Of a DNA stretch of 64,000 bases, positions 1 through 64,000 are shown in pieces. The translations under genes were made by a program, and so were the position numbers. The stretch spans positions 124,001-188,000 of the forward strand of contig CACCOB010000001.1 in the NCBI GenBank assembly GCA_902547535.1, written 5' to 3'. The notes beneath the pieces were generated by a model. The model ran no database searches. It had not been told where the DNA came from and saw only the letters and a list, made by a program, of their open reading frames with translations. The number at the start of each line of letters is the position of its first letter. Position 1 is the stretch's first letter. The DNA comes from an uncultured Pelagibacteraceae bacterium. GTDB taxonomy: Bacteria; Pseudomonadota; Alphaproteobacteria; Pelagibacterales; Pelagibacteraceae.

Positions 1-1
1 G

Positions 2-763
2 TTTTCAGATTTATCTTTTTCAAATTCAATCAATATGTCAGGGGTTAATTCTATTAATTGGGCAAGAATTATAGCTCAAGCTGTTTATTATTTTTATACT
101 TATTTTAAACTTAATCTTGATAAACCAATTTCTTTTTCAGTACCAACAGGAAACTTTGGAGATGTTTTTGCAGGTTATCTTGCAAAAGAAATGGGATTGC
201 CCATAGATAAACTTATTGTTGCAACTAATGAGAATGATATTTTGCATCGAGCAATTTCTAAAGGTGATTATATTTCAAAAAAAGTTAAAGAAACACTTTC
301 CCCAAGTATGGATATTCAATTAGCAAGTAATTTTGAAAGATTAATTTATTATGTGAATAATTCTAATTCTGACATTACATCAGATATAATGAAAAAAATT
401 AAGAATAATGAATATAAAATAGAAAAATCAAATTTAGACATTATCCAAAAAGATTTTATTTCAGAAAGTTGTGATGAAAATGAAACTTTAGAAATTATTA
501 AACAACATTTTGACAGAAGTAGTGTCATATTAGATCCTCATACTGCAGTTGGAGTAGGGGCTGCATATAAGCTAAATTTTAGTGATTGTGTAGTTTTATC
601 TACTGCACATCCATGTAAATTTCCAGCTGCTACAGATAAGGCTATAAATAAACATGAAGAACTACCTAAAGAGCTACAATATGTTCATAGTAAAGAGGAA
701 AATTTTCAATTACTAAAAAATGATACAGAGGCAGTAAAAAATTTCGTTAAAAGTAAATTATGA
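2..763 (+). CDS. thrC: Threonine synthase, 5' end cut by window edge
   Basis: PLP-dependent enzyme converting O-phosphohomoserine to threonine, the last step of threonine synthesis. The reading frame is open from base 2, so the first in-frame ATG at 35 is internal and the N-terminal part, including the PLP lysine, lies outside. The visible part has the fold-type II phosphate-binding loop PTGNFGDVFAG followed by the C-terminal catalytic domain, including DPHTAVGVGAA and STAHPCKFP segments typical of bacterial ThrC. The TGA stop overlaps the ATG of the next gene (ATGA), so the two are probably translationally coupled. thrB lies nearby on the other strand. Confidence 0.93.
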   Translation, partial: FSDLSFSNSINMSGVNSINWARIIAQAVYYFYTYFKLNLDKPISFSVPTGNFGDVFAGYLAKEMGLPIDKLIVATNENDILHRAISKGDYISKKVKETLSPSMDIQLASNFERLIYYVNNSNSDITSDIMKKIKNNEYKIEKSNLDIIQKDFISESCDENETLEIIKQHFDRSSVILDPHTAVGVGAAYKLNFSDCVVLSTAHPCKFPAATDKAINKHEELPKELQYVHSKEENFQLLKNDTEAVKNFVKSKL

Positions 764-1245
764 AGCTAAAAGTTAATGTCCAAATTCCAGACGCAAAAAT
801 CTTTCATTTAGTTGATGGTGAGCCCAAGGAGCAAAATATATCTGAGGTATTAGGATCAAAAAAAATAATATTATTTGGTTTACCTGGTGCATTTACAGCT
901 ACATGCTCTAAATTTCATTTACCAGGTTATGTTAAAAATGCTCAACAAATCTTAGATAAAGGTATTGATAAAATATTTTGCTTAGCTGTTAATGACCCTT
1001 ATGTAATGAATGCTTGGGGTGAGGCGAATAATATAGGAGAAAATATAACTATGTTAGCTGATCCTTATTTGTCATTTACTAAGCTAATAGGTGCTGAAGT
1101 TGATAGGAATTCAAAAGGCATGGGAATGAGATCAAGTCGTTATGCAATGGTTATAGAAAATCTCCAAGTGCAAAATATTCAAGAGGAAGAAGAAACTAAA
1201 AATTGTGGAATATCTTCAGCAGAGGGAATTTTAGGTATTATTTAG
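760..1245 (+). CDS. Peroxiredoxin, Prx5-like redoxin
   Basis: Thiol peroxidase that reduces hydrogen or alkyl peroxides in the cytoplasm. The 161-residue protein carries the Prx5-type active-site motif PGAFTATCS with the peroxidatic cysteine at Cys49. A second cysteine, Cys149, lies near the C terminus in a position like the resolving cysteine of atypical 2-Cys Prx5 proteins, so an intramolecular disulfide is plausible (inference). Its start overlaps the thrC stop by 4 nt. It converges on rnhA across a 32-bp spacer that holds a hairpin. The family call is firm; the reductant is not visible. Confidence 0.9.
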   Translation: MKLKVNVQIPDAKIFHLVDGEPKEQNISEVLGSKKIILFGLPGAFTATCSKFHLPGYVKNAQQILDKGIDKIFCLAVNDPYVMNAWGEANNIGENITMLADPYLSFTKLIGAEVDRNSKGMGMRSSRYAMVIENLQVQNIQEEEETKNCGISSAEGILGII

Positions 1246-1249
1246 CAAG

Positions 1250-1279
1250 AAGGGGCGTTCTGTTGCCAGGTGCCCTCTT
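1250..1279. terminator. GC-rich hairpin between convergent genes
   Basis: AAGGGGC (1250-1256) pairs with GCCCTCTT (1272-1279) as seven base pairs with one bulged base and a 15-nt loop. It fills the spacer between the convergent peroxiredoxin and rnhA genes. It is markedly more GC-rich than its surroundings, but neither strand has a clear T-run after it, so it is not a classical intrinsic terminator. It could act as a bidirectional 3'-end stabiliser. Confidence 0.35.
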
Positions 1280-1700
1280 ATGAATTTACAGCTTCTCTAG
1301 CGATTAAATCTACTTCATTATTTAAAACATCAGATGAGTGACCCTTAACCCAACTCCATTTAATCTTAAATTCATCAGTCAAATTATCAAGTTCAATCCA
1401 GAGCTCTTTATTTTTAACCGGTTGTTTATTTGTAGTTTTCCAACCATTTTTTTTCCAATTATGAATCCACTCTGTTATGCCTGATTTTACATATCTAGAG
1501 TCTGTAAAAATCTGAACACTGCTTCCTTTAGGAATTTTTTTAAGAGCTTTTATTGGAGCAAGCAACTCCATTTGATTATTTGTGGTATCTTTTTTGCTAC
1601 CTTTTATATGGGTTTTCTTTTCGTCTTCTATAATGATTGCAGCCCACCCACCATTTCCTGGATTTCCCAAACATGATCCATCAGTATATATTTTTATCAT
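1278..1700 (-). CDS. rnhA: Ribonuclease HI
   Basis: Endonuclease that cuts the RNA strand of RNA-DNA hybrids, for example Okazaki primers and R-loops. The 140 residues match the compact bacterial RNase HI. The acidic catalytic set is Asp7 (YTDGSCLGNPG), Glu45 (NQMEL), Asp67 (FTDSRY) and Asp131 (NEVDLIAREA), with the supporting His121 in KGHS. The gene overlaps the upstream thrB stop by one base and ends the long minus-strand block. The window also encodes RNase HII near 17.6 kb. Confidence 0.95.
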   Translation of the reverse strand: MIKIYTDGSCLGNPGNGGWAAIIIEDEKKTHIKGSKKDTTNNQMELLAPIKALKKIPKGSSVQIFTDSRYVKSGITEWIHNWKKNGWKTTNKQPVKNKELWIELDNLTDEFKIKWSWVKGHSSDVLNNEVDLIAREAVNS

Positions 1701-2665
1701 TATGAATAGTCCTTAAAAGAATTTAACTTTCTATGAAAATTTAATTTATCTAAATACTCTTTTGGATCTTTTATTTTTATCAATGCCTTTTTTGGAGTAT
1801 TAAGATAATCATATGATCTTGTAAGGAGATATCTCAAAGCTGAACCTCTGCACAAAGTATTGAAATTAATCTTTTCCTTGGTAGTTAGTTTACGTATTGA
1901 TTGGTAACCTTTTAATAATTGAGCAGATTTACTTTTGTCTAGAATAAAAATTTTATTTCTTTTTTTAAAACATAGTGCATTTACACATGTAGCTAATTCA
2001 TAAGCCAAAAAATCATTTGCAGAAAAATAAAAATCTATAAAGCCGTAATATTTTTTCTTATAAAAAAAAATATTATCAATAAAAAGATCGCTGTGTATTA
2101 TTCCATTGGGCATACTTTTTGGCCATTTTTTCTTAATATCGACTAAATCCATTCGCATAGTATTAATTAAATTACTTGAAATTCTATTAATTCTTTTATC
2201 TATTCTATTCAATAAAGGTGCCCACGAATTTACCGATAATGAATTTTTTCTATATAATTTTAATTTTTTTGCGGCCAAATGTAACAGAGCCGCATTTTTA
2301 CCAACTTGAAAACAATCTTTGTTCGTAAGTTGATTTTTGTCTTTTCCCTCTAAAAAACTTACTAAACATGCAGTTTTATTTTTAATTTTGAATAAATATT
2401 TACCCTTTTTATTTTTTATTGGCTCAGGACACTTAATTTTATTTTTAGATAAACCAAACATCAAGTTCATAAAAAAAGGCAAGTCTTTTTTTTGAACTCT
2501 TTTTTCAAATATAGTCAGAATTATTTTTTTTTTATTTGTTTTTATTAAGTAGTTTGTATTCTCAATTCCTTTTTTTATGCCTGAAAAAGATGCAATTTTA
2601 CCAACATTAAAGTTTTTCTCGATCAAGCTTAAATCGCTCAGATTTATTCTTGTATATACAGCCAT
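1700..2665 (-). CDS. thrB: Homoserine kinase, APH-fold type
   Basis: Phosphorylates homoserine to O-phosphohomoserine, the substrate of ThrC. This is the aminoglycoside-phosphotransferase-fold form found in many Alphaproteobacteria, not the GHMP form. The N-terminal lobe has a GIENTNY segment (residues 33-39), the catalytic loop is HSDLFIDNIF (His191, Asp193) and the metal-binding Asp211 is in FIDFYFS. Length 321 aa is normal. It shares one base with ispH and one with rnhA, so the three are probably co-transcribed. The pairing with thrC at the window edge supports the assignment. Confidence 0.93.
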   Translation of the reverse strand: MAVYTRINLSDLSLIEKNFNVGKIASFSGIKKGIENTNYLIKTNKKKIILTIFEKRVQKKDLPFFMNLMFGLSKNKIKCPEPIKNKKGKYLFKIKNKTACLVSFLEGKDKNQLTNKDCFQVGKNAALLHLAAKKLKLYRKNSLSVNSWAPLLNRIDKRINRISSNLINTMRMDLVDIKKKWPKSMPNGIIHSDLFIDNIFFYKKKYYGFIDFYFSANDFLAYELATCVNALCFKKRNKIFILDKSKSAQLLKGYQSIRKLTTKEKINFNTLCRGSALRYLLTRSYDYLNTPKKALIKIKDPKEYLDKLNFHRKLNSFKDYS

Positions 2666-3615
2666 TAATTTAATTTTCCTGGAATTTTAAATGTTACGTC
2701 CTCTTTTACTATTTCAACTTCCTCTATTTCTACAGTAAATTTTTTTTTAATATTCTCTATGAATTCATTAACTAACACCTCAGGAGCTGAGGCACCTGAT
2801 GAAATACCTATAGTTTTGCATTTAGATATTTTTTCAAGTGGAAAAGTACTTTCAGAATGAATTAGTTCTGCATGCTCACATCCATTATTTTTAGCTACTT
2901 CTACCAGTCTAACCGAGTTAGATGAATTCCTACTACCGATCACAAATAGATTATCACACTCTTTAGCAATTTTTTTTACTGCTGCTTGCCTATTTGTTGT
3001 TGCGTAACAAATATCATCTTTTTTTGGTTCGTGAATATCAGGAAAGCGTTCTTTTAAAACATTAATAATATCTTTAGTATCATCAACTGATAATGTTGTT
3101 TGTGTAATATAAGCAAGTTTATTGTTTTTACCCCTCTGATAATTTTTTGCATCGTCAATCGTTTCTATAAGATCAATTTTTCCATCAGGAACTTGCCCCA
3201 TTGTCCCAACTACTTCAGGATGATTTTTGTGACCAATAAGCAAAACCTTAACATCTTTTTTATATAAATTTTCTGCTTCTCTGTGAACTTTAGATACCAG
3301 TGGGCATGTTGCATCTACAAAAATCATATTTAAACTTTCTGCTTCTTTAGGAACAGATTTTGGAACACCATGAGCTGAAAAGATGACAGGCCTTGTTTTA
3401 TCTTCAATTTCATCAATCTCTTCAACAAATATCGCGCCAATTTTTTTTAAACTATCAACTACATGTTTGTTGTGAACAATTTCATGTCTTACATATACAG
3501 GGTCACCATATTTTTCTATACTTTTCTTGACAATTTCAATTGCCCTATCAACGCCAGCACAAAAACCTCTAGGAGCTGCTAAAAGTATTTTAATATGATT
3601 ATTTTTCACTTTCAT
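2665..3615 (-). CDS. ispH: 4-hydroxy-3-methylbut-2-enyl diphosphate reductase
   Basis: Iron-sulfur enzyme for the last step of the MEP pathway, producing IPP and DMAPP. The three cluster cysteines are visible: Cys19 (PRGFCAGVDRA), Cys104 (DATCPLVSKVH) and Cys203 (DICYATTNRQ). The substrate-binding histidines lie in EIVHN and SAHG (His82). Its 5' end overlaps the small membrane ORF upstream by 17 nt, so it is probably translationally coupled to the carotenoid genes. This places isoprenoid supply next to isoprenoid use. Confidence 0.96.
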   Translation of the reverse strand: MKVKNNHIKILLAAPRGFCAGVDRAIEIVKKSIEKYGDPVYVRHEIVHNKHVVDSLKKIGAIFVEEIDEIEDKTRPVIFSAHGVPKSVPKEAESLNMIFVDATCPLVSKVHREAENLYKKDVKVLLIGHKNHPEVVGTMGQVPDGKIDLIETIDDAKNYQRGKNNKLAYITQTTLSVDDTKDIINVLKERFPDIHEPKKDDICYATTNRQAAVKKIAKECDNLFVIGSRNSSNSVRLVEVAKNNGCEHAELIHSESTFPLEKISKCKTIGISSGASAPEVLVNEFIENIKKKFTVEIEEVEIVKEDVTFKIPGKLN

Positions 3616-3781
3616 CCTTTCTAAAAAAAGGAATTAAAAAAACAATACACGCAACTAGAAAAAAAAAACTACCAAACATAGCCCAGAAACTTCCTACACT
3701 TGATATAATAAAACCCAATGCAGATATAATGAACAAAATCCAACCAATTAAATTAATATTTTTATTGCTCATTTTTTTCAA
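3599..3781 (-). CDS. Small two-helix membrane protein
   Basis: A 60-residue ORF with no family I recognise. It has a basic and polar N terminus (MKKMSNKN) and two hydrophobic segments, about residues 11-27 and 32-51, ending in a charged tail (RKDESEK). It overlaps the blh stop by 20 nt (11 nt if the second Met is used) and the ispH start by 17 nt, so it is embedded in the retinal/isoprenoid operon and is likely translated. A role linked to retinal synthesis or the inner membrane is inference from position only. Confidence 0.65.
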   Translation of the reverse strand: MKKMSNKNINLIGWILFIISALGFIISSVGSFWAMFGSFFFLVACIVFLIPFFRKDESEK

Positions 3782-4655
3782 TTAAATATTCGAGCAATAT
3801 ATGTGGAAAAGTTAAAGAGGCCAATCCAATAAAAATAACCCGATATATAGTCTCGTTAAATTCATTATAATTATTTAGTATTAATATTGAAATAACGTAT
3901 CCAATAATTGTCAAAATTGTTAGTGGAAGGGCTTTTTTAATGAAAACTGGCAAGCCTTTTGTCAAATTTTTATTTAATTCTCTAATCAAAGAAATTGAGT
4001 GCCTAATGGAATGCAAAAAGCAAAAGTAAATCGTAAAAGCAATTATTGGTGTAAGGAAATAATTTATGATAAGAATTGATACGTAATCCATTAATAATAG
4101 TGACTTTGCTTCAACACTTTTATTTAATGATAAAATAATTCCAGAGATTAAAGATAAAATTATAAGTACGAATAATATCTCGTTAGATATTATTAAATTA
4201 TTTGAAATATTAAAATTTAATGTCTCGAATATTACAATTGTCTCTTCTTTTTGGAAAAATAATGGTGATGTAATAATTAATGATCCTTTAAAAAAATAAA
4301 TTAATTCAAAGTTTTTCTTTTGAATAATAAATTCAGAGTCCTCTTTACCAAAATGAAAAGCAGCAATAATTAAAAATAAGAAAAGTAATAATTTTGGAAA
4401 TGCCAACCAAATCAATATTGTAACTATACCAATAAACAAATACCCTAAATAAAAAATACTCATTGATTTATATCCAAAGTATTTAATAAGCTTCTTACCT
4501 TTAATATGATCCAGAGAGCCATGAGATATTCCAATTGTTAAAATTAAAAACAATGAAATTACCAAGAAACTGCCCTCTCTCAAATATTCTATTCCAGATA
4601 AAAGTATACATAAATTGAAAAAAATTAAAGAGTGGTAAAAATTAATTTTGATCAT
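3762..4655 (-). CDS. blh: Beta-carotene 15,15'-dioxygenase, Brp/Blh family
   Basis: Membrane-embedded iron enzyme that cleaves beta-carotene into two retinal molecules, the chromophore of proteorhodopsin. The 297-aa protein is almost entirely hydrophobic helices and keeps the family's dispersed histidines: His45 and His50 in ISHGSLDH, His101 in AAFHFGKED, and His215/His219 in FLHSIRHS. It follows crtY by 5 nt. Its location after crtI, crtB and crtY completes a phytoene-to-retinal pathway. No rhodopsin gene is in the window, so the acceptor protein must be elsewhere. Confidence 0.92.
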   Translation of the reverse strand: MIKINFYHSLIFFNLCILLSGIEYLREGSFLVISLFLILTIGISHGSLDHIKGKKLIKYFGYKSMSIFYLGYLFIGIVTILIWLAFPKLLLFLFLIIAAFHFGKEDSEFIIQKKNFELIYFFKGSLIITSPLFFQKEETIVIFETLNFNISNNLIISNEILFVLIILSLISGIILSLNKSVEAKSLLLMDYVSILIINYFLTPIIAFTIYFCFLHSIRHSISLIRELNKNLTKGLPVFIKKALPLTILTIIGYVISILILNNYNEFNETIYRVIFIGLASLTFPHILLEYLIEKNEQ

Positions 4656-4660
4656 TTAAT

Positions 4661-5725
4661 TTAAAAAAGTGCTTTTATAAAAATCCATTTAGGCATTTTT
4701 AATATTATTGATAAATCTTCAAAAAAATTACTTCTATTAGACAAAAATTTTATAACAGTATTAGATTTATTATTAAACATTCTAAAAAAAATATTTGGCA
4801 TTTTGCTTGGATTATTTTTCAGAACTTTTAAAAAAATATTATCGAGAAATTGATATTTCTTTTTAATTTGAAAAGTTTTCAATTTACTAATGTTTTCGAT
4901 GTTTTCTCTTATATATTTGCATTGTTCTTGAATATTTAGAAAAGTATAACCAGTACTTAACCTTGTCATACCTCCAGCTGTTCCAATATTAATTTTATTT
5001 TTAACCTGGCTGATTACTGGGTAAAAAAGAGGTATTGCACCCACTTCTTTATATGTAATCTTATAATCTTTTAGTTTTAGATTATTCTCAATATATTCTT
5101 TAATTTGCTGATCATAATCTTTTTGGGAGTCGTCATTCATTTCTGATAACCAAGTTGTTTCAACCAATGCTGTTCTTTTTGAATATGGAAGTGTATAAAA
5201 AAAATGAACACTTCCTCTCTGTTCACAATCAAAATCCATTAGATTCATCATTTCTTCATCAAAAAAATTATTTTTTGTCTCTATTTCTACCCCACAAAAA
5301 TGCTGCCATAGACCATTGTTTTGATTATTTAAATTCGGAACGCTATTAAATATTAAAGAGTTATCAAAATTTATATTTTGATCATTTTTGTGAAATGAAA
5401 TATTTTTATTCTCTTTTAATCTATTGTTTATCTTCTCATAAAATAGCCCACTATCAATACTTTGATATGGATAATTATTGCACTCTAGATGTTTAGTCTT
5501 TTGAGGCACATTTATGGAAAAATATTCCCAATTTTTTTTTACACAATCTTCAAAATTATGTGGGAATGTCCTCCAAAAAGACCATGTTTTATCTTTTTTG
5601 TATTCATTTCTCGGTTCAATAATAGCTAATGTTTTATTTTTTAACTTATGATTTGTCTCTAATTCATATGCCAAAGATAATCCTGCACAACCTCCACCAA
5701 TTATTACAAAATCAAAATCTTTCAT
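4661..5725 (-). CDS. crtY: Lycopene beta-cyclase
   Basis: Flavoprotein that cyclises both ends of lycopene to beta-carotene. It begins with a dinucleotide-binding motif (IIGGGCAGLSLAYEL, residues 8-22). The region around residues 230-260 (IPLFYPV, NIGTAGGMTRLSTGY) matches the CrtY family. Length 354 aa is slightly short compared with typical 380-390 aa forms. It overlaps crtB by 14 nt, consistent with co-translation. Confidence 0.92.
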   Translation of the reverse strand: MKDFDFVIIGGGCAGLSLAYELETNHKLKNKTLAIIEPRNEYKKDKTWSFWRTFPHNFEDCVKKNWEYFSINVPQKTKHLECNNYPYQSIDSGLFYEKINNRLKENKNISFHKNDQNINFDNSLIFNSVPNLNNQNNGLWQHFCGVEIETKNNFFDEEMMNLMDFDCEQRGSVHFFYTLPYSKRTALVETTWLSEMNDDSQKDYDQQIKEYIENNLKLKDYKITYKEVGAIPLFYPVISQVKNKINIGTAGGMTRLSTGYTFLNIQEQCKYIRENIENISKLKTFQIKKKYQFLDNIFLKVLKNNPSKMPNIFFRMFNNKSNTVIKFLSNRSNFFEDLSIILKMPKWIFIKALF

Positions 5726-6563
5726 TTAAATTTATTTCTTCACTAATTAATTCGTGTTCTCTATCTCTAAAGTGATTATGTTTTTTAATCAATGATAGTT
5801 TTACTAGGTCAAATATAGATAATATTGTTTGTAATATCTTACCACTTTTAGTAACAAAAATTTTACCTGAATTATTATAATTTTGAATTGTTTGTTTTTT
5901 AATAATATTTCTTCCAATTTGTCTATAAACTCTTCTTGCAACTAAAATTGAAAATCTAAGAGTTAATGGAATATCTTTTATTGATGAAAAGCTACTATCA
6001 TAAAATAAATCTGCAGTAGCCAATGTTTTTTTTATGGTTTCAAAATTATGTTTTATATAAAATCTTTTATTTTTAGAGTCCTCTATCACATCTCTAGAAA
6101 TATTTGTTAGTTGCATAGCTATTCCCAAATCTATAGCCGATTTAAGAGAAGTAGAGCTGTTGACCTTTAAAATTTTTGCCATCATTAATCCAACAGTTCC
6201 TGCTACTCTATATGAGTAAATTAATAATTCCTTTTTTGAATTTAATCTTATTTCATTTTGAATATCAGACTCCACACCATCGAATAAGTCTTCTACAATT
6301 TTTATGGAAATATTATATTCATCCATTAATTTCCACATATTTTTTATTATTGGATTTTGAAATTCTTTATTGATAAAATTATTTTTGAAGTTTAAAAATC
6401 TCCTTAATTTAACACCAATTGTACCTTCATCGTCTGCTATATTGTCTAGAGTTCTACAAAAATCGTATAAATTAGAACATTTCAAATAGGTTTCTTTAGG
6501 AAGAAAAAAACCAGCCCAGTAAAATGATTTTGCGTATATTGATAGAAAACTCTTTTTCTCCAT
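5712..6563 (-). CDS. crtB: Phytoene synthase
   Basis: Condenses two geranylgeranyl diphosphates to phytoene, the first committed carotenoid step. The two aspartate-rich motifs of the squalene/phytoene synthase family are present: DNIADD near residue 40 and SRDVIED near residue 155 (followed by RFYI). Length 283 aa is in the usual range. The start shares one base with the crtI stop. Its substrate would need a GGPP synthase, which is not encoded in this window. Confidence 0.95.
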   Translation of the reverse strand: MEKKSFLSIYAKSFYWAGFFLPKETYLKCSNLYDFCRTLDNIADDEGTIGVKLRRFLNFKNNFINKEFQNPIIKNMWKLMDEYNISIKIVEDLFDGVESDIQNEIRLNSKKELLIYSYRVAGTVGLMMAKILKVNSSTSLKSAIDLGIAMQLTNISRDVIEDSKNKRFYIKHNFETIKKTLATADLFYDSSFSSIKDIPLTLRFSILVARRVYRQIGRNIIKKQTIQNYNNSGKIFVTKSGKILQTILSIFDLVKLSLIKKHNHFRDREHELISEEINLNERF

Positions 6564-8020
6564 TACAAAATTTTGTCTAAGACTTTTGCTGAAGATAGTA
6601 CTCCTGGTACACCTGCTCCAGGATGAGTACCCGCTCCAACAAAATACAAACCATCAAAAATCTCTGATTTATTATGAAATCTAAAATAAGCTGATTGGGT
6701 AAATTTTGGTTGAATAGAAAAACCTGAGCCATATTTTGTATTTAACTCTTTCTCAAAATAATCTGGAGTTAAATAAAAATCCTCAACAATATTTTCGCTT
6801 AGATTGGGCAGTAAACTTTCCTCCATTTTTTTAATAACTAATTTTTTCATTTTATCTCCCTCAATAGACCAATCTATATCAGATTGGTTATTAGGAACTG
6901 GCACCAACACATAAAAACAATCATGATTATCAGGTGCCATAGATTTGTCAGTAGCTGTTGGTCTATGCAAATAGTAACTAATATCGTCATTTAATTTTTT
7001 ATTGTTAAAAATATCATCCAAGTGTTCCTTGTACTTATCTCCAAATTTGATGGTATGATGTTCAACATCGTCGTAAACCTTTTTAGTTCCAAAGTAATAC
7101 ACAAACAAACCCATTGAATATTCCATTCTTCTCATTTTCCAATTAAAAATAGAATTACTACTGTTTGTGTTTGCTAATTTTGAGTAAACTGCAGGTGGAT
7201 CAGCGTTGCAAATAACATTATCTGTCTCTATTTTATCCCCGTTGCTTAGTTCAACTCCAGTTATTTTGTTTTTATCTGATAAGATTTTATTTACTTCGCA
7301 TCCTTTTAATATTTTTATATGTTCTTCATTCATTAGTTTTTCCATCCCATTTATTATTTGACCAGTACCTCCCATTGAATAATGAATTCCCCATTTTTTT
7401 TCTAAATACAAAATTAATCCATATATTGATGTTGTTGTAAAAGGATTACCACCTACCAAAAGTGGATGCATACTAAGTAGCCTTCTTAGTTTTTCATTTT
7501 TGATGTACGAAGAAACTAAACCATAAACAGATTTATAACTCTTTAGACTAAATAAAGAAGGTATTTGTTTAATCATAAAAGAAGGTTTATCAAATGGTAC
7601 GTCTGATAATTCAGTAAATCCTTTATCGAAAATTTTTTTTGTAAAATTAACTAAATTTTTATAACCCTCGACATCTTTTTCATTGATCTTTTTTATTTGA
7701 TCAATCATCTCTTGTTCGCTACCTGAGTAGTTGAATTTGAAACCATCCTCAAAAATAAATTGATACCAGGTTTTGAGAGATTTAATTTCTAAATAATCTT
7801 TTGAGTTTTTATTAAAGAGCTTAAACAATTCATCAATCAAATAGGGTGCCGTTATAACAGTTGGACCACCATCAAATATAAATCCATTTTTTCTAAAAAC
7901 TCTTGCTCTTCCACCTAAATCTTTGTGTTTTTCAATCAAAGTCACATTATGACCCTTAGCTTTTAATCTTAAAGCAGCAGCCATACCTCCAAAACCTGAT
8001 CCAATTACTATAGAATTCAT
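6563..8020 (-). CDS. crtI: Phytoene desaturase
   Basis: FAD-dependent enzyme that desaturates phytoene to lycopene. The N terminus has the FAD-binding motif IGSGFGGMAAALRLKAKG, then the CrtI hallmark GGRARVFRKNGFIFDGGPT. The C terminus has the family signature GLYFVGAGTHPGAGVPGVL (residues 456-474). Length 485 aa is normal. It is the first carotenoid gene, 44 bp after atpF, so the crt genes may be read from their own promoter in that spacer or by read-through from the ATP synthase operon. No clear promoter was found. Confidence 0.95.
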   Translation of the reverse strand: MNSIVIGSGFGGMAAALRLKAKGHNVTLIEKHKDLGGRARVFRKNGFIFDGGPTVITAPYLIDELFKLFNKNSKDYLEIKSLKTWYQFIFEDGFKFNYSGSEQEMIDQIKKINEKDVEGYKNLVNFTKKIFDKGFTELSDVPFDKPSFMIKQIPSLFSLKSYKSVYGLVSSYIKNEKLRRLLSMHPLLVGGNPFTTTSIYGLILYLEKKWGIHYSMGGTGQIINGMEKLMNEEHIKILKGCEVNKILSDKNKITGVELSNGDKIETDNVICNADPPAVYSKLANTNSSNSIFNWKMRRMEYSMGLFVYYFGTKKVYDDVEHHTIKFGDKYKEHLDDIFNNKKLNDDISYYLHRPTATDKSMAPDNHDCFYVLVPVPNNQSDIDWSIEGDKMKKLVIKKMEESLLPNLSENIVEDFYLTPDYFEKELNTKYGSGFSIQPKFTQSAYFRFHNKSEIFDGLYFVGAGTHPGAGVPGVLSSAKVLDKIL

Positions 8021-8064
8021 AATAGAGATTTTATATTATTTTGAGTAAATGTAACGTAATTAAG

Positions 8065-8562
8065 TTATGAATTAATTTTTTTTAATTCAGACTTTGCTTC
8101 TTCTAGATTTTTTTCGAAAAGATTATCTAATTTGGACTTATCAACTGTTGTCGTCATAATCTTTTTCACAGACTCTAGTGCAATTTTAATTGATCTATCT
8201 TTGATTTCTTTGATTGCTGACTCTTTCATTTGATTTATTTTAGTTTGAGTTAAATTTTTCTTTATTTCCGAACTTTTATGAAATTTTTCATTCATACTTA
8301 TTACAAGCTGTTCTGACTCATTTTTTGCTTGATCGAGTATCTTTTTGGTTTCTCCTTCTACAGAGTTAAGTTTAGCCTGAGCCTTATCTAAGAGTTCCTT
8401 TGACTCAACTCTTAGCTTTTCACTTTCATCAATTTCCTTCTTTATGTCTCCTATCATTTTTATAAGGAGATCGTTTATATTCTGAGGAATTTTAAAATAT
8501 ACCAAAAGACCAATGAATATAAAAAATGAAATCGCTACCCAAAATGTTGCATCAAATGACAT
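8065..8562 (-). CDS. atpF: ATP synthase Fo subunit b
   Basis: Peripheral stalk subunit joining membrane Fo to F1. The 165-aa protein has one N-terminal membrane helix (AISFFIFIGLLVYFKIP, residues 10-26) and then a long charged coiled coil, with the DILNDLL-like boundary sequence NINDLLIK typical of alphaproteobacterial b subunits. It overlaps the b' gene by 11 nt. Having both b and b' is typical of Alphaproteobacteria and photosynthetic bacteria. The F1 genes are not in the window. Confidence 0.9.
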   Translation of the reverse strand: MSFDATFWVAISFFIFIGLLVYFKIPQNINDLLIKMIGDIKKEIDESEKLRVESKELLDKAQAKLNSVEGETKKILDQAKNESEQLVISMNEKFHKSSEIKKNLTQTKINQMKESAIKEIKDRSIKIALESVKKIMTTTVDKSKLDNLFEKNLEEAKSELKKINS

Positions 8563-9142
8563 CTTTTCTCTCTTTATTTAATTTTGCTTGATCTTCTACT
8601 ATCGCAGCAATGCTACTACTATTTACTTCTTCACCAATCAGCTCTTTTATTAATTCTGCAGATGTTTCAGCAGCTATTTTGTTTATTTTTTCACCTGATT
8701 TTTTTCTAAATTCAGACAGCTCATTTTCTACTGAACTAATTTCTTCATCAAGATCTTTTTCTAATGCATTTCTTTTTTTATTAATATCTTCTAATATTTT
8801 TTCTCTAGCCTGATTAAAGTAATTTTTAGCTTTAACTTTACTGTCCAAAATAATTTTTTCATATTCATCAATTTTTTTCTGACTTTCTTCTTTTTGTCTA
8901 TCTGCAGTTTCAATATTTTCTAGTATTTGTGATTTTCTTGTCTCTAAGTTGTCGCTAATTTTAGGCAATATTACTTTTGTAAGAACAATAAAAAGTATTC
9001 CAAATGTGATGATAAGCCAGAATATTTGAGATATCCAAAACTCTGGATTGAGTTGAGGCATACCACCACTTTCAGCAGCAAATACTAAATTAACACATGC
9101 AAAGCATGTGATGAATATTGAAATAATTATTTTTTTTAACAT
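8552..9142 (-). CDS. atpG: ATP synthase Fo subunit b'
   Basis: Second peripheral-stalk subunit, forming a heterodimer with b. It starts with a hydrophobic leader (about residues 1-22) followed by PQLNPEFWISQIFWLIITFG, the membrane helix typical of b', then a coiled coil to the end of the 196 residues. It is 3 nt from atpE and overlaps atpF. In Alphaproteobacteria this gene is called atpG or atpF'; it is not the F1 gamma subunit. Confidence 0.88.
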   Translation of the reverse strand: MLKKIIISIFITCFACVNLVFAAESGGMPQLNPEFWISQIFWLIITFGILFIVLTKVILPKISDNLETRKSQILENIETADRQKEESQKKIDEYEKIILDSKVKAKNYFNQAREKILEDINKKRNALEKDLDEEISSVENELSEFRKKSGEKINKIAAETSAELIKELIGEEVNSSSIAAIVEDQAKLNKERKDVI

Positions 9143-9145
9143 TAA

Positions 9146-9373
9146 TTAAAATGCAAATAAAATAATCAATGCAACTACTAGTCCAAATAATCCTGTAGCT
9201 TCAGCCAAAGCAAATCCTAATAATAAATTAGGGAATTGTTTTTGAGCTGCAGATGGATTTCTCATAGCACCAGATAAGTAATTACCAAAGATAATTCCAA
9301 TACCAACTCCTGCACCTGCTAGTGCAATAGCTGCTAAACCTGCTCCTATCATTTTTGCTGCTTCTAATTCCAT
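9146..9373 (-). CDS. atpE: ATP synthase Fo subunit c
   Basis: Proteolipid of the rotor ring. The 75 residues form two membrane helices joined by the polar loop RNPSAAQKQ. The first helix is glycine-rich (AGAGVGIGIIFG) for helix packing and the second carries the ion-binding carboxylate Glu58 in FALAEATGLFGLV. The lack of the usual sodium-site polar residues suggests a proton ring (inference). It lies 16 nt after atpB. Confidence 0.96.
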   Translation of the reverse strand: MELEAAKMIGAGLAAIALAGAGVGIGIIFGNYLSGAMRNPSAAQKQFPNLLLGFALAEATGLFGLVVALIILFAF

Positions 9374-9389
9374 TCTTCCTCCTTTTTTA

Positions 9390-10124
9390 TTAATGGTGTA
9401 AATTTAATGCATCATTCAAATAAATGCATGTTAAAATTGCAAATACATATGCCTGAAGAAAAGCAACTAATATCTCCAAACCTGTAAGTGCAACTGAAAA
9501 ACTTAGTGGAAGCCACCCACCAACAATTCCTAAGCTAATAACAAAACCACCAAATACCTTCATCATTGTATGACCAGCCATCATGTTTGCAAAAAGTCTT
9601 ACTGATAAACTAATCGGTCTACTTAAATATGAGATAATCTCAATAACAACTATTAATGGAAGTAAAACCATTGGAACTCCACTAGGAACAAACAACTTCA
9701 AATATCCTAATCCATGTTTCATAAATCCAATAATTGTAACCCCAACGAAAATAAATGCTGCAAGCATAAATGTAACTATTATATGGCTTGTGACTGTAAA
9801 TGCGTAAGGTATCATTCCAAACATGTTACAAAATAGAACAAACATAAATAGTGAGAAAATAAATGAAAAGTAAGGTTTTGCTTTTGATCCTGCTGTATCA
9901 CTAATCATTTTGGCCACAAAGGAATAACTTAGTTCTGATAGCAGCTGTAGTTTATCAGGTATTAGAGTTTTTTTCTTCGCTCCTAAATTAAAAATTATCA
10001 AAATAGCTAAAGAACTAATGACCATAAATAAACTTGCATTAGTGAAAGAGATATCAACTGAGCCTAATTTAATTTCTGGACCAATTCTATAAACATTGAA
10101 TTGATACATTGGATTTGATGCCAT
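9390..10124 (-). CDS. atpB: ATP synthase Fo subunit a
   Basis: Stator channel subunit that passes protons to the c-ring. The 244-aa protein has several membrane helices and keeps the essential arginine, Arg176, in SVRLFANMMAGH, and the C-terminal helix around LQAYVFAILTCIYL. It follows atpI by 9 nt and precedes atpE, the usual alphaproteobacterial order. Confidence 0.96.
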   Translation of the reverse strand: MASNPMYQFNVYRIGPEIKLGSVDISFTNASLFMVISSLAILIIFNLGAKKKTLIPDKLQLLSELSYSFVAKMISDTAGSKAKPYFSFIFSLFMFVLFCNMFGMIPYAFTVTSHIIVTFMLAAFIFVGVTIIGFMKHGLGYLKLFVPSGVPMVLLPLIVVIEIISYLSRPISLSVRLFANMMAGHTMMKVFGGFVISLGIVGGWLPLSFSVALTGLEILVAFLQAYVFAILTCIYLNDALNLHH

Positions 10125-10133
10125 TATATTCTC

Positions 10134-10412
10134 TTATTTATTTTGCATTTTTTTTGCTGATTTAATTACATTCATAATCCCTGCAATTACTCCTACAAAA
10201 AAAAATATTAAAATTAACCAAGGCTTAGTACCAAACCAATTGTCTAAAATAAACCCAATAATTGTCCCAACAGCTACTGCTGCAACTAATTCAGTGCTCA
10301 TCTTAAAAGCGTGGCCCATTCCTGAAGTCTTAGGCTCTTTATTTTCTAAATATTTGGACTTTGCCCTATTTTTTGCACTTTTAAGGCGAGTTTTAAAATC
10401 TTCCTCTTCCAT
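10134..10412 (-). CDS. atpI: AtpZ/AtpI-family assembly protein
   Basis: Small membrane protein thought to help c-ring assembly or ion supply to Fo. The 92 residues hold a charged N-terminal region and two membrane helices (about residues 40-58 and 65-82, the latter PWLILIFFFVGVIAGIMN). It stands first in the Fo operon, 4 nt downstream of smc, so the ATP synthase genes may be transcribed through from smc. Confidence 0.85.
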   Translation of the reverse strand: MEEEDFKTRLKSAKNRAKSKYLENKEPKTSGMGHAFKMSTELVAAVAVGTIIGFILDNWFGTKPWLILIFFFVGVIAGIMNVIKSAKKMQNK

Positions 10413-10416
10413 TAGT

Positions 10417-12990
10417 CTAAGCTACCATGCTCTCAGCTTTTTGTAGATCAACAGCAACTAGTTGACTTATCCCTTTCTCTGGCATTGTAACCCCATATAA
10501 TCTATCCATTTTTGACATGGTTAATGCGTGGTGGGTTACTATAATGAATCTAGTGGAAGTAATTTTTGTTAATTCGTTTAGAAGATTGCAAAATCTAGTA
10601 ACGTTTGCATCATCAAGCGGAGCATCAACTTCATCTAATACACAGATTGGTGAAGGATTAGTTAAAAACACAGCAAATATTAGAGATAATGCTGTTAAAG
10701 CCTGCTCACCTCCTGAAAGTAGAGTTATAGATTGAAGTCTTTTTCCAGGAGGACTTACTAGCATTTCTAAACCAGCATCTAAGGGATCATCTGAGTCTAC
10801 TAATTCTAATTTAGCGCTACCCCCATTAAATAACTTTGTATAAACTTCATTAAACTTTCTATTTACTCTTTCAAAAGCATCTAAAAGCCTTTCCCGACCT
10901 TTTTGGTTTAGTTCTGTGATACTTTCTTTAAGTTTTAATATTGCTGTAACAAGATCCTGCCTGTCTTGTTCCATTTTTTTTATTTCAGTTTTATATTTTT
11001 CAGTCTCATCGTCAGCTCTTAAATTAACAGAACCAAGCTTTTCTCTTTCTCTTTTTTTTTCATCTAGTAGCTCCTCTTGAGTAACTAAATCTGGAAATTC
11101 ATCACTTTTTTCAAGATTTGAATAATAAAGTATTTTACTTTCTTCTAAATTTAACTCTGTCATTACCCTTTCCAAAAGATCATTTCTTCTTTTATTTAAA
11201 CCTTCAATGGTAGCTCCAGAGCTTGCTTTTTTTTCTCTAATTTCAATCGAACTTTCTTTTGTATTATTTAGTTCGACTCTTATTTCAGCAATACTATTAT
11301 CTATTTTTTCAACTAAAACTTCATTTTCATTTTTTTCATTTTCTGAAATTCTTAAATTTTCAGAAATCTTTCCTTTTTTTTCTGCTTGAGATTGAGGTTG
11401 TATTTCTAGCAAATTTAATTTTTCCTCTAACTTATTTTTTCTAGTGTTTAATTCGTTAACCATTTTTTCAGAATTGGTTAATAAATTTTGCCAACTTTCA
11501 AATTCCTGATCAATAATATTTATCCTCTCTTTTCTTTTTACGGATTCTCTTTTTATGTTTTGATTTTTACTATAAGTTTCTGCGTACTCATCTTGCAATT
11601 TCTTTATTTGATCACTTTTAGAAGTTAAAGTTAAAATAGTATTATCACTTTCAAAATCTTTAACTTTCATAGTTAAATAAGATAAATTTATCATGCACTC
11701 ATCTAAAATTTTTAATGTCTGGTGATTTCTATTTTCAGAGATTAATTTTTTAACTTCTTCAATTTGGTTTTTTATATTATTGATAATTTCATTATTTTTT
11801 TGTAAAGACTCTTTACTAAAGCTCTCAAGCAATACATCCATTCTATCTTGTTCATTTTTTAATTTTGATTTAGAGTTTTCTAAGTCTTGATTTGATAACT
11901 TTTCAGTCTCATAGTACTTTGAGTCTGTTTCAATTAAAGTGTTTCTTTCCTCTTTAAGTCTTTTTTCATTTGAATTAGCGTCAATTACGATACTTTTTTC
12001 TCTATCTATATCTTCGTCTATAACTTTAATGGAATTTTTTATTGTATCTATTTCCTCGTTTATCCTAGTACTTTCCTCATCTAAAGCTTTAAGCTCAAGA
12101 TTTAATCTTTGTATCTTAGACAAGTTTTCAATATTTTTCTGTCTAATTGGTTCTACTCTTTCAAGTTCGTTTTTAATTTTAGTTTCTAACTCATTTATTT
12201 GTTTATTAAATACCTCTACTTTAGTGTCTGCTTCAGTATTTACTTCATTTTCTAAACTAATTTCTTTATCAATTTCTATAAGTCTTAAATAATATAGACC
12301 CGCCTCTACTTTTTTTATTTCTTCAGAAATTAATTTATATTTTGCTGCTTCTTCAGCTTGTTTTTCTAAACTTGCCAATTGTTTTTCTTGCTGTCGTCTA
12401 AGTTCATCTGCTCTTTTTAGATTATTTTCTGCTGCTCCTAATCTGATTTCAGCCTCATGTCTTCTTACATGAAGTCCTGCTATTCCAGCAGCTTCTTCAA
12501 GTATTGCTCTTCTGTCAGATGGTTTTGCAGTAACTAATGCTCCTATTCTTCCTTGACTTATTAATGACGGTGAATGGGCTCCAGTGGATAGATCTGCAAA
12601 AAACATTTGAGCATCTTTTGCTCTAACTTCTTTATTGTTTATATAAAACTTTGAACCTTTATCTTTTTCAATTTTTCTTCGAATTTCTATTTCATCTAAA
12701 TCATTATATTGATGTGGACCATCTTCATTTTCATTATTTAAACTTAAAACTACTTCAGCAATATTTTTTGAAGGTTTATTTGATGTGCCTGAAAATATCA
12801 CATCCTCCATTCCAGAACCTCTCATACTTTTGGCTGAAGTCTCTCCCATACACCATCTAATAGACTCAACTATATTTGACTTACCACAACCGTTAGGACC
12901 AACAATTCCAGTGAGACCTTTTTCAATTAAAAAATTAGTTTTCTCTGCAAAAGACTTAAAGCCATTTAATTGGATTTTTTTAAACTCCAT
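10417..12990 (-). CDS. smc: Chromosome-segregation SMC ATPase, short form without hinge
   Basis: ABC-type ATPase of bacterial condensin, organising the chromosome. Both halves of the head are intact: Walker A GPNGCGKS (31-38), the Q-loop region near residue 147 (SQGRIG), signature LLSGGEQ (757-763) and Walker B with PICVLDEVDAP (781-791). Residues about 180-700 are charged coiled coil. There is no glycine between 232 and 539, and nothing like the globular, glycine-rich hinge that normally sits mid-protein; total length is 857 aa against about 1150 in other Alphaproteobacteria. No CxxC zinc hook replaces it. The frame is uninterrupted, so this is a natural short form, not a pseudogene. The dsbA-like gene lies 8 nt upstream. 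Confidence 0.93.
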   Translation of the reverse strand: MEFKKIQLNGFKSFAEKTNFLIEKGLTGIVGPNGCGKSNIVESIRWCMGETSAKSMRGSGMEDVIFSGTSNKPSKNIAEVVLSLNNENEDGPHQYNDLDEIEIRRKIEKDKGSKFYINNKEVRAKDAQMFFADLSTGAHSPSLISQGRIGALVTAKPSDRRAILEEAAGIAGLHVRRHEAEIRLGAAENNLKRADELRRQQEKQLASLEKQAEEAAKYKLISEEIKKVEAGLYYLRLIEIDKEISLENEVNTEADTKVEVFNKQINELETKIKNELERVEPIRQKNIENLSKIQRLNLELKALDEESTRINEEIDTIKNSIKVIDEDIDREKSIVIDANSNEKRLKEERNTLIETDSKYYETEKLSNQDLENSKSKLKNEQDRMDVLLESFSKESLQKNNEIINNIKNQIEEVKKLISENRNHQTLKILDECMINLSYLTMKVKDFESDNTILTLTSKSDQIKKLQDEYAETYSKNQNIKRESVKRKERINIIDQEFESWQNLLTNSEKMVNELNTRKNKLEEKLNLLEIQPQSQAEKKGKISENLRISENEKNENEVLVEKIDNSIAEIRVELNNTKESSIEIREKKASSGATIEGLNKRRNDLLERVMTELNLEESKILYYSNLEKSDEFPDLVTQEELLDEKKREREKLGSVNLRADDETEKYKTEIKKMEQDRQDLVTAILKLKESITELNQKGRERLLDAFERVNRKFNEVYTKLFNGGSAKLELVDSDDPLDAGLEMLVSPPGKRLQSITLLSGGEQALTALSLIFAVFLTNPSPICVLDEVDAPLDDANVTRFCNLLNELTKITSTRFIIVTHHALTMSKMDRLYGVTMPEKGISQLVAVDLQKAESMVA

Positions 12991-12998
12991 TCAATGAC

Positions 12999-13580
12999 TT
13001 ATATCAGTTTTTCAATATATTTTTTTAATTTTTTATAGTTTTTAGGATTTTCGAACTTTTCACCGTTGATTATAAGTGTTGGAGTTGCCTCTATTTTATA
13101 GTTTTTTGCTCCATCGATTCGGTCTTCTAAAATAAAATCTTCGATTTTTGAGTCAGTGATACATTTATCAAAATCTAATTCAAAACCTGATTCTTGAATT
13201 ACTCTTTTTAAATTTTTATTGAGATCCTCAATTGTGCTTCCTCTAACCCAGCTACTTTGGTTGTTGTATAAGTGATGAAGTATTTCTGATTTTCCATCAT
13301 TCCTACAATGAGCTATTTTTGCTGCATTAAACGCAGCTATATCTAGAGGAAAATTTCTATATTCAATCGAAATTAAATTTTTATCTATAAAATCAGTTTT
13401 TAGCTTTGGATAAATATCTCTATGAAAATCTCCACAATGACTGCATGTCAAAGACTCGAAAACCATAAGTTTTACTTTTGTATTAACATTGCCGTCTTTA
13501 ATATGTTTGATTTCTGCTGTTGCGTTAAAACTAATAAAAAATAATGATATTATTAACGTTTGTATTAATATTTTTTTCAT
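12999..13580 (-). CDS. DsbA-like periplasmic thiol oxidoreductase
   Basis: Thioredoxin-fold protein likely acting on disulfides in the periplasm. A Sec signal peptide covers about residues 1-22 (ending FNATA). The active site is Cys46-Ser-His-Cys49 in ESLTCSHCGDFHRD, and the cis-proline loop is EATPTLIING. It overlaps the DUF721 gene by 4 nt. The order DUF721, DsbA-like, smc is a recurrent alphaproteobacterial arrangement. Length 193 aa is usual for this subgroup. Confidence 0.9.
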   Translation of the reverse strand: MKKILIQTLIISLFFISFNATAEIKHIKDGNVNTKVKLMVFESLTCSHCGDFHRDIYPKLKTDFIDKNLISIEYRNFPLDIAAFNAAKIAHCRNDGKSEILHHLYNNQSSWVRGSTIEDLNKNLKRVIQESGFELDFDKCITDSKIEDFILEDRIDGAKNYKIEATPTLIINGEKFENPKNYKKLKKYIEKLI

Positions 13581-14056
13581 CTTGTTTTAAATATTTTATT
13601 TAACTCTAATAAAGATTGCTTAATTTTATCATTCTTAATATTGATAATCTTATTTATATTTTTGCTATTTGTCGCATTTTTAATTTTATTATCTCTGGTT
13701 TTTTTGAATTCTCCCTCAAAGGTCTTTAACCTTATATTATCGACCACATTATAACCAAAAAAAATATTTATTTTTTTTAAAATTTCTTTCTTAGAATATT
13801 CTAGGTCAACTTCATTTCCTCTTTTAACCATTATACTTAAATAGCTTCCATTTAATTTTGAGTTTTTATAAGATATTGGATAGCAAACATTAAATAATTC
13901 TTTTCCAACAAGAAATTTCCAATTATCTAAAGTATTTGAGTAAATTTGTCCTTTTTTATTCAATATTCTTTTTGCTTCTTGGGGCAAAGTATCTTTAAAG
14001 GATCTTAGTCCTTGAACAGATTTATTTCTCTGCTTAGTATTATATTTAAAATTCAT
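13577..14056 (-). CDS. DUF721 (DciA-like) protein
   Basis: Members of the DUF721 family include DciA, a loader or helper of the DnaB replicative helicase. The visible core is NWKFLVGKELFNVCYPISYKN... followed by LNGSYLSIMVKRG, matching the family's W-x3-VG-x3 pattern; the remainder is a lysine/asparagine-rich tail. I place the start at the ATG at 14056 (159 aa) rather than the TTG at 14068, because it abuts the mutY ATG exactly. The helicase-loading role is known for DciA and inferred here. Confidence 0.72.
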   Translation of the reverse strand: MNFKYNTKQRNKSVQGLRSFKDTLPQEAKRILNKKGQIYSNTLDNWKFLVGKELFNVCYPISYKNSKLNGSYLSIMVKRGNEVDLEYSKKEILKKINIFFGYNVVDNIRLKTFEGEFKKTRDNKIKNATNSKNINKIINIKNDKIKQSLLELNKIFKTR

Positions 14057-15043
14057 ATGACAAATCAAAACATACCAAATAAAATTTTAAAATGGTACGA
14101 CAATAATAAAAGAAATCTTCCTTGGCGAAAAAAAGTCTCTAAAAATCAAAAAGAATATTTTACTTTAGTAAGTGAATTTATGTTGCAACAAACTCAAGTA
14201 AAAACAGTAATCCCATATTTTGAAAATTTTACCTCGAAAATCCCAGATTTAATAAGTTTATCAAAAGTTAGAGATGCTAAATTGATGAAATGTTGGGAGG
14301 GATTAGGATATTATTCAAGAGCAAAAAATCTAAAAAAAACAGCAAAAATAATTATAAATGAATTTAAGGGAAAGCTTCCAAATAATGAGGAAGGTTTAAA
14401 ATCGCTACCTGGGATAGGAGATTATACTGCAAAAGCTATTATGGCAATTGCATTCAACTATAAAATAATCCCATTAGATGGAAATGTTGAAAGAGTTTTG
14501 AAAAGAGTATTTTATTTAAAAAAAGAAAAAGAAATTTCTAAAGAGAATTTACATAAAAAAAAATCTTTTTTTGGGGAAACAAACAGAGCTAGTGATTATG
14601 CTCAAGCCATAATGGAAATAGGCGCATTAATTTGTAAACCAACAAAACCAATTTGTAATCAATGTCCAATTTCTAGAAATTGTAAATCTTTTAAAAAAAA
14701 CGATTTTCAGATTGTGAAAGTAAATAAATTTAATAAACAAATATTTTTTGAGGCAAATATTTTTCAAAATAAAAAGAATAATTATTACCTTTTAAAAAAC
14801 AGAAAATTTAATTTTTTAAAGGATATGGCTATATTTCCAATGAATGAGATACCTAAAATAAAATTTAGAAAACACGTGGGAAAAAGGATCAATATAAAAA
14901 TGTCTAATATGGACATGAGAATTGCAATTACGATGAAAAATAATTTACCAGAAAAGAAAAATGGTTTTTTTGTAGATGTAAAAGATTTAACTAATTTGAC
15001 TTTACCTTCATTTACAAAGAAAATAATTAATACTATCAGATAA
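14057..15043 (+). CDS. mutY: Adenine DNA glycosylase
   Basis: Removes adenine mispaired with 8-oxoguanine. The helix-hairpin-helix LPGIGDYTAKAI and the catalytic aspartate in PLDGNVERVLKR are present, followed by the [4Fe-4S] cluster motif C-x6-C-x2-C-x5-C (in LICKPTKPICNQCPISRNC). A NUDIX-like C-terminal region follows. I choose the ATG at 14057 (328 aa); a longer in-frame start at 14012 would run into the divergent DUF721 gene. The FAD monooxygenase starts 4 nt downstream. Confidence 0.94.
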   Translation: MTNQNIPNKILKWYDNNKRNLPWRKKVSKNQKEYFTLVSEFMLQQTQVKTVIPYFENFTSKIPDLISLSKVRDAKLMKCWEGLGYYSRAKNLKKTAKIIINEFKGKLPNNEEGLKSLPGIGDYTAKAIMAIAFNYKIIPLDGNVERVLKRVFYLKKEKEISKENLHKKKSFFGETNRASDYAQAIMEIGALICKPTKPICNQCPISRNCKSFKKNDFQIVKVNKFNKQIFFEANIFQNKKNNYYLLKNRKFNFLKDMAIFPMNEIPKIKFRKHVGKRINIKMSNMDMRIAITMKNNLPEKKNGFFVDVKDLTNLTLPSFTKKIINTIR

Positions 15044-15047
15044 ATTA

Positions 15048-16178
15048 ATGAAAAAAATTGCAATAATTGGCGGAGGAATATCGGGGTTATATTTTGCTAA
15101 TATTTTAAATAGTGAAAAAAATTTTGAATACAAAATATTTGAAAAAAAAAATAATTTTAATTTCCAAGATGGTTATGGAATTCAACTATCAGTTAATAGT
15201 ATTAAGTTATTGAATAACATAGGATTTAAAAATCTACCTGCATCTCAAGTTAGCTTTCCGTCAAAAGTTAATTTCATACAAGCAAATAACTCTAAAAAAA
15301 TTTGCGATATAGACCTTACACAATTTAATGATCAATTAAATCGATACACAACACTAAAAAGATCAACATTATTAGAATTTTTATTTAAGAATGTGCCTGA
15401 AAATCAGATTAAATTTAATTCAAATATAACAAAAATAGAAAAGGCGAATGGCTTTAGAATTGCTTTGGATGAAAATATACATGAGGAATTTGATTATTTG
15501 ATAATTGCTGATGGTATTTTTTCAAAAACGAAGTCATTGATATTGAATGATATTACAAATCCAAAATATAACTTTAATGTCGCTCTTAGAGGTAAGTTAA
15601 GGGGTGATTATGGTAGTGATATTTCTATTTATATGGCATCAAACAGTCATTATGTGATCTATCCGATAAACCAAAATAATGAATATAATTTTGTAGCTAT
15701 CATAAAAAAAAAATTATCATCAGATGAGCTAAGAAATTATGATTTATTTAAATCTAATGAGTTTTTAAGCTCTTTAAGATCAAGTTTACAAAAAACATCA
15801 CAAATAAGCTTTGGACATTTAAGTGAATTAAAATCTTTTCCTGTTTACGTAAGCAGCAAATTTCCGAGTTTAAATGAACAAAATATATTTTTATCTGGTG
15901 ATGCTCTGTTCACTTTCTCACCATCATTTGCTCAAGGTGCGTCCCAAAGTATTGAAACCGCAAACGATATATTAAAAAGTATTTTAAATGGTTCAAATGA
16001 ATACTATCAAAAGAGAATTGAAAATATTTCCTCAATAAATGACAAATCAAAATTTAATCATTTTTCATTCCATTTATCAAATCCTCTAAGTGTCTTTATT
16101 AGAAATAACATTTTGAAGTTTCTCTCAAAAAATAAAACATTTCTTGAAAATTATTTGGGTAAAATTTATAGAGCTTAA
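15048..16178 (+). CDS. FAD-dependent monooxygenase
   Basis: Class A flavoprotein hydroxylase (UbiH/salicylate hydroxylase superfamily). It has the N-terminal FAD motif IIGGGISGLYFANIL, the DG-like segment LIIADGIFSKTKS (about 150-162), and the second FAD motif FLSGDALFTFSPSFAQGASQ (GD of the family). The substrate cannot be read from sequence. It follows mutY by 4 nt and its stop codon interlocks with that of ccrM in TTAA. Ubiquinone hydroxylation is possible but not shown. Confidence 0.85.
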   Translation: MKKIAIIGGGISGLYFANILNSEKNFEYKIFEKKNNFNFQDGYGIQLSVNSIKLLNNIGFKNLPASQVSFPSKVNFIQANNSKKICDIDLTQFNDQLNRYTTLKRSTLLEFLFKNVPENQIKFNSNITKIEKANGFRIALDENIHEEFDYLIIADGIFSKTKSLILNDITNPKYNFNVALRGKLRGDYGSDISIYMASNSHYVIYPINQNNEYNFVAIIKKKLSSDELRNYDLFKSNEFLSSLRSSLQKTSQISFGHLSELKSFPVYVSSKFPSLNEQNIFLSGDALFTFSPSFAQGASQSIETANDILKSILNGSNEYYQKRIENISSINDKSKFNHFSFHLSNPLSVFIRNNILKFLSKNKTFLENYLGKIYRA

Positions 16179-17248
16179 TTTGTAGGTCTTAGTCTTTGTC
16201 GTAAATCATCAATTGGCTTTAAAGAATTTCCAGATTTATAATGCCAAAATGTCCATCCATTACAACTTTCTGCACCGATAATTTTTGCTGCCACTTTATG
16301 GATTGATCCTTCTGATTGTTGATATTTTATACTACCATCTATCATAATTTTTGCATTTACTTTCTTCTTTTGGTCATAAATTTCTGTTCCAGGTTTAATT
16401 AAACCCATTTCAACTAATGATCCGAAAGGAATTCTTGGTTTAGTTCTGTTATTTTGCAGAGTATCTAGAAATTCATCTTTTATGATATTTGTATTCTCTA
16501 ATCTTTTCTTAGCAGCATCGAAATAATATTTTTCTTTTTCAATTCCAAAATAATTTCTACCTAATTTTTTTGAAACAACAGCTGTAGTACCGGATCCTAA
16601 AAATGGATCCAAAATGAAATCATTTTTGTTTGATGAAGCTAATATTATTCTATGAATTAAAGCCTCTGGCTTTTGTGTAGAATGAACTTTTTTTCCATTT
16701 TTTTTTAATCTTTCTTTTCCGTTGCAGATTGGGAAATTCCATGTGGATCTCATCTGCAGGTCATCATTTAAACATTTTAATGATTGATAATTAAAAGTAT
16801 ATTTGGATCCTTCGCTCTTTGAGGCCCAAATAAGTGTTTCATGTGCATTGGTAAACCTCGTTCCTCTAAAATTTGGCATTGGGTTATTTTTATTCCAAAT
16901 TACATCATTTAGTATCCAAAAACCCAGATTTTGGATCGTAGTACCAACTCTAAATATATTATGGTAGCTACCTATAGCCCAAATTGTTCCATCCTTTTTT
17001 AAAATTCTTTTACATTCTTTTAACCACTCAAAAGTAAATTCATCATAGCTTTTAAAACTTTCAAATTGATCCCATTTATCATTAACAGCATCCACTTTAG
17101 ATCTATCCGGTCTACTTAATTCTTTTTTTAATTGAAGGTTATAGGGAGGGTCAGCGAATATAAGATCAAAAGTTTCGTTAGGAATTTTTTTTAATTCCTT
17201 TAAACTGTCTCCATTAATAATTTTATTTTTTAAAGTTTTAATACTCAT
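16175..17248 (-). CDS. ccrM: Cell-cycle DNA adenine-N6 methyltransferase (CcrM-like, GANTC)
   Basis: Beta-class methyltransferase: target-recognition and catalytic motif DPPY at residues 33-36 comes before the SAM-binding motif DPFLGSGTTAV near residue 220. A C-terminal domain of about 90 residues (from about 265) matches the extension that distinguishes CcrM from HinfI-type enzymes. In Caulobacter CcrM methylates GANTC once per cell cycle. No restriction enzyme is adjacent, fitting an orphan regulator. The neighbour rnhB is also next to ccrM in other Alphaproteobacteria. The 75-bp upstream spacer holds three GANTC sites. Confidence 0.93.
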   Translation of the reverse strand: MSIKTLKNKIINGDSLKELKKIPNETFDLIFADPPYNLQLKKELSRPDRSKVDAVNDKWDQFESFKSYDEFTFEWLKECKRILKKDGTIWAIGSYHNIFRVGTTIQNLGFWILNDVIWNKNNPMPNFRGTRFTNAHETLIWASKSEGSKYTFNYQSLKCLNDDLQMRSTWNFPICNGKERLKKNGKKVHSTQKPEALIHRIILASSNKNDFILDPFLGSGTTAVVSKKLGRNYFGIEKEKYYFDAAKKRLENTNIIKDEFLDTLQNNRTKPRIPFGSLVEMGLIKPGTEIYDQKKKVNAKIMIDGSIKYQQSEGSIHKVAAKIIGAESCNGWTFWHYKSGNSLKPIDDLRQRLRPTN

Positions 17249-17265
17249 TTTTTAAATATTAATTA

Positions 17266-17314
17266 GACTCCAGAGAAGAGTCCGCGTCAACCTGTGATTG
17301 AATTATTTTGAGTC
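17266..17314. promoter_or_regulatory. Cluster of three GANTC sites upstream of ccrM
   Basis: GACTC at 17266-17270, GAGTC at 17278-17282 and GAGTC at 17310-17314 all lie in the 75-bp spacer between rnhB and ccrM. GANTC is the known target of CcrM, and in Caulobacter such sites in the ccrM promoter couple transcription to methylation state. Autoregulation here is inference. Confidence 0.5.
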
Positions 17315-17323
17315 TACTTGTTG

Positions 17324-17902
17324 CTATTTTTTTTTAAGACTCAATATGTTGTGTATTGGATTGAATGTTTTGCGATGAAATCTAGTTATTCCATATTTTT
17401 TAATAGCGTTAATATGATCTTTGGTTCCATAACCTGCATTTGAGTCCCATTTGTATTTTTTGAAACTTTCTGACATTTTGAGTATCAGTTTATCTCTTGA
17501 TACTTTTGCAACAACTGATGCTGCAGATATCTCTTTTATTTTTTGATCTCCTTTGATTACTGATTTTGTAATGTAATTATTCAAATCTGGGGATTTATTT
17601 CCATCAACAAGTACTAAATTTGGTTTAACTTTTAGTTTTTTTATTGCTCTCTTCATAGCTAATAGACTTGCATTTAATATATTAAGTCTTTCTATTTCTC
17701 TAATTGATGCTGATCCAATAGCCCAAATAGAATTTTTTTTTATATACTTAAATAATTTTTCTCTCTCAATTTTTTTCAATTTTTTGGAGTCTTTAATTTC
17801 TTTTTTATTTATTTTAGGATTAAATATAACTGCTGCCGCATAAACTGGACCAATTAAACTGCCTCTACCAACTTCATCAACACCAGCAATAATTTTTTTC
17901 AT
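17324..17902 (-). CDS. rnhB: Ribonuclease HII
   Basis: Removes ribonucleotides from DNA and cleaves RNA-DNA hybrids. The N-terminal catalytic motif AGVDEVGRGSLIGPV carries Asp7 and Glu8, and the third acidic residue lies in LVDGN near residue 99. Length 192 aa is typical. Its ATG overlaps the stop of a 45-aa membrane ORF by ATGA, suggesting translational coupling. Confidence 0.94.
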   Translation of the reverse strand: MKKIIAGVDEVGRGSLIGPVYAAAVIFNPKINKKEIKDSKKLKKIEREKLFKYIKKNSIWAIGSASIREIERLNILNASLLAMKRAIKKLKVKPNLVLVDGNKSPDLNNYITKSVIKGDQKIKEISAASVVAKVSRDKLILKMSESFKKYKWDSNAGYGTKDHINAIKKYGITRFHRKTFNPIHNILSLKKK

Positions 17903-18036
17903 TGAGCAATAAAAAAATGATACAAAAATATTCCGATTATTAATCCTTTAATGAATGTGATCCACAATAATCCATAATTCGAAATATTAAGTTTCTCTTT
18001 CCACCAACTTATATATTTTTTATGTATTTCTATCAT
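17899..18036 (-). CDS. Short membrane ORF (45 aa) coupled to rnhB
   Basis: A 45-residue frame starting with ATG at 18036, 7 nt after the udg stop, and ending in TGA that overlaps the rnhB ATG (ATGA). The protein starts with a basic, tryptophan-containing stretch (MIEIHKKYISWWKEKLNIS) followed by one hydrophobic helix (GLLWITFIKGLIIGIFLYHF). Packing between two real genes with the same coupling used elsewhere suggests it is translated. It resembles no family I recognise. Confidence 0.55.
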   Translation of the reverse strand: MIEIHKKYISWWKEKLNISNYGLLWITFIKGLIIGIFLYHFFIAQ

Positions 18037-18043
18037 TTTAGAT

Positions 18044-18748
18044 TTAAACAGATATTTTTAGTTCATCTATTTTTTTTCTGATTAATTTTAAATCAGCCCA
18101 AGAATATTTTTTTTGATCAGCTTGTCTTAATAAGTAGGCAGGATGAAATGTAATCATTGTTAAATACGTTTTGTTATGAATGATTAATTCTTTCCAAACA
18201 CCTCTTTCTTTTGAAATTTTTATTTTTGAACCAAAAAGCGATTCCATTGCTGTGCTACCCATTAGAATTAAAATTTTAGGATCAATTATCGCGATATGTT
18301 GCCTAAGATAATTCGAGTATCTATTTATTTCTGATGGCTCAGGCTTTCTATTATTTGGTGGTCTATAATTTACAACATTAGTTATATAAATATTGTTCCT
18401 TTTTATCTGAATTGCGTCTAGCATTTTGTTTAATAATATTCCTGCATCTCCTACAAAAGGTTTTCCTTGTTCATCTTCTTTTTGTCCAGGCCCTTCGCCT
18501 ATAATCATAATTTTACTTTGATTGTTGCCATCAGCAAATACTAACTGCTTAGCATTTTTTTTTAGCTCACAATTATCTATGTTATCAATTTCACTTCTTA
18601 ATTTATCAAGAAGTTTAATTTTTTCTTCTATCTGAGGTTTAGTTTTAAGTCTGTTTATTGGTTTATCACTAAATATATATTCAATATCGTTTGAGTTAAG
18701 CTTTTCAAGGTTTAATATGTCATTTTGATTTTTGAAACTTAAAGTCAT
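18044..18748 (-). CDS. Uracil-DNA glycosylase, family 4-like
   Basis: Excises uracil from DNA. Motif A GEGPGQKEDEQGKPFVG is that of family 4/5 glycosylases, and the C-terminal motif is TFHPAYLLR. The [4Fe-4S] ligands of family 4 (C-x2-C and C-x15-C) are largely replaced: only the first Cys of CELK remains, and NYRPP...INRYS carries Tyr at both later positions, so a cluster is unlikely. I choose the ATG at 18748 (234 aa); a longer frame to 18841 overlaps the divergent TPR gene and lacks homology-like sequence. Confidence 0.88.
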   Translation of the reverse strand: MTLSFKNQNDILNLEKLNSNDIEYIFSDKPINRLKTKPQIEEKIKLLDKLRSEIDNIDNCELKKNAKQLVFADGNNQSKIMIIGEGPGQKEDEQGKPFVGDAGILLNKMLDAIQIKRNNIYITNVVNYRPPNNRKPEPSEINRYSNYLRQHIAIIDPKILILMGSTAMESLFGSKIKISKERGVWKELIIHNKTYLTMITFHPAYLLRQADQKKYSWADLKLIRKKIDELKISV

Positions 18749-18758
18749 AAGTTGAGGT

Positions 18759-20432
18759 ATGAAAATATTATTAATAATTTTATCATTTTTAACACTCCAA
18801 ACCAGCACATATTCAAGCACAACCGTGGATAAAAAATTCAACCAGAAGTATTTATCTGATTATTTTTCTGCTTTGGTCTCATCAGGAAATCAAAAAAACG
18901 AAGAGGCGCTTGAATATTTCAATTCATCAAAATTTTTAATTCAAAAACATGATGGTTTTTTAAAAAAATATGTATTTTCACTAGTTTTGAATGGGCAAGT
19001 AAAAAAAGGTATAGATCAAATTAAGACTTCAAAAAATGATATCAATTCAAATACTTTCGAACTTAACTTACTTTTGTTAATTGACAGTTTAAAGAAAAAA
19101 GATTTCAAGCAAGCTAATAAAAGATTTAAAGAATTTCAGTTTAATAAAGATGATGGAACTTATGAATATGTAATTTACAAAATTTTAAAAGATTTTAATT
19201 ATCTGTTCTTAAAAAAAGAGACTATCGAGGATAACAAGTATGGAACATTGAGTTTAATTTCTTCAGCTTTTCAAAATTGTTATTTAAATTCTCCAAATAC
19301 CAGCTCATATTTTGAAAAATTACTAAACAGTTCTGATGGAGATTATTCAAGATACATGTTCTTTTATTTTGCAAATTTAATTGAAAATAATAATTTTGAA
19401 AAAGTTATTCAAGTTTCTAAAACGATTGAGCCTATTGGTGACAGCATATTATTACATCAAATCAAAGATTGGATTGATAATGATCAATACAAAAAATTTA
19501 AATCCCATTTCTCATGCTATAATGAAAATGATATTTTAGCTGAAATTTTTTATTTGATATCTAATTTATTTTCAACACAAAATATATATGATCAGTCAAA
19601 TTTTTATTTAAGAATTTCTGAGTACTTAAATCCTAATTTTTATTTTAACCAATCTCTTCTTGCTGAAAACTACTACTTAAATAAAAATAATGATCAAGCT
19701 ACCGAAATTTTAGAAAATTTTAAAAAAAAAGATAAATTATATTTTTGGTATAAAACAAAAAAGATAGGAAGAATATTATCTGAAGATAATAGTGAGGAAG
19801 AGGCTATCAACTATATAAATAAGAATTTTAATTCTATAAAAAAACCTACAGAAAAAATACTTTATGATTATGCAAATATAAATAAAGGTTTTGAAAAGTA
19901 TGAAATTGCAATCAAATATTATACAGATTTACTCAAAAATGTTGATCAAAGTTCATATGCAATCTCAAGAATTTTATATAGGAGGGGGAGCAGTTATGAA
20001 CGAACAGGAAATTATGAGAGGGCTGACAGAGATTTAATTGAAAGTTTAAAAATGTATCCAAATGAACCATACACATTAAATTATCTAGCTTATAGCTGGT
20101 TAGAAAGAAATTATAAAATAGATGAAGCGATAGATATGATACAAAAAGCACATAAACAAAAAGAAAATGATCCATATATAACCGACTCTGTTGGATGGGG
20201 ATTTTATTTGATTGGTGATTATATCAATGCTGAAAAATATCTTAAAAAAGCATTGCAATTAATGCCAGATGATCCAATTGTTAATGATCATTATGGTGAT
20301 GTCCTTTGGAAATTAAACAAAAAATTACAAGCAAAATATTATTGGCAAGCAGTTTTAGGACTTGAAGAGACAGAAGAGGAAATGAAATCGAAAGTAAAAT
20401 CGAAATTATTAGAAGGTTTAGAAAAATCATAA
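18759..20432 (+). CDS. Exported TPR-repeat protein
   Basis: A 557-aa protein with an N-terminal Sec-type signal peptide (about residues 1-20, MKILLIILSFLTLQTSTYSS) and helical repeats throughout. The clearest tetratricopeptide repeats are near residues 405-515, e.g. SYERTGNYERADRDLIESL and AYSWLERNYKIDEAIDMIQ, ending with DPIVNDHYGDVLWKLNKK. Such proteins scaffold envelope complexes; the partner is unknown. A similar TPR gene next to ispE is common in Alphaproteobacteria. It starts 10 nt from the divergent udg start and is 3 nt from ispE. Confidence 0.85.
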   Translation: MKILLIILSFLTLQTSTYSSTTVDKKFNQKYLSDYFSALVSSGNQKNEEALEYFNSSKFLIQKHDGFLKKYVFSLVLNGQVKKGIDQIKTSKNDINSNTFELNLLLLIDSLKKKDFKQANKRFKEFQFNKDDGTYEYVIYKILKDFNYLFLKKETIEDNKYGTLSLISSAFQNCYLNSPNTSSYFEKLLNSSDGDYSRYMFFYFANLIENNNFEKVIQVSKTIEPIGDSILLHQIKDWIDNDQYKKFKSHFSCYNENDILAEIFYLISNLFSTQNIYDQSNFYLRISEYLNPNFYFNQSLLAENYYLNKNNDQATEILENFKKKDKLYFWYKTKKIGRILSEDNSEEEAINYINKNFNSIKKPTEKILYDYANINKGFEKYEIAIKYYTDLLKNVDQSSYAISRILYRRGSSYERTGNYERADRDLIESLKMYPNEPYTLNYLAYSWLERNYKIDEAIDMIQKAHKQKENDPYITDSVGWGFYLIGDYINAEKYLKKALQLMPDDPIVNDHYGDVLWKLNKKLQAKYYWQAVLGLEETEEEMKSKVKSKLLEGLEKS

Positions 20433-20435
20433 TTA

Positions 20436-21284
20436 ATGAAATTTGAAAAGATTAAATCACATGCAAAAATTAATTTATCTTTAAACGTTCTAGGAAAAAA
20501 AAAATCTAAACTTCATAACTTAGAAACTCTAGTTGGTTTTTTAGACTTACATGATGATATTTATATAAAGAAAACAAATAAAAAAAACCATATAATAAAA
20601 TTTACTGGAAATTTTTCTAATAAAATTCCAAAAAAAAATACTATCAGTAATTTATTAAAAATTTTAGATGAGGCGAAAAAACTAAAAAATCAAAAATATC
20701 TTATTTCAATTAAAAAAAATATACCTCAAAAGGCAGGGTTGGGAGGTGGGTCAATGAATGCGGCTTCCTTAATAAATTATATGATTAAAAAAAATATAAT
20801 TTCATTGACAATGAAGGAGAAACAAAATTTATGTTCAAAAATTGGTTCAGATGTTATTTTAGGTATAGATCAAAAAAATCTAGTATTAGCTTATAAAAAT
20901 AAAATAAAAAAAATCAAAAAAAATCTTAAAATTTTTACTTTGTTGATTAAACCCAATTTTGGTTGTTCTACAAAAAATATATATGCTCAAGTTAGGAACT
21001 ATTCGAAACCACAATTTTTTAAAATTAAATCGAAAAATATTAATTTCAATACACTTTCAAAGATGAAAAATGATTTAGAGGTTATATCTTTCAAATTGTA
21101 TCCAAGACTAAGGAAACTTAGACAATTTTTTTTGAACATAGATAAAGACTCTTATGTCAGAATGACAGGATCAGGTTCAACAATTGTAGGATACTTTATG
21201 TTCAAAAAAGCCGCACTAAATGCAAAGAAATTATTAAAAAAAAAATATAAAAACTATTGGTGTAATTTATCTAAAACTATATAA
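20436..21284 (+). CDS. ispE: 4-diphosphocytidyl-2-C-methyl-D-erythritol kinase
   Basis: GHMP kinase of the MEP isoprenoid pathway, phosphorylating CDP-ME at the 2-hydroxyl. The N terminus (SHAKINLSLNVLG) and the ATP-binding loop PQKAGLGGGSMNAA (residues 97-110) are diagnostic; the C-terminal GSGSTIVG motif is also present. Length 282 aa is normal. With ispH at 3 kb, two MEP genes lie in the window but in different operons. Confidence 0.94.
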   Translation: MKFEKIKSHAKINLSLNVLGKKKSKLHNLETLVGFLDLHDDIYIKKTNKKNHIIKFTGNFSNKIPKKNTISNLLKILDEAKKLKNQKYLISIKKNIPQKAGLGGGSMNAASLINYMIKKNIISLTMKEKQNLCSKIGSDVILGIDQKNLVLAYKNKIKKIKKNLKIFTLLIKPNFGCSTKNIYAQVRNYSKPQFFKIKSKNINFNTLSKMKNDLEVISFKLYPRLRKLRQFFLNIDKDSYVRMTGSGSTIVGYFMFKKAALNAKKLLKKKYKNYWCNLSKTI

Positions 21285-21314
21285 AGTTTTTTTTGTGATA
21301 TATGAAATTAATTT

Positions 21315-21389
21315 TGGGGTGTAGCCAAGTGGTAAGGCAGCGGTTTTTGGTACCGCCATTCCTAGGTTCGAATCCTAGCACCCCAGCCA
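21315..21389 (+). tRNA. tRNA-Gln (anticodon UUG)
   Basis: A full cloverleaf: acceptor TGGGGTG (21315-21321) pairs with CACCCCA (21379-21385), anticodon stem GCGGT/ACCGC with loop TTTTGGT giving anticodon TTG, and a standard T-loop GGTTCGAATCC. Discriminator G and an encoded CCA end follow. It lies between ispE and cca, 3 nt before the cca start. Confidence 0.96.
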
Positions 21390-21392
21390 ATT

Positions 21393-22667
21393 ATGTATAA
21401 TTTTTTAAAAAAAATTTTTAAAAGCAACAAAAAACTTACTCAAAGAGAAAGATCTTTTTTAAACATTTATAGTAATACAGAAGTTTCTAAAATTTTTGAC
21501 TCTGTATCAAATTTTAATGAAAATAGTGAGATAAGATATGTAGGTGGATGCGTTAGAAAAATATTAGATCAAGAAGAAGTAGATGATATAGATTTAGCAG
21601 TAAATTTAAATCCAGATGAAGTTAAAGAATGTCTGCAATCAAATAATATTAAATTCTTTGAAACTGGTATAGATCACGGAACTATTACTGCTAATTTAGG
21701 TAAGAAAAATTTTGAGATTACATCTTTGAGAGAGGATGTAGATACTGACGGAAGACACGCAAAAGTTAAATATACTAAGGATTGGCTAAAAGATTCATCA
21801 AGAAGAGATTTTACCTTTAATTCTATTTATGCAGACAAAGAGGGTAATTTGTTTGATCCAAACGGTGGAGCAAAACATTTAGACGAGGGCAGGGTAATAT
21901 TTATCGGAGACCCAAATAAAAGAATTCAAGAAGATTACTTAAGAATTTTAAGATATGTCAGATTTTTTCTTAATTATAGTAAAGTATCTCATAGTTTATC
22001 AGTACAAAAATCAATCAAGCAAAATATTGCGGGTATTGTCAATCTTTCAAAGGAAAGATTGATTAGCGAATTAAAAAAAATTATTTTATCAAAAAATATT
22101 CTAAAAATATCTGAAGACCCTTTTTCTTTGGAAATTTTAAAAACTATTTTTCCTCAACTCGTAAATTTAAATTGTTTAGGTAAATTAAATGAATATTCAA
22201 AAAATTTATTTAACAAAAAATCGTTTGTTTTTTTAATTTCTTATTTAATAATTGATGATACTGATAACGCAAATTATTTTTTATTTAAATATAACCTTCC
22301 TAACGAAAACAAAAAAAGAATAAAATTTTTAATTGATAACTATTACCTTTTCTCTGAAAAAGATTATTTTAGTAAGAAAAATCTTCAACGAATTTATTAT
22401 TTTAATGATAAATCTTATGTTATCGATTTATTAGATTTAAAAATTTTCAATTCTAAATTGGTTTCAAAAAAACTCATTGATTTGAAAAAATATTTTGAAA
22501 AATTTGAAAAACCTAATTTCCCTTTAAAATCTAGAGATTTACTTGACAAATATAAAGTTAAAGAGGGTAAAGATTTTGGACAAAAAATTAAGTTGCTTGA
22601 GAATATTTGGTTAAATAACAGCTTTAAATTGAGTAAAAAAGAAATCGATAATGTTTTTGGTAATTAG
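21393..22667 (+). CDS. cca: tRNA nucleotidyltransferase / poly(A) polymerase family
   Basis: Adds or repairs tRNA 3' CCA ends. The class II nucleotidyltransferase signature is [13 protein letters not shown] with the catalytic DID (Asp65, Asp67), followed by the RRDFTFNSI motif and DP.GG loop ([13 protein letters not shown]). Length 424 aa suits the alphaproteobacterial CCA/PcnB type. It starts 3 nt after tRNA-Gln and may share its transcript. Distinguishing CCA-adding from poly(A) activity is not possible by eye. Its stop interlocks with that of greA. Confidence 0.88.
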
Positions 22668-23140
22668 ATATACTTTACGTCTTTTATTTCAAAATTTTTT
22701 ACACCAGCAGGAGTTTTAATTTCAACTAAATCTCCTTTATTTTTTCCTATAAGGCCCATACCAATTGGTGACTTAAAATATATTAGTTTTTCTTTGAGGT
22801 CAGCCTCATCTTTTCCAACAATTTTGTATTTAACATTTTCCTCAGTATCCAAGTTTTGTAGTAGTATTGTTGAACCAAATATTACCTTTCCATCATTATC
22901 TAATTTAGAAACATCAATCACATTTGCTCTAGCTATAATATCTTCAACTTCTTGAATTCTGCCTTCATTATGTGATTGTTGTTCTTTCGCCGCATGATAC
23001 TCAGCATTTTCTTTTAGATCACCGTGGGATCTTGCTTCAGCTATGGCAGCTACTATCTCAGGTCTTTTTTTTTCTTTTAAAAAAATTAATTCTTCTTTTA
23101 ATTTTTCTAATCCTCTAACTGTAATTGGTTCTTTTTCCAT
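22664..23140 (-). CDS. greA: Transcription elongation factor GreA
   Basis: Rescues backtracked RNA polymerase by stimulating transcript cleavage. At 158 aa it has the usual two parts: an N-terminal coiled-coil hairpin with the conserved acidic tip region ([18 protein letters not shown], about 38-55) and a C-terminal FKBP-like domain ending in [14 protein letters not shown]. It lies 3 nt after hemF. Confidence 0.96.
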
Positions 23141-23143
23141 ATT

Positions 23144-23971
23144 TTATTTCCATTTTGCAATAGGTGGAAGTGACATTAAAATAGCCTCAACATTACCATT
23201 AGTTTGTAAACCAAATTTGGTACCTCTATCATAAAGTAAGTTAAATTCAACGTATCGTCCTCTTTTTTCCAATTGAATTTCTTTTTGTTTATTTGACCAT
23301 TTTGTTTTATATTTTCTTAATATTATCTCTCTAAATATATTTTTAAAACTTATACCAACTTCTCTGACAAAACTAAAATCCTTTTCCCAATTGTCTTTTT
23401 TATAATCAAAAAAAATACCTCCTATTCCTCTTGGCTCTTTTCTATGAGGTAAGTAAAAATATTCATCACACCATTTTTTATATTTTTTGTAATAGTTTTT
23501 ATTATGTTTATCACATGAAACTTTTAACTCTTTGTGAAACCATTTTTCTAAACTTTTATCTTTTAGACAAGGCGTAACATCCATACCCCCACCAAACCAT
23601 CCATGTGAAGTGTAAATATATCTTGTGTTAAAATGCATGGCTGGAACATGAGGATTTTGCATATGCATAACTATTGATATGCCTGATGCCCAAAATCTGG
23701 GGTTCTTATCACTACCAGGCATTCTACTTCTAAATTTTTTTGAAAATTTTCCGTAAACTTCTGAAAAATTCACTCCAACTTTTTCAAAAATTTTTCCATT
23801 TTCTAATATTCTAAATTGACCTCCACCTTCATTAGATTTTTTCCCTCTTTCCCAATTATTAATTTTAAAAATATTTTTTTTACCCTCTAATTCCTCTATT
23901 TCTTGGCAAATCACCTCTTGTAAAGTTTTAAACCAATTTCTAGCTAATTTTTTTTTTATTGATTCGTCCAT
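23144..23971 (-). CDS. hemF: Oxygen-dependent coproporphyrinogen III oxidase
   Basis: Oxidative decarboxylation of coproporphyrinogen III in haem synthesis. Typical segments are GGGQFRILENGKIFEKVGVN, WFGGGMDVTPC and the C-terminal YVEFNLLYDRGTKFGL. Length 275 aa is slightly short of the 300 aa norm but all hallmark blocks are present. It overlaps trmL by 16 nt. Haem is used by the neighbouring bc1 genes, although these are on the other strand. Confidence 0.95.
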   Translation of the reverse strand: MDESIKKKLARNWFKTLQEVICQEIEELEGKKNIFKINNWERGKKSNEGGGQFRILENGKIFEKVGVNFSEVYGKFSKKFRSRMPGSDKNPRFWASGISIVMHMQNPHVPAMHFNTRYIYTSHGWFGGGMDVTPCLKDKSLEKWFHKELKVSCDKHNKNYYKKYKKWCDEYFYLPHRKEPRGIGGIFFDYKKDNWEKDFSFVREVGISFKNIFREIILRKYKTKWSNKQKEIQLEKRGRYVEFNLLYDRGTKFGLQTNGNVEAILMSLPPIAKWK

Positions 23972-24441
23972 AAATATTTAGTTTGTCTTATATTTTCAGA
24001 AAGAATAATTGCAACTGATGAAGCTAAATTTAGAGACCTTTTTTTCTCTATCATTGGTATTTTTATTCTATGATTCACTATTTTATGAACTTTTTGAGGA
24101 ACACCAGAGCTTTCTCTCCCAAATAAAAGTGTATCACCATCTTTAAACTTAAAGTCTATATATGACTTACTTGCTTTAGTGGTCATTAATATTACTCTGT
24201 CTTTTTTCTTTGCGTTAAAAAATTCCTCTGAGCTATTATAGGTTTTGATCATACTCTCATCTAAGTAATCCATGACTACTCTTTTGAAACGTTTATCGCT
24301 TAGTAAGAACCCACAAGGTTCAATTATCTCCAGCAATGCGCCTAAGCAAGAGCAGGTCCTAGCTATTGCTGCTGTATTTTGAGGTATATCAGGCTCGTAA
24401 AGTGCTATTTTTGGCCTGAAATTATTTGTTTTGTGTGTCAT
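23956..24441 (-). CDS. trmL: tRNA (cytidine/uridine-34 2'-O)-methyltransferase
   Basis: SPOUT-class methyltransferase acting on the wobble base of tRNA-Leu. The N-terminal block IALYEPDIPQNTAAIARTC and the knot region TLLFGRESSGVP and IPMIEKKRSLNLASSVAI are diagnostic. I chose the ATG at 24441 because TrmL proteins begin close to the IALYEP block; an earlier in-frame ATG at 24483 would add 14 unaligned residues and leave only 26 bp to petA. Confidence 0.88.
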   Translation of the reverse strand: MTHKTNNFRPKIALYEPDIPQNTAAIARTCSCLGALLEIIEPCGFLLSDKRFKRVVMDYLDESMIKTYNSSEEFFNAKKKDRVILMTTKASKSYIDFKFKDGDTLLFGRESSGVPQKVHKIVNHRIKIPMIEKKRSLNLASSVAIILSENIRQTKYLWTNQ

Positions 24442-24509
24442 TCTTGCTATGGAAAAAATATCTTTTTCTTCATATGAAATCATATATTAAGAAAAAATTA
24501 AAATAATAA

Positions 24510-25028
24510 ATGTCTGATTCAGATAAAAAGAAACCAAATAGAAGAGATTTTATATTAACAGCAACAACAGCTGCAGGGGCTGTTGGTGTAGGTGCAGCAG
24601 TTTGGCCACTAGTCGATCAAATGAACCCTGATGCCTCAGTCAAAGCGCTTGCAAGTACAGAGGTAGATATTAGTTCAGTTCAGCCCGGTCAATCAATAAC
24701 TGTTATATGGAGAGGTAAGCCCGTTTTTATCAAAAGAAGAACTCAAGATGAAATTGATAGTGCAAGAGCAGTTGATTTAAGTGAATTAAAACATCCAGAA
24801 AAAGATGAAGACAGAGCTAAAAATCCAGAATGGCTTGTAATGTTAGGAGTCTGTACTCACCTTGGTTGTGTTCCTTTAACTGATAAAGGTGACTACAATG
24901 CATGGTTTTGTCCATGCCATGGTTCTCACTATGATACATCTGGTAGAATTAGAAAAGGTCCAGCCCCTACAAATATGGAAGTACCAAAATATGAATTTGT
25001 TAACAGTAACACAATAAAAATAGGATAA
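24510..25028 (+). CDS. petA: Ubiquinol-cytochrome c reductase Rieske iron-sulfur subunit
   Basis: Carries electrons from ubiquinol to cytochrome c1. The N terminus has a twin-arginine-like motif (NRRDFI, Arg11-Arg12) followed by a membrane anchor ([18 protein letters not shown]). The 2Fe-2S ligands are in CTHLGC and CPCHGSHYD. Length 172 aa is usual. First gene of the bc1 operon, 8 nt before petB. Confidence 0.97.
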
Positions 25029-25036
25029 TAAAAAAA

Positions 25037-26305
25037 ATGAGTGATCACGAATACACACCTAAGTCAAAAGTTGGGAAATGGTTTAATGACAGACTGCCAT
25101 TACTAACATTAGCAAACCATTTAACTGATTACCCAACGCCAAAAAATTTAAATTACTGGTGGACTTTCGGAGGAATTTTAACTTTCTGTTTAATAACTCA
25201 AATCATTACAGGAATAATCCTAGGAATGCATTATGTGGCTCACGCAGATTTAGCATTCCAAAGTGTTGAACATATAATGAGAGATGTAAATTATGGTTGG
25301 TTAATAAGATATGTTCATGCAAATGGTGCTTCTATGTTTTTTTTAGCTGTTTATATTCATATCTTTAGATCCCTATATTATGGATCATATAAATCACCAA
25401 GAGAAGTAATTTGGATTATTGGTATGTTGATTTATTTTTTAATGATGGCTACTGCATTTATGGGATACGTCCTGCCATGGGGACAAATGAGTTTTTGGGG
25501 AGCAACTGTAATCACAAATTTGTTTAGTGCTATTCCTTTGGTCGGAGATAGTATAACAACTTGGTTATGGGGCGGATATTCAGTTGATAATCCAACGTTA
25601 ACAAGATTTTTTAGTTTGCATTATCTTTTTCCTTTTTTAATTTTAGGATTGGTAATTCTACATATTTGGGCGCTACATGTACCTGGAAATAATAACCCGA
25701 TTGGTATAGATATAAAAAAACCATCAAAAGATACAGTTCCATTCCACCCGTATATTGTAATTAAAGATTTATTTGCCCTTTTGATATTTTTAATAATTTT
25801 TGCATTTTTTGTATTCTTTTCACCAAATATATTAGGACATGCAGATAACTATATTGAAGCTAACCCATTGGTTACTCCAGCTCATATTGTACCTGAGTGG
25901 TATCTATTACCTTTTTACGCAATACTAAGATCAGTACCAGATAAATTGCTAGGAGTTATTGCAATGTTTGCTGCAATATTTGTTTTAGTTATTCTTCCTT
26001 GGTTAGATACCTCTAAAGTAAGATCAACTGTCTTTAGACCTATATATAAACAATTTTACTGGTTTTTAGTTGCAGATGTCCTGATACTTGGTTACGTCGG
26101 AGCAATGCCAGCAGAAGGTTTATACTTATTAATAGCAAGAGTTGCGACAGCTTACTATTTTGCTCATTTCTTAATAATACTTCCATTTTTAGGAATGAAG
26201 GAAAAAACAACACCTTTACCACTTAGTATCACAGAGCCTGTGCTAGGAGGGTCAACTGATATGGCAATGGCTAGAAACAATAGAGATTTTAAAGAGAGAC
26301 TGTGA
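25037..26305 (+). CDS. petB: Cytochrome b of the bc1 complex
   Basis: Integral membrane dihaem subunit holding the Qo and Qi sites. Eight or so helices are visible, with paired haem histidines (RYVHANGAS region near 95, and [20 protein letters not shown] near 198-217). The Qo-site PEWY motif is intact ([17 protein letters not shown]). Length 422 aa is typical of alphaproteobacterial PetB. The stop overlaps the GTG start of petC. Confidence 0.97.
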
Positions 26306-27087
26306 AAAACTTTTTAAAACTATTGGCCTTTTTTACTATTATCTTATCTTTAACATTTTCAAGAGCAAATGCAGCTGGCGAACAACAAGAATTATTAAAA
26401 GTTGATTGGAGTTTCAAAAGTTTTTTTGGAAAATTTGATAGAGCTTCTTTACAAAGGGGATATCAGGTTTATTCAGAAGTTTGTGCATCATGTCATTCAT
26501 TAAAACATTTAAGCTATAGGAATTTAGCAGAAAAAGGTGGACCAGAATTTACCGAACTAGAAGCTAAAGCAATTGCTTCAAATTTTGAAGTTACAGATGG
26601 ACCAAACAGTGATGGAGAAATGTTTGAAAGACCTGCTAAATTATCTGATAAATTTGTAATGCCATATGCAAATGTTCAGGAGGCAATAGCAGCAAACGGT
26701 GGTGCATATCCTCCAGATATGTCAGTTTTAGTAAAAGCCAGAGGTGGTGGAGCAAATTATATTTATTCTGTTTTAATGGGATACGAAGATCCTCCAGAAG
26801 GCATGGAACTTGATGATGGTGTATATTACAACAAATATATGTACGGCAATAAAATTAAAATGGCGTCACCTTTAGATGATGACATTGTAGAGTATTCAGA
26901 TGGTACTAAAGCAACAGTTGATCAAATGGCAAAAGACGTAACAACATTTTTACAATGGACGGCTGAGCCACATTTAGAAACACGACATAAGATGGGTTTT
27001 AGAGTGATTATTTATTTAGTTGTTTTAACTATATTAGTTTACTTCAGTATGAAAAAAATCTGGTCACGTATTGAAACGAAAGTTTAA
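26302..27087 (+). CDS. petC: Cytochrome c1
   Basis: Covalent haem subunit of bc1 passing electrons to soluble cytochrome c. Signal peptide is about residues 1-24 (ending ANA), the haem motif is Cys61-Ala-Ser-Cys64-His65 ([13 protein letters not shown]), a methionine ligand candidate lies in [11 protein letters not shown], and a C-terminal anchor ([16 protein letters not shown]) precedes a basic tail. Start codon is GTG at 26302, overlapping the petB stop by 4 nt. The 3' end overlaps ychF by 24 nt in convergent orientation. Confidence 0.96.
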
Positions 27088-28140
27088 TATATCTCCATCT
27101 TTAACAATATAGTCTTTACCTTCCAACCTCATTTTTCCAGCTTCTTTTGATTTTAACCATCCTTGATTTTTTATAAAATCATCAAACGAAATTGTCTCGG
27201 CTCTTATAAAACCCTTCTCAAAATCTGAATGGATTTCCCCAGCAGCTTTTGGTGCTGTCGTCTCTTTTGTAATTGTCCAAGCTCTAGTTTCCTCCGGTCC
27301 AGATGTAAAAAAGGTTTGCAGAGATAAAAGATTGTACCCTTTTCTAATTAATGAATTAAGTCCAGTATCTGACATGTTAATCATTTTCATATAATTTTTC
27401 TTTTCAATTTCATTTTCTAATTGATTTATTTGGTTCTCTATATCTGCCGAAACTATTAAGGTATCTTTTTCACTAAATTGGTTGATAAAATCTTTTGTAT
27501 AATTATTACCTTTTTGGATGCTCTCTTCATCTACATTACATACATATAATTTTGGTTTTGTAATAAGAAGTCCGCTGTTTTTTAAAGTTTTTTTATCAAA
27601 CTCATTTGTTATTAATGTTAAATTACCATCTTCATCAATAATTTTTTGTGCTTTTTCTAGTAGTTTTAATTCATCATTATCAACATTTTTTTTATTTTTT
27701 TTATCAAGTCTTTTTTGGATAGATTCTAAATCAGCTAATTTCATTTCAGTTTCGATAATCTCTAAATCTCTGACAGGATCTACGGTAGGATTAACATTCT
27801 GAATATCATCGGAGTCAAAACATCTAATCATATGAATAATTGCATCGACTTCTCTGATATGAGATAGAAATTTATTACCTAATCCTTCACCCTTAGAGGC
27901 TCCCTTAACAAGACCAGCAATATCAACAAAAGAGATAGTAGTGTTAATTTTTTTTTTTGATGTCGAAATTTCAGCTAGTTTATCAAGTCTTTCATCCGGT
28001 ACTGCTACAATTCCAATATTTGGATCAATTGTGCAAAAAGGAAAATTTTCAGCTTGTGCTTTATTAGAGTTTGTTAAAGCGTTAAATAAAGTAGATTTAC
28101 CGACGTTTGGTAATCCAACTATACCACATTTAAAACCCAT
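27064..28140 (-). CDS. ychF: Redox-regulated ATPase/GTPase YchF
   Basis: Obg-family P-loop NTPase that binds the ribosome and favours ATP. The Walker A motif is GLPNVGKSTLFNALT (about residues 8-22), the G2 region FPFCTIDPNIG follows, and the C-terminal TGS-like region holds TFFTSGPEETRAWTI. Length 358 aa is normal. It immediately follows pth (the pth stop and ychF start abut), a common bacterial pairing. Confidence 0.95.
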   Translation of the reverse strand: MGFKCGIVGLPNVGKSTLFNALTNSNKAQAENFPFCTIDPNIGIVAVPDERLDKLAEISTSKKKINTTISFVDIAGLVKGASKGEGLGNKFLSHIREVDAIIHMIRCFDSDDIQNVNPTVDPVRDLEIIETEMKLADLESIQKRLDKKNKKNVDNDELKLLEKAQKIIDEDGNLTLITNEFDKKTLKNSGLLITKPKLYVCNVDEESIQKGNNYTKDFINQFSEKDTLIVSADIENQINQLENEIEKKNYMKMINMSDTGLNSLIRKGYNLLSLQTFFTSGPEETRAWTITKETTAPKAAGEIHSDFEKGFIRAETISFDDFIKNQGWLKSKEAGKMRLEGKDYIVKDGDILNFRFNT

Positions 28141-28701
28141 TTAATTGTTGTTAACAGTACTAGAAAATAAGTCTAATTTTTTATCAATCAAGATAGTTAA
28201 AGATTCAATTATACTATTTGTTATTGAGTCTAAATGCACTTGTTCATCTTCATTGAAGTCGTTTAGCACATAATCAGAAACAGATATTTTGTTTTCTGGC
28301 TTTCCTATGCCAATACGAACTCTTGAATATTCTTTACCAATAAACTTATCAATTGATGCGATACCATTGTGACCTGCACTTGATCCTCCAAACTTTGCTT
28401 TAACTTTTCCAAATTCAATATCCAGGTCATCATGGAATACAATCACATCTTCTACATCAATTTTGAAGTATTCAAGTAGCTCTCTTATACAAATCCCTGA
28501 ATTATTCATAAATGTGAGTGGTTTTATTGCATATATTTTTTTATCACCAATTTTTCCAGTGGTTAATAATCCCTTAAATTTTGGTTTTTGTTTAGACAAT
28601 CCAAATTTTTGGTTAATAGCATCCACAATCTTAAAACCAATATTATGTCTATTATTTTGACTATTTGGGGTCGGATTTCCTAAACCAACAAGTAACAACA
28701 T
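28141..28701 (-). CDS. pth: Peptidyl-tRNA hydrolase
   Basis: Frees tRNA from peptidyl-tRNA released during translation. The catalytic His19 lies in NNRHNIGFKIVD, with the partner residues in PLTFMNNSG and the aspartate in FHDDLDIEFG. The GGSSAGHNGIASI loop is also diagnostic. Length 186 aa is normal. The order rplY, pth, ychF is widely conserved. Confidence 0.96.
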   Translation of the reverse strand: MLLLVGLGNPTPNSQNNRHNIGFKIVDAINQKFGLSKQKPKFKGLLTTGKIGDKKIYAIKPLTFMNNSGICIRELLEYFKIDVEDVIVFHDDLDIEFGKVKAKFGGSSAGHNGIASIDKFIGKEYSRVRIGIGKPENKISVSDYVLNDFNEDEQVHLDSITNSIIESLTILIDKKLDLFSSTVNNN

Positions 28702-28737
28702 ATCAAATTAAATCTAAAAAAAAAATTTCACTATTTA

Positions 28738-29454
28738 TTATTTCTTATCTGATGAAGATTTATCTTCTTCTTTAGATTTTTCACCCTCAGCCTTGTCACC
28801 ATCAGTTGAAGTTTTATCACCACCCTCTGAAGCTGCTTCAGCTCCTTCTGCGGCTTCACCTTCAGCTGCCTCTGCAGGTTTTTCTGGCTCTTTAACTACC
28901 GTAGGTGCAGCAACTGTTGCAATCACAAAGTCTCTACCTTGAATCGTAGGTATAACATTTTCAGGTAAATTAATTGATGAAATTTTTATACTTGTACCAA
29001 TATCTAAACCCTCTAAATCTACAACAAGCTCAGTTGGTATATTTTCTGCAGGACATCTTAATTCTACCTTACGTCTTACAATATTTAATACTCCACCTCT
29101 TTTCAGACCTGGTGATAGTTCATTATTTATAAATTTTACAGGTATTTCTAAAATAATTTTTCCACCTTTAACAATTCTCATTAAGTCGAAATGAATAGGC
29201 TCATCAGTAACAGTGTCAAAAGCAATATTTCTCGTTAAAACTTTTTGTTCTTTCCCATCTAAATTAATAGAAATTACGTTAGACAGAAAATTTTCTTTAT
29301 TTATTAAATTCTTTAGCTCTTTAGTGGTAATTGAAATTTTTTCATTTGGCTGTTCTCCACCATAAATTATACCTGGAACATTACCTTTACTTCTTAGATC
29401 ACTCACTTGACCTTTAGTTTTTGTTTCTCTAATTGTAGCTTGTATTGTGCTCAT
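28738..29454 (-). CDS. rplY: 50S ribosomal protein L25 (general stress protein Ctc form)
   Basis: Binds 5S rRNA. Residues 1-90 form the L25 domain, about 95-190 the C-terminal beta domain of the long Ctc form. The tail from about 195 to 238 is low-complexity, rich in Glu, Ala, Ser, Asp and Lys (AAEGEAAEGAEAASEGG and following), probably disordered. Such acidic tails occur in alphaproteobacterial L25. It is 36 bp upstream of pth. Confidence 0.94.
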   Translation of the reverse strand: MSTIQATIRETKTKGQVSDLRSKGNVPGIIYGGEQPNEKISITTKELKNLINKENFLSNVISINLDGKEQKVLTRNIAFDTVTDEPIHFDLMRIVKGGKIILEIPVKFINNELSPGLKRGGVLNIVRRKVELRCPAENIPTELVVDLEGLDIGTSIKISSINLPENVIPTIQGRDFVIATVAAPTVVKEPEKPAEAAEGEAAEGAEAASEGGDKTSTDGDKAEGEKSKEEDKSSSDKK

Positions 29455-29496
29455 AAAAAGCTGGTTTTTAACCGAAGTTTGCTTATTTTACAAGTT

Positions 29497-30429
29497 TTAT
29501 TTAAATAGATCTGACACAGATGTTGAATTAGAAATCCTTTTAATTGCCTCAGCTAATAATACTGATATTGATAATATCTCAATATTTCTCACCTTTTTAA
29601 ATTTATCTGAACTATCTATACTGTCTGTAATTACTAAATTTTTTATTTTTGAATTTCTAATATTTTTAACTGCATCTCCACTAAAAACACCATGTGTAGC
29701 ATATACATGAACTTCTTTTGCACCTCTTCTTAATAATGCATGAGCTGCATTTATAATTGTACCACCCGAGTCAATAATATCATCAATAAGAATACAAACC
29801 TTGTTATTTACATTTCCAATAACATTCATAACTTGTGATTTACCTGGGCTAGGTCTTCTTTTATCAACTATTGCTAAACCTACATCTAATTTTTTTCCCA
29901 AGGCTCTTGCTCTCTCAACACCACCTACATCAGGAGCAACACAAATTAAATTTTTGGTTTTAATTTTTCTTTTTATGTGCTTCGCAAAAATTGGAGTAGC
30001 AAATAGGTTATCTACTGGGATGTCAAAAAAACCTTGAATTTGACCTGCATGCAAATCTACAGTCACTACTCTATCCGCACCCGCATTGGTTATTAAATTG
30101 GAGACTAATTTTGCAGAGATAGATGTTCTTGGCACAACTTTTCGATCTTGTCTTGCATAACCGAAGTAGGGTATTACAGCAGTTATATTTTTTGCAGATG
30201 ATCTTTTTAGTGCATCAATACATAAAAGTAATTCCATCAAATTATCATTTGCAGGTGAAGAAACCGATTGAATTATAAAAATACTATTTCCTCTTATATT
30301 TTCGTTAATTTCAATGTATATCTCTCCATCAGAAAATTTTCTAATACTAGTGTTAACTAACTTATTTTTAAGATTATTAGAGATTTTACTACTAAGCTGT
30401 TTATTGCTATTTCCAGTGAGAATCTTCAT
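29497..30429 (-). CDS. prs: Ribose-phosphate pyrophosphokinase
   Basis: Makes PRPP from ribose 5-phosphate and ATP for nucleotide, histidine and tryptophan synthesis. Diagnostic segments are the flexible loop region YFGYARQDRKVVPR, the catalytic VTVDLHAGQIQGFFD, and the PRPP-binding loop CILIDDIIDSGGTI. Length 310 aa is normal. rplY follows 42 bp downstream on the same strand, the usual order prs-rplY-pth. Confidence 0.97.
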   Translation of the reverse strand: MKILTGNSNKQLSSKISNNLKNKLVNTSIRKFSDGEIYIEINENIRGNSIFIIQSVSSPANDNLMELLLCIDALKRSSAKNITAVIPYFGYARQDRKVVPRTSISAKLVSNLITNAGADRVVTVDLHAGQIQGFFDIPVDNLFATPIFAKHIKRKIKTKNLICVAPDVGGVERARALGKKLDVGLAIVDKRRPSPGKSQVMNVIGNVNNKVCILIDDIIDSGGTIINAAHALLRRGAKEVHVYATHGVFSGDAVKNIRNSKIKNLVITDSIDSSDKFKKVRNIEILSISVLLAEAIKRISNSTSVSDLFK

Positions 30430-30443
30430 TATTTGAGAATAAT

Positions 30444-31196
30444 CTATTTAATCATAATTACAGAAATATTTCTACCATAATCATTTAACTTGTTTTTGAT
30501 TGATCTTCTGGCACTGAAAAAGTTGTTACTTAATAAATATGTATCTTTTTTGATAATTTCAATGTTTTTAACCCCAAATTTCACAAGTTGCTCTTGAATA
30601 TAATCTATTAAACTGAAATATATTTTATTTCTTTTAGTTTCAAAAAATTTTTTATTAGATCCTCGTTGTTTAATAAATTTATCCAAGAAATCATTTCTAA
30701 CCTCATAGTTATCTTTTCCTATACAAGGTCCAATTACAACTATTAAATCATTAAAATTACTACCACTTGACTTAAATTTTCTTAATGTGGTAGATACTAT
30801 TTTTTTGTATGCTCCCTTCCATCCTGCATGAAACGCGCTGATTAAATTATTAACTGGGTCATATATAAAAACAGGAGCACAATCAGCTGTCAAAATTCCT
30901 AAAGCGATACCTTTTTTATTAGTTATTAATGAGTCCCCTTTTAATCTTTTCCTCGGAATTTTACTTATTTTATAAACATTATTACTATGAATTTGATCTA
31001 ACAATACAAGATTATTTTTATTACAACCAATTTTTTGGCAAACTTTTTCTATATTTTTCTTAACATCTTTAATTTTATCGTCAGATCCTAGACCACAATT
31101 TAAACTTTTATATATACCTTTTGAGACACCTCCCAATCGATTAAAAAACCCATGTCTTATCATTTTAAATTTAGAAAGTTTTTTTGATTTAAACAT
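30444..31196 (-). CDS. pgeF: Purine nucleoside phosphorylase-like laccase-domain protein (PgeF/YfiH)
   Basis: LACC1/YfiH-family protein; members act on purine nucleosides or, in E. coli, correct misincorporated amino acids in peptidoglycan precursors. The metal-site residues appear in DQIHSNNVYK, TADCAPVFIYD and FHAGWKGAYKKIV. Length 250 aa is normal. It shares one base with the upstream MidA-like gene. Which of the family activities applies cannot be told. Confidence 0.88.
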   Translation of the reverse strand: MFKSKKLSKFKMIRHGFFNRLGGVSKGIYKSLNCGLGSDDKIKDVKKNIEKVCQKIGCNKNNLVLLDQIHSNNVYKISKIPRKRLKGDSLITNKKGIALGILTADCAPVFIYDPVNNLISAFHAGWKGAYKKIVSTTLRKFKSSGSNFNDLIVVIGPCIGKDNYEVRNDFLDKFIKQRGSNKKFFETKRNKIYFSLIDYIQEQLVKFGVKNIEIIKKDTYLLSNNFFSARRSIKNKLNDYGRNISVIMIK

Positions 31197-32278
31197 TATT
31201 CAAAACCAAAAAAATTATTATTTTTATTTTTGTATCCAAAAATTACTTTAAAAAGGCTACCCATTTGTTTTTCCTCTAGTAGCCGAGACAAAGTTTCTTT
31301 CATATATTTCTGCTTTTCATTAGTCATTTTTTTTTCTAAGATCTGCGCTCTTTCGATTATACCCATTCTTTCTAGAAAAAACCTTTGAGTGACTACTTTT
31401 TTTACTTTAAGATTATTTTTAAGGAAATACTCTTTTAATAAATTAAAATTTACTAGCGAAGTTATATCTGATTTACCGAGATTTTTTAGCATTGTTTCAG
31501 CTGAAATTTTTTTATTCCCCATCACTGACTGTATTGTATTTGAATTATTATAATTCAAATAACCGTAATCTATAAGTAAAATACCTCCAGAAAGTTTATT
31601 GATTTTCTTTATTATTGGATTTAACTCTATTAAACCCTTTTTAGGAAATTCAACAAATTTTAGTTTTTTTAATGTCTCAAATGTCTTTATTTGAGCCTTG
31701 TCTTTCTTGCTAGCTCTTCTAAATTTTTCAATAATATCAATATTGTTTTCTACTGAATAACATTTTTCAAATAACTCATTATTAATATTTGAAAACTGTT
31801 TAATTGGTATTGCATCAAAAAATTCATTACCAAAAAAAATAACTGGACCTTTTTTTATTGGGTTAAAGTTTTTAATCCATTTAATTCGTTTATTACTTAT
31901 ATTTTGCCTCTGTATTTTTTTTAAAAATAAACTTTTCTCATATAAGTAAATTTTTATAGCTTTATTAAATTCTGGAAACTTTTTTAAGGTACTAATTATA
32001 ACTTTAGTTAAACTCCCATCTCCTGGTCCAAGTTCTACAAAATTAAATATTTTAGGTTTGCCCATTTTTTCCCAGGCAGAAATCAACCATATACCTATAA
32101 TTTCTGAGAATAGGTTTGAAATAGTAGGGGATGTTATAAAATCTCCATTTTTGCCAAACGGATCTTTACTAGAATAGTAACCTACTTTAGGTTCGTATAG
32201 AATTTTTTCAATAAAATCATCAACAGCTAAAGGTGTTTTTGACTTAATTTTAAATTTTTTGAGATTTGATCTCATCAT
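31196..32278 (-). CDS. SAM-dependent methyltransferase, MidA/NDUFAF7 family
   Basis: Relative of the mitochondrial complex I assembly arginine methyltransferase NDUFAF7. The N-terminal GYYSSKDPFGKNGDFITSP and the SAM-binding FVELGPGDGSLTKVI are typical, with a later GNEFFDAIPIKQF block. Length 360 aa is normal. It overlaps lgt by 29 nt and abuts pgeF, so lgt, this gene and pgeF likely form one operon. A role in NADH dehydrogenase assembly is known for the eukaryotic relative and inferred here. Confidence 0.87.
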   Translation of the reverse strand: MMRSNLKKFKIKSKTPLAVDDFIEKILYEPKVGYYSSKDPFGKNGDFITSPTISNLFSEIIGIWLISAWEKMGKPKIFNFVELGPGDGSLTKVIISTLKKFPEFNKAIKIYLYEKSLFLKKIQRQNISNKRIKWIKNFNPIKKGPVIFFGNEFFDAIPIKQFSNINNELFEKCYSVENNIDIIEKFRRASKKDKAQIKTFETLKKLKFVEFPKKGLIELNPIIKKINKLSGGILLIDYGYLNYNNSNTIQSVMGNKKISAETMLKNLGKSDITSLVNFNLLKEYFLKNNLKVKKVVTQRFFLERMGIIERAQILEKKMTNEKQKYMKETLSRLLEEKQMGSLFKVIFGYKNKNNNFFGFE

Positions 32279-33035
32279 TTCTTTTAAAATAAATTAAAAA
32301 ACCAATTAAAATCATTATGGTACTTAAAAACATTCCCATACTGACATGCCAAAATAAATATCCAATATGTATATCTGGCTCTCTAAAAATTTCAGAGATA
32401 ATTCTAAAAAATCCATAAAGTATTAAGAACATGTATGAACAGCTTCCAATTTTATAATTTTTATTAAAAAAAATTAAATTCATTAAAGTAAACAAAATAA
32501 CTCCTTCTAAAAATGCTTCATATAATTGAGAAGGGTGTCTTAATTTTTCGTCGTAGTTTGGAAAATAAACTCCCCAATTAGAATTTGTAATTTTTCCAAC
32601 TAATTCTCCATTTATAAAATTCGAAATCCTACCAAATAAAATGCCTATTGGCGCTGTGATAGATACTAAATCTAAAAAAATAAAAATATCTTTCTTATTC
32701 TTTTTTGAAAATAAATAACTAACCACAATGATACCAATTAACCCCCCATGAAATGACATGCCTCCATTCCAAATCATAAAAATTTCAATTGGATTATTCA
32801 GAAAATAAGAAAAATTATAAAAAATTACATATCCCAGCCTTCCTCCTATAATAATTCCTACTATCAAATATGAAATATAATCTTCAAATAATTTTTGAAT
32901 TATGTCATCTTTAATTAGTAATTTTCTACAATATAGCCAGCCAAAAATAATACCAAAAATATATGCTAGTGAATACCACCTGACGTCTAAAGAGAATATT
33001 TCAAAAGCTACTGGGTCAAAATTATTAGTAAACAT
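32250..33035 (-). CDS. lgt: Prolipoprotein diacylglyceryl transferase
   Basis: Inner-membrane enzyme that attaches diacylglycerol to the lipobox cysteine of prolipoproteins. Seven or so membrane helices are visible. Diagnostic motifs are the IGGRLGYVIFYN block (about 62-73), GGMSFHGGLIG (about 90-100), GRISNFINGELVG with the Lgt-signature Asn and Glu, and LRHPSQLYEAFLEG. Length 261 aa is normal. Confidence 0.95.
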   Translation of the reverse strand: MFTNNFDPVAFEIFSLDVRWYSLAYIFGIIFGWLYCRKLLIKDDIIQKLFEDYISYLIVGIIIGGRLGYVIFYNFSYFLNNPIEIFMIWNGGMSFHGGLIGIIVVSYLFSKKNKKDIFIFLDLVSITAPIGILFGRISNFINGELVGKITNSNWGVYFPNYDEKLRHPSQLYEAFLEGVILFTLMNLIFFNKNYKIGSCSYMFLILYGFFRIISEIFREPDIHIGYLFWHVSMGMFLSTIMILIGFLIYFKRNDEIKSQKI

Positions 33036-33085
33036 TTGTAAAATTTATTATAAGCTATTAAAGATAACTCTAGTAAATAATTATT

Positions 33086-33328
33086 ATGTCAAAATCAAGA
33101 TTTGTATTCGATAAATTTGCAAAGCTAATTGAACAAGGTCTGATTAATTATAAAGATGTATCTGATGAAGTAATTTCAATACTAAAATCAAAGCGAGATG
33201 AAATTATATTTAAAATGAAACTAGCAAGTAAAGAAGAAGTAAATATTTTAAATAAGAGAATTAGTAATCTTGAAAAAAAACTAGAAGAAAAAAAGAAAAG
33301 AAAAAAAACTACAAGGGCAAAGAAATAG
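33086..33328 (+). CDS. ubiK: UbiK/YqiC-type accessory factor
   Basis: A small 80-aa protein of the BMFP (YqiC) family, which in proteobacteria assists the ubiquinone biosynthesis complex. The N-terminal half is helical, then a coiled coil runs from about residue 45 (SKEEVNILNKRISNLEKKLEE), ending in a lysine/arginine-rich tail. The family's FDKFAKL segment near the start and the helical hairpin are visible. It overlaps the convergent histidine kinase by 20 nt and starts 50 bp from the divergent lgt. Confidence 0.72.
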   Translation: MSKSRFVFDKFAKLIEQGLINYKDVSDEVISILKSKRDEIIFKMKLASKEEVNILNKRISNLEKKLEEKKKRKKTTRAKK

Positions 33329-34625
33329 TTACTTTCAAACCACCTAATTTTGACTTATTAAAGTTAATATCTCCCCCATGAGATTTTATAATGTCAGAGG
33401 ATATAGACAATCCTAAACCAACACTTGATTTTGACTCAGACCTACTTTTATCAATTTTATAGAATGGTTTAGTAATGTTATTAAATTCTGATTTGTCTAC
33501 ACCAGGTCCATCATCATCAATTGATAAAATAATTATTGAGTTTTTCTTTTCTAAATTTATGTATATTTTGTCTGCATATTTAACGGAATTATCAAGTAAA
33601 TTGTTGATACATCTCGTGATTAAATTTCTTCTTCCGTTGAAATAGATTTTTTTAATAATTTTTTTTTCAATATTATAATTTTCATACTTTGAAATTATTT
33701 CATTTGTAAGTTCTGAAATATCAAATGTTTCAGTTTTATCTTTTGCCCCTGTACTAGTAAATTGAAGGTATTCATTAAGCATCTTTTCCATTTCGTCAAC
33801 ATCCTTTGAGATTTTTTCTGATAAATTTTTATCTTTGATAACAGCAAGCTGTAGTTTTATTCTGGTCAGAGGTGTTCTTAAATCATGACTAATACCAGAT
33901 AACATTTCAGATCTTTGGTTTAGATGTCTTTGTATTCTTTTTCTCATTTTCTCAAATTCTAGACCTGCTTTTCTTATTTCCAAAGCTCCAGAAGGTCTAA
34001 ATTCCTCAATATCTTCACCCCTGCCAAATCTTTCAGATGCCTGTGCGAGTTTGGTAATTGGTCTTGTTTGATTTTTTAAGAAAATTATTGCAACTGCTAT
34101 CATTAAAATTGCAGGAACAGTTATCCAAAAGGCAAATATCCTAATAGAAGATGCTTGAATTCTCTCTTTTGGAAAAAATATTTGCAAAACCCCATCACCA
34201 AATTTTATTCTTAAATCTACAACTTCCTTGTATGAAATTGTATTAAACCAATGTTCGCCAATTTTAGGTTTCAATTCTCTTCTTAACGTCCTATCCATTG
34301 GACTAAACCATCTTTCAACTTTTATATCTGGTAGTTTTTCATTATCTAAAAACCTAACAGAAAAGCTAAAATTTTTATTATAAAGGTCTGTAACTATTTT
34401 TTTATTATATTCACTCTCATTGTTATAAATATCAATAATAGTAACTATTTCACTTACCAATGCTCTTGTTAAGCCTTTATTTGTTTTAATCCATAAACTG
34501 TCAAAAAAAACTAGAGATATAGTGATTTGTAATATCACTATTGGAACAGCTACAATTAATAAGCCTCTATAAAATAATCTTTTGGGTAAGATGTTTTTTA
34601 AAAATTTACTCAATCCAAAGAACAT
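33309..34625 (-). CDS. EnvZ-like sensor histidine kinase
   Basis: Membrane sensor kinase partnered with the OmpR-type regulator just upstream. Two membrane helices (about 21-41 and 163-183) flank a periplasmic domain of about 120 residues, followed by a HAMP region, the phospho-acceptor His247 in SGISHDLRTPLTR, an N-box NLLDNSVKYA and a G-box SVGLGLSI. The start overlaps the regulator gene by 20 nt. The signal sensed is unknown; SAR11 genomes hold few two-component systems. Confidence 0.92.
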   Translation of the reverse strand: MFFGLSKFLKNILPKRLFYRGLLIVAVPIVILQITISLVFFDSLWIKTNKGLTRALVSEIVTIIDIYNNESEYNKKIVTDLYNKNFSFSVRFLDNEKLPDIKVERWFSPMDRTLRRELKPKIGEHWFNTISYKEVVDLRIKFGDGVLQIFFPKERIQASSIRIFAFWITVPAILMIAVAIIFLKNQTRPITKLAQASERFGRGEDIEEFRPSGALEIRKAGLEFEKMRKRIQRHLNQRSEMLSGISHDLRTPLTRIKLQLAVIKDKNLSEKISKDVDEMEKMLNEYLQFTSTGAKDKTETFDISELTNEIISKYENYNIEKKIIKKIYFNGRRNLITRCINNLLDNSVKYADKIYINLEKKNSIIILSIDDDGPGVDKSEFNNITKPFYKIDKSRSESKSSVGLGLSISSDIIKSHGGDINFNKSKLGGLKVTISLPL

Positions 34626-35283
34626 AACCTTCTCCTCTTATAGTTTGCAAGTATTTGGGACTTTTTGGAGTTTCTTCAATTTTTTTTCTTAATCTAGTTA
34701 TAATAACATCTATTGATCTTTCTTTATTAAGATCTATTAAACTCGCGATTTCATCTCTTTTAAAGATTTTGCCAGGAGAATTTATCATTTTTTCTAAAAT
34801 TAGTTTTTCAGTATTGTTTATTTTAAGTCTTTGGTCATCTTTTAAGATAAATAGCTTTTTTAGGTCTACTTTTATATTGCCAAATTCAACAACTCTTTTT
34901 ACTTCTAATGATTTAGTTTTATTTAAAATATTATTTATTCTTAAAATTAATTCTTTTGGTTCAAAAGGTTTTGTTAAATAATCATCTGCACCTACCTCAA
35001 GTCCTTCAATCCTTTCAGATGGCTCTCCCTTCGCTGTTAATAATAAAATCGGTGTATCAATTTTTTTTTTATAATCCTGGGTAAATTCAAGTCCAGTTTT
35101 TCCTGGCATCATTATATCAAGCACTATTAAGTCAAATTTAATGATTTTAGTCTTTTCAAAGGCATCATTTGAATTTTTGGCAGTTGAAACAAGATAATTA
35201 TTTTGATTCAAGTATTCTTTTACTAAATCTCTTATTCTATCATCATCATCTACAATTAATATATGTGCTTTAAATTTTTTCAT
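34606..35283 (-). CDS. OmpR-family response regulator
   Basis: DNA-binding regulator with a receiver domain (phospho-acceptor Asp56 in VLDIMMPGKTG, acidic pocket VDDDD) and a winged-helix output domain from about residue 130 (FKRDEIASLIDLNKERSIDVIITRLRKKIE). Length 225 aa. It overlaps the MarR gene by 14 nt. The MarR-regulator pair resembles PetP-PetR of Rhodobacter capsulatus, known to be needed for cytochrome bc1 genes; here the petABC operon is 10 kb away, so that link is only inference. Confidence 0.92.
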   Translation of the reverse strand: MKKFKAHILIVDDDDRIRDLVKEYLNQNNYLVSTAKNSNDAFEKTKIIKFDLIVLDIMMPGKTGLEFTQDYKKKIDTPILLLTAKGEPSERIEGLEVGADDYLTKPFEPKELILRINNILNKTKSLEVKRVVEFGNIKVDLKKLFILKDDQRLKINNTEKLILEKMINSPGKIFKRDEIASLIDLNKERSIDVIITRLRKKIEETPKSPKYLQTIRGEGYVLWIE

Positions 35284-35713
35284 TAATAATTTTTTTAAGA
35301 ACTTTATCGAAACTTATTACATCGGCAGACTCTGAACTTAAAAATGCATCATAAATTCTTTTCTTCTGTGCAGAAAAAATCTCGTCAAAAATCTTTTTTC
35401 CACCCTCTGTCAAATATACATGCTTTACTCTTGTATCAATCTCGTCTCTTTTAAATTCTATTGCTTTTATTTTTACTAAATCGTTTAAAACTCTGTTCAA
35501 ACTTTGCTTTGTCACTTTAAGTTTCCTTAATAAAGTTGAAATAGTTATACCTTCGTATAATGAAATAAGATGAATTACTTTATTGTGAGCAGTTCCTAAA
35601 GCATGTTTATCTAAAATTTTTTTAGCATCAGCGACAGTTTCCCTGTATCCATTAAATATTTTTTCTATATATTCTTTTAATTGATGATCTTTTAAATATA
35701 AAAGTTTTTTCAT
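35270..35713 (-). CDS. MarR-family transcriptional regulator
   Basis: A 147-aa winged-helix regulator. The DNA-binding region is about residues 60-110, with TISTLLRKLKVTKQSLNRVLNDL as recognition helices and EFKRDEIDTRVKHVYLTEGGKKI as the wing typical of MarR. It is first in a three-gene regulatory operon (marR, response regulator, kinase) and divergent from ilvE with 61 bp between starts, so it may control both directions. Confidence 0.88.
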   Translation of the reverse strand: MKKLLYLKDHQLKEYIEKIFNGYRETVADAKKILDKHALGTAHNKVIHLISLYEGITISTLLRKLKVTKQSLNRVLNDLVKIKAIEFKRDEIDTRVKHVYLTEGGKKIFDEIFSAQKKRIYDAFLSSESADVISFDKVLKKIINEKI

Positions 35714-35727
35714 AATGGTAAGTTATA

Positions 35728-35756
35728 TTGACATATTATATATACAAAGATATTTT
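35728..35756 (+). promoter_or_regulatory. Predicted ilvE promoter
   Basis: TTGACA (35728-35733) is followed by a 17-bp spacer and TATTTT (35751-35756), giving a start near 35763, about 12 nt before the ilvE ATG. The -35 is perfect and the -10 matches 4 of 6 bases. The region also serves the divergent marR gene. Confidence 0.42.
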
Positions 35757-35774
35757 TTCTAAAAAAAAAATCAA

Positions 35775-36656
35775 ATGATACCATACGATAAAAGAGAAGG
35801 AAAAATTTGGTACAATGGTGATCTTGTTGAATGGCAAGATGCACAACTTCACGTGATAAGTCATGGGCTTCATTATGCAAGTTTAGTTTTTGAAGGGCTT
35901 AGGGTATATGAGGGAGAAATTTTCAAATTAGATGAACATACTGAGAGATTATTTTATTCTGCAAAAAGATTAGATATAGTAATTCCTTACACTAAAGATG
36001 AAATTAATAAAGCTTGTAACCAAATTATTAAAATTCAGAAAGTGCAGAACGGTTATGTAAGACCTTTTGCTTGGCGAGGAAGTGAAATGATGGGTGTATC
36101 AGCTCAGAAAACAAAAATAAATGTTGCAGTTGCAACTTGGGAGTGGGGGGATTATTTCGATCCTAAGTTGAAAACGGAGGGAATTAAATTAAATATTTCA
36201 AATTGGAGAAGACCAGCACCAAATACTATACCTTGGGATAGTAAAGCTGCAGGTTTATATATGATTTGCACGCTTTCAAAACATGAGGCCGAAAGACAAG
36301 GATATAGTGAATCTTTAATGCTTGATCATGAGGATAATGTTGCAGAGTCTACCAGTGCTAATATTTTTTTTAAAGATAAGAATGGAGAGCTTCATACTCC
36401 TACTCCAGACTCTTTCTTAAATGGAATTACAAGACAAACTGTAATTGAATTAGCAAAATCAAAAAATATAAAAGTCCATGAAAGAAAAATTAAACCAGTG
36501 GAACTATCAAATTTTGAAGGATGTTTTCTAACTGGAACAGCAGCTGAAATAACACCTATATCTCAAATTGCTGAAAATAATTATAAAGTTTGTGATCTTA
36601 TTTTGGATCTTTCAGCAAGTTATGGAAAACTAGTAAGAAAAAAGAAAGCTGCTTAA
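35775..36656 (+). CDS. ilvE: Branched-chain amino acid aminotransferase
   Basis: Class IV PLP enzyme that transfers amino groups to and from Leu, Ile and Val. The PLP lysine is Lys157 in PWDSKAAGLYM. Other family blocks are HVISHGLHYASLVFEGLRVY, LMLDHEDNVAESTSANIFF and CFLTGTAAEITPI. Length 293 aa is normal. It is divergent from marR and its stop interlocks with that of pgsA in TTAA. Confidence 0.94.
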   Translation: MIPYDKREGKIWYNGDLVEWQDAQLHVISHGLHYASLVFEGLRVYEGEIFKLDEHTERLFYSAKRLDIVIPYTKDEINKACNQIIKIQKVQNGYVRPFAWRGSEMMGVSAQKTKINVAVATWEWGDYFDPKLKTEGIKLNISNWRRPAPNTIPWDSKAAGLYMICTLSKHEAERQGYSESLMLDHEDNVAESTSANIFFKDKNGELHTPTPDSFLNGITRQTVIELAKSKNIKVHERKIKPVELSNFEGCFLTGTAAEITPISQIAENNYKVCDLILDLSASYGKLVRKKKAA

Positions 36657-37237
36657 TCTTTATTGTCTTCAGAAATTGCGTGATCAATACCTTTTCTTAA
36701 ATATTCATAAGCTGTATACAAAGTAAGGAAAGCAGAAAGCCATAATAAAATTATCCCAATGGTCTGAGCATTATAATCTTGAAAATTTATAATTCTATTT
36801 CCAGTATCACCTGTAAGCAAAATAGAAATTGAAAACATTTGGAGAAAAGTTTTTACTTTTGCTAAACTTGAAACCGGAAGTTTTACACTTCCTTTTGCCA
36901 AAAATTCTCTTAAACCAGATATTAGTATTTCTCTTGTTAATATAATTATAGCAGCTATTACCTCGTAATTTTTAATAGTTCCATCCATAACTAGCAATAT
37001 TAGTGCAGTTGCAACTATAATTTTATCAGCAATCGGATCTAATAATTCACCAAGTTTAGATTCTTCTTTAAACATTCTTGCCAATAATCCATCTAAAAAA
37101 TCAGTAAATGATGCGATTACAAATAAAGTAAATGGGATTACATCTCCATAAAACCCTGGTAAATAAAATGTGAAAACAAATATAGGAACAATTATAATTC
37201 TACCTATTGTTAGATAATTTGGAATTTTGATTTTCAT
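36653..37237 (-). CDS. pgsA: CDP-diacylglycerol-glycerol-3-phosphate phosphatidyltransferase
   Basis: Makes phosphatidylglycerol phosphate at the inner membrane. The CDP-alcohol phosphotransferase motif is visible as DG-x2-AR-x8-G-x3-D-x3-D ([20 protein letters not shown] then IAD). The protein has four or more membrane helices. Length 194 aa is normal. It overlaps uvrC by 4 nt; uvrC-pgsA adjacency is widespread in proteobacteria. Confidence 0.95.
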
Positions 37238-39069
37238 TCGTGAAAGAAATTATATATCTTTTTAGCAACTTTTTCCTCAACTCCATCGACTGTTTTGATC
37301 TCATCTAAGCTAGCTGATTCAACAGCTCTAGCCGACCCAAAATGATTTAAAAGAGCTCTTTTTCTTATAGATCCAATTCCATCAATTTGATCAAGTAAAG
37401 ACTTACTAATTCCCTTTTTCCTCTTAGCTCTATGAGCGCTAATCGCAAATCTATGAGACTCATCTCTTAATCTTTGTAAGAAAAACAGAGTAGGGTCGTT
37501 CTTTTCAAATTTGAATTCTTTACCATTATGAAAAAAAGTTTCATTTCCACTGTTTCTATATTTCCCCTTTGCAATTGCTATCATAGGAATATCATGCAAT
37601 CCTAATTCATTTAGTGTTTCCCTTGCTACAGAATATTGTCCTTTACCTCCATCGATTATTACTAAGTCTGGCATGCTTAAATAATTGTCCTTCTCTTGAA
37701 CAGCTCTTTTAAATCTTCTGTTTAAAACTTCACGCATCATTCCATAATCATCTTGTTCATTCTTTTTAATCTTAATATTAAATTTTCTATATCTTTTTTT
37801 AATAAAACCTTCCTCTCCATATGTAATTAGTGCGCCTACACTATTAGTTCCCTGAATATGACTATTGTCATAAACTTCGACTAAATTAATATTATTTTCT
37901 AAATCAAATTTTTTAGAAACATTATCAAATAGTTCTTTGTTATTTTGGCTTTCGTAAATTTTTCTATTTAAGCTGTCTTTTGCATTTTTGAGTGCTTGAT
38001 TTACAACTTTGAGTTTAGATCCTTTTTTTGCTACTGAAATATTTATTTCTTTATTCTCTTTTTGTGAAAGTGTTTTTTCAATTAAAACTTTTTCTTTAAT
38101 ATCTTCACTTAAAATAATCGAGCTCGGCACACTTTTGTTTTCATAGAATTGAGAAACAAATGAGTTAAGAATTTCTTTAATATTATCATCTGGATCATGT
38201 TTCGGAAAAAAAGCTTGATTACCCCAGTTTTGTTTTGACCTGTAGAAAAAAACCTGAATACACGCTTTTCCAGATTCTTTGTAGCCAGCTATTACATCTG
38301 CCTCTACTAAATTTGCCTCATTTATTCTTTGAGATGACTGAATAATATTTAAAGACTTTATTCTATCCCTTAATATTGCAGCTTTTTCAAAATCTAAATC
38401 TTCACTAGCTCTTTCCATTTGATTAGATAAATTTTTTTGAATTTTTCTAGATTTGCCTGATACAAATTCAATAGCATTATCTACCGATAGCCTATATTCG
38501 TCCTCTTCAATATATCCAACACATGGTCCAGAACATCTCTTTATTTGATAGAGGATACATGGTCTTTCTCTTTTTTTAAAAACTGTATCATCACAAACTC
38601 TAAGCTGAAAAATTTTCTGGATCATTTTGATGGTCCAGTTTGCAGATCCAGCTGAAGCAAATGGTCCAAAATAAAAACCCTCTCTAGTTTTTTTTCCTCT
38701 ATGTCTTCTAATTTGTGGCCATTTATCTTGATTACCAATAAAAATAAATGGAAATGATTTATCGTCTCTAAGTAGAATATTAAATCTAGGTTTATACTTT
38801 TTAATTAAGTTTGCTTCTAAAAGTAGAGCCTCACTTTCGTTTGAGGTGCTAGTAATCTCAATTTTGGTTGTTTGAGATAACATTCTCTCAGTTCTGATAA
38901 TATGATTTTTCTCTGATACATAACTTTTTAATCTATTTGGCAAGTTTTTTGCCTTGCCAACGTAAAGGATTTCGTTTTTAGAATTTAACATCCTGTACAC
39001 CCCAGGAAGTTTGGGTATAAGCGGTAACTCTTTTTTAATAGCTTCTTTACCGATATCAGAGCTTATCAT
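37234..39069 (-). CDS. uvrC: UvrABC excision nuclease subunit C
   Basis: Makes both incisions in nucleotide excision repair. The N-terminal GIY-YIG domain starts at [24 protein letters not shown] motif near residue 200 ([18 protein letters not shown]) binds UvrB, the RNase H-like domain has [16 protein letters not shown] and [10 protein letters not shown], and helix-hairpin-helix repeats end the protein. I chose the ATG at 39069 (611 aa) as the family starts near this point; a longer frame to 39099 would overlap folB by 44 nt. Confidence 0.95.
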
Positions 39070-39481
39070 GGCTTCTTTTTTTTGAAATTTGAATACCAAC
39101 GGATGAACAATCTTTCATGATTTCTAATTTCTCAATTTGAAGACTTATTTTATCAATTCTTTTGTCTTTGAATAGTTCATCGAATACATCTTCCGCTAAT
39201 GTTTCAAGAAAATTATAATGTTTATTTTTGATAAGTTTTTTTATCAATTTTACAATTTTTGCATAATTTACGATTGATTTAATATCTTTATCGTTAGAAG
39301 GTTTTTTGTCTTCATAATTCACCTCTAAATTAAATTTTACTTTCTGGGGAGCTTTTTTTTCAAAATCAAAATACCCAAGTTTTAAGTCAAGAATAAGTTC
39401 CTTAATAAGTACCTTTTTTTCATAATTAAATAGTGCTTTACTTTTTTCAATTTTAACAATTTTTAGGTTGCTTTTTTTCAC
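39056..39481 (-). CDS. folB: Dihydroneopterin aldolase (FolB) family protein
   Basis: Tunnelling-fold enzyme of folate synthesis, or a pterin epimerase. The 141 residues show the FolB pattern: [23 protein letters not shown] near the start and [15 protein letters not shown] (active-site Glu region), then [13 protein letters not shown]. It overlaps the SDR gene by 4 nt, and the pairing with a pteridine reductase-like SDR suggests folate/pterin chemistry. Sequence is divergent, so confidence is moderate. Confidence 0.75.
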
Positions 39482-40214
39482 TCTTTTCCTCCCATTATAT
39501 CTGGGGTTTGCCAGTTTAGATTTTGACCACTATCTATTGCCAACACCTGTCCGGTAATAGATATATTTTTTATAAAAAAGTCAACAGCATTACATATTTG
39601 TTCAACATCTACCTGCCTTTTTAATGGAGTTGCCATGTATTGTTTTTTAAAATGTTTCTCACTTTGTCTCTTATTTTTTATTGTAGGACCTGGCGCAATT
39701 CCATTTACTCTTATTTTTGGAGCTAAGCTCATTGCGCTAGTTTTGGTCAAAGTATAAAGACCAGTTTTACTGATAGTATAAGAAAAAAAGTATGGTGTTA
39801 GTTTAAATACTCTTTGATCTATTATATTAATAATATTATTATTTTTTGCTCTAATATTTTTAGCAAATTCTTTTGATAAAAGAGCAGGTGTTCTTAAATT
39901 CGTTCTTAAATGATGCCCCCAACTATCAGTGGTAAAATTTTCTAGTTTATCGTTTTCAAAAAGTGATGCATTGTTTATTAGACAGTCAAAATATTTAAGT
40001 TTACTTTTTGCGAACTTAACAATTTTGTTTACATCTTTTTCTACACTTAGATCTCCTTTTACTAAATAAACTTTTGTACCATTTTGTGATAATTCTCTTT
40101 TAATGATTTCTGCTTTTGTTTTTGATTTATTGAAATGAATAACTATTTCAACCCCTTTGCCAGAGAGTCTTCTAGCTATAGCAGCTCCAATTCTGGTGGC
40201 CCCTCCTGTAATAA

Positions 40215-40233
<19 letters not shown>
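39478..40233 (-). CDS. Short-chain dehydrogenase, pteridine reductase-like
   Basis: NADP-dependent Rossmann-fold reductase. It shows the SDR cofactor loop [24 protein letters not shown] and the catalytic Tyr-x3-Lys in [13 protein letters not shown]. Related alphaproteobacterial SDRs (FolM-type) reduce dihydropteridines, and the neighbouring FolB-like gene supports that role, but this is inference. Length 251 aa is usual. Overlaps uvrB by 19 nt. Confidence 0.82.
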
Positions 40234-44624
<4,391 letters not shown>

Positions 44625-44636
44625 GTAATTGTAAAA

Positions 44637-45020
44637 TTATTTTGATTTTCTTTTTTTTTCTAAGCCAAAAACAGGAGAATTCCTGAATCTCAGAACTAAT
44701 ATAGCTATTGCAATTAGCACGATTGCTCCAGCTTCATACAGCAATACTTCTGGATTTATTGATTTTCCTTGCAATATTATAAATCTAGCAAGTGCTGTAA
44801 TAGCAATAAACAATGGTAAAGTTATTTGAATGGATTGACTTTCCCAAAATACTCTAACCATTGCTAAAACTTCTAAGTATAGAAAAAGTAACAGCAAATC
44901 AGCTAAAGTGACTTTTTTAACTTCAATCATTTGATATATTTCTATACCGAATGCAATAACAGTAGCCCCAAGTATTATTACTAAAGCTAATAATTGAATT
45001 TGTTTTACAATATTCTCCAT
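44637..45020 (-). CDS. PsiE-like phosphate-starvation-inducible membrane protein
   Basis: A 127-aa protein with four hydrophobic segments (about 8-27, 38-58, 65-83, 90-110) and a charged C-terminal tail. The block LLLFLYLEVLAMVRVFWES and the spacing of helices match the PsiE/DUF family, induced by phosphate starvation in E. coli. No Pho box was searched for successfully in the 26-bp upstream spacer. Function is unknown. Confidence 0.7.
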   Translation of the reverse strand: MENIVKQIQLLALVIILGATVIAFGIEIYQMIEVKKVTLADLLLLFLYLEVLAMVRVFWESQSIQITLPLFIAITALARFIILQGKSINPEVLLYEAGAIVLIAIAILVLRFRNSPVFGLEKKRKSK

Positions 45021-45046
45021 AAAATTATTTTATAAATGATATTCTA

Positions 45047-45994
45047 TTAATTTGCAGCTAAATATTTCTCTGCCTCTAATGCAGCCATACAGCCCATTCC
45101 TGCTGCAGTTACTGCCTGCCTATAAATTTTGTCCTTCACATCTCCAGCTGCGTAAACTCCTGGAATGTTAGTCTCGGTAGAATCGCTTTTAGTAATTAAA
45201 TACCCTGTACTATCCATTTCTAGCTGATCTTTAAATAAAGATGTAGCAGGATCATGTCCAATAGCTATAAATAATCCATCTATCTTTAAATCTGATGTTT
45301 CATTAGTTTTAACATTTTTAATTTTTAATCCTTTTACATTTTTTGGCTCATCATCACCTATTACTTCTTCAACAACAGAGTCCCAAATAATATCAATTTT
45401 TTTATTTTCCATTAATTTTTTTTGTAATAGTTTTTCAGCTCTAAGTTCATCTCGTCTATGAATTAATTGTACCTTTGATGCAAATTTTGTAAGAAACATA
45501 GCTTCTTCTACTGCAGCATTTCCCCCACCAACAACTGCAACTGTTTTATCTTTAAAAAAAAAGCCATCACATGTTGCACATGCCGATACTCCAAATCCTT
45601 TAAATTTTTGTTCAGACTCAATGTTTAACCATCTTGCTTGTGCTCCGGTAGAAATAATAATTGAGTCTGCAGTATATTTTTGTCCTCCATCACCAATTGC
45701 CTCAAACGGTTTAGATTTTAAATTTACTGATTGGATATGATCTTCAACTAAATCGGTTCCAACTGCCTTTGCCTGTTCCCTCATTTGTTCCATTAACCAT
45801 GGTCCTTGAATAACATCTGCAAATCCAGGATAGTTCTCAACATCAGTAGTTATAGTTAATTGACCACCCGGTTGCATACCAGCAACTAACATTGGTTTAA
45901 GCATAGCTCTTGCAGCGTAAACGGCAGCAGTATAACCAGCTGGCCCTGATCCAATTATTAACACTTTTGTATGTTTAGTTGGTTTTTCACTCAT
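45047..45994 (-). CDS. trxB: Thioredoxin-disulfide reductase
   Basis: NADPH- and FAD-dependent reductase of thioredoxin. The FAD motif is IIGSGPAGYTAAVYAAR, the redox-active pair is Cys-Ala-Thr-Cys in SACATCDGFFF, the NADPH motif is VAVVGGGNAAVEEA and the C-terminal FAD block is VYAAGDVKDKIYRQAVTAAG. Length 315 aa is normal. Divergent from the ELM1-like gene with only 20 bp between starts. Confidence 0.96.
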   Translation of the reverse strand: MSEKPTKHTKVLIIGSGPAGYTAAVYAARAMLKPMLVAGMQPGGQLTITTDVENYPGFADVIQGPWLMEQMREQAKAVGTDLVEDHIQSVNLKSKPFEAIGDGGQKYTADSIIISTGAQARWLNIESEQKFKGFGVSACATCDGFFFKDKTVAVVGGGNAAVEEAMFLTKFASKVQLIHRRDELRAEKLLQKKLMENKKIDIIWDSVVEEVIGDDEPKNVKGLKIKNVKTNETSDLKIDGLFIAIGHDPATSLFKDQLEMDSTGYLITKSDSTETNIPGVYAAGDVKDKIYRQAVTAAGMGCMAALEAEKYLAAN

Positions 45995-46014
45995 ACAGGT
46001 CTATATAGTAAATA

Positions 46015-46959
46015 ATGAGCAAATTAAAAGGTATATTATTGACTGAGGGCATGCACGGTATGCTTAGCCAAGTAGAGGGTTTAGCTAAAGCTCTTGATCT
46101 TGATTTTACTCACCACAAGGTTGAACTTAAAAGTTTATGGAGTTTAATTCCAGCAAAATTTACACCAATTTCTCAAAATGTTTACAAAAAAATAAAACAT
46201 TCAGATTTTGATATAATAATTTCTTGTGGAAGAAAAAGTATAATTCCATCAATCCATTTAAAAAGTATCTCAAACAAAAAAGTTTTTAATATTCATATAC
46301 AAGATCCAAAAATAAACTTTGATTATTTTGATTTTATTGTAGCACCCGAACATGACGGAATTAGTGGTTCAAATATAATTAATACGAAAGGTGCAATTCA
46401 TTATCTTACAAAAGACGAAATAGAAGAAAATAAGGATTACTTAAACTCATTTATAAAAAAAGATAACAGAAAGATTTGGTGCCTAATTATGGGTGGGCCA
46501 ACCAAATACTATGATTATTCAACAAAAAATATGAAACATATTTTTTCAATTTTCTATAAGATTTTAAAGAAAAAAGATTTTCAACTTGTCGTAATTCCAT
46601 CAATGAGGACACCATTAAATACCATTCATTATGCAAAAGAATTTTTTGGTGAAAATCATACAGTTATAATGAATGTAGATAAAAAAGCCTATTTATCTGC
46701 TTTGGCCATTTCAGAAAATATCATAGTTACTTGTGACTCAAGCTCAATGATCTCTGAAGCCGCTTTAACAGGAAAACCTATTTATATTGCAAATATTTTG
46801 CCAAAAAAAAATGACATTCGGTTCCAAAGATTTCGAAATTTGTTTAGAGATTTAAATATTACTAGAAATCTTGGAGAAGATGTCGAAAATTGGACCTACC
46901 AAAGTCTTGATGAAACTAATAGGGTAGCAAAAATTATAAAAGAAAAAATAAATTATTAA
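46015..46959 (+). CDS. ELM1-like (mitochondrial fission ELM1 family) protein
   Basis: Member of the COG3660/DUF1022 family, named after plant ELM1 and common in Alphaproteobacteria, with a glycosyltransferase-like two-domain outline. Visible blocks are ISCGRKSIIPSIHLK near residue 70, FDFIVAPEHDGISGSNIINT, WCLIMGGPTKYYDYS and VTCDSSSMISEAALTGKPIYI. The last resembles a nucleotide-sugar-binding C-terminal domain. Length 314 aa. It shares one base with the following oxygenase gene, suggesting joint function, but the reaction is unknown. Confidence 0.8.
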   Translation: MSKLKGILLTEGMHGMLSQVEGLAKALDLDFTHHKVELKSLWSLIPAKFTPISQNVYKKIKHSDFDIIISCGRKSIIPSIHLKSISNKKVFNIHIQDPKINFDYFDFIVAPEHDGISGSNIINTKGAIHYLTKDEIEENKDYLNSFIKKDNRKIWCLIMGGPTKYYDYSTKNMKHIFSIFYKILKKKDFQLVVIPSMRTPLNTIHYAKEFFGENHTVIMNVDKKAYLSALAISENIIVTCDSSSMISEAALTGKPIYIANILPKKNDIRFQRFRNLFRDLNITRNLGEDVENWTYQSLDETNRVAKIIKEKINY

Positions 46960-47624
46960 TGTCATTTTTAAAATCAATACTAAACGACTCAAAAAAATTT
47001 GATAATCCATTTGAACATTGGGAATTAAACAAACCACTCACAGATGATCAAATAAATGAGATAATAAGTGCAGATATTTCTGATCCAGCAAAACATAATC
47101 TTAATTATGATGGTACCAGAGCTATTGATGGTGGAGAGGGAAAATTTAGAGAAGGAATTTCAGATGGTGGACAAGCCTTAAAATTTAGATGTTTTGTAAC
47201 TAAAGAAAATACCAGAGAATTTCCGGGACTTACAAATTTGATTAAAGAACTTCAAAGTAAAGAGACTCATCATAAAATTTCTGAATTAATAAATAAAGAT
47301 TTGTCTCATTCTTATGTACGAGTTGAGGTTATATGTGATCGAGAGGGTTTTTGGCTTAAACCACATTGTGATATTAAGGAAAAACTTATTTCATGCTTAT
47401 TATTTGTAAACAAACATAATGAAAGTGAAGAACTTGGTACAGATTTTTATGATAGTAATTTAAAACTAATTAAAACATTACCTTATAAAGATAATTATGG
47501 ATATTTTTTTTCTAGCGGGCCCAATACTTGGCATGGAATGGAAAAGAAAGAAATAATTAAAGAGAGAAGGTGTTTACAAGTAAATTATGTGACTTTTAAA
47601 ACTGATTGGAAAGTTGAAAATTAA
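46959..47624 (+). CDS. 2-oxoglutarate/Fe(II)-dependent oxygenase-like protein
   Basis: The 221-aa protein has the double-stranded beta-helix pattern of this superfamily: a probable H-x-D iron motif in LKPHCDIKEKLIS, a distal histidine in NTWHGMEKKEI, and an arginine for 2-oxoglutarate in ERRCLQVNYV. Substrate is unknown. It starts one base inside the ELM1-like gene and its stop interlocks with that of the Anbu gene in TTAA. Confidence 0.7.
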   Translation: MSFLKSILNDSKKFDNPFEHWELNKPLTDDQINEIISADISDPAKHNLNYDGTRAIDGGEGKFREGISDGGQALKFRCFVTKENTREFPGLTNLIKELQSKETHHKISELINKDLSHSYVRVEVICDREGFWLKPHCDIKEKLISCLLFVNKHNESEELGTDFYDSNLKLIKTLPYKDNYGYFFSSGPNTWHGMEKKEIIKERRCLQVNYVTFKTDWKVEN

Positions 47625-48346
47625 TTCTCCCAATCAAATCTAGGAAATGTATCAAATACTTTAAAAATTCCCTCAGACCAAGTGTTACAGACTTTAGAAT
47701 AATCTTCATCATTTAAACTTAAACATTTTAATGACGCCAATTTATTTTCGTCTTTTTTGTAAATTGCAAAATCAATAGGTGGACCTACGGTTAAGTCACT
47801 TTTTAAAGTAGAGTCCATAGAAATTAGTGCACACCTTGATGCATCACCAATTGATACATCTGGTTTAATAACTCTATCAAGTATTGGTTTGCCATATTTA
47901 ACTTCACCAATTACAAGATAAGGTTTACTATCTGCTGGTCTTATATAGTTTCCCTGAGGATATATTAGATAAAGCTCTGGCTTTTGTCCTTTTATTTGAC
48001 CACCTATTATAAAAGTTGAACCTAAAAGTACATCATCAGTATTTATCCCTTGAGGAGATGAATGTTTTATATTTAGACTTCCTACATAAGATGCAATTTG
48101 TTCAAAGTCTTTACACGTATTTAAATTAAGTATCCCCGATGAACTTTTTAAATCCTTCTCTACAGATTTGTAAACAGCCTGTGATGTTCCTAAATTACCA
48201 GACGTTACCATTACTATTGTTCTATCGCCAACATCATGAGTAAACATTTTTGAATAAATATTTACATTATCTAAACCTGCATTAGTTCTAGAATCTGATG
48301 CGAAGACTAACCCTTCGTTTGTTTTAATTCCAATACAGTATGTCAT
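47621..48346 (-). CDS. Anbu-type proteasome-like peptidase
   Basis: Bacterial 20S-proteasome relative. The N terminus MTYCIGIKTNEGLVFASDSRTNAG matches Anbu closely, so Thr2 would be the nucleophile after Met removal. Further blocks are DRTIVMVTSGNLG and SMDSTLKSDLTVG. Length 241 aa is normal. Anbu genes usually sit with a circularly permuted ATP-grasp gene, an alpha-E (DUF403) gene and a transglutaminase; here only the ATP-grasp is adjacent, divergently, across 105 bp with an inverted repeat. Confidence 0.9.
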   Translation of the reverse strand: MTYCIGIKTNEGLVFASDSRTNAGLDNVNIYSKMFTHDVGDRTIVMVTSGNLGTSQAVYKSVEKDLKSSSGILNLNTCKDFEQIASYVGSLNIKHSSPQGINTDDVLLGSTFIIGGQIKGQKPELYLIYPQGNYIRPADSKPYLVIGEVKYGKPILDRVIKPDVSIGDASRCALISMDSTLKSDLTVGPPIDFAIYKKDENKLASLKCLSLNDEDYSKVCNTWSEGIFKVFDTFPRFDWEN

Positions 48347-48365
48347 GAGCGATTTTTATTTAAAA

Positions 48366-48395
48366 ATGACATAATTATCAAATATTTTATGTCAT
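48366..48395. promoter_or_regulatory. Inverted repeat between Anbu and ATP-grasp genes
   Basis: ATGACATAA (48366-48374) and TTATGTCAT (48387-48395) form a perfect 9-bp inverted repeat with a 12-bp spacer, in the 105-bp divergent promoter region. The spacing puts the arm centres 21 bp apart, two helical turns, as expected for a dimeric repressor or activator site. The regulator is unknown. Confidence 0.5.
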
Positions 48396-48451
48396 AGCAG
48401 CTATTTGTATTTAGCAATTGTTTTGCAATTTATTTTATCAAAAATTGTAGA

Positions 48452-49897
48452 ATGTCCGTTTCTATATGGAAAAGTTATGACTCAAAATCTGCATACGATG
48501 GATATTTGACAGAAGAAAATAAGATTAGAAAACATGCTAGAATAATGACTGGCATATTAGAAAGACATGGAACAAAAAAACTTCAAGAAATTGAAAAAAA
48601 TTGTCAAAGCACAATAAGTGCTAGAGGTATTAATTTTAGAGTTTATGCAGCAAATAATAGAGCAGAGGAAAAAAAATGGCCTTTAGATATAATACCAAGA
48701 ATTATTCCAAAGTCTCAATGGAATAAAATATCAAGAGGATTAATTCAAAGAGTAAAAGCATTAAATTTATTTATAGATGATGTTTATAATAAAAAAAAAA
48801 TTTTTAAGGATAAGGTTGTACCAAAAGAATTAATATTTAACTCTCCTTATTATTTAAAAGAATGTGAAGGTTTTTCTCCAAAGTATAAAGCTTGGGCAAA
48901 TATATCAGGAATTGATTTAATACGAAATATTAATGGGGAATACCTAGTTCTTGAAGATAATTTACGTGTCCCGTCTGGTGTATCCTATATGTTGGAAAAT
49001 AGAATGGTAATGAGAGACGTATTTCCTGAATTATTTACTCGATATAAAGTTTCCTCTATCCACCAGTATTCTAATAAACTTTATCAAAGTATGGTTGAGT
49101 GCATACCAAAAAAAACTGACAATCCTCATATGGTTGTTTTGACGCCAGGTATTTACAATTCAGCTTACTTTGAACATTCATTTTTAGCTCAACAAATGGG
49201 AATAGCCTTGGTTGAAGGTAAAGATTTATTTGTCGAAAACGATTTTGTTTATATGAAAACAGTAAAAGGAAAATTAAAAGTTGATTGTATATATAGAAGA
49301 TTGGATGATACTTTTCTTGATCCAAAAGTATTTAATAAAGAATCACTAATTGGAGTTCCTGGTTTATTTAAATGTTGGAAAAAGGGAAATGTTGGCATTA
49401 TTAATGCCTTAGGAACTGGTGTAGCAGATGATAAGGCTGTCTATTCTTATGTTAATAAAATGATTGTCTATTATTTAGGAGAGCAACCTAAACTTAACCA
49501 AGTAGAAACATTTTTGTGTGAAAACAAAGTTCATAGGCAACATGTAATTGAAAATATAGCTAAGCTTGTTGTTAAACCAGCAAATGCTTCAGGTGGATAT
49601 GGAATAATGATTGGTCCTAAGGCACCAAAAAAAGAGCGAGATGAGATGGTAAAAAAGATTAAAAAAAATCCTCGAGATTTTGTTGCTCAACCTTTAGAAA
49701 TATTATCAACAATACCAACTATTTGTGAAAATGGTATTGAGCCAAGACATTTAGATTTAAGGCCTTTTATATTAACTGGTAAAACTTCTTATGTTACGAC
49801 TGGGGGTCTTACAAGAGTTGCTTTGAGAAAAGGAAGTACCATAGTAAATAGTTCTCAAGGAGGTGGGTCTAAAGATACAATGGTTGTGGATGCTTAG
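48452..49897 (+). CDS. Circularly permuted ATP-grasp type 2 protein (DUF404/DUF407)
   Basis: ATP-dependent ligase-like protein thought to form peptide bonds on a peptide or protein substrate. Typical blocks are [21 protein letters not shown], the FYWYHHRD-type segment [57 protein letters not shown] and [17 protein letters not shown]. Length 481 aa is usual. It pairs with the divergent Anbu gene. The alpha-E partner common elsewhere is not in the window. Its stop interlocks with that of carB in TTAG. Confidence 0.9.
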
Positions 49898-52800
49898 TTT
49901 TCTTGAAGAGCTTTAACTTTAAGTTTTTTCCTCTTTAGAGCATTGATTGCTTCTAAAAATGAATATGCAGTAGACATATTCGTGCAATAAGGAATTTTAT
50001 TAGCTAAAGTCCCCCTTCTTAGTGCTCTTGCATCACTAATTCTATTTTCACTATTTCCGCCACCAGTATTAATTACCAATGAGATTTTTTTTGAATTAAG
50101 TACATCTACTATATGAGGTTTACCACTACTCACTTTATTAATTTTTCTGCATTTCATACCATTCTTAATTAAAATATCTGCAGTTCCTTTAGTTGCCGAT
50201 AGAGTAAATCCAAGTTTTAATAATCTCTGTGCAACGCCAACAATTTCTTGTTTATGAGAGTCTTTTACTGATAAAAATGCTAAACCTTTTGTAGGTAATG
50301 AATTTGCTGCAGCTATTTGACTTTTGGCTATTGCCATACCAAAGTCATCATCAAACCCCATCACTTCTCCAGTAGATTTCATTTCTGGTCCAAGTAATAG
50401 ATCGCTATCAGGAAATTTATTGAATGGAAATACTGCTTCTTTGACTGCAAATTTTTTATTGTTTTTATATTTTAATTTGTACTTTGAAAGTTTTTCTCCA
50501 GCCATTATTCTCGATGCAATTTTAGCTAGCGGAACACCATTAGCTTTTGAGACAAATGGAACTGTTCTGCTTGCTCTTGGGTTTACTTCTATTACAAATA
50601 TTTCATCCTTTTTTATTGCAAATTGAATATTTAAAAGCCCTTTAACTTTTAGTGCTAATGCTAATTTTCTAGTTTGGATTTTAATTTCTTTTAAAAGATT
50701 ATCTTTGATTGATACTGGAGGTAAACAACATGCTGAGTCCCCAGAATGAACTCCTGCTTCTTCAATGTGTTGCATAATACCTGCAACATAAACATCTTTT
50801 CCATCAGAGATAGCATCTACATCAACTTCCATTGCATGATCTATAAATTTATCAATTAAAATTGGATTTTGTTCTGAAGCTTTAAATGCTTCATTAATAA
50901 ATTTTTTAAGTTGGCTTTTATCATGAACTATTTCCATCGCTCTTCCACCCAAAACATACGAGGGTCTTACAACAACTGGAAGACCAATGTTTTCACTTAT
51001 TTTAATTGCTTGATCAAACTTGTTAGCAATACCACTTTTTGCTTGTTTTAAATTCAGTTTGTTTAATAGATCTCTGAAACGATCTCTATCTTCTGCTAAA
51101 TCAATTGAACCATATTGAGTACCAAGTATTGGTAATTTGTTTTCATGCAAAAATTTTGCTAATTTAATTGGAGTTTGACCTCCAAATTGAGCAATAACTC
51201 CAATCAAATTTCCTTTTGATTTTTCTTTAATAATAATATTTTGAACATATTCCTCTATAAGAGGCTCAAAGTATAATCTATCGCTTGTATCATAATCTGT
51301 CGAAACAGTTTCAGGATTGCAATTTACCATAATTGTTTCAAATCCAGCTTCCTTTAGAGAAAAACTTGCCTGACAACAGCAATAATCAAATTCTATTCCT
51401 TGACCAATTCTATTTGGACCTCCTCCAAGTATAATTATTTTCTTTTTATTACTAGGATCAGCCTCACACTCAGTATTCAACGCAAAATTTCTCTGATACG
51501 TTGAATACATATATGGAGTAAAAGATTTAAATTCTGCTGCGCAAGTGTCTACTTTTTTAAATACAGGCAAAACTTTAAGAGCAACTCTTTTTGATCTAAC
51601 TATTTTCTCTTTAATTCCTGTAAGTTTTGATAATTTTTTATCTGAAAAACCAATGGATTTAATTCTATTAAACTCATTGTATGTTTTTGGAATTCCTTTC
51701 TTAATTATATTTTTTTCTTCATAAACAAGATCTTTGATTTGATTTAAGAACCAGGGATCAACTTTAGATAGTTTATATATTGTGTTTAATGAAATATTTT
51801 TCCTAAAAGCTTCTCCAATTAATAATAGTCTATTTGGAATGCTAACTTTCAAATTTTTTAAAATATCTTTTTTTGAATAATTAAAAAAATTGTCCAGTCC
51901 TGATAATCCAGTTTCTAATGAAACCAAAGCTTTTTGAAAAGACTCTTTAAAGTTTCTACCAATTGCCATTGCCTCACCAACCGATCTCATTGAAGTTCCA
52001 AGCACAGCTTTGGTGTCAGAAAATTTCTCAAATGTAAATCTAGGTATTTTTGTAACCACATAATCGATGGTTGGTTCAAATGAAGCGGGTGTTACCTTTG
52101 TTATTTCATTTTTTAATTCATCAAGAGTATATCCAACTGCAAGTTTAGCAGCTACTTTTGCAATTGGAAAACCTGTGGCTTTAGAAGCTAGAGCTGAGGA
52201 TCTAGATACCCTTGGGTTCATCTCAATTATAACCATTCTTCCATTTCTAGGGTTAATTGCAAACTGTACATTTGATCCTCCAGTCTCAACCCCAATTTTT
52301 CTTAAACAAGCAATTGAGGCATTTCTCATGACTTGGTATTCTTTATCAGTGAGTGTCAATGCTGGAGCGACAGTAATTGAGTCTCCAGTATGTATTCCCA
52401 TTGGATCTACATTTTCTATAGAACAAATGATTATACAGTTGTCATTTTTATCTCTCACAACCTCCATTTCAAACTCTTTCCACCCCTCTAAAGACTCCTC
52501 TATTAAAACTTGATTTTGGGGTGACTCATTCATTCCATTTCTTACAAGTTTAAAAAATTCTTTTTTACTTTTTGCAATTCCTCCACCTAATCCACCTAAT
52601 GTGAATGAAGGTCTTATAATTGCAGGCAAACCAATTTCTCTTAAACATTTTGAGGCATCTTTGAAATTATTTATTATCCTTGACTTCGGCAAATCTAAAC
52701 CAATGTCAGACATATTTTTTCTGAATTTTTTCCGGTCCTCAGCGTTTTCAATTGCTTTTGATTTAGCTCCAATTAGTTCAATTTTATATTTTTTAAGTAG

Positions 52801-53118
52801 ACCAGCTTTTTCTGCACTTATTGCTAAATTTAAAGCTGTCTGGCCGCCCATAGTAGGAAGAATTGCATTAGGCTTTTCTTTTTTAATAACTTCTTCAAGA
52901 ACTTGAATTGTAATAGGCTCAATGTAAGTTTTATCAGCAACTCCAGGATCAGTCATAATAGTTGCAGGATTTGAATTTATTAATACTACTTCAAAATCTT
53001 CATCTTTAAGTGCTTTACATGCTTGTGTGCCAGAATAATCAAATTCACATGCTTGCCCAATTATTATTGGGCCTGCACCTATGACTAAAATTTTTTTAAT
53101 ATCTTTTCTTTTGGGCAT
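49894..53118 (-). CDS. carB: Carbamoyl-phosphate synthase large chain
   Basis: Makes carbamoyl phosphate for pyrimidines and arginine. The 1074-aa protein has two duplicated ATP-grasp halves, each with the glycine-rich loop ([14 protein letters not shown] and [14 protein letters not shown]) and the Glu/Asn metal site ([20 protein letters not shown] and [20 protein letters not shown]), followed by an MGS-like regulatory domain at the C terminus. It overlaps carA by 23 nt. Confidence 0.97.
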
Positions 53119-54289
53119 ATTTTTTTATATCTTGAATAAAGTTGTTAAATAAATATTGACTATCTTGTGGCCCAGGATTTGCTTCAGGGTGATATTGAAC
53201 TGAAAAAACTGGTCTATTTTTTAATCTTATTCCCTCAATTGTATTATCAAAAAGTGACTTATGAGTTATTTGAATTTTTTTAGATAAACTTTTTTCTATT
53301 ACAACGAAACCGTGATTTTGACTTGTAATCTCAACTTTATTGTTAATTAAATTTTTTACTGGATGATTTGCTCCCCTGTGGCCTAACTTCATTTTTTTTG
53401 TTTTAGCATTTAATGCTAAAGCTAAAATTTGATGACCCAAGCAGATCCCAAAAATTGGATAATTCCACTTTATTAATTTTTGTATAGTTTTAATAGCATA
53501 TATTCCAGTTGCAGCTGGATCTCCTGGGCCATTTGATAAAAAAATTCCATCAGGACTAAGTTTTATAATTTCTTCAGCAGTTGTTTTACAAGAAACAACT
53601 TTTACATCACAATTATAATCAGAAAAATATCTTAAAATATTTTTTTTTATTCCATAATCAATCGCAACTATCTTAAATATCTTTTTGTTATTTTTTTTGT
53701 ATCCAGTCTCTTTTCTCCAAGTTTTAAAACCTTTCCATGAGTAAGTTTTTTTTGTTGATACTTCTTTTGCAAGATCCAGACCATTTAGACCAGGCCATTT
53801 AATTGAGTAATTAATTAATTTTTTTATATTAAATTTGCCTCTTTTATTATTTGAGATTGTTCCTTTTGGGGCACCTTTATCCCTTATAAAATTTGTTAAA
53901 CTTCTTGTGTCTAGTCCAGTTAAACCAACTATTTTATTTTTTTTAAGCCATTCATCTAACGTTCTTAAAGATCTGTAATTTGAGGGAGAAGTAATCTCTG
54001 AATTAAATATAGCACCCTTTGCCCAAACTTTGTCTGATTCCAAATCCTCATTGTTAGTTCCAACATTTCCAATATGAGGGAATGTAAAGTTAATAATTTG
54101 TCCAGCATATGAAGGGTCAGATATAATTTCCTGATATCCAGTTAAAGAAGTGTTAAAACAAACCTCTCCGGTTGCTGTACCTTGATATCCAAGACCAATG
54201 CCCTTGAAAACTATCTTATTATCTAGAACTAAAATACCTGTTGGAAATTGATGTTTAATTGCAATTTTATTTTTTTGTTTTTTGTTCAA
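53096..54289 (-). CDS. carA: Carbamoyl-phosphate synthase small chain
   Basis: Glutamine amidotransferase subunit that feeds ammonia to CarB. The triad is in [14 protein letters not shown] (nucleophilic Cys) and [13 protein letters not shown] (His, Glu). Length 397 aa is usual. The start is TTG at 54289: the preceding in-frame codon is a stop (TAA) and no ATG lies before the conserved [16 protein letters not shown] block. A 12-bp palindrome and a promoter lie just upstream. Confidence 0.95.
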
Positions 54290-54293
54290 TTAC

Positions 54294-54305
54294 AACTCAT
54301 GAGTT
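54294..54305. promoter_or_regulatory. Perfect 12-bp palindrome at carA transcription start
   Basis: AACTCATGAGTT is a perfect palindrome 4 bp before the carA start codon, overlapping the predicted start of transcription. It is a candidate operator for carAB; no regulator is identified. Confidence 0.35.
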
Positions 54306-54310
54306 AAAGG

Positions 54311-54339
54311 TCTATACAATAAAACCTTTTTTTGCGCAA
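54311..54339 (-). promoter_or_regulatory. Predicted carAB promoter
   Basis: On the minus strand TTGCGC (54334-54339) is followed by 17 bp and TATAGA (54311-54316). The -10 matches 4 of 6 consensus bases and the -35 3 of 6. It predicts a start near 54304 and a leader of about 15 nt. Confidence 0.33.
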
Positions 54340-54414
54340 CATATGTAATGTATATTTTGTAAAAAAACTTTTTTTCTTTTTGAAGAATATTTTTTCATGC
54401 GTTAAAATTATACT

Positions 54415-54879
54415 ATGAGCTTGAGGGAAAAAATTGAAACAGACTACAAAAGCGCTTTAAAAGCGAAAGATAAAAATAAAATATCAACTTATAGGTTAAT
54501 TTTATCAGGAATTAAGGATTTAGATATTAACAATAGATCTCAAACAGAGAAAAAAGAAACTAATGATGAAGATATAAAAAAGCTTTTAAAGAAAATGATA
54601 AAGCAAAGATCCGAATCAATAGAAATGTATAAAAAAAATAATAGAATAGATTTACAAGAAGTAGAGGAGAAAGAAGTGGAGGTAATAGGTCAATATTTAC
54701 CACAACAACTTAGCGATGATGATACTAAAAAGCTATGTTCTGAGATCATCAGTTCTACTGGAGCGAGTTCAATAAAAGACATGGGAAAAGTGATGGGTGA
54801 ATTAAAAAAAAATAATGCTGATAGGATTGATTTCTCTAAAGCTGGAACAATGATAAAAGAATTGCTCAACCAAAAATGA
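54415..54879 (+). CDS. YqeY/GatB-domain protein
   Basis: A 154-aa helical protein of the YqeY family, which shares a domain with GatB, the tRNA amidotransferase subunit. Blocks TYRLILSGIKDLDI, DIKKLLKKMIKQRSESIEMY and IGQYLPQQLSDDD are typical, as is the end ADRIDFSKAGTMIKELLNQ. In many proteobacteria yqeY lies directly before dnaG and rpoD, as here; it overlaps dnaG by 4 nt. The molecular role is uncertain. Confidence 0.9.
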   Translation: MSLREKIETDYKSALKAKDKNKISTYRLILSGIKDLDINNRSQTEKKETNDEDIKKLLKKMIKQRSESIEMYKKNNRIDLQEVEEKEVEVIGQYLPQQLSDDDTKKLCSEIISSTGASSIKDMGKVMGELKKNNADRIDFSKAGTMIKELLNQK

Positions 54880-56651
54880 AGTATCCAAAAGAGTATTTAG
54901 ATGAAATAAAAACAAGACTAAAAGTTTCGACAGTTGTATCTAAAACTGTAAATTTAAAAAAAAGAGGCAAAGAATATGTAGGATTATCTCCATTTAAAAC
55001 TGAAAAAACTCCATCTTTTACTGTAAATGATGAAAAGGAGTTTTATCATTGTTTTAGTACTGCAGAACACGGAAATATTTTTGATTTTGTAATGAAAACA
55101 CAAAATTTAAAATTTGGGGAAGCTGTTAAGTCACTTGCAAATCTTGCAGGAATGAGACCTTATACTTTTTCTAAAGAAGATGAGATTAGAGAGAAAAAAT
55201 GGAATAATTATAAGTCTATATTCAATAAATATGTAGATCATTATCATAACGAGTTGTTAAAAAATTCAAATTCTATTTTGGCTAAAGATTACCTCAAAAA
55301 AAGAGGTTTAACTAAAAAAGAAGTTCAAAAATTTAAGATTGGATTTGAAACTAATGACTTAACTTTCCAAGAAAATATTTTTAAAGAATTTAAAGAAAAT
55401 GAAATCAAGGATACCGGACTGTTTTATTTTGATGAAAATAAAAAAAAATATGTTTCAAGGTTTAGAGAAAGAGTAATATTCCCGATAAAAAATATTTCTG
55501 GTGATCCCATTGCTGTTGGTGGAAGAATATTAAATGATAATAAATACTTTGCAAAGTATATAAATTCTCCTGAAACTCCCTTTTTTAAAAAAGGATCTAA
55601 TCTCTTTAATTTGGACTTCGCGCGTAAATTATCAAATAACCTAAATAATATTTTTTTGGTTGAAGGTTATATGGATGTGATTGGATTAAGTAAAAATAAA
55701 ATAGATAATGTTGTTGCTAATCTAGGTACATCATTGACGAATAGGCAAATTTTAACTTTAAATCAGTTTTTTGATGAAGTAATCATATGTTTTGATGGCG
55801 ATGATAGTGGTTATAAAGCTGCATTAAGAGCAGCAGAAAATTCTATAATTGAATTAAAACCTGAGAAAAAAATTTCTTTTCTATTTTTGCCTAATAACCA
55901 TGATCCAGACAGCTTTGTAAATCAGAAGGGTAAAGATTTCTTTTTAGAATTTTCTCATGGAAATTCAGTTTCTATTCATAAATTTATATTTAATCACTAT
56001 TTTAAAAATATGGATGATAGCCCATCTTCCAAAGCTATTTTTGAAAAAAGATTAAGATCAGTTTCCTCAACTATTAAAGACGAATTTATTAGAAAATATG
56101 TTCTCGAATATTTTCTAGAGAAAATTTCAGAATTAACCCCAAACACAAACCAAAAATATAAAAACAATTACTCAAAAACTATAAAATCACTTAAATCTAC
56201 ACAAAACTATTACAATGAAACTAAGTCCTTAAAAACAATAGATCTCAAAGAGTTCTCATTTTTGTATATTTTATTGAAAAAACCAGAGCTAATAAAAAAT
56301 AACTTTAATTTAATAGAAAATGTAAAATTATTTAGTAGTGAAAATAAATTATTATTTAGTGAAATTCTATCTCAATTGAAAAACTTTGAAAATACAGATA
56401 TTGAAAATTTAAATGTTGATCAGAATTTAATAGCAAGAGTCTTAAAATATGCATCGATCAAGCATATTATGGTTCAAAACTTTAACGATGATGAAAAAAT
56501 AATTGAAATCTTATCTGAGCTTATTAGAGATTTGAAAAATTATGAATTAGAAATAAGAATAGAGGAATTAGAATCAAGATTTTCTAGGGATTTAAGCGAA
56601 GTCACATTTAATGAGCTAAAAGAGCTTAAAAAGCTACAAAAAATCAATTAA
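54876..56651 (+). CDS. dnaG: DNA primase with degenerate zinc-binding motif
   Basis: Synthesises RNA primers at the replication fork. The N-terminal domain keeps the fold of the zinc-ribbon (GLSPFKTEKTPSFTVNDEK) but the Zn ligands C-x2-H...C-x2-C read Ser38, Lys41, Cys59 and Thr62, so zinc binding is unlikely. The TOPRIM core is intact: VEGYMDVIGL and IICFDGDDSGYKAALRA. A short C-terminal helical domain for DnaB contact follows. Length 591 aa is normal. Starts overlapping yqeY and is followed after 64 bp by rpoD. Confidence 0.95.
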   Translation: MKYPKEYLDEIKTRLKVSTVVSKTVNLKKRGKEYVGLSPFKTEKTPSFTVNDEKEFYHCFSTAEHGNIFDFVMKTQNLKFGEAVKSLANLAGMRPYTFSKEDEIREKKWNNYKSIFNKYVDHYHNELLKNSNSILAKDYLKKRGLTKKEVQKFKIGFETNDLTFQENIFKEFKENEIKDTGLFYFDENKKKYVSRFRERVIFPIKNISGDPIAVGGRILNDNKYFAKYINSPETPFFKKGSNLFNLDFARKLSNNLNNIFLVEGYMDVIGLSKNKIDNVVANLGTSLTNRQILTLNQFFDEVIICFDGDDSGYKAALRAAENSIIELKPEKKISFLFLPNNHDPDSFVNQKGKDFFLEFSHGNSVSIHKFIFNHYFKNMDDSPSSKAIFEKRLRSVSSTIKDEFIRKYVLEYFLEKISELTPNTNQKYKNNYSKTIKSLKSTQNYYNETKSLKTIDLKEFSFLYILLKKPELIKNNFNLIENVKLFSSENKLLFSEILSQLKNFENTDIENLNVDQNLIARVLKYASIKHIMVQNFNDDEKIIEILSELIRDLKNYELEIRIEELESRFSRDLSEVTFNELKELKKLQKIN

Positions 56652-56715
56652 ATTATAATCAGAATCCAATAGATTTTTTTAATTTTCGCATTATATACAT
56701 TTTAACTTTTTTATT

Positions 56716-58554
56716 GTGGAACGTATAATTACTAAATCATTCGCTAGATTAATGGGCAGAGGTGTCCATAGAGGTTTTATAACTTATGAGGAATTAAATA
56801 AATCTCTTGGAAAAAGAAACTTATCTAATGAAAACTTAGAACAAGCTTTCATACATATCTTAGATGAAAATATAATATTAGTTGAAAAAAAAGCAGATTT
56901 TAAAATTCTTAGAAAAAAAGATAGTGGAGGAAAAGACGAGGGTAAGTCTATTGAAAAAAGTGATGATCCTATAAGAATGTATCTTAGAGAAATGGGGGGA
57001 GTAGAACTTCTTTCAAGAGAGGGTGAAATTGCTATTGCAAAAAGAATTGAGGCTGGAAAAGATGTCATGCTTAACGCGTTATCTCAGAGCCCAATAACTG
57101 CACAACAGTTTTTCGAGTGGAATACAAAACTTCAAAATGATGAAATTCTGGTCAGAGAAATCATTGATATCGATACTAATTATATGGAAGATGAGGATAC
57201 TGGACAAAGTGCAAAGCAAAAAAAGTCAGATGATAAAAATGATAGTCAAAGTGATGAAGAAAGCAGTAATAGCGCTGAAGATGATGAATTCAACCCAACA
57301 TTGGCTGCAATGGAAACTGAGATAAAACCAAAAGTTTTACAAACAGTTTACAGTTTGACGAAGGATTACAATAAACTAATTAAATACCAAAAAGAAAAAT
57401 TGGATTGTATTCTGAATTTAAAACAGTTTACATCCTCAAAAGAAAAAAATTATAAAAAAATAGTTGAAGACATTATAGAAAATATTAAAACTCTTCAATT
57501 GTCACCATCAGTTTTAGAAGAATTAGTTCAGCGACATTATGTAGAAAATCGTAAAATATTATCTTTAGAAGGCAATCTTTTAAGACTTGCTATGAATGAA
57601 AAAATTTCTAGGGATGAGTTTATAAAATTTTATGTTGGTAATGAAATAAACCCAAATTTAAAAAATTTTCTTGATACAAATGATGTTTGGAAAAAATTTT
57701 TTCAAAAGTATAAATCTGAATTTCAAAATATAAGAGACAGACTAGTAGAGACAAGTCATAAGTTAGGTATTTCTGTAACAGAATATAAATCAATGGTTAG
57801 CAGAATTCAAAAGGGAGAAAAGGAATCTAGAATTGCAAAGAAGGAGATGGTTGAGGCTAACTTAAGATTAGTTATTTCGATAGCTAAAAAATATACAAAT
57901 AGAGGTCTTCAATTTTTAGATCTCATTCAAGAAGGCAATATAGGATTAATGAAGGCAGTTGATAAATTTGAGTATAGAAGGGGTTACAAATTTTCTACTT
58001 ATGCAACATGGTGGATAAGACAAGCGATAACAAGATCTATTGCTGATCAAGCAAGGACTATCAGAATTCCAGTTCATATGATTGAAACAATTAATAAAAT
58101 TGTTAGAACACAAAGACTAATTTTGAGTGAATTTGGAAGAGAAGCAACACCAGAAGAACTTGCAAAAAAATTAAGAATGCCATTAGAAAAAGTTAGAAAA
58201 GTGTTAAAAATATCTAAAGAGCCCGTATCACTAGAAAAACCTGTGGGTGACGAGGAGGATAGTAGTTTAGGAGACTTCATTGAAGATACCAAAGCCCTAG
58301 CGCCTTTAGAGCAAGCAATTAAGTCCAATTTAAGTGAAGCAACAACTAAAATACTATCTACACTTACTCCAAGAGAAGAAAGAGTTTTAAGAATGAGATT
58401 TGGTGTTGGAATGAACACAGATCATACTTTAGAAGAAGTCGGTTTACAATTTTCAGTAACAAGAGAGAGAATTAGACAAATTGAGGCTAAAGCATTAAGA
58501 AAATTAAAGCATCCTAGCAGATCTAAGCAATTGAAAAGTTTTCTAGAAAGTTAG
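56716..58554 (+). CDS. rpoD: RNA polymerase primary sigma factor (sigma-70)
   Basis: Housekeeping sigma factor. Region 1.1 is at the N terminus (TYEELNKSL); region 1.2 is [21 protein letters not shown]; an acidic non-conserved insert lies around residues 155-195; regions 2.1-2.4 include [19 protein letters not shown] and [19 protein letters not shown]; region 3 follows; and region 4 has [14 protein letters not shown] and [18 protein letters not shown]. Length 612 aa. The start is GTG at 56716; no ATG lies upstream in frame before the promoter region. It is followed 7 nt later by a tRNA gene. Confidence 0.96.
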
Positions 58555-58561
58555 ATCGTCA

Positions 58562-58636
58562 GGGCCGTTAGCTCAATAGTAGAGTACTGCATTGACATTG
58601 CAGGGGTAGTTGGAGCGTAACCAACACGGCCCACCA
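58562..58636 (+). tRNA. tRNA-Val (anticodon GAC) with aberrant loops
   Basis: The cloverleaf is well paired: acceptor GGGCCGT/ACGGCCC, D-stem GCTC/GAGT, anticodon stem CTGCA/TGCAG with loop TTGACAT (anticodon GAC), T-stem GTTGG/CCAAC, discriminator A and encoded CCA. But the T-loop reads AGCGTAA instead of TTCRANN, and the D-loop AATAGTA has a single G, so the usual elbow contacts G18-Psi55 and T54-A58 are missing or altered. It lies 7 nt after the rpoD stop and is probably co-transcribed. Confidence 0.8.
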
Positions 58637-58690
58637 AATAGAAATATATGGTATTAGATATAAATAAATAATCTTGTATTTTAAGTTCCT

Positions 58691-59587
58691 ATGAATTCTC
58701 ATAAATTAAAAGTTGTTTTTGGAGGTTGTGCGAGAGATTGTGCAAAATATTTACCAAAGACATTAGAAAATATTAAATTTTATTCTTCTCTATTTAAGGA
58801 GAGTTATACGATAATAGTCGAAAATGGATCAAAGGATAACACCAAAGAAATTCTAAAAAAAAATAAAAATTGTAATAATTTTTTTTTGTTTCGAGAGGAT
58901 ATAAATAAACTACCCTATAGAGGTCAAAGATTAGAATTTTCAAGAAATTTAATAATTGAAACTATAAAAAATAATTCAAAATTAAAAAATTGTGATCTTT
59001 TTATAATGATGGACCTTGACGATATGGGTAATTATAAAATTGAAGAAAAAAATATTATAAGTTCATTGAATTTCCTTTTTTCCGATGAAAAAAACGGAGC
59101 AGTATTTGCGAATCAGCTTGGAACTTATTATGATATGTGGACACTTAGAGACGACAAATATTGTAAAGATGACTTTTGGGGAGAGGTATTAAAGTTACTA
59201 ATTAAAAATAAAAATTCACATGAGGATATATCAATTGAAAATTTTAAAAGAGCTGAAAATGAATTTATAAACAAAAAGACTATTTCATTTAAAAAAGAAC
59301 ATCCTCCAATATTAGTAAATTCTGCCTTTGGTGGTTTTGGTATATATAAAATGAAATATGTTTTGCAAAATAAAAATAAATACTTAGGCACTCAACTTAT
59401 CGAATTAATTTCTAAGGATGGAAAAAAATTTCAATTGAAATATCAAAAATGTGAACATGTAAACTTTAACACGGGATTAGTAAATCAAAATTTGAAGTTA
59501 TATATTTTACCATATTTAATCAATAGAGGATTTGAGGAGAACTTTTTTCCACCTCAGGTAGCTTTAAACTTTATAATAAAAAATTAA
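58691..59587 (+). CDS. Probable GT-A-fold glycosyltransferase
   Basis: A 298-aa protein. The N-terminal part resembles nucleotide-diphospho-sugar transferases: VVFGGCARDCAKYLPKTLENI, then YTIIVENGSKDNTKEIL and a DxD-like metal motif in LFIMMDLDDMGNY near residue 110. The specific family is not identified; it looks like a GT involved in surface glycan. It sits between two tRNA genes with a methyltransferase-like gene, a position suggesting an accessory insertion. Confidence 0.62.
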   Translation: MNSHKLKVVFGGCARDCAKYLPKTLENIKFYSSLFKESYTIIVENGSKDNTKEILKKNKNCNNFFLFREDINKLPYRGQRLEFSRNLIIETIKNNSKLKNCDLFIMMDLDDMGNYKIEEKNIISSLNFLFSDEKNGAVFANQLGTYYDMWTLRDDKYCKDDFWGEVLKLLIKNKNSHEDISIENFKRAENEFINKKTISFKKEHPPILVNSAFGGFGIYKMKYVLQNKNKYLGTQLIELISKDGKKFQLKYQKCEHVNFNTGLVNQNLKLYILPYLINRGFEENFFPPQVALNFIIKN

Positions 59588-59638
59588 ATTAAATAAAATA
59601 ATTGTCATAGTAAAAAATATCTGTAATAGTTTTTTAGA

Positions 59639-60310
59639 ATGTCAGAAAATAATTTTTATAGTTTCTTTGAGCAAATATCGTCTAAATTAGGAGTGAGAGA
59701 AAGATCATTTAGAAAAATATTTAATTACCTAGACAAAATGCCGGACCCTATTATTATTGTTGAGACTGGATGTTTAAGAATAAAAGATAATTTTTCAGGA
59801 GATGGACAAAGTACATTACTTTTTGATAAATATGCCCAGCATAGATCAAATGGATCAAAAGTTTATACAGTAGATATAAATCCTGATGCTACTAAAATTT
59901 GTGAAGAAGTAGTTTCAAAAAATGTTTCAATAACGACTGGGGATAGTGTTAAATATTTAAATGAATTAAGTAAGAAATTTAATGAAGATAAAATAAAAGT
60001 CTCTTTCTTTTATTTAGATAGTTTTGATGTAGATTGGAGATCGCCTGAACCGTCATGTGAACACCACCTTAAAGAATTAACAAGTATTAAAAATATTTTA
60101 TACAAAGATACTCTAGTAGTCGTCGATGACTCCCCAATCATTGGTTATTTAGAACAAAGAAAAGAGGGAATTTTAGATTTAGTCCCGTTTGGTTTGGTAC
60201 CCAAGCCTACAATTTCTGGCAAAGGTACGCTAGTCCATCAATATGCTATGGATACTGGTGCAAAGTTATTATATTCTAATTATCAAAGTGGTTGGATAGG
60301 TTTCAATTAA
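59639..60310 (+). CDS. Class I SAM-dependent methyltransferase-like protein
   Basis: A 223-aa protein of the Methyltransf_24-like group. Visible signatures are IIIVETGCLRIKDN near the SAM site, SKVYTVDINPDATKICEEV (second strand with the acidic ribose-binding residue), a DSFDVDW block and LVVVDDSPIIGYL. Catalytic target is unknown; neighbours suggest surface sugar or lipid modification. No signal peptide is visible. Confidence 0.65.
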   Translation: MSENNFYSFFEQISSKLGVRERSFRKIFNYLDKMPDPIIIVETGCLRIKDNFSGDGQSTLLFDKYAQHRSNGSKVYTVDINPDATKICEEVVSKNVSITTGDSVKYLNELSKKFNEDKIKVSFFYLDSFDVDWRSPEPSCEHHLKELTSIKNILYKDTLVVVDDSPIIGYLEQRKEGILDLVPFGLVPKPTISGKGTLVHQYAMDTGAKLLYSNYQSGWIGFN

Positions 60311-60368
60311 TTTATAAATTTGATGTCTTGTATGATAATAGAAAGTGTTATAACAAATCATTTATTTT

Positions 60369-60445
60369 GGGCCTGTAGCTCAGTTGGTTAGAGCAGTACA
60401 CTCATAATGTATTGGTCCCAGGTTCGAGTCCTGGCGGGCCCACCA
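60369..60445 (+). tRNA. tRNA with CAU anticodon, probably tRNA-Ile2
   Basis: Complete cloverleaf: acceptor GGGCCTG pairs with CGGGCCC (one G-U), anticodon loop CTCATAA gives CAT, T-loop GGTTCGAGTCC is canonical, discriminator A and CCA are encoded. CAU is read by initiator Met, elongator Met or lysidine-modified Ile2. The acceptor C4-G69 and C5-G68 pairs are those used by TilS in E. coli, favouring Ile2 (inference). It converges on mlaC, 5 nt away. Confidence 0.85.
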
Positions 60446-60450
60446 TTAAC

Positions 60451-61041
60451 TTACTTAATTATGAATTCTTCTAAAGATTTAAATAAATAATTTATTTCTC
60501 CATCATTATTTTGAATAATAGATTTGAACTCTTCTTTTTGTGTTCTTGCTAAACTTAACCCCTCAACTATGAGATCCCTTATTAATGGTCTGTCAGGATT
60601 TTTTGTATAGATTCTCCAATCAATTTTTATTTCTGGATTTTTAGATGTCTCTTCTAAAATAGTACTAACAATTGTATACTTTTCGTTGATTTTTTTTTCA
60701 GATACGATGCTTATTTTTGGGTCCGAATAATCTACTAATCTACTAGAAAAACTTTTTAAAAAATAACTTTTAAACAGTTTTTTATATTTAATTTTTTGAT
60801 CCTCATTTAGGTTTTTACGATATTTCCCAAGGGCATACATTCCAATACCATTAATATCAACACTTGTTTCAGCAATATTATTTAATCTAATTATTTTAGC
60901 CTCAACAGGCTCAGAGCTTGATAAAATGTCTGATGCTTTATCAACTATTTCTCTTATTAGTTTACTTGGTTCTTTGGCAAATGAAATATTATTAATAAAT
61001 AAAATAAAAAAAAAAAATGAAATTATTTTGATTTTATTCAT
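60451..61041 (-). CDS. mlaC: MlaC-type phospholipid-binding protein
   Basis: Periplasmic shuttle carrying phospholipids between MlaA at the outer membrane and the MlaFEDB transporter. Signal peptide about residues 1-22 (ending ISFAK). The family pattern MYALGKYRKNLNEDQKIKYKK and IDWRIYTKNPDRPLIRDLIVEG is clear. Length 196 aa is normal. It follows mlaA by 9 nt; the transporter genes are not in the window. Confidence 0.9.
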   Translation of the reverse strand: MNKIKIISFFFFILFINNISFAKEPSKLIREIVDKASDILSSSEPVEAKIIRLNNIAETSVDINGIGMYALGKYRKNLNEDQKIKYKKLFKSYFLKSFSSRLVDYSDPKISIVSEKKINEKYTIVSTILEETSKNPEIKIDWRIYTKNPDRPLIRDLIVEGLSLARTQKEEFKSIIQNNDGEINYLFKSLEEFIIK

Positions 61042-61050
61042 AAATAATTA

Positions 61051-61854
61051 TTATTGGGTATCTATTTCTTCCCAATCATCATCATTCATAGTTTCGGTAG
61101 TTTCATCTGAATTTAGAATTTTCCTTTTTCTATCTTGAAGATATAAGCTCCTAACAGATGCATATAAGTCTATAGAATTATTCTCAAGACTCTCAAAAGC
61201 CTCAAAATTTTTTGCTCTAAAATCAACACCAGCAGTTAATCTTGAATAATAATAATCTGAATTTTCAAAGTATTTAGTGTCATTTGCTATTGTAACATTG
61301 TACCATGCATCCCCACCTCCAAAGTTTGCCAATGAACCAAGTGTGTCCCTTACTGTTGTAGGACCAAGAACAGGTAATACAAAATAACATCCCTCTTTTA
61401 CTCCCCAAGTTCCTAGAGTTTGTCCATAATCCTCTTTATCAAGTTTATTTAATCCGTAATATGAGGCTACATCAAAAATTCCAGCAATTCCAAGCGTGGT
61501 ATTAATTGAAAATCTTAAAGTATTAATGCCTGCTTCTTTGAATTGTCCTTGCAAAATATTGTTAGGTATAGTTACTACATTAGATAAATTGCTTAAAGCA
61601 TTACTTGTTCCAGATCTTATTGGTTTAGGCAAGTATCTATAACCTTTAGCGACTGGTTTAAAAAAAATTTTATCCAATCCCTGATTAAATGCAAAAATTC
61701 CTCTGTTAACAGTTTCAAAACAATCTTTTACCTCAGCATCTTGTTGTTTGGTCTTATTATTTATATCTAAGCTTCCATCTGATCCTGCATACGAATTCAA
61801 GGCGTAAACCTGAGAAATTACTATAATTATAAATACTTTTAAAATCTTTTTCAT
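61051..61854 (-). CDS. mlaA: MlaA (VacJ)-family protein
   Basis: Outer-membrane component that removes phospholipids from the outer leaflet. Blocks DCFETVNRGIFAFNQGLDKI, TLGIAGIFDVASYYGLNK and DYGQTLGTWGVKEGCYFVLP are diagnostic. The N-terminal signal (about 1-23, ending NSYAG) has no lipobox cysteine, unlike E. coli MlaA, so the mature protein is probably not a lipoprotein. Length 267 aa. First gene of mlaA-mlaC, divergent from the amidase. Confidence 0.92.
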   Translation of the reverse strand: MKKILKVFIIIVISQVYALNSYAGSDGSLDINNKTKQQDAEVKDCFETVNRGIFAFNQGLDKIFFKPVAKGYRYLPKPIRSGTSNALSNLSNVVTIPNNILQGQFKEAGINTLRFSINTTLGIAGIFDVASYYGLNKLDKEDYGQTLGTWGVKEGCYFVLPVLGPTTVRDTLGSLANFGGGDAWYNVTIANDTKYFENSDYYYSRLTAGVDFRAKNFEAFESLENNSIDLYASVRSLYLQDRKRKILNSDETTETMNDDDWEEIDTQ

Positions 61855-61909
61855 TAATTCACTTTATATTATATCCTCTATTTATTTAAAGATTTAATTG
61901 TTTGAAATA

Positions 61910-62647
61910 ATGCAGAAAAATGTTGAAAAAATGACCATTAATTATTCACCAAATTTTGATCTCAAAAAAAGAGATAAAAAGAAAATAAAGTATTTAATTT
62001 ATCATTACACTGGAATAAAAAATGACAAACTTGCAATTCAAAAGCTAACTAGTTTTAATTCTAATGTAAGTTGTCATTATTATATTACTAGATCAGGAAA
62101 ACTTATACAGATGGTTCCCGATTTATATGTTGCTTGGCATGCTGGAAAGTCTAGCTGGCTTAATCATAGGTCTTTAAATTATAAATCAATAGGTATTGAA
62201 ATTTCTAATCCTGGTCATGAACATGGGTACAGAAATTTTAGCGACAAGCAAATAAGATGTTTAATTAGAATTTCTAAACTAATAATAAAAAAATATAATA
62301 TTGATAAAAATAAAATTTTAGGACATTCAGATATAGCTCCCTTAAGAAAAATAGATCCAGGAGAAAAATTCCCTTGGAAATTTTTAAGCAAAAAAAAAAT
62401 TGGAATATGGCATAATATCAATTTTAAAAAACTTAAATCATCAAGGCAAAAAAATTATGAAGAAAAATTAAGTGAATTTATAAATTATTTAAAAAAAATA
62501 GGTTACAATATTGATTACTCTAATTTGAATGAATTAAAAAAAATTATAAAAGTTTTTCAAATGAGATTTAGACCTGAGTTAATAAATGGAAAATTAGATC
62601 TTGAATGCTTCAATATTGCTAAATCCCTTTGTAATATTAAAAAATAA
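61910..62647 (+). CDS. N-acetylmuramoyl-L-alanine amidase, AmiD-like
   Basis: Peptidoglycan amidase of the amidase_2 (T7 lysozyme-like) family. Zinc ligands are in YLIYHYTGIKND (His), GHSDIAPLRKIDPGEKF and the catalytic-domain core GIEISNPGHEHGYRNFS. A C-terminal peptidoglycan-binding helical region follows (about 195-235). I use ATG at 61910 (245 aa); a TTG at 61898 and an ATG at 61934 are alternatives. No signal peptide is evident. It lies next to rnpB-mraZ, near cell division genes. Confidence 0.87.
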   Translation: MQKNVEKMTINYSPNFDLKKRDKKKIKYLIYHYTGIKNDKLAIQKLTSFNSNVSCHYYITRSGKLIQMVPDLYVAWHAGKSSWLNHRSLNYKSIGIEISNPGHEHGYRNFSDKQIRCLIRISKLIIKKYNIDKNKILGHSDIAPLRKIDPGEKFPWKFLSKKKIGIWHNINFKKLKSSRQKNYEEKLSEFINYLKKIGYNIDYSNLNELKKIIKVFQMRFRPELINGKLDLECFNIAKSLCNIKK

Positions 62648-62671
62648 ATAATTGAATTTTATCAAAAAATT

Positions 62672-62677
62672 TATATT
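62672..62677 (+). promoter_or_regulatory. Predicted rnpB -10 box
   Basis: TATATT ends 7 nt before the first base of the RNase P RNA (62685), a correct distance for a -10 element. No good -35 is seen at normal spacing (TTGAAT at 62652-62657 would give 14 bp). Confidence 0.4.
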
Positions 62678-62684
62678 CTCCCAA

Positions 62685-63041
62685 TGCCAGATAAAAGACT
62701 TATCGCTTTAATTTATTAAAGAGGAAAGTCCGGGCTCTACAAAGACACAGTGCCAGTTAATGGCTGGCGGGGGTAACCCTAGGGATAGTGCCACAGAAAA
62801 TAAACCGCCTTATCAAGGCAAGGGTGAAAAGGTGTGGTAAGAGCACACCGGCTAGTTGGTAACAATTAGTGCATGGAAAACCCCACTGGGAGCAAGACTG
62901 AGTAGAGATGACACAGTTAGAAATAACAAAAAGCAGTCTTTGGCTAGTCATCTGGGTTAGTTGCTTGAGCCTTAAAGTGATTTAAGGCCTAGAGAAATGA
63001 TAAGTTTAAATGACAGAACCCGGCTTATATTTTATCTGGCA
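62685..63041 (+). ncRNA. rnpB: RNase P RNA, class A
   Basis: Catalytic RNA that matures tRNA 5' ends. The P1 helix is visible as TGCCAGATAAAA (62685-62696) pairing with TTTTATCTGGCA (63030-63041), 12 bp. Conserved cores are GAGGAAAGTCCGGGCT near 62720 and the 3' segment with ACAGAACCCGGCTTAT near 63012. Length about 357 nt. Position before mraZ is usual in Alphaproteobacteria. A 64-aa frame on the opposite strand here is spurious. Confidence 0.97.
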
Positions 63042-63085
63042 AAATCAGAAACTTTAATTTTTAATCTCAAACTAAATTAAATCAT

Positions 63086-63114
63086 AATTTCTATTTTGTA
63101 AAATTGTAGAAATT
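63086..63114. repeat. Inverted repeat downstream of rnpB
   Basis: AATTTCTA (63086-63093) and TAGAAATT (63107-63114) form a perfect 8-bp inverted repeat with a 13-nt loop that itself can pair (ATTT...AAAT). It could be part of the rnpB 3' end or a regulatory site before mraZ. No T-run follows. Confidence 0.35.
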
Positions 63115-63151
63115 TAGAACAAATCAAGAATACTTGGCTATAATATTAGTG

Positions 63152-63180
63152 TTGACGATTAAATTTAAAACCCATAATAT
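63152..63180 (+). promoter_or_regulatory. Predicted mraZ-ftsZ promoter
   Basis: TTGACG (63152-63157), a 17-bp spacer and TAATAT (63175-63180) predict a start near 63187, about 27 nt before the mraZ ATG. The -10 overlaps the MraZ-type boxes, fitting autorepression. Confidence 0.5.
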
Positions 63181-63194
63181 CCCACAATATCCCA
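63171..63194 (-). promoter_or_regulatory. MraZ-type operator: three boxes at 10-bp spacing
   Basis: CCCA occurs at 63171, 63181 and 63191. On the minus strand this is TGGG repeated three times with a 10-bp period (TGGGA-N5). MraZ of E. coli is known to bind TGGGN direct repeats with 5-nt spacers before its own gene. Here the boxes read on the strand opposite to mraZ and overlap the -10. Confidence 0.6.
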
Positions 63195-63211
63195 ATTATG
63201 GAAATTATGGA
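63194..63211 (+). repeat. Tandem 9-bp repeat before mraZ start
   Basis: AATTATGGA occurs twice back to back (63194-63202 and 63203-63211), followed by TTATG whose ATG is the mraZ start. It lies directly after the MraZ-type boxes and covers the ribosome-binding region; no good Shine-Dalgarno is seen. Confidence 0.45.
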
Positions 63212-63213
63212 TT

Positions 63214-63669
63214 ATGTTTTTATCTACTTACGAAAACAAATTAGACAAAAAAGGAAGGGTGTCCGTGCCTGCTAGTTTTAGAGGATTTCTCTCTAACATG
63301 GGATACAACGGAATTGTATGTTTTCCGTCATTTAATAATCAATCAATTGAGGCCTGGCCGCAAGATAGAATTGAAAAAATTTCAAATGCAATAGATACTT
63401 TAAATCCATTTGAGGATAAGAAAGATTATTTTGCAACCTCAATACTATCAGAAAGTATTAACTTACAATTTGATAGTGAAGGAAGAATTCTCATTACAGA
63501 AAAATTATTAAGACATGCAAAAATAAAAAGTAGCATGCTGTTTGTTGGTCAGGGAAAAACCTTCCAAATATGGGAACCAACAAATTTTGAAAAATTTAGG
63601 GTCACTGCTAAAAAAAAATCTAACATTAATAGAGCTAACCTTAAATGGGAGCAAAAACTTAATAACTAA
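63214..63669 (+). CDS. mraZ: Division/cell-wall cluster regulator MraZ
   Basis: DNA-binding protein with two AbrB/SpoVT-like domains that represses its own operon in E. coli. The N-terminal block STYENKLDKKGRVSVPASFR is diagnostic, and the second domain contains NLQFDSEGRILITEKLLRHA. Length 151 aa is normal. Normally first gene of the division and cell-wall cluster; here the next gene, 10 nt downstream, is ftsZ rather than rsmH. Confidence 0.95.
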   Translation: MFLSTYENKLDKKGRVSVPASFRGFLSNMGYNGIVCFPSFNNQSIEAWPQDRIEKISNAIDTLNPFEDKKDYFATSILSESINLQFDSEGRILITEKLLRHAKIKSSMLFVGQGKTFQIWEPTNFEKFRVTAKKKSNINRANLKWEQKLNN

Positions 63670-63679
63670 CGGGGGATAA

Positions 63680-64000
63680 ATGACAATTAATTTTAAAACA
63701 CCAGATATAAAAGAGTTGAAACCAAGAATATTAGTTCTTGGGATCGGAGGAGCAGGAGGTAATGCAATCAATGGAATGATAGAGTCGGGTCTACAAGGAG
63801 TTGAGTTTATAGCAGTAAATACGGATGCTCAAGATCTGAGACTCAGCCATGCACAAACTAAAATCCAAATGGGATTAAATTTAACAAAAGGATTAGGTGC
63901 TGGTGCAAAATTAGATATAGGTGAAGCTGCTGCAGATGAATCACTTAATGAGATAATAAATGTCCTTCAAGGTGCAAATATGGTTTTCATAACTGCAGGA
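63680..64000 (+). CDS. ftsZ: Cell division protein FtsZ, 3' end cut by window edge
   Basis: Tubulin-like GTPase that forms the division ring. The first 107 codons are present. They begin MTINFKTPDIKELKPRI, typical of alphaproteobacterial FtsZ, and contain the nucleotide-binding loop GIGGAGGNAINGMIESG, VNTDAQ and KGLGAGAKLDIG. A strong ribosome-binding site, GGGGG, lies at 63671-63675 before the ATG at 63680. It runs off the window. It lies 10 nt after mraZ, so the other genes usually between them are missing here. Confidence 0.95.
   Translation, partial: MTINFKTPDIKELKPRILVLGIGGAGGNAINGMIESGLQGVEFIAVNTDAQDLRLSHAQTKIQMGLNLTKGLGAGAKLDIGEAAADESLNEIINVLQGANMVFITAG

What the first reader, a model, noticed from the sequence alone, without database searches (positions are those of the whole stretch)
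10417..12990. SMC protein with intact ATPase heads but no hinge
The 857-aa SMC has complete Walker A, signature and Walker B motifs, but residues 232-539 contain no glycine and are continuous charged coiled coil. The dimerisation hinge of normal SMC (a globular, glycine-containing domain mid-protein) is absent, and there is no CxxC hook as in Rad50. The frame is open and sits at the usual alphaproteobacterial smc locus. If real, dimerisation must use another device, perhaps the short non-coil stretch around residues 421-460, and the condensin would have arms much shorter than usual.
Basis: partly seen in the sequence, partly recalled or inferred. Interest (0 to 1): 0.7.

Follow-up and report, generated by a model that had tools for sequence, protein, structure and literature searches.

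The report
Hinge-less chromosome condensin of SAR11 bacteria
SAR11 ocean bacteria carry a chromosome-folding SMC protein that has lost the hinge domain normally joining its two halves, yet keep its ATPase heads and usually its partner proteins, so this motor apparently works without the ring closure thought to define the family.

Summary
Confirmed. The 857-aa Smc (window 10417-12990, minus strand) has intact ATPase motifs and no hinge. Pfam SMC_hinge finds none, but that model misses many alphaproteobacterial hinges, so I built a class-specific profile: 147-182 bits on its 19 training Smc, 80-96 on two short Smc outside the order, at most 3.2 on the 92 full-length Pelagibacterales Smc examined; 0 of 147 order genomes ring (119 of 190 in the class sample). 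It is no assembly deletion: 71 genus members have just two lengths (46 at 857 aa, 25 at 798), the locus is conserved and selection is purifying. AlphaFold2 joins the arms by two short helices (857 type) or a three-residue turn (798 type). ScpA and ScpB are found in 40 of 46 order genomes tested, not in this 88%-complete genome. MarineAlpha6-like genomes (5 of 6 searched) are hinge-less too; whether independently is open. A HIMB59-like lineage has short arms but keeps a hinge. Most likely this is a working Smc-ScpAB held by heads, kleisin and arm contacts, with an open tip; that mechanism is inferred. Ten searches of open-licence papers showed no earlier report. New variant of a known kind.

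The parts
10417..12990 (-). smc gene, 857 aa, hinge-less SMC ATPase
   Evidence: TIGR02168 SMC_prok_B 667 bits over the cut-off of 567
12475..12990 (-). N-terminal half of the ATPase head (residues 1-172)
   Evidence: matches solved Smc heads 5xg3 and 3zgx; model helices and strands
12874..12900 (-). Walker A GPNGCGKSN (residues 31-39)
   Evidence: invariant in the 58 rows of A3
11821..12474 (-). N-terminal arm, helical (residues 173-390)
   Evidence: AF2 helices 173-250 and 258-390
11647..11820 (-). tip where the hinge should be: two short helices (394-418, 422-446) between short turns (residues 391-448)
   Evidence: hinge profile at most 3.2 bits on the 92 order members examined; least conserved stretch
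11695..11697 (-). codon of Cys432, the only invariant residue of 382-461 in the 857-aa type
   Evidence: 25 of 25 rows; 46 of 46 sequences of 857 aa, 27 TGT and 19 TGC
10921..11646 (-). C-terminal arm (residues 449-690), helix interrupted at about 613-658
10420..10920 (-). C-terminal half of the ATPase head (residues 691-857)
10702..10719 (-). ABC signature LSGGEQ (residues 758-763)
   Evidence: invariant
10630..10638 (-). Walker B LDE (residues 785-787)
   Evidence: invariant
12999..13580 (-). DsbA-like thioredoxin gene, conserved upstream neighbour of smc
   Evidence: PF13462; found in 81 of 87 smc loci
13577..14068 (-). dciA (DUF721), neighbour
   Evidence: PF05258; detected in 26 of 87 loci
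14012..15043 (+). mutY-like glycosylase, neighbour
   Evidence: PF00730; 61 of 87 loci
9390..10412 (-). atpB and atpI, downstream neighbours
   Evidence: PF00119 and PF09527; 53 and 52 of 87 loci

Best explanation
This is the Smc of the bacterial condensin Smc-ScpAB, reduced in the order Pelagibacterales by removal of the hinge together with the outer third of both arms (about 116 residues of coil per arm). Shown: heads with every catalytic motif, helical arms in the models, no detectable hinge in this protein or elsewhere in the order's genomes, ScpA and ScpB kept in most of the order members tested. Inferred: two Smc are still brought together in three ways: ATP-dependent head engagement, the kleisin ScpA bridging one neck and the other head's cap, and side-by-side arm contacts as in the Smc rod. 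The tips stay free or touch only weakly. The ATPase cycle would then open and close a two-armed clamp on DNA, without a closed Smc-Smc-hinge ring, which implies that permanent tip dimerisation is dispensable for the chromosome job.
For: Absence of the hinge: Pfam none; alphaproteobacterial hinge profile 147-182 bits in the 19 Smc it was built from, 87-170 bits in 59 long Smc of named records (profile with two more rows), at most 3.2 bits in the 92 full-length Pelagibacterales Smc examined; 0 of 147 order genomes ring with PF06470 or with the alphaproteobacterial profile A1, against 119 of 190 class genomes with A1. There is no room for one: arms joined by a three-residue turn in the 798-aa type and by two 25-residue helices here. 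Function kept: SMC_prok_B over cut-off, invariant motifs, head fold Z 34.5 to 5xns and 33.8 to 5xg3, median NG86 ratios 0.013-0.091 by region (dS saturated), only two lengths among 71 genus members, same neighbours as hinge-bearing smc. ScpA and ScpB over cut-off in 40 of 46 order genomes tested. Mechanism by precedent: Diebold-Durand et al. [quoted passage not shown] subtilis Smc, citing Minnen et al. 2016, which I could not read; Burmann et al. 2017 (PMC5344682, section 12) find the fold of the dimerisation domain irrelevant for segregation in B. subtilis; their natural arm-length modes of 341 and 238 aa (section 8) fit a one-step shortening.
Against: No experiment; dimer state, DNA entrapment and ATPase activity are unknown. 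scpA and scpB were not found in the window's own genome (88% complete) nor in five other order members of 91-97% completeness, and both genes are missing together. [quoted passage not shown] The B. subtilis chimera still had a dimerisation module, a zinc hook. C432, invariant in the 857-aa type, hints at some local role of the tip. AF2 models are monomers with mean pLDDT about 75 and pTM 0.40-0.46.
Confidence: 0.57

Rival explanations
1. The tip has become a new, small dimerisation device: hairpin meets hairpin as a helical bundle, perhaps pinned in genus g1 by one cysteine per protomer (C432) as a one-cysteine counterpart of the Rad50 hook.
For: Two-helix insert at the tip with block pLDDT about 80; C432 is the only invariant residue of 382-461 and is kept through two codons in 46 of 46; no cysteine in the arms of the 857-aa type, and one sequence has a second tip cysteine at 426. 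In the 798-aa type 15 of 25 have the matching cysteine and three more have one nearby (411 twice, 380 once).
Against: 10 of 25 of the 798-aa type have F, L, I or S at the matching position, as a buried coil residue would; of the 21 order members examined outside genus g1 only L092 has a cysteine in residues 332-560; the tip is the most variable stretch and is a bare turn in the 798-aa type.
Confidence: 0.25
2. The protein no longer serves as a condensin but as a head-only DNA clamp or repair factor, RecN- or Rad50-like.
For: Loss of ring closure; scpA and scpB not found in 6 of 46 order genomes, this one included.
Against: ScpA and ScpB kept in 40 of 46; SMC_prok_B over its cut-off and Rad50 models far under theirs; landmark-to-landmark length constant in each type.
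Confidence: 0.12
3. A hinge is there but too diverged to see, or is supplied by another gene.
For: The Pfam hinge model misses many alphaproteobacterial hinges (58 of 190 class genomes ring, 119 of 190 with A1), so profiles can fail.
Against: The class profile finds the divergent hinges of two short Smc outside the order at 80-96 bits without having been trained on them, and nothing in the order; a hinge of about 120 residues cannot fit into 58 or 3 residues; no order genome of 147 rings with A1 at E 0.1 (positive control).
Confidence: 0.04
4. Assembly deletion or decaying gene.
For: The window's genome is a 10-contig assembly, 88% complete; one order genome (G108) has a TAG inside its smc match.
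Confidence: 0.02

Closest known systems
Bacterial Smc of Smc-ScpAB (TIGR02168 SMC_prok_B), e.g. of B. subtilis and of other alphaproteobacteria
   Same: Same locus as in other alphaproteobacteria, heads, coiled-coil arms, kleisin ScpA and ScpB in most order members tested
   Different: No hinge; arms shorter by about 116 residues each
Engineered B. subtilis Smc with the Rad50 zinc hook in place of the hinge (PMC5344682)
   Same: Smc working without the hinge fold; short arms tolerated at certain lengths
   Different: Engineered, and still has a dimerisation module; SAR11 has none that I can see
Rad50/SbcC
   Same: ABC-type head, long arms ending in a short tip instead of a hinge
   Different: No CxxC hook, far below the Rad50 cut-offs; kleisin partners in the order (Mre11 not searched)
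C. elegans SMCL-1 (PMC5373644)
   Same: Natural SMC-like protein without a hinge
   Different: SMCL-1 also lacks the coil and residues needed for ATP hydrolysis and binds and modulates other condensins; here coil and ATPase motifs are intact and this is the one Smc match in its genome

Membership tests
Bacterial condensin Smc (TIGR02168) | Profile score over the curated cut-off | tested here: met
   667.2 bits against 567.35
Bacterial condensin Smc (TIGR02168) | Walker A, signature, Walker B in a two-part head | tested here: met
   invariant columns; head fold match
Bacterial condensin Smc (TIGR02168) | SMC hinge domain between the arms | tested here: not met
   It is therefore filed as a hinge-less variant orthologous to Smc, not as a canonical Smc
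Bacterial condensin Smc (TIGR02168) | Long antiparallel coiled-coil arms | tested here: met
   long helical arms in two AF2 monomer models; pairing of the two helices was not measured
Bacterial condensin Smc (TIGR02168) | ScpA and ScpB in the same genome | tested here: inconclusive
   own genome none (88% complete); 40 of 46 order genomes tested for each
Bacterial condensin Smc (TIGR02168) | Homodimer, ATPase, DNA entrapment or loop extrusion | not testable with these tools
   needs protein or cells
Rad50/SbcC | CxxC zinc hook at the tip | tested here: not met
   single Cys432, no CxxC
Rad50/SbcC | Score over the Rad50 cut-offs | tested here: not met
   best 46.8 bits against 1087
Rad50/SbcC | Mre11/SbcD partner | not tested
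   not searched

The most novel reading that the evidence does not exclude
A whole order of very abundant marine bacteria runs its Smc-ScpAB condensin with no tip dimerisation at all, so chromosome organisation by an SMC-kleisin complex does not need a closed SMC ring; the hinge was dropped once or twice in streamlined alphaproteobacteria.
Probability: 0.45. Interest if true: 0.9.

Novelty: new variant of a known kind. Interest (0 to 1): 0.74.

Why it matters
The hinge is treated as one of the two defining domains of SMC proteins, and ring closure at the hinge underlies entrapment and many loop-extrusion models (established knowledge, recalled). A natural, conserved, apparently functional Smc without it gives a direct test of what the hinge is for. 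The HIMB59-like lineage, with short arms but with a hinge, is a ready-made comparison that separates arm shortening from hinge loss. The hinge-less state is also a rare genomic character for placing MarineAlpha6 and HIMB59 relative to SAR11.

Tried and rejected
Pfam PF06470 alone was not enough: the Caulobacter control does not ring with it and only 58 of 190 class genomes do, so I did not rest the case on it. A detached hinge gene was looked for and not found (0 of 147; positive control).

The apex cysteine as a universal metal hook was considered and dropped as the main reading: it fails in 10 of 25 of the 798-aa type and in the other genera.

Two independent hinge losses: the head tree (59 sequences that I picked from those at hand) separates Pelagibacterales, MarineAlpha6-like and the short hinge-bearing lineage and needs two changes of hinge state, but holding Pelagibacterales and MarineAlpha6-like rows together is not rejected (p-AU 0.38), and the MarineAlpha6-like rows have odd composition and a long branch, so one loss is not excluded. 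Holding Pelagibacterales with the short hinge-bearing lineage is weakly rejected (p-AU 0.029), as is holding all three together (p-AU 0.033). The groups were set by the form of Smc, but I chose these tests after seeing the tree. Hinge-bearing L126 (983 aa, G326) was left out of the tree and of the length measure; L300 and L294 could not be measured.

Literature: ten searches of open-licence papers; no title or abstract start listed, and no passage that I opened, describes a hinge-less SAR11 Smc. Most listed papers I saw only as listings, one opened text is held only in part (PMC7203096), and subscription papers and preprints were not searched. The two 'condensin' hits that I opened were the word 'condensing'.

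Full report
What is there. The gene at 10417-12990 is on the minus strand and encodes 857 aa. It scores 667 bits on NCBIfam SMC_prok_B, over the cut-off of 567, and its two ends match solved Smc heads at E about 1e-97. Pfam finds the SMC_N and AAA domains and no SMC_hinge even at E 10. The locus is the usual one: DsbA-like, dciA and mutY upstream, atpI and atpB downstream. Of 87 loci compared, 81 have a match to the DsbA-like gene, 61 to mutY, 53 to atpB, 52 to atpI and 26 to dciA; several hinge-bearing alphaproteobacteria (for example L240, L242, L244) have them all, others lack the atp genes there (some loci end before these genes).

Is the hinge really missing? The Pfam hinge model is a poor tool in this class: it rings in 58 of 190 class genomes and not in the Caulobacter control. 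I therefore took 19 hinge-bearing alphaproteobacterial Smc (18 of 1099-1174 aa and one of 983 aa as trimmed) and made a profile of their roughly 123-residue hinge. It scores 147-182 bits on these, its own members, and 96 and 80 bits on two short Smc outside the order on which it was not trained. On Pelagibacterales Smc it gives at most 3.2 bits: 92 full-length proteins, namely 46 of 857 aa, 25 of 798 aa, 12 from other genera of the family and 9 of the second family. Searched over whole genomes, the hinge alignment A1 rings in 119 of 190 class genomes and 0 of 147 order genomes, so no separate gene supplies a recognisable hinge. By my comparison of the lists, 9 of the 128 class genomes with an Smc match lack a hinge match: two Pelagibacterales, two MarineAlpha6-like (G169, G300), and five whose listed Smc frames are only 274-541 aa (G162, G190, G210, G282, G332). 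The other 62 of 190 had no Smc match at E 1e-10, in a search that scored at most five candidates per genome.

How general it is. P0001 finds a match in 137 of 147 order genomes, one of them weak (G117); the 10 misses include four genomes of at least 90% completeness and were not followed. Single-contig genomes show the same form. The 71 genus members examined in full, trimmed to the shared start, have only two lengths, 46 of 857 and 25 of 798 aa. Names come: thirteen short, hinge-less Smc (L227-L237, L243, L295) lie in records called Pelagibacteraceae, all at most 1.5 bits. Contig lengths of G112:C1 (236446) and G014:C3 (156655) equal those of two such records, AG-892-A22 and AG-896-A02, which ties both families of the order to that name. 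Of 79 Smc read from the 80 named loci, 59 are over 1100 aa and all 59 have a hinge; three are pieces of 479-595 aa.

Two side lineages. First, G306 and G176 (with the named records AG-899-L06 and AG-893-E21) have short Smc, 864-882 aa, that keep a hinge. G176 is a single contig of 1410127 bases; I recall this as the genome of HIMB59, which no call confirms. Second, a group that I call MarineAlpha6-like: 5 of the 6 genomes of that small order gave a full match, and these are 803-817 aa without a hinge. Two are 100% identical to named records, one titled MarineAlpha6_Bin4 and the other Pelagibacteraceae bacterium SP38, so the naming of this group is not settled. On a tree of heads (59 sequences, picked by me) the three groups are separate and the hinge changes state twice, but one shared clade of Pelagibacterales and MarineAlpha6-like rows is not rejected (p-AU 0.38). 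Joining Pelagibacterales with the short hinge-bearing group is weakly rejected (p-AU 0.029), and so is joining all three (p-AU 0.033).

Anatomy. AF2 with 58 order members (A3, mean pLDDT 75.6, pTM 0.46) gives helices 173-250 and 258-390, then 394-418 and 422-446, then 449-612; no strand lies between the arms, and block pLDDT over 391-450 is 64-82. For the 798-aa type (A4, 41 rows, pLDDT 74.6, pTM 0.40) one helix runs 171-389, a turn 390-392, and the next helix 393-470, with block pLDDT 81-82 at the turn. So the tip is a two-helix insert in one type and a bare hairpin in the other. From the EEAA to the SGGE landmark I measured 590 (46 of 46), 531 (25 of 25), 544-616 (12), 594-595 (9), 534-548 for the MarineAlpha6-like group (5), 598-606 for the short hinge-bearing group (3) and a median of 884 in 75 of 77 long Smc. 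Taking off the hinge or tip, the coil falls from about 761 to about 530 residues, some 116 per arm. Burmann et al. 2017 (section 8) report natural prokaryotic arm modes at 238 and 341 aa, so this is about one natural step. Their survey defined arms by aligning head and hinge, so hinge-less proteins would not have entered it (methods passage; my inference).

Selection and the tip. Among 161 pairs of the 857-aa type (85-97% identical; 123-160 of them usable by region), median NG86 ratios are 0.027 and 0.013 in the two head parts, 0.047 and 0.066 in the arms and 0.091 in the tip. dS is over 1, so these are rough, but nothing points to decay. Residues 381-460 are the least conserved 80-residue stretch of the protein; within 382-461 only C432 is invariant in 25 of 25 rows, and in 46 of 46 sequences of this type it is a cysteine, with two codons in use. 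In the 798-aa type 15 of 25 have it at the matching position, the rest F, L, I or S. That fits a packed residue as well as a functional thiol.

Partners. ScpA is over the cut-off in 49 of 56 genomes tested and ScpB in 49 of 56; within the order 40 of 46 for each, missing together in the same six: G000 (this genome, 88% complete), G012, G016, G040, G090 and G094. In the listed pairs that I compared, scpA and scpB lie side by side, so one assembly gap would remove both; I did not check this. Within the window's genus, 21 of 22 other genomes tested have ScpA. I tested 46 of the 147 order genomes.

How it most likely works. With heads, arms and kleisin kept and the hinge gone, the simplest reading is a two-armed complex held at the head end. 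Head engagement by ATP and kleisin bridging follow from established Smc-ScpAB knowledge. Arm contacts are taken from Diebold-Durand et al. [quoted passage not shown] subtilis Smc. Burmann et al. 2017 replaced the hinge by a zinc hook and saw normal growth on rich medium (section 12), and Tatebe et al. 2020 (passages) made the reverse swap; both still had a dimerising tip. That a condensin works with a free tip is my inference and the point to test. The rival, a small new tip device, cannot be excluded, above all for the 857-aa type.

Novelty. The ten literature searches showed no description of this; the nearest natural case seen is C. elegans SMCL-1, which lacks hinge, coil and hydrolysis residues (abstract and passages). 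It is a new variant of a known kind: the heads and locus say Smc, the defining hinge is tested and absent.

Noticed in passing
L108, L109, L225, L226: A HIMB59-like lineage outside the order has equally short Smc arms but keeps a divergent hinge: a natural control that separates arm shortening from hinge loss.
   Followed up: partly
L127, L218-L222, L238, L239: MarineAlpha6-like genomes (5 of 6 searched gave a match) also carry a hinge-less Smc of 803-817 aa; not clear whether the loss is shared with Pelagibacterales.
   Followed up: partly
class sample of 190 genomes: Pfam PF06470 (SMC_hinge) rings in about half as many alphaproteobacterial genomes as a class-specific profile does (58 against 119); the Caulobacter control does not ring with it either.
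   Followed up: yes
window 10417-12990 and the 798-aa relatives: Within one genus Smc exists in two exact lengths, 857 and 798 aa, differing by the two-helix tip insert.
   Followed up: partly
L126 (G326): A hinge-bearing Smc of intermediate length, 983 aa; not examined further.
   Followed up: no
G108:C2:149616-150857: The smc frame of this genome has one internal TAG; not examined.
   Followed up: no
window 13577-14068 (-) and 14012-15043 (+): dciA and mutY are divergent and overlap by 57 bases as called, both from TTG; the true starts may lie further in.
   Followed up: no
window 4661-8020 (-): A lycopene cyclase (PF05834) and an amine-oxidase-type protein, which may be a carotenoid desaturase, sit next to the ATP synthase genes.
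   Followed up: no
window 15048-16178 (+): A 376-aa protein with an N-terminal GGGISG dinucleotide-binding-like motif has no Pfam match at 1e-5.
   Followed up: no
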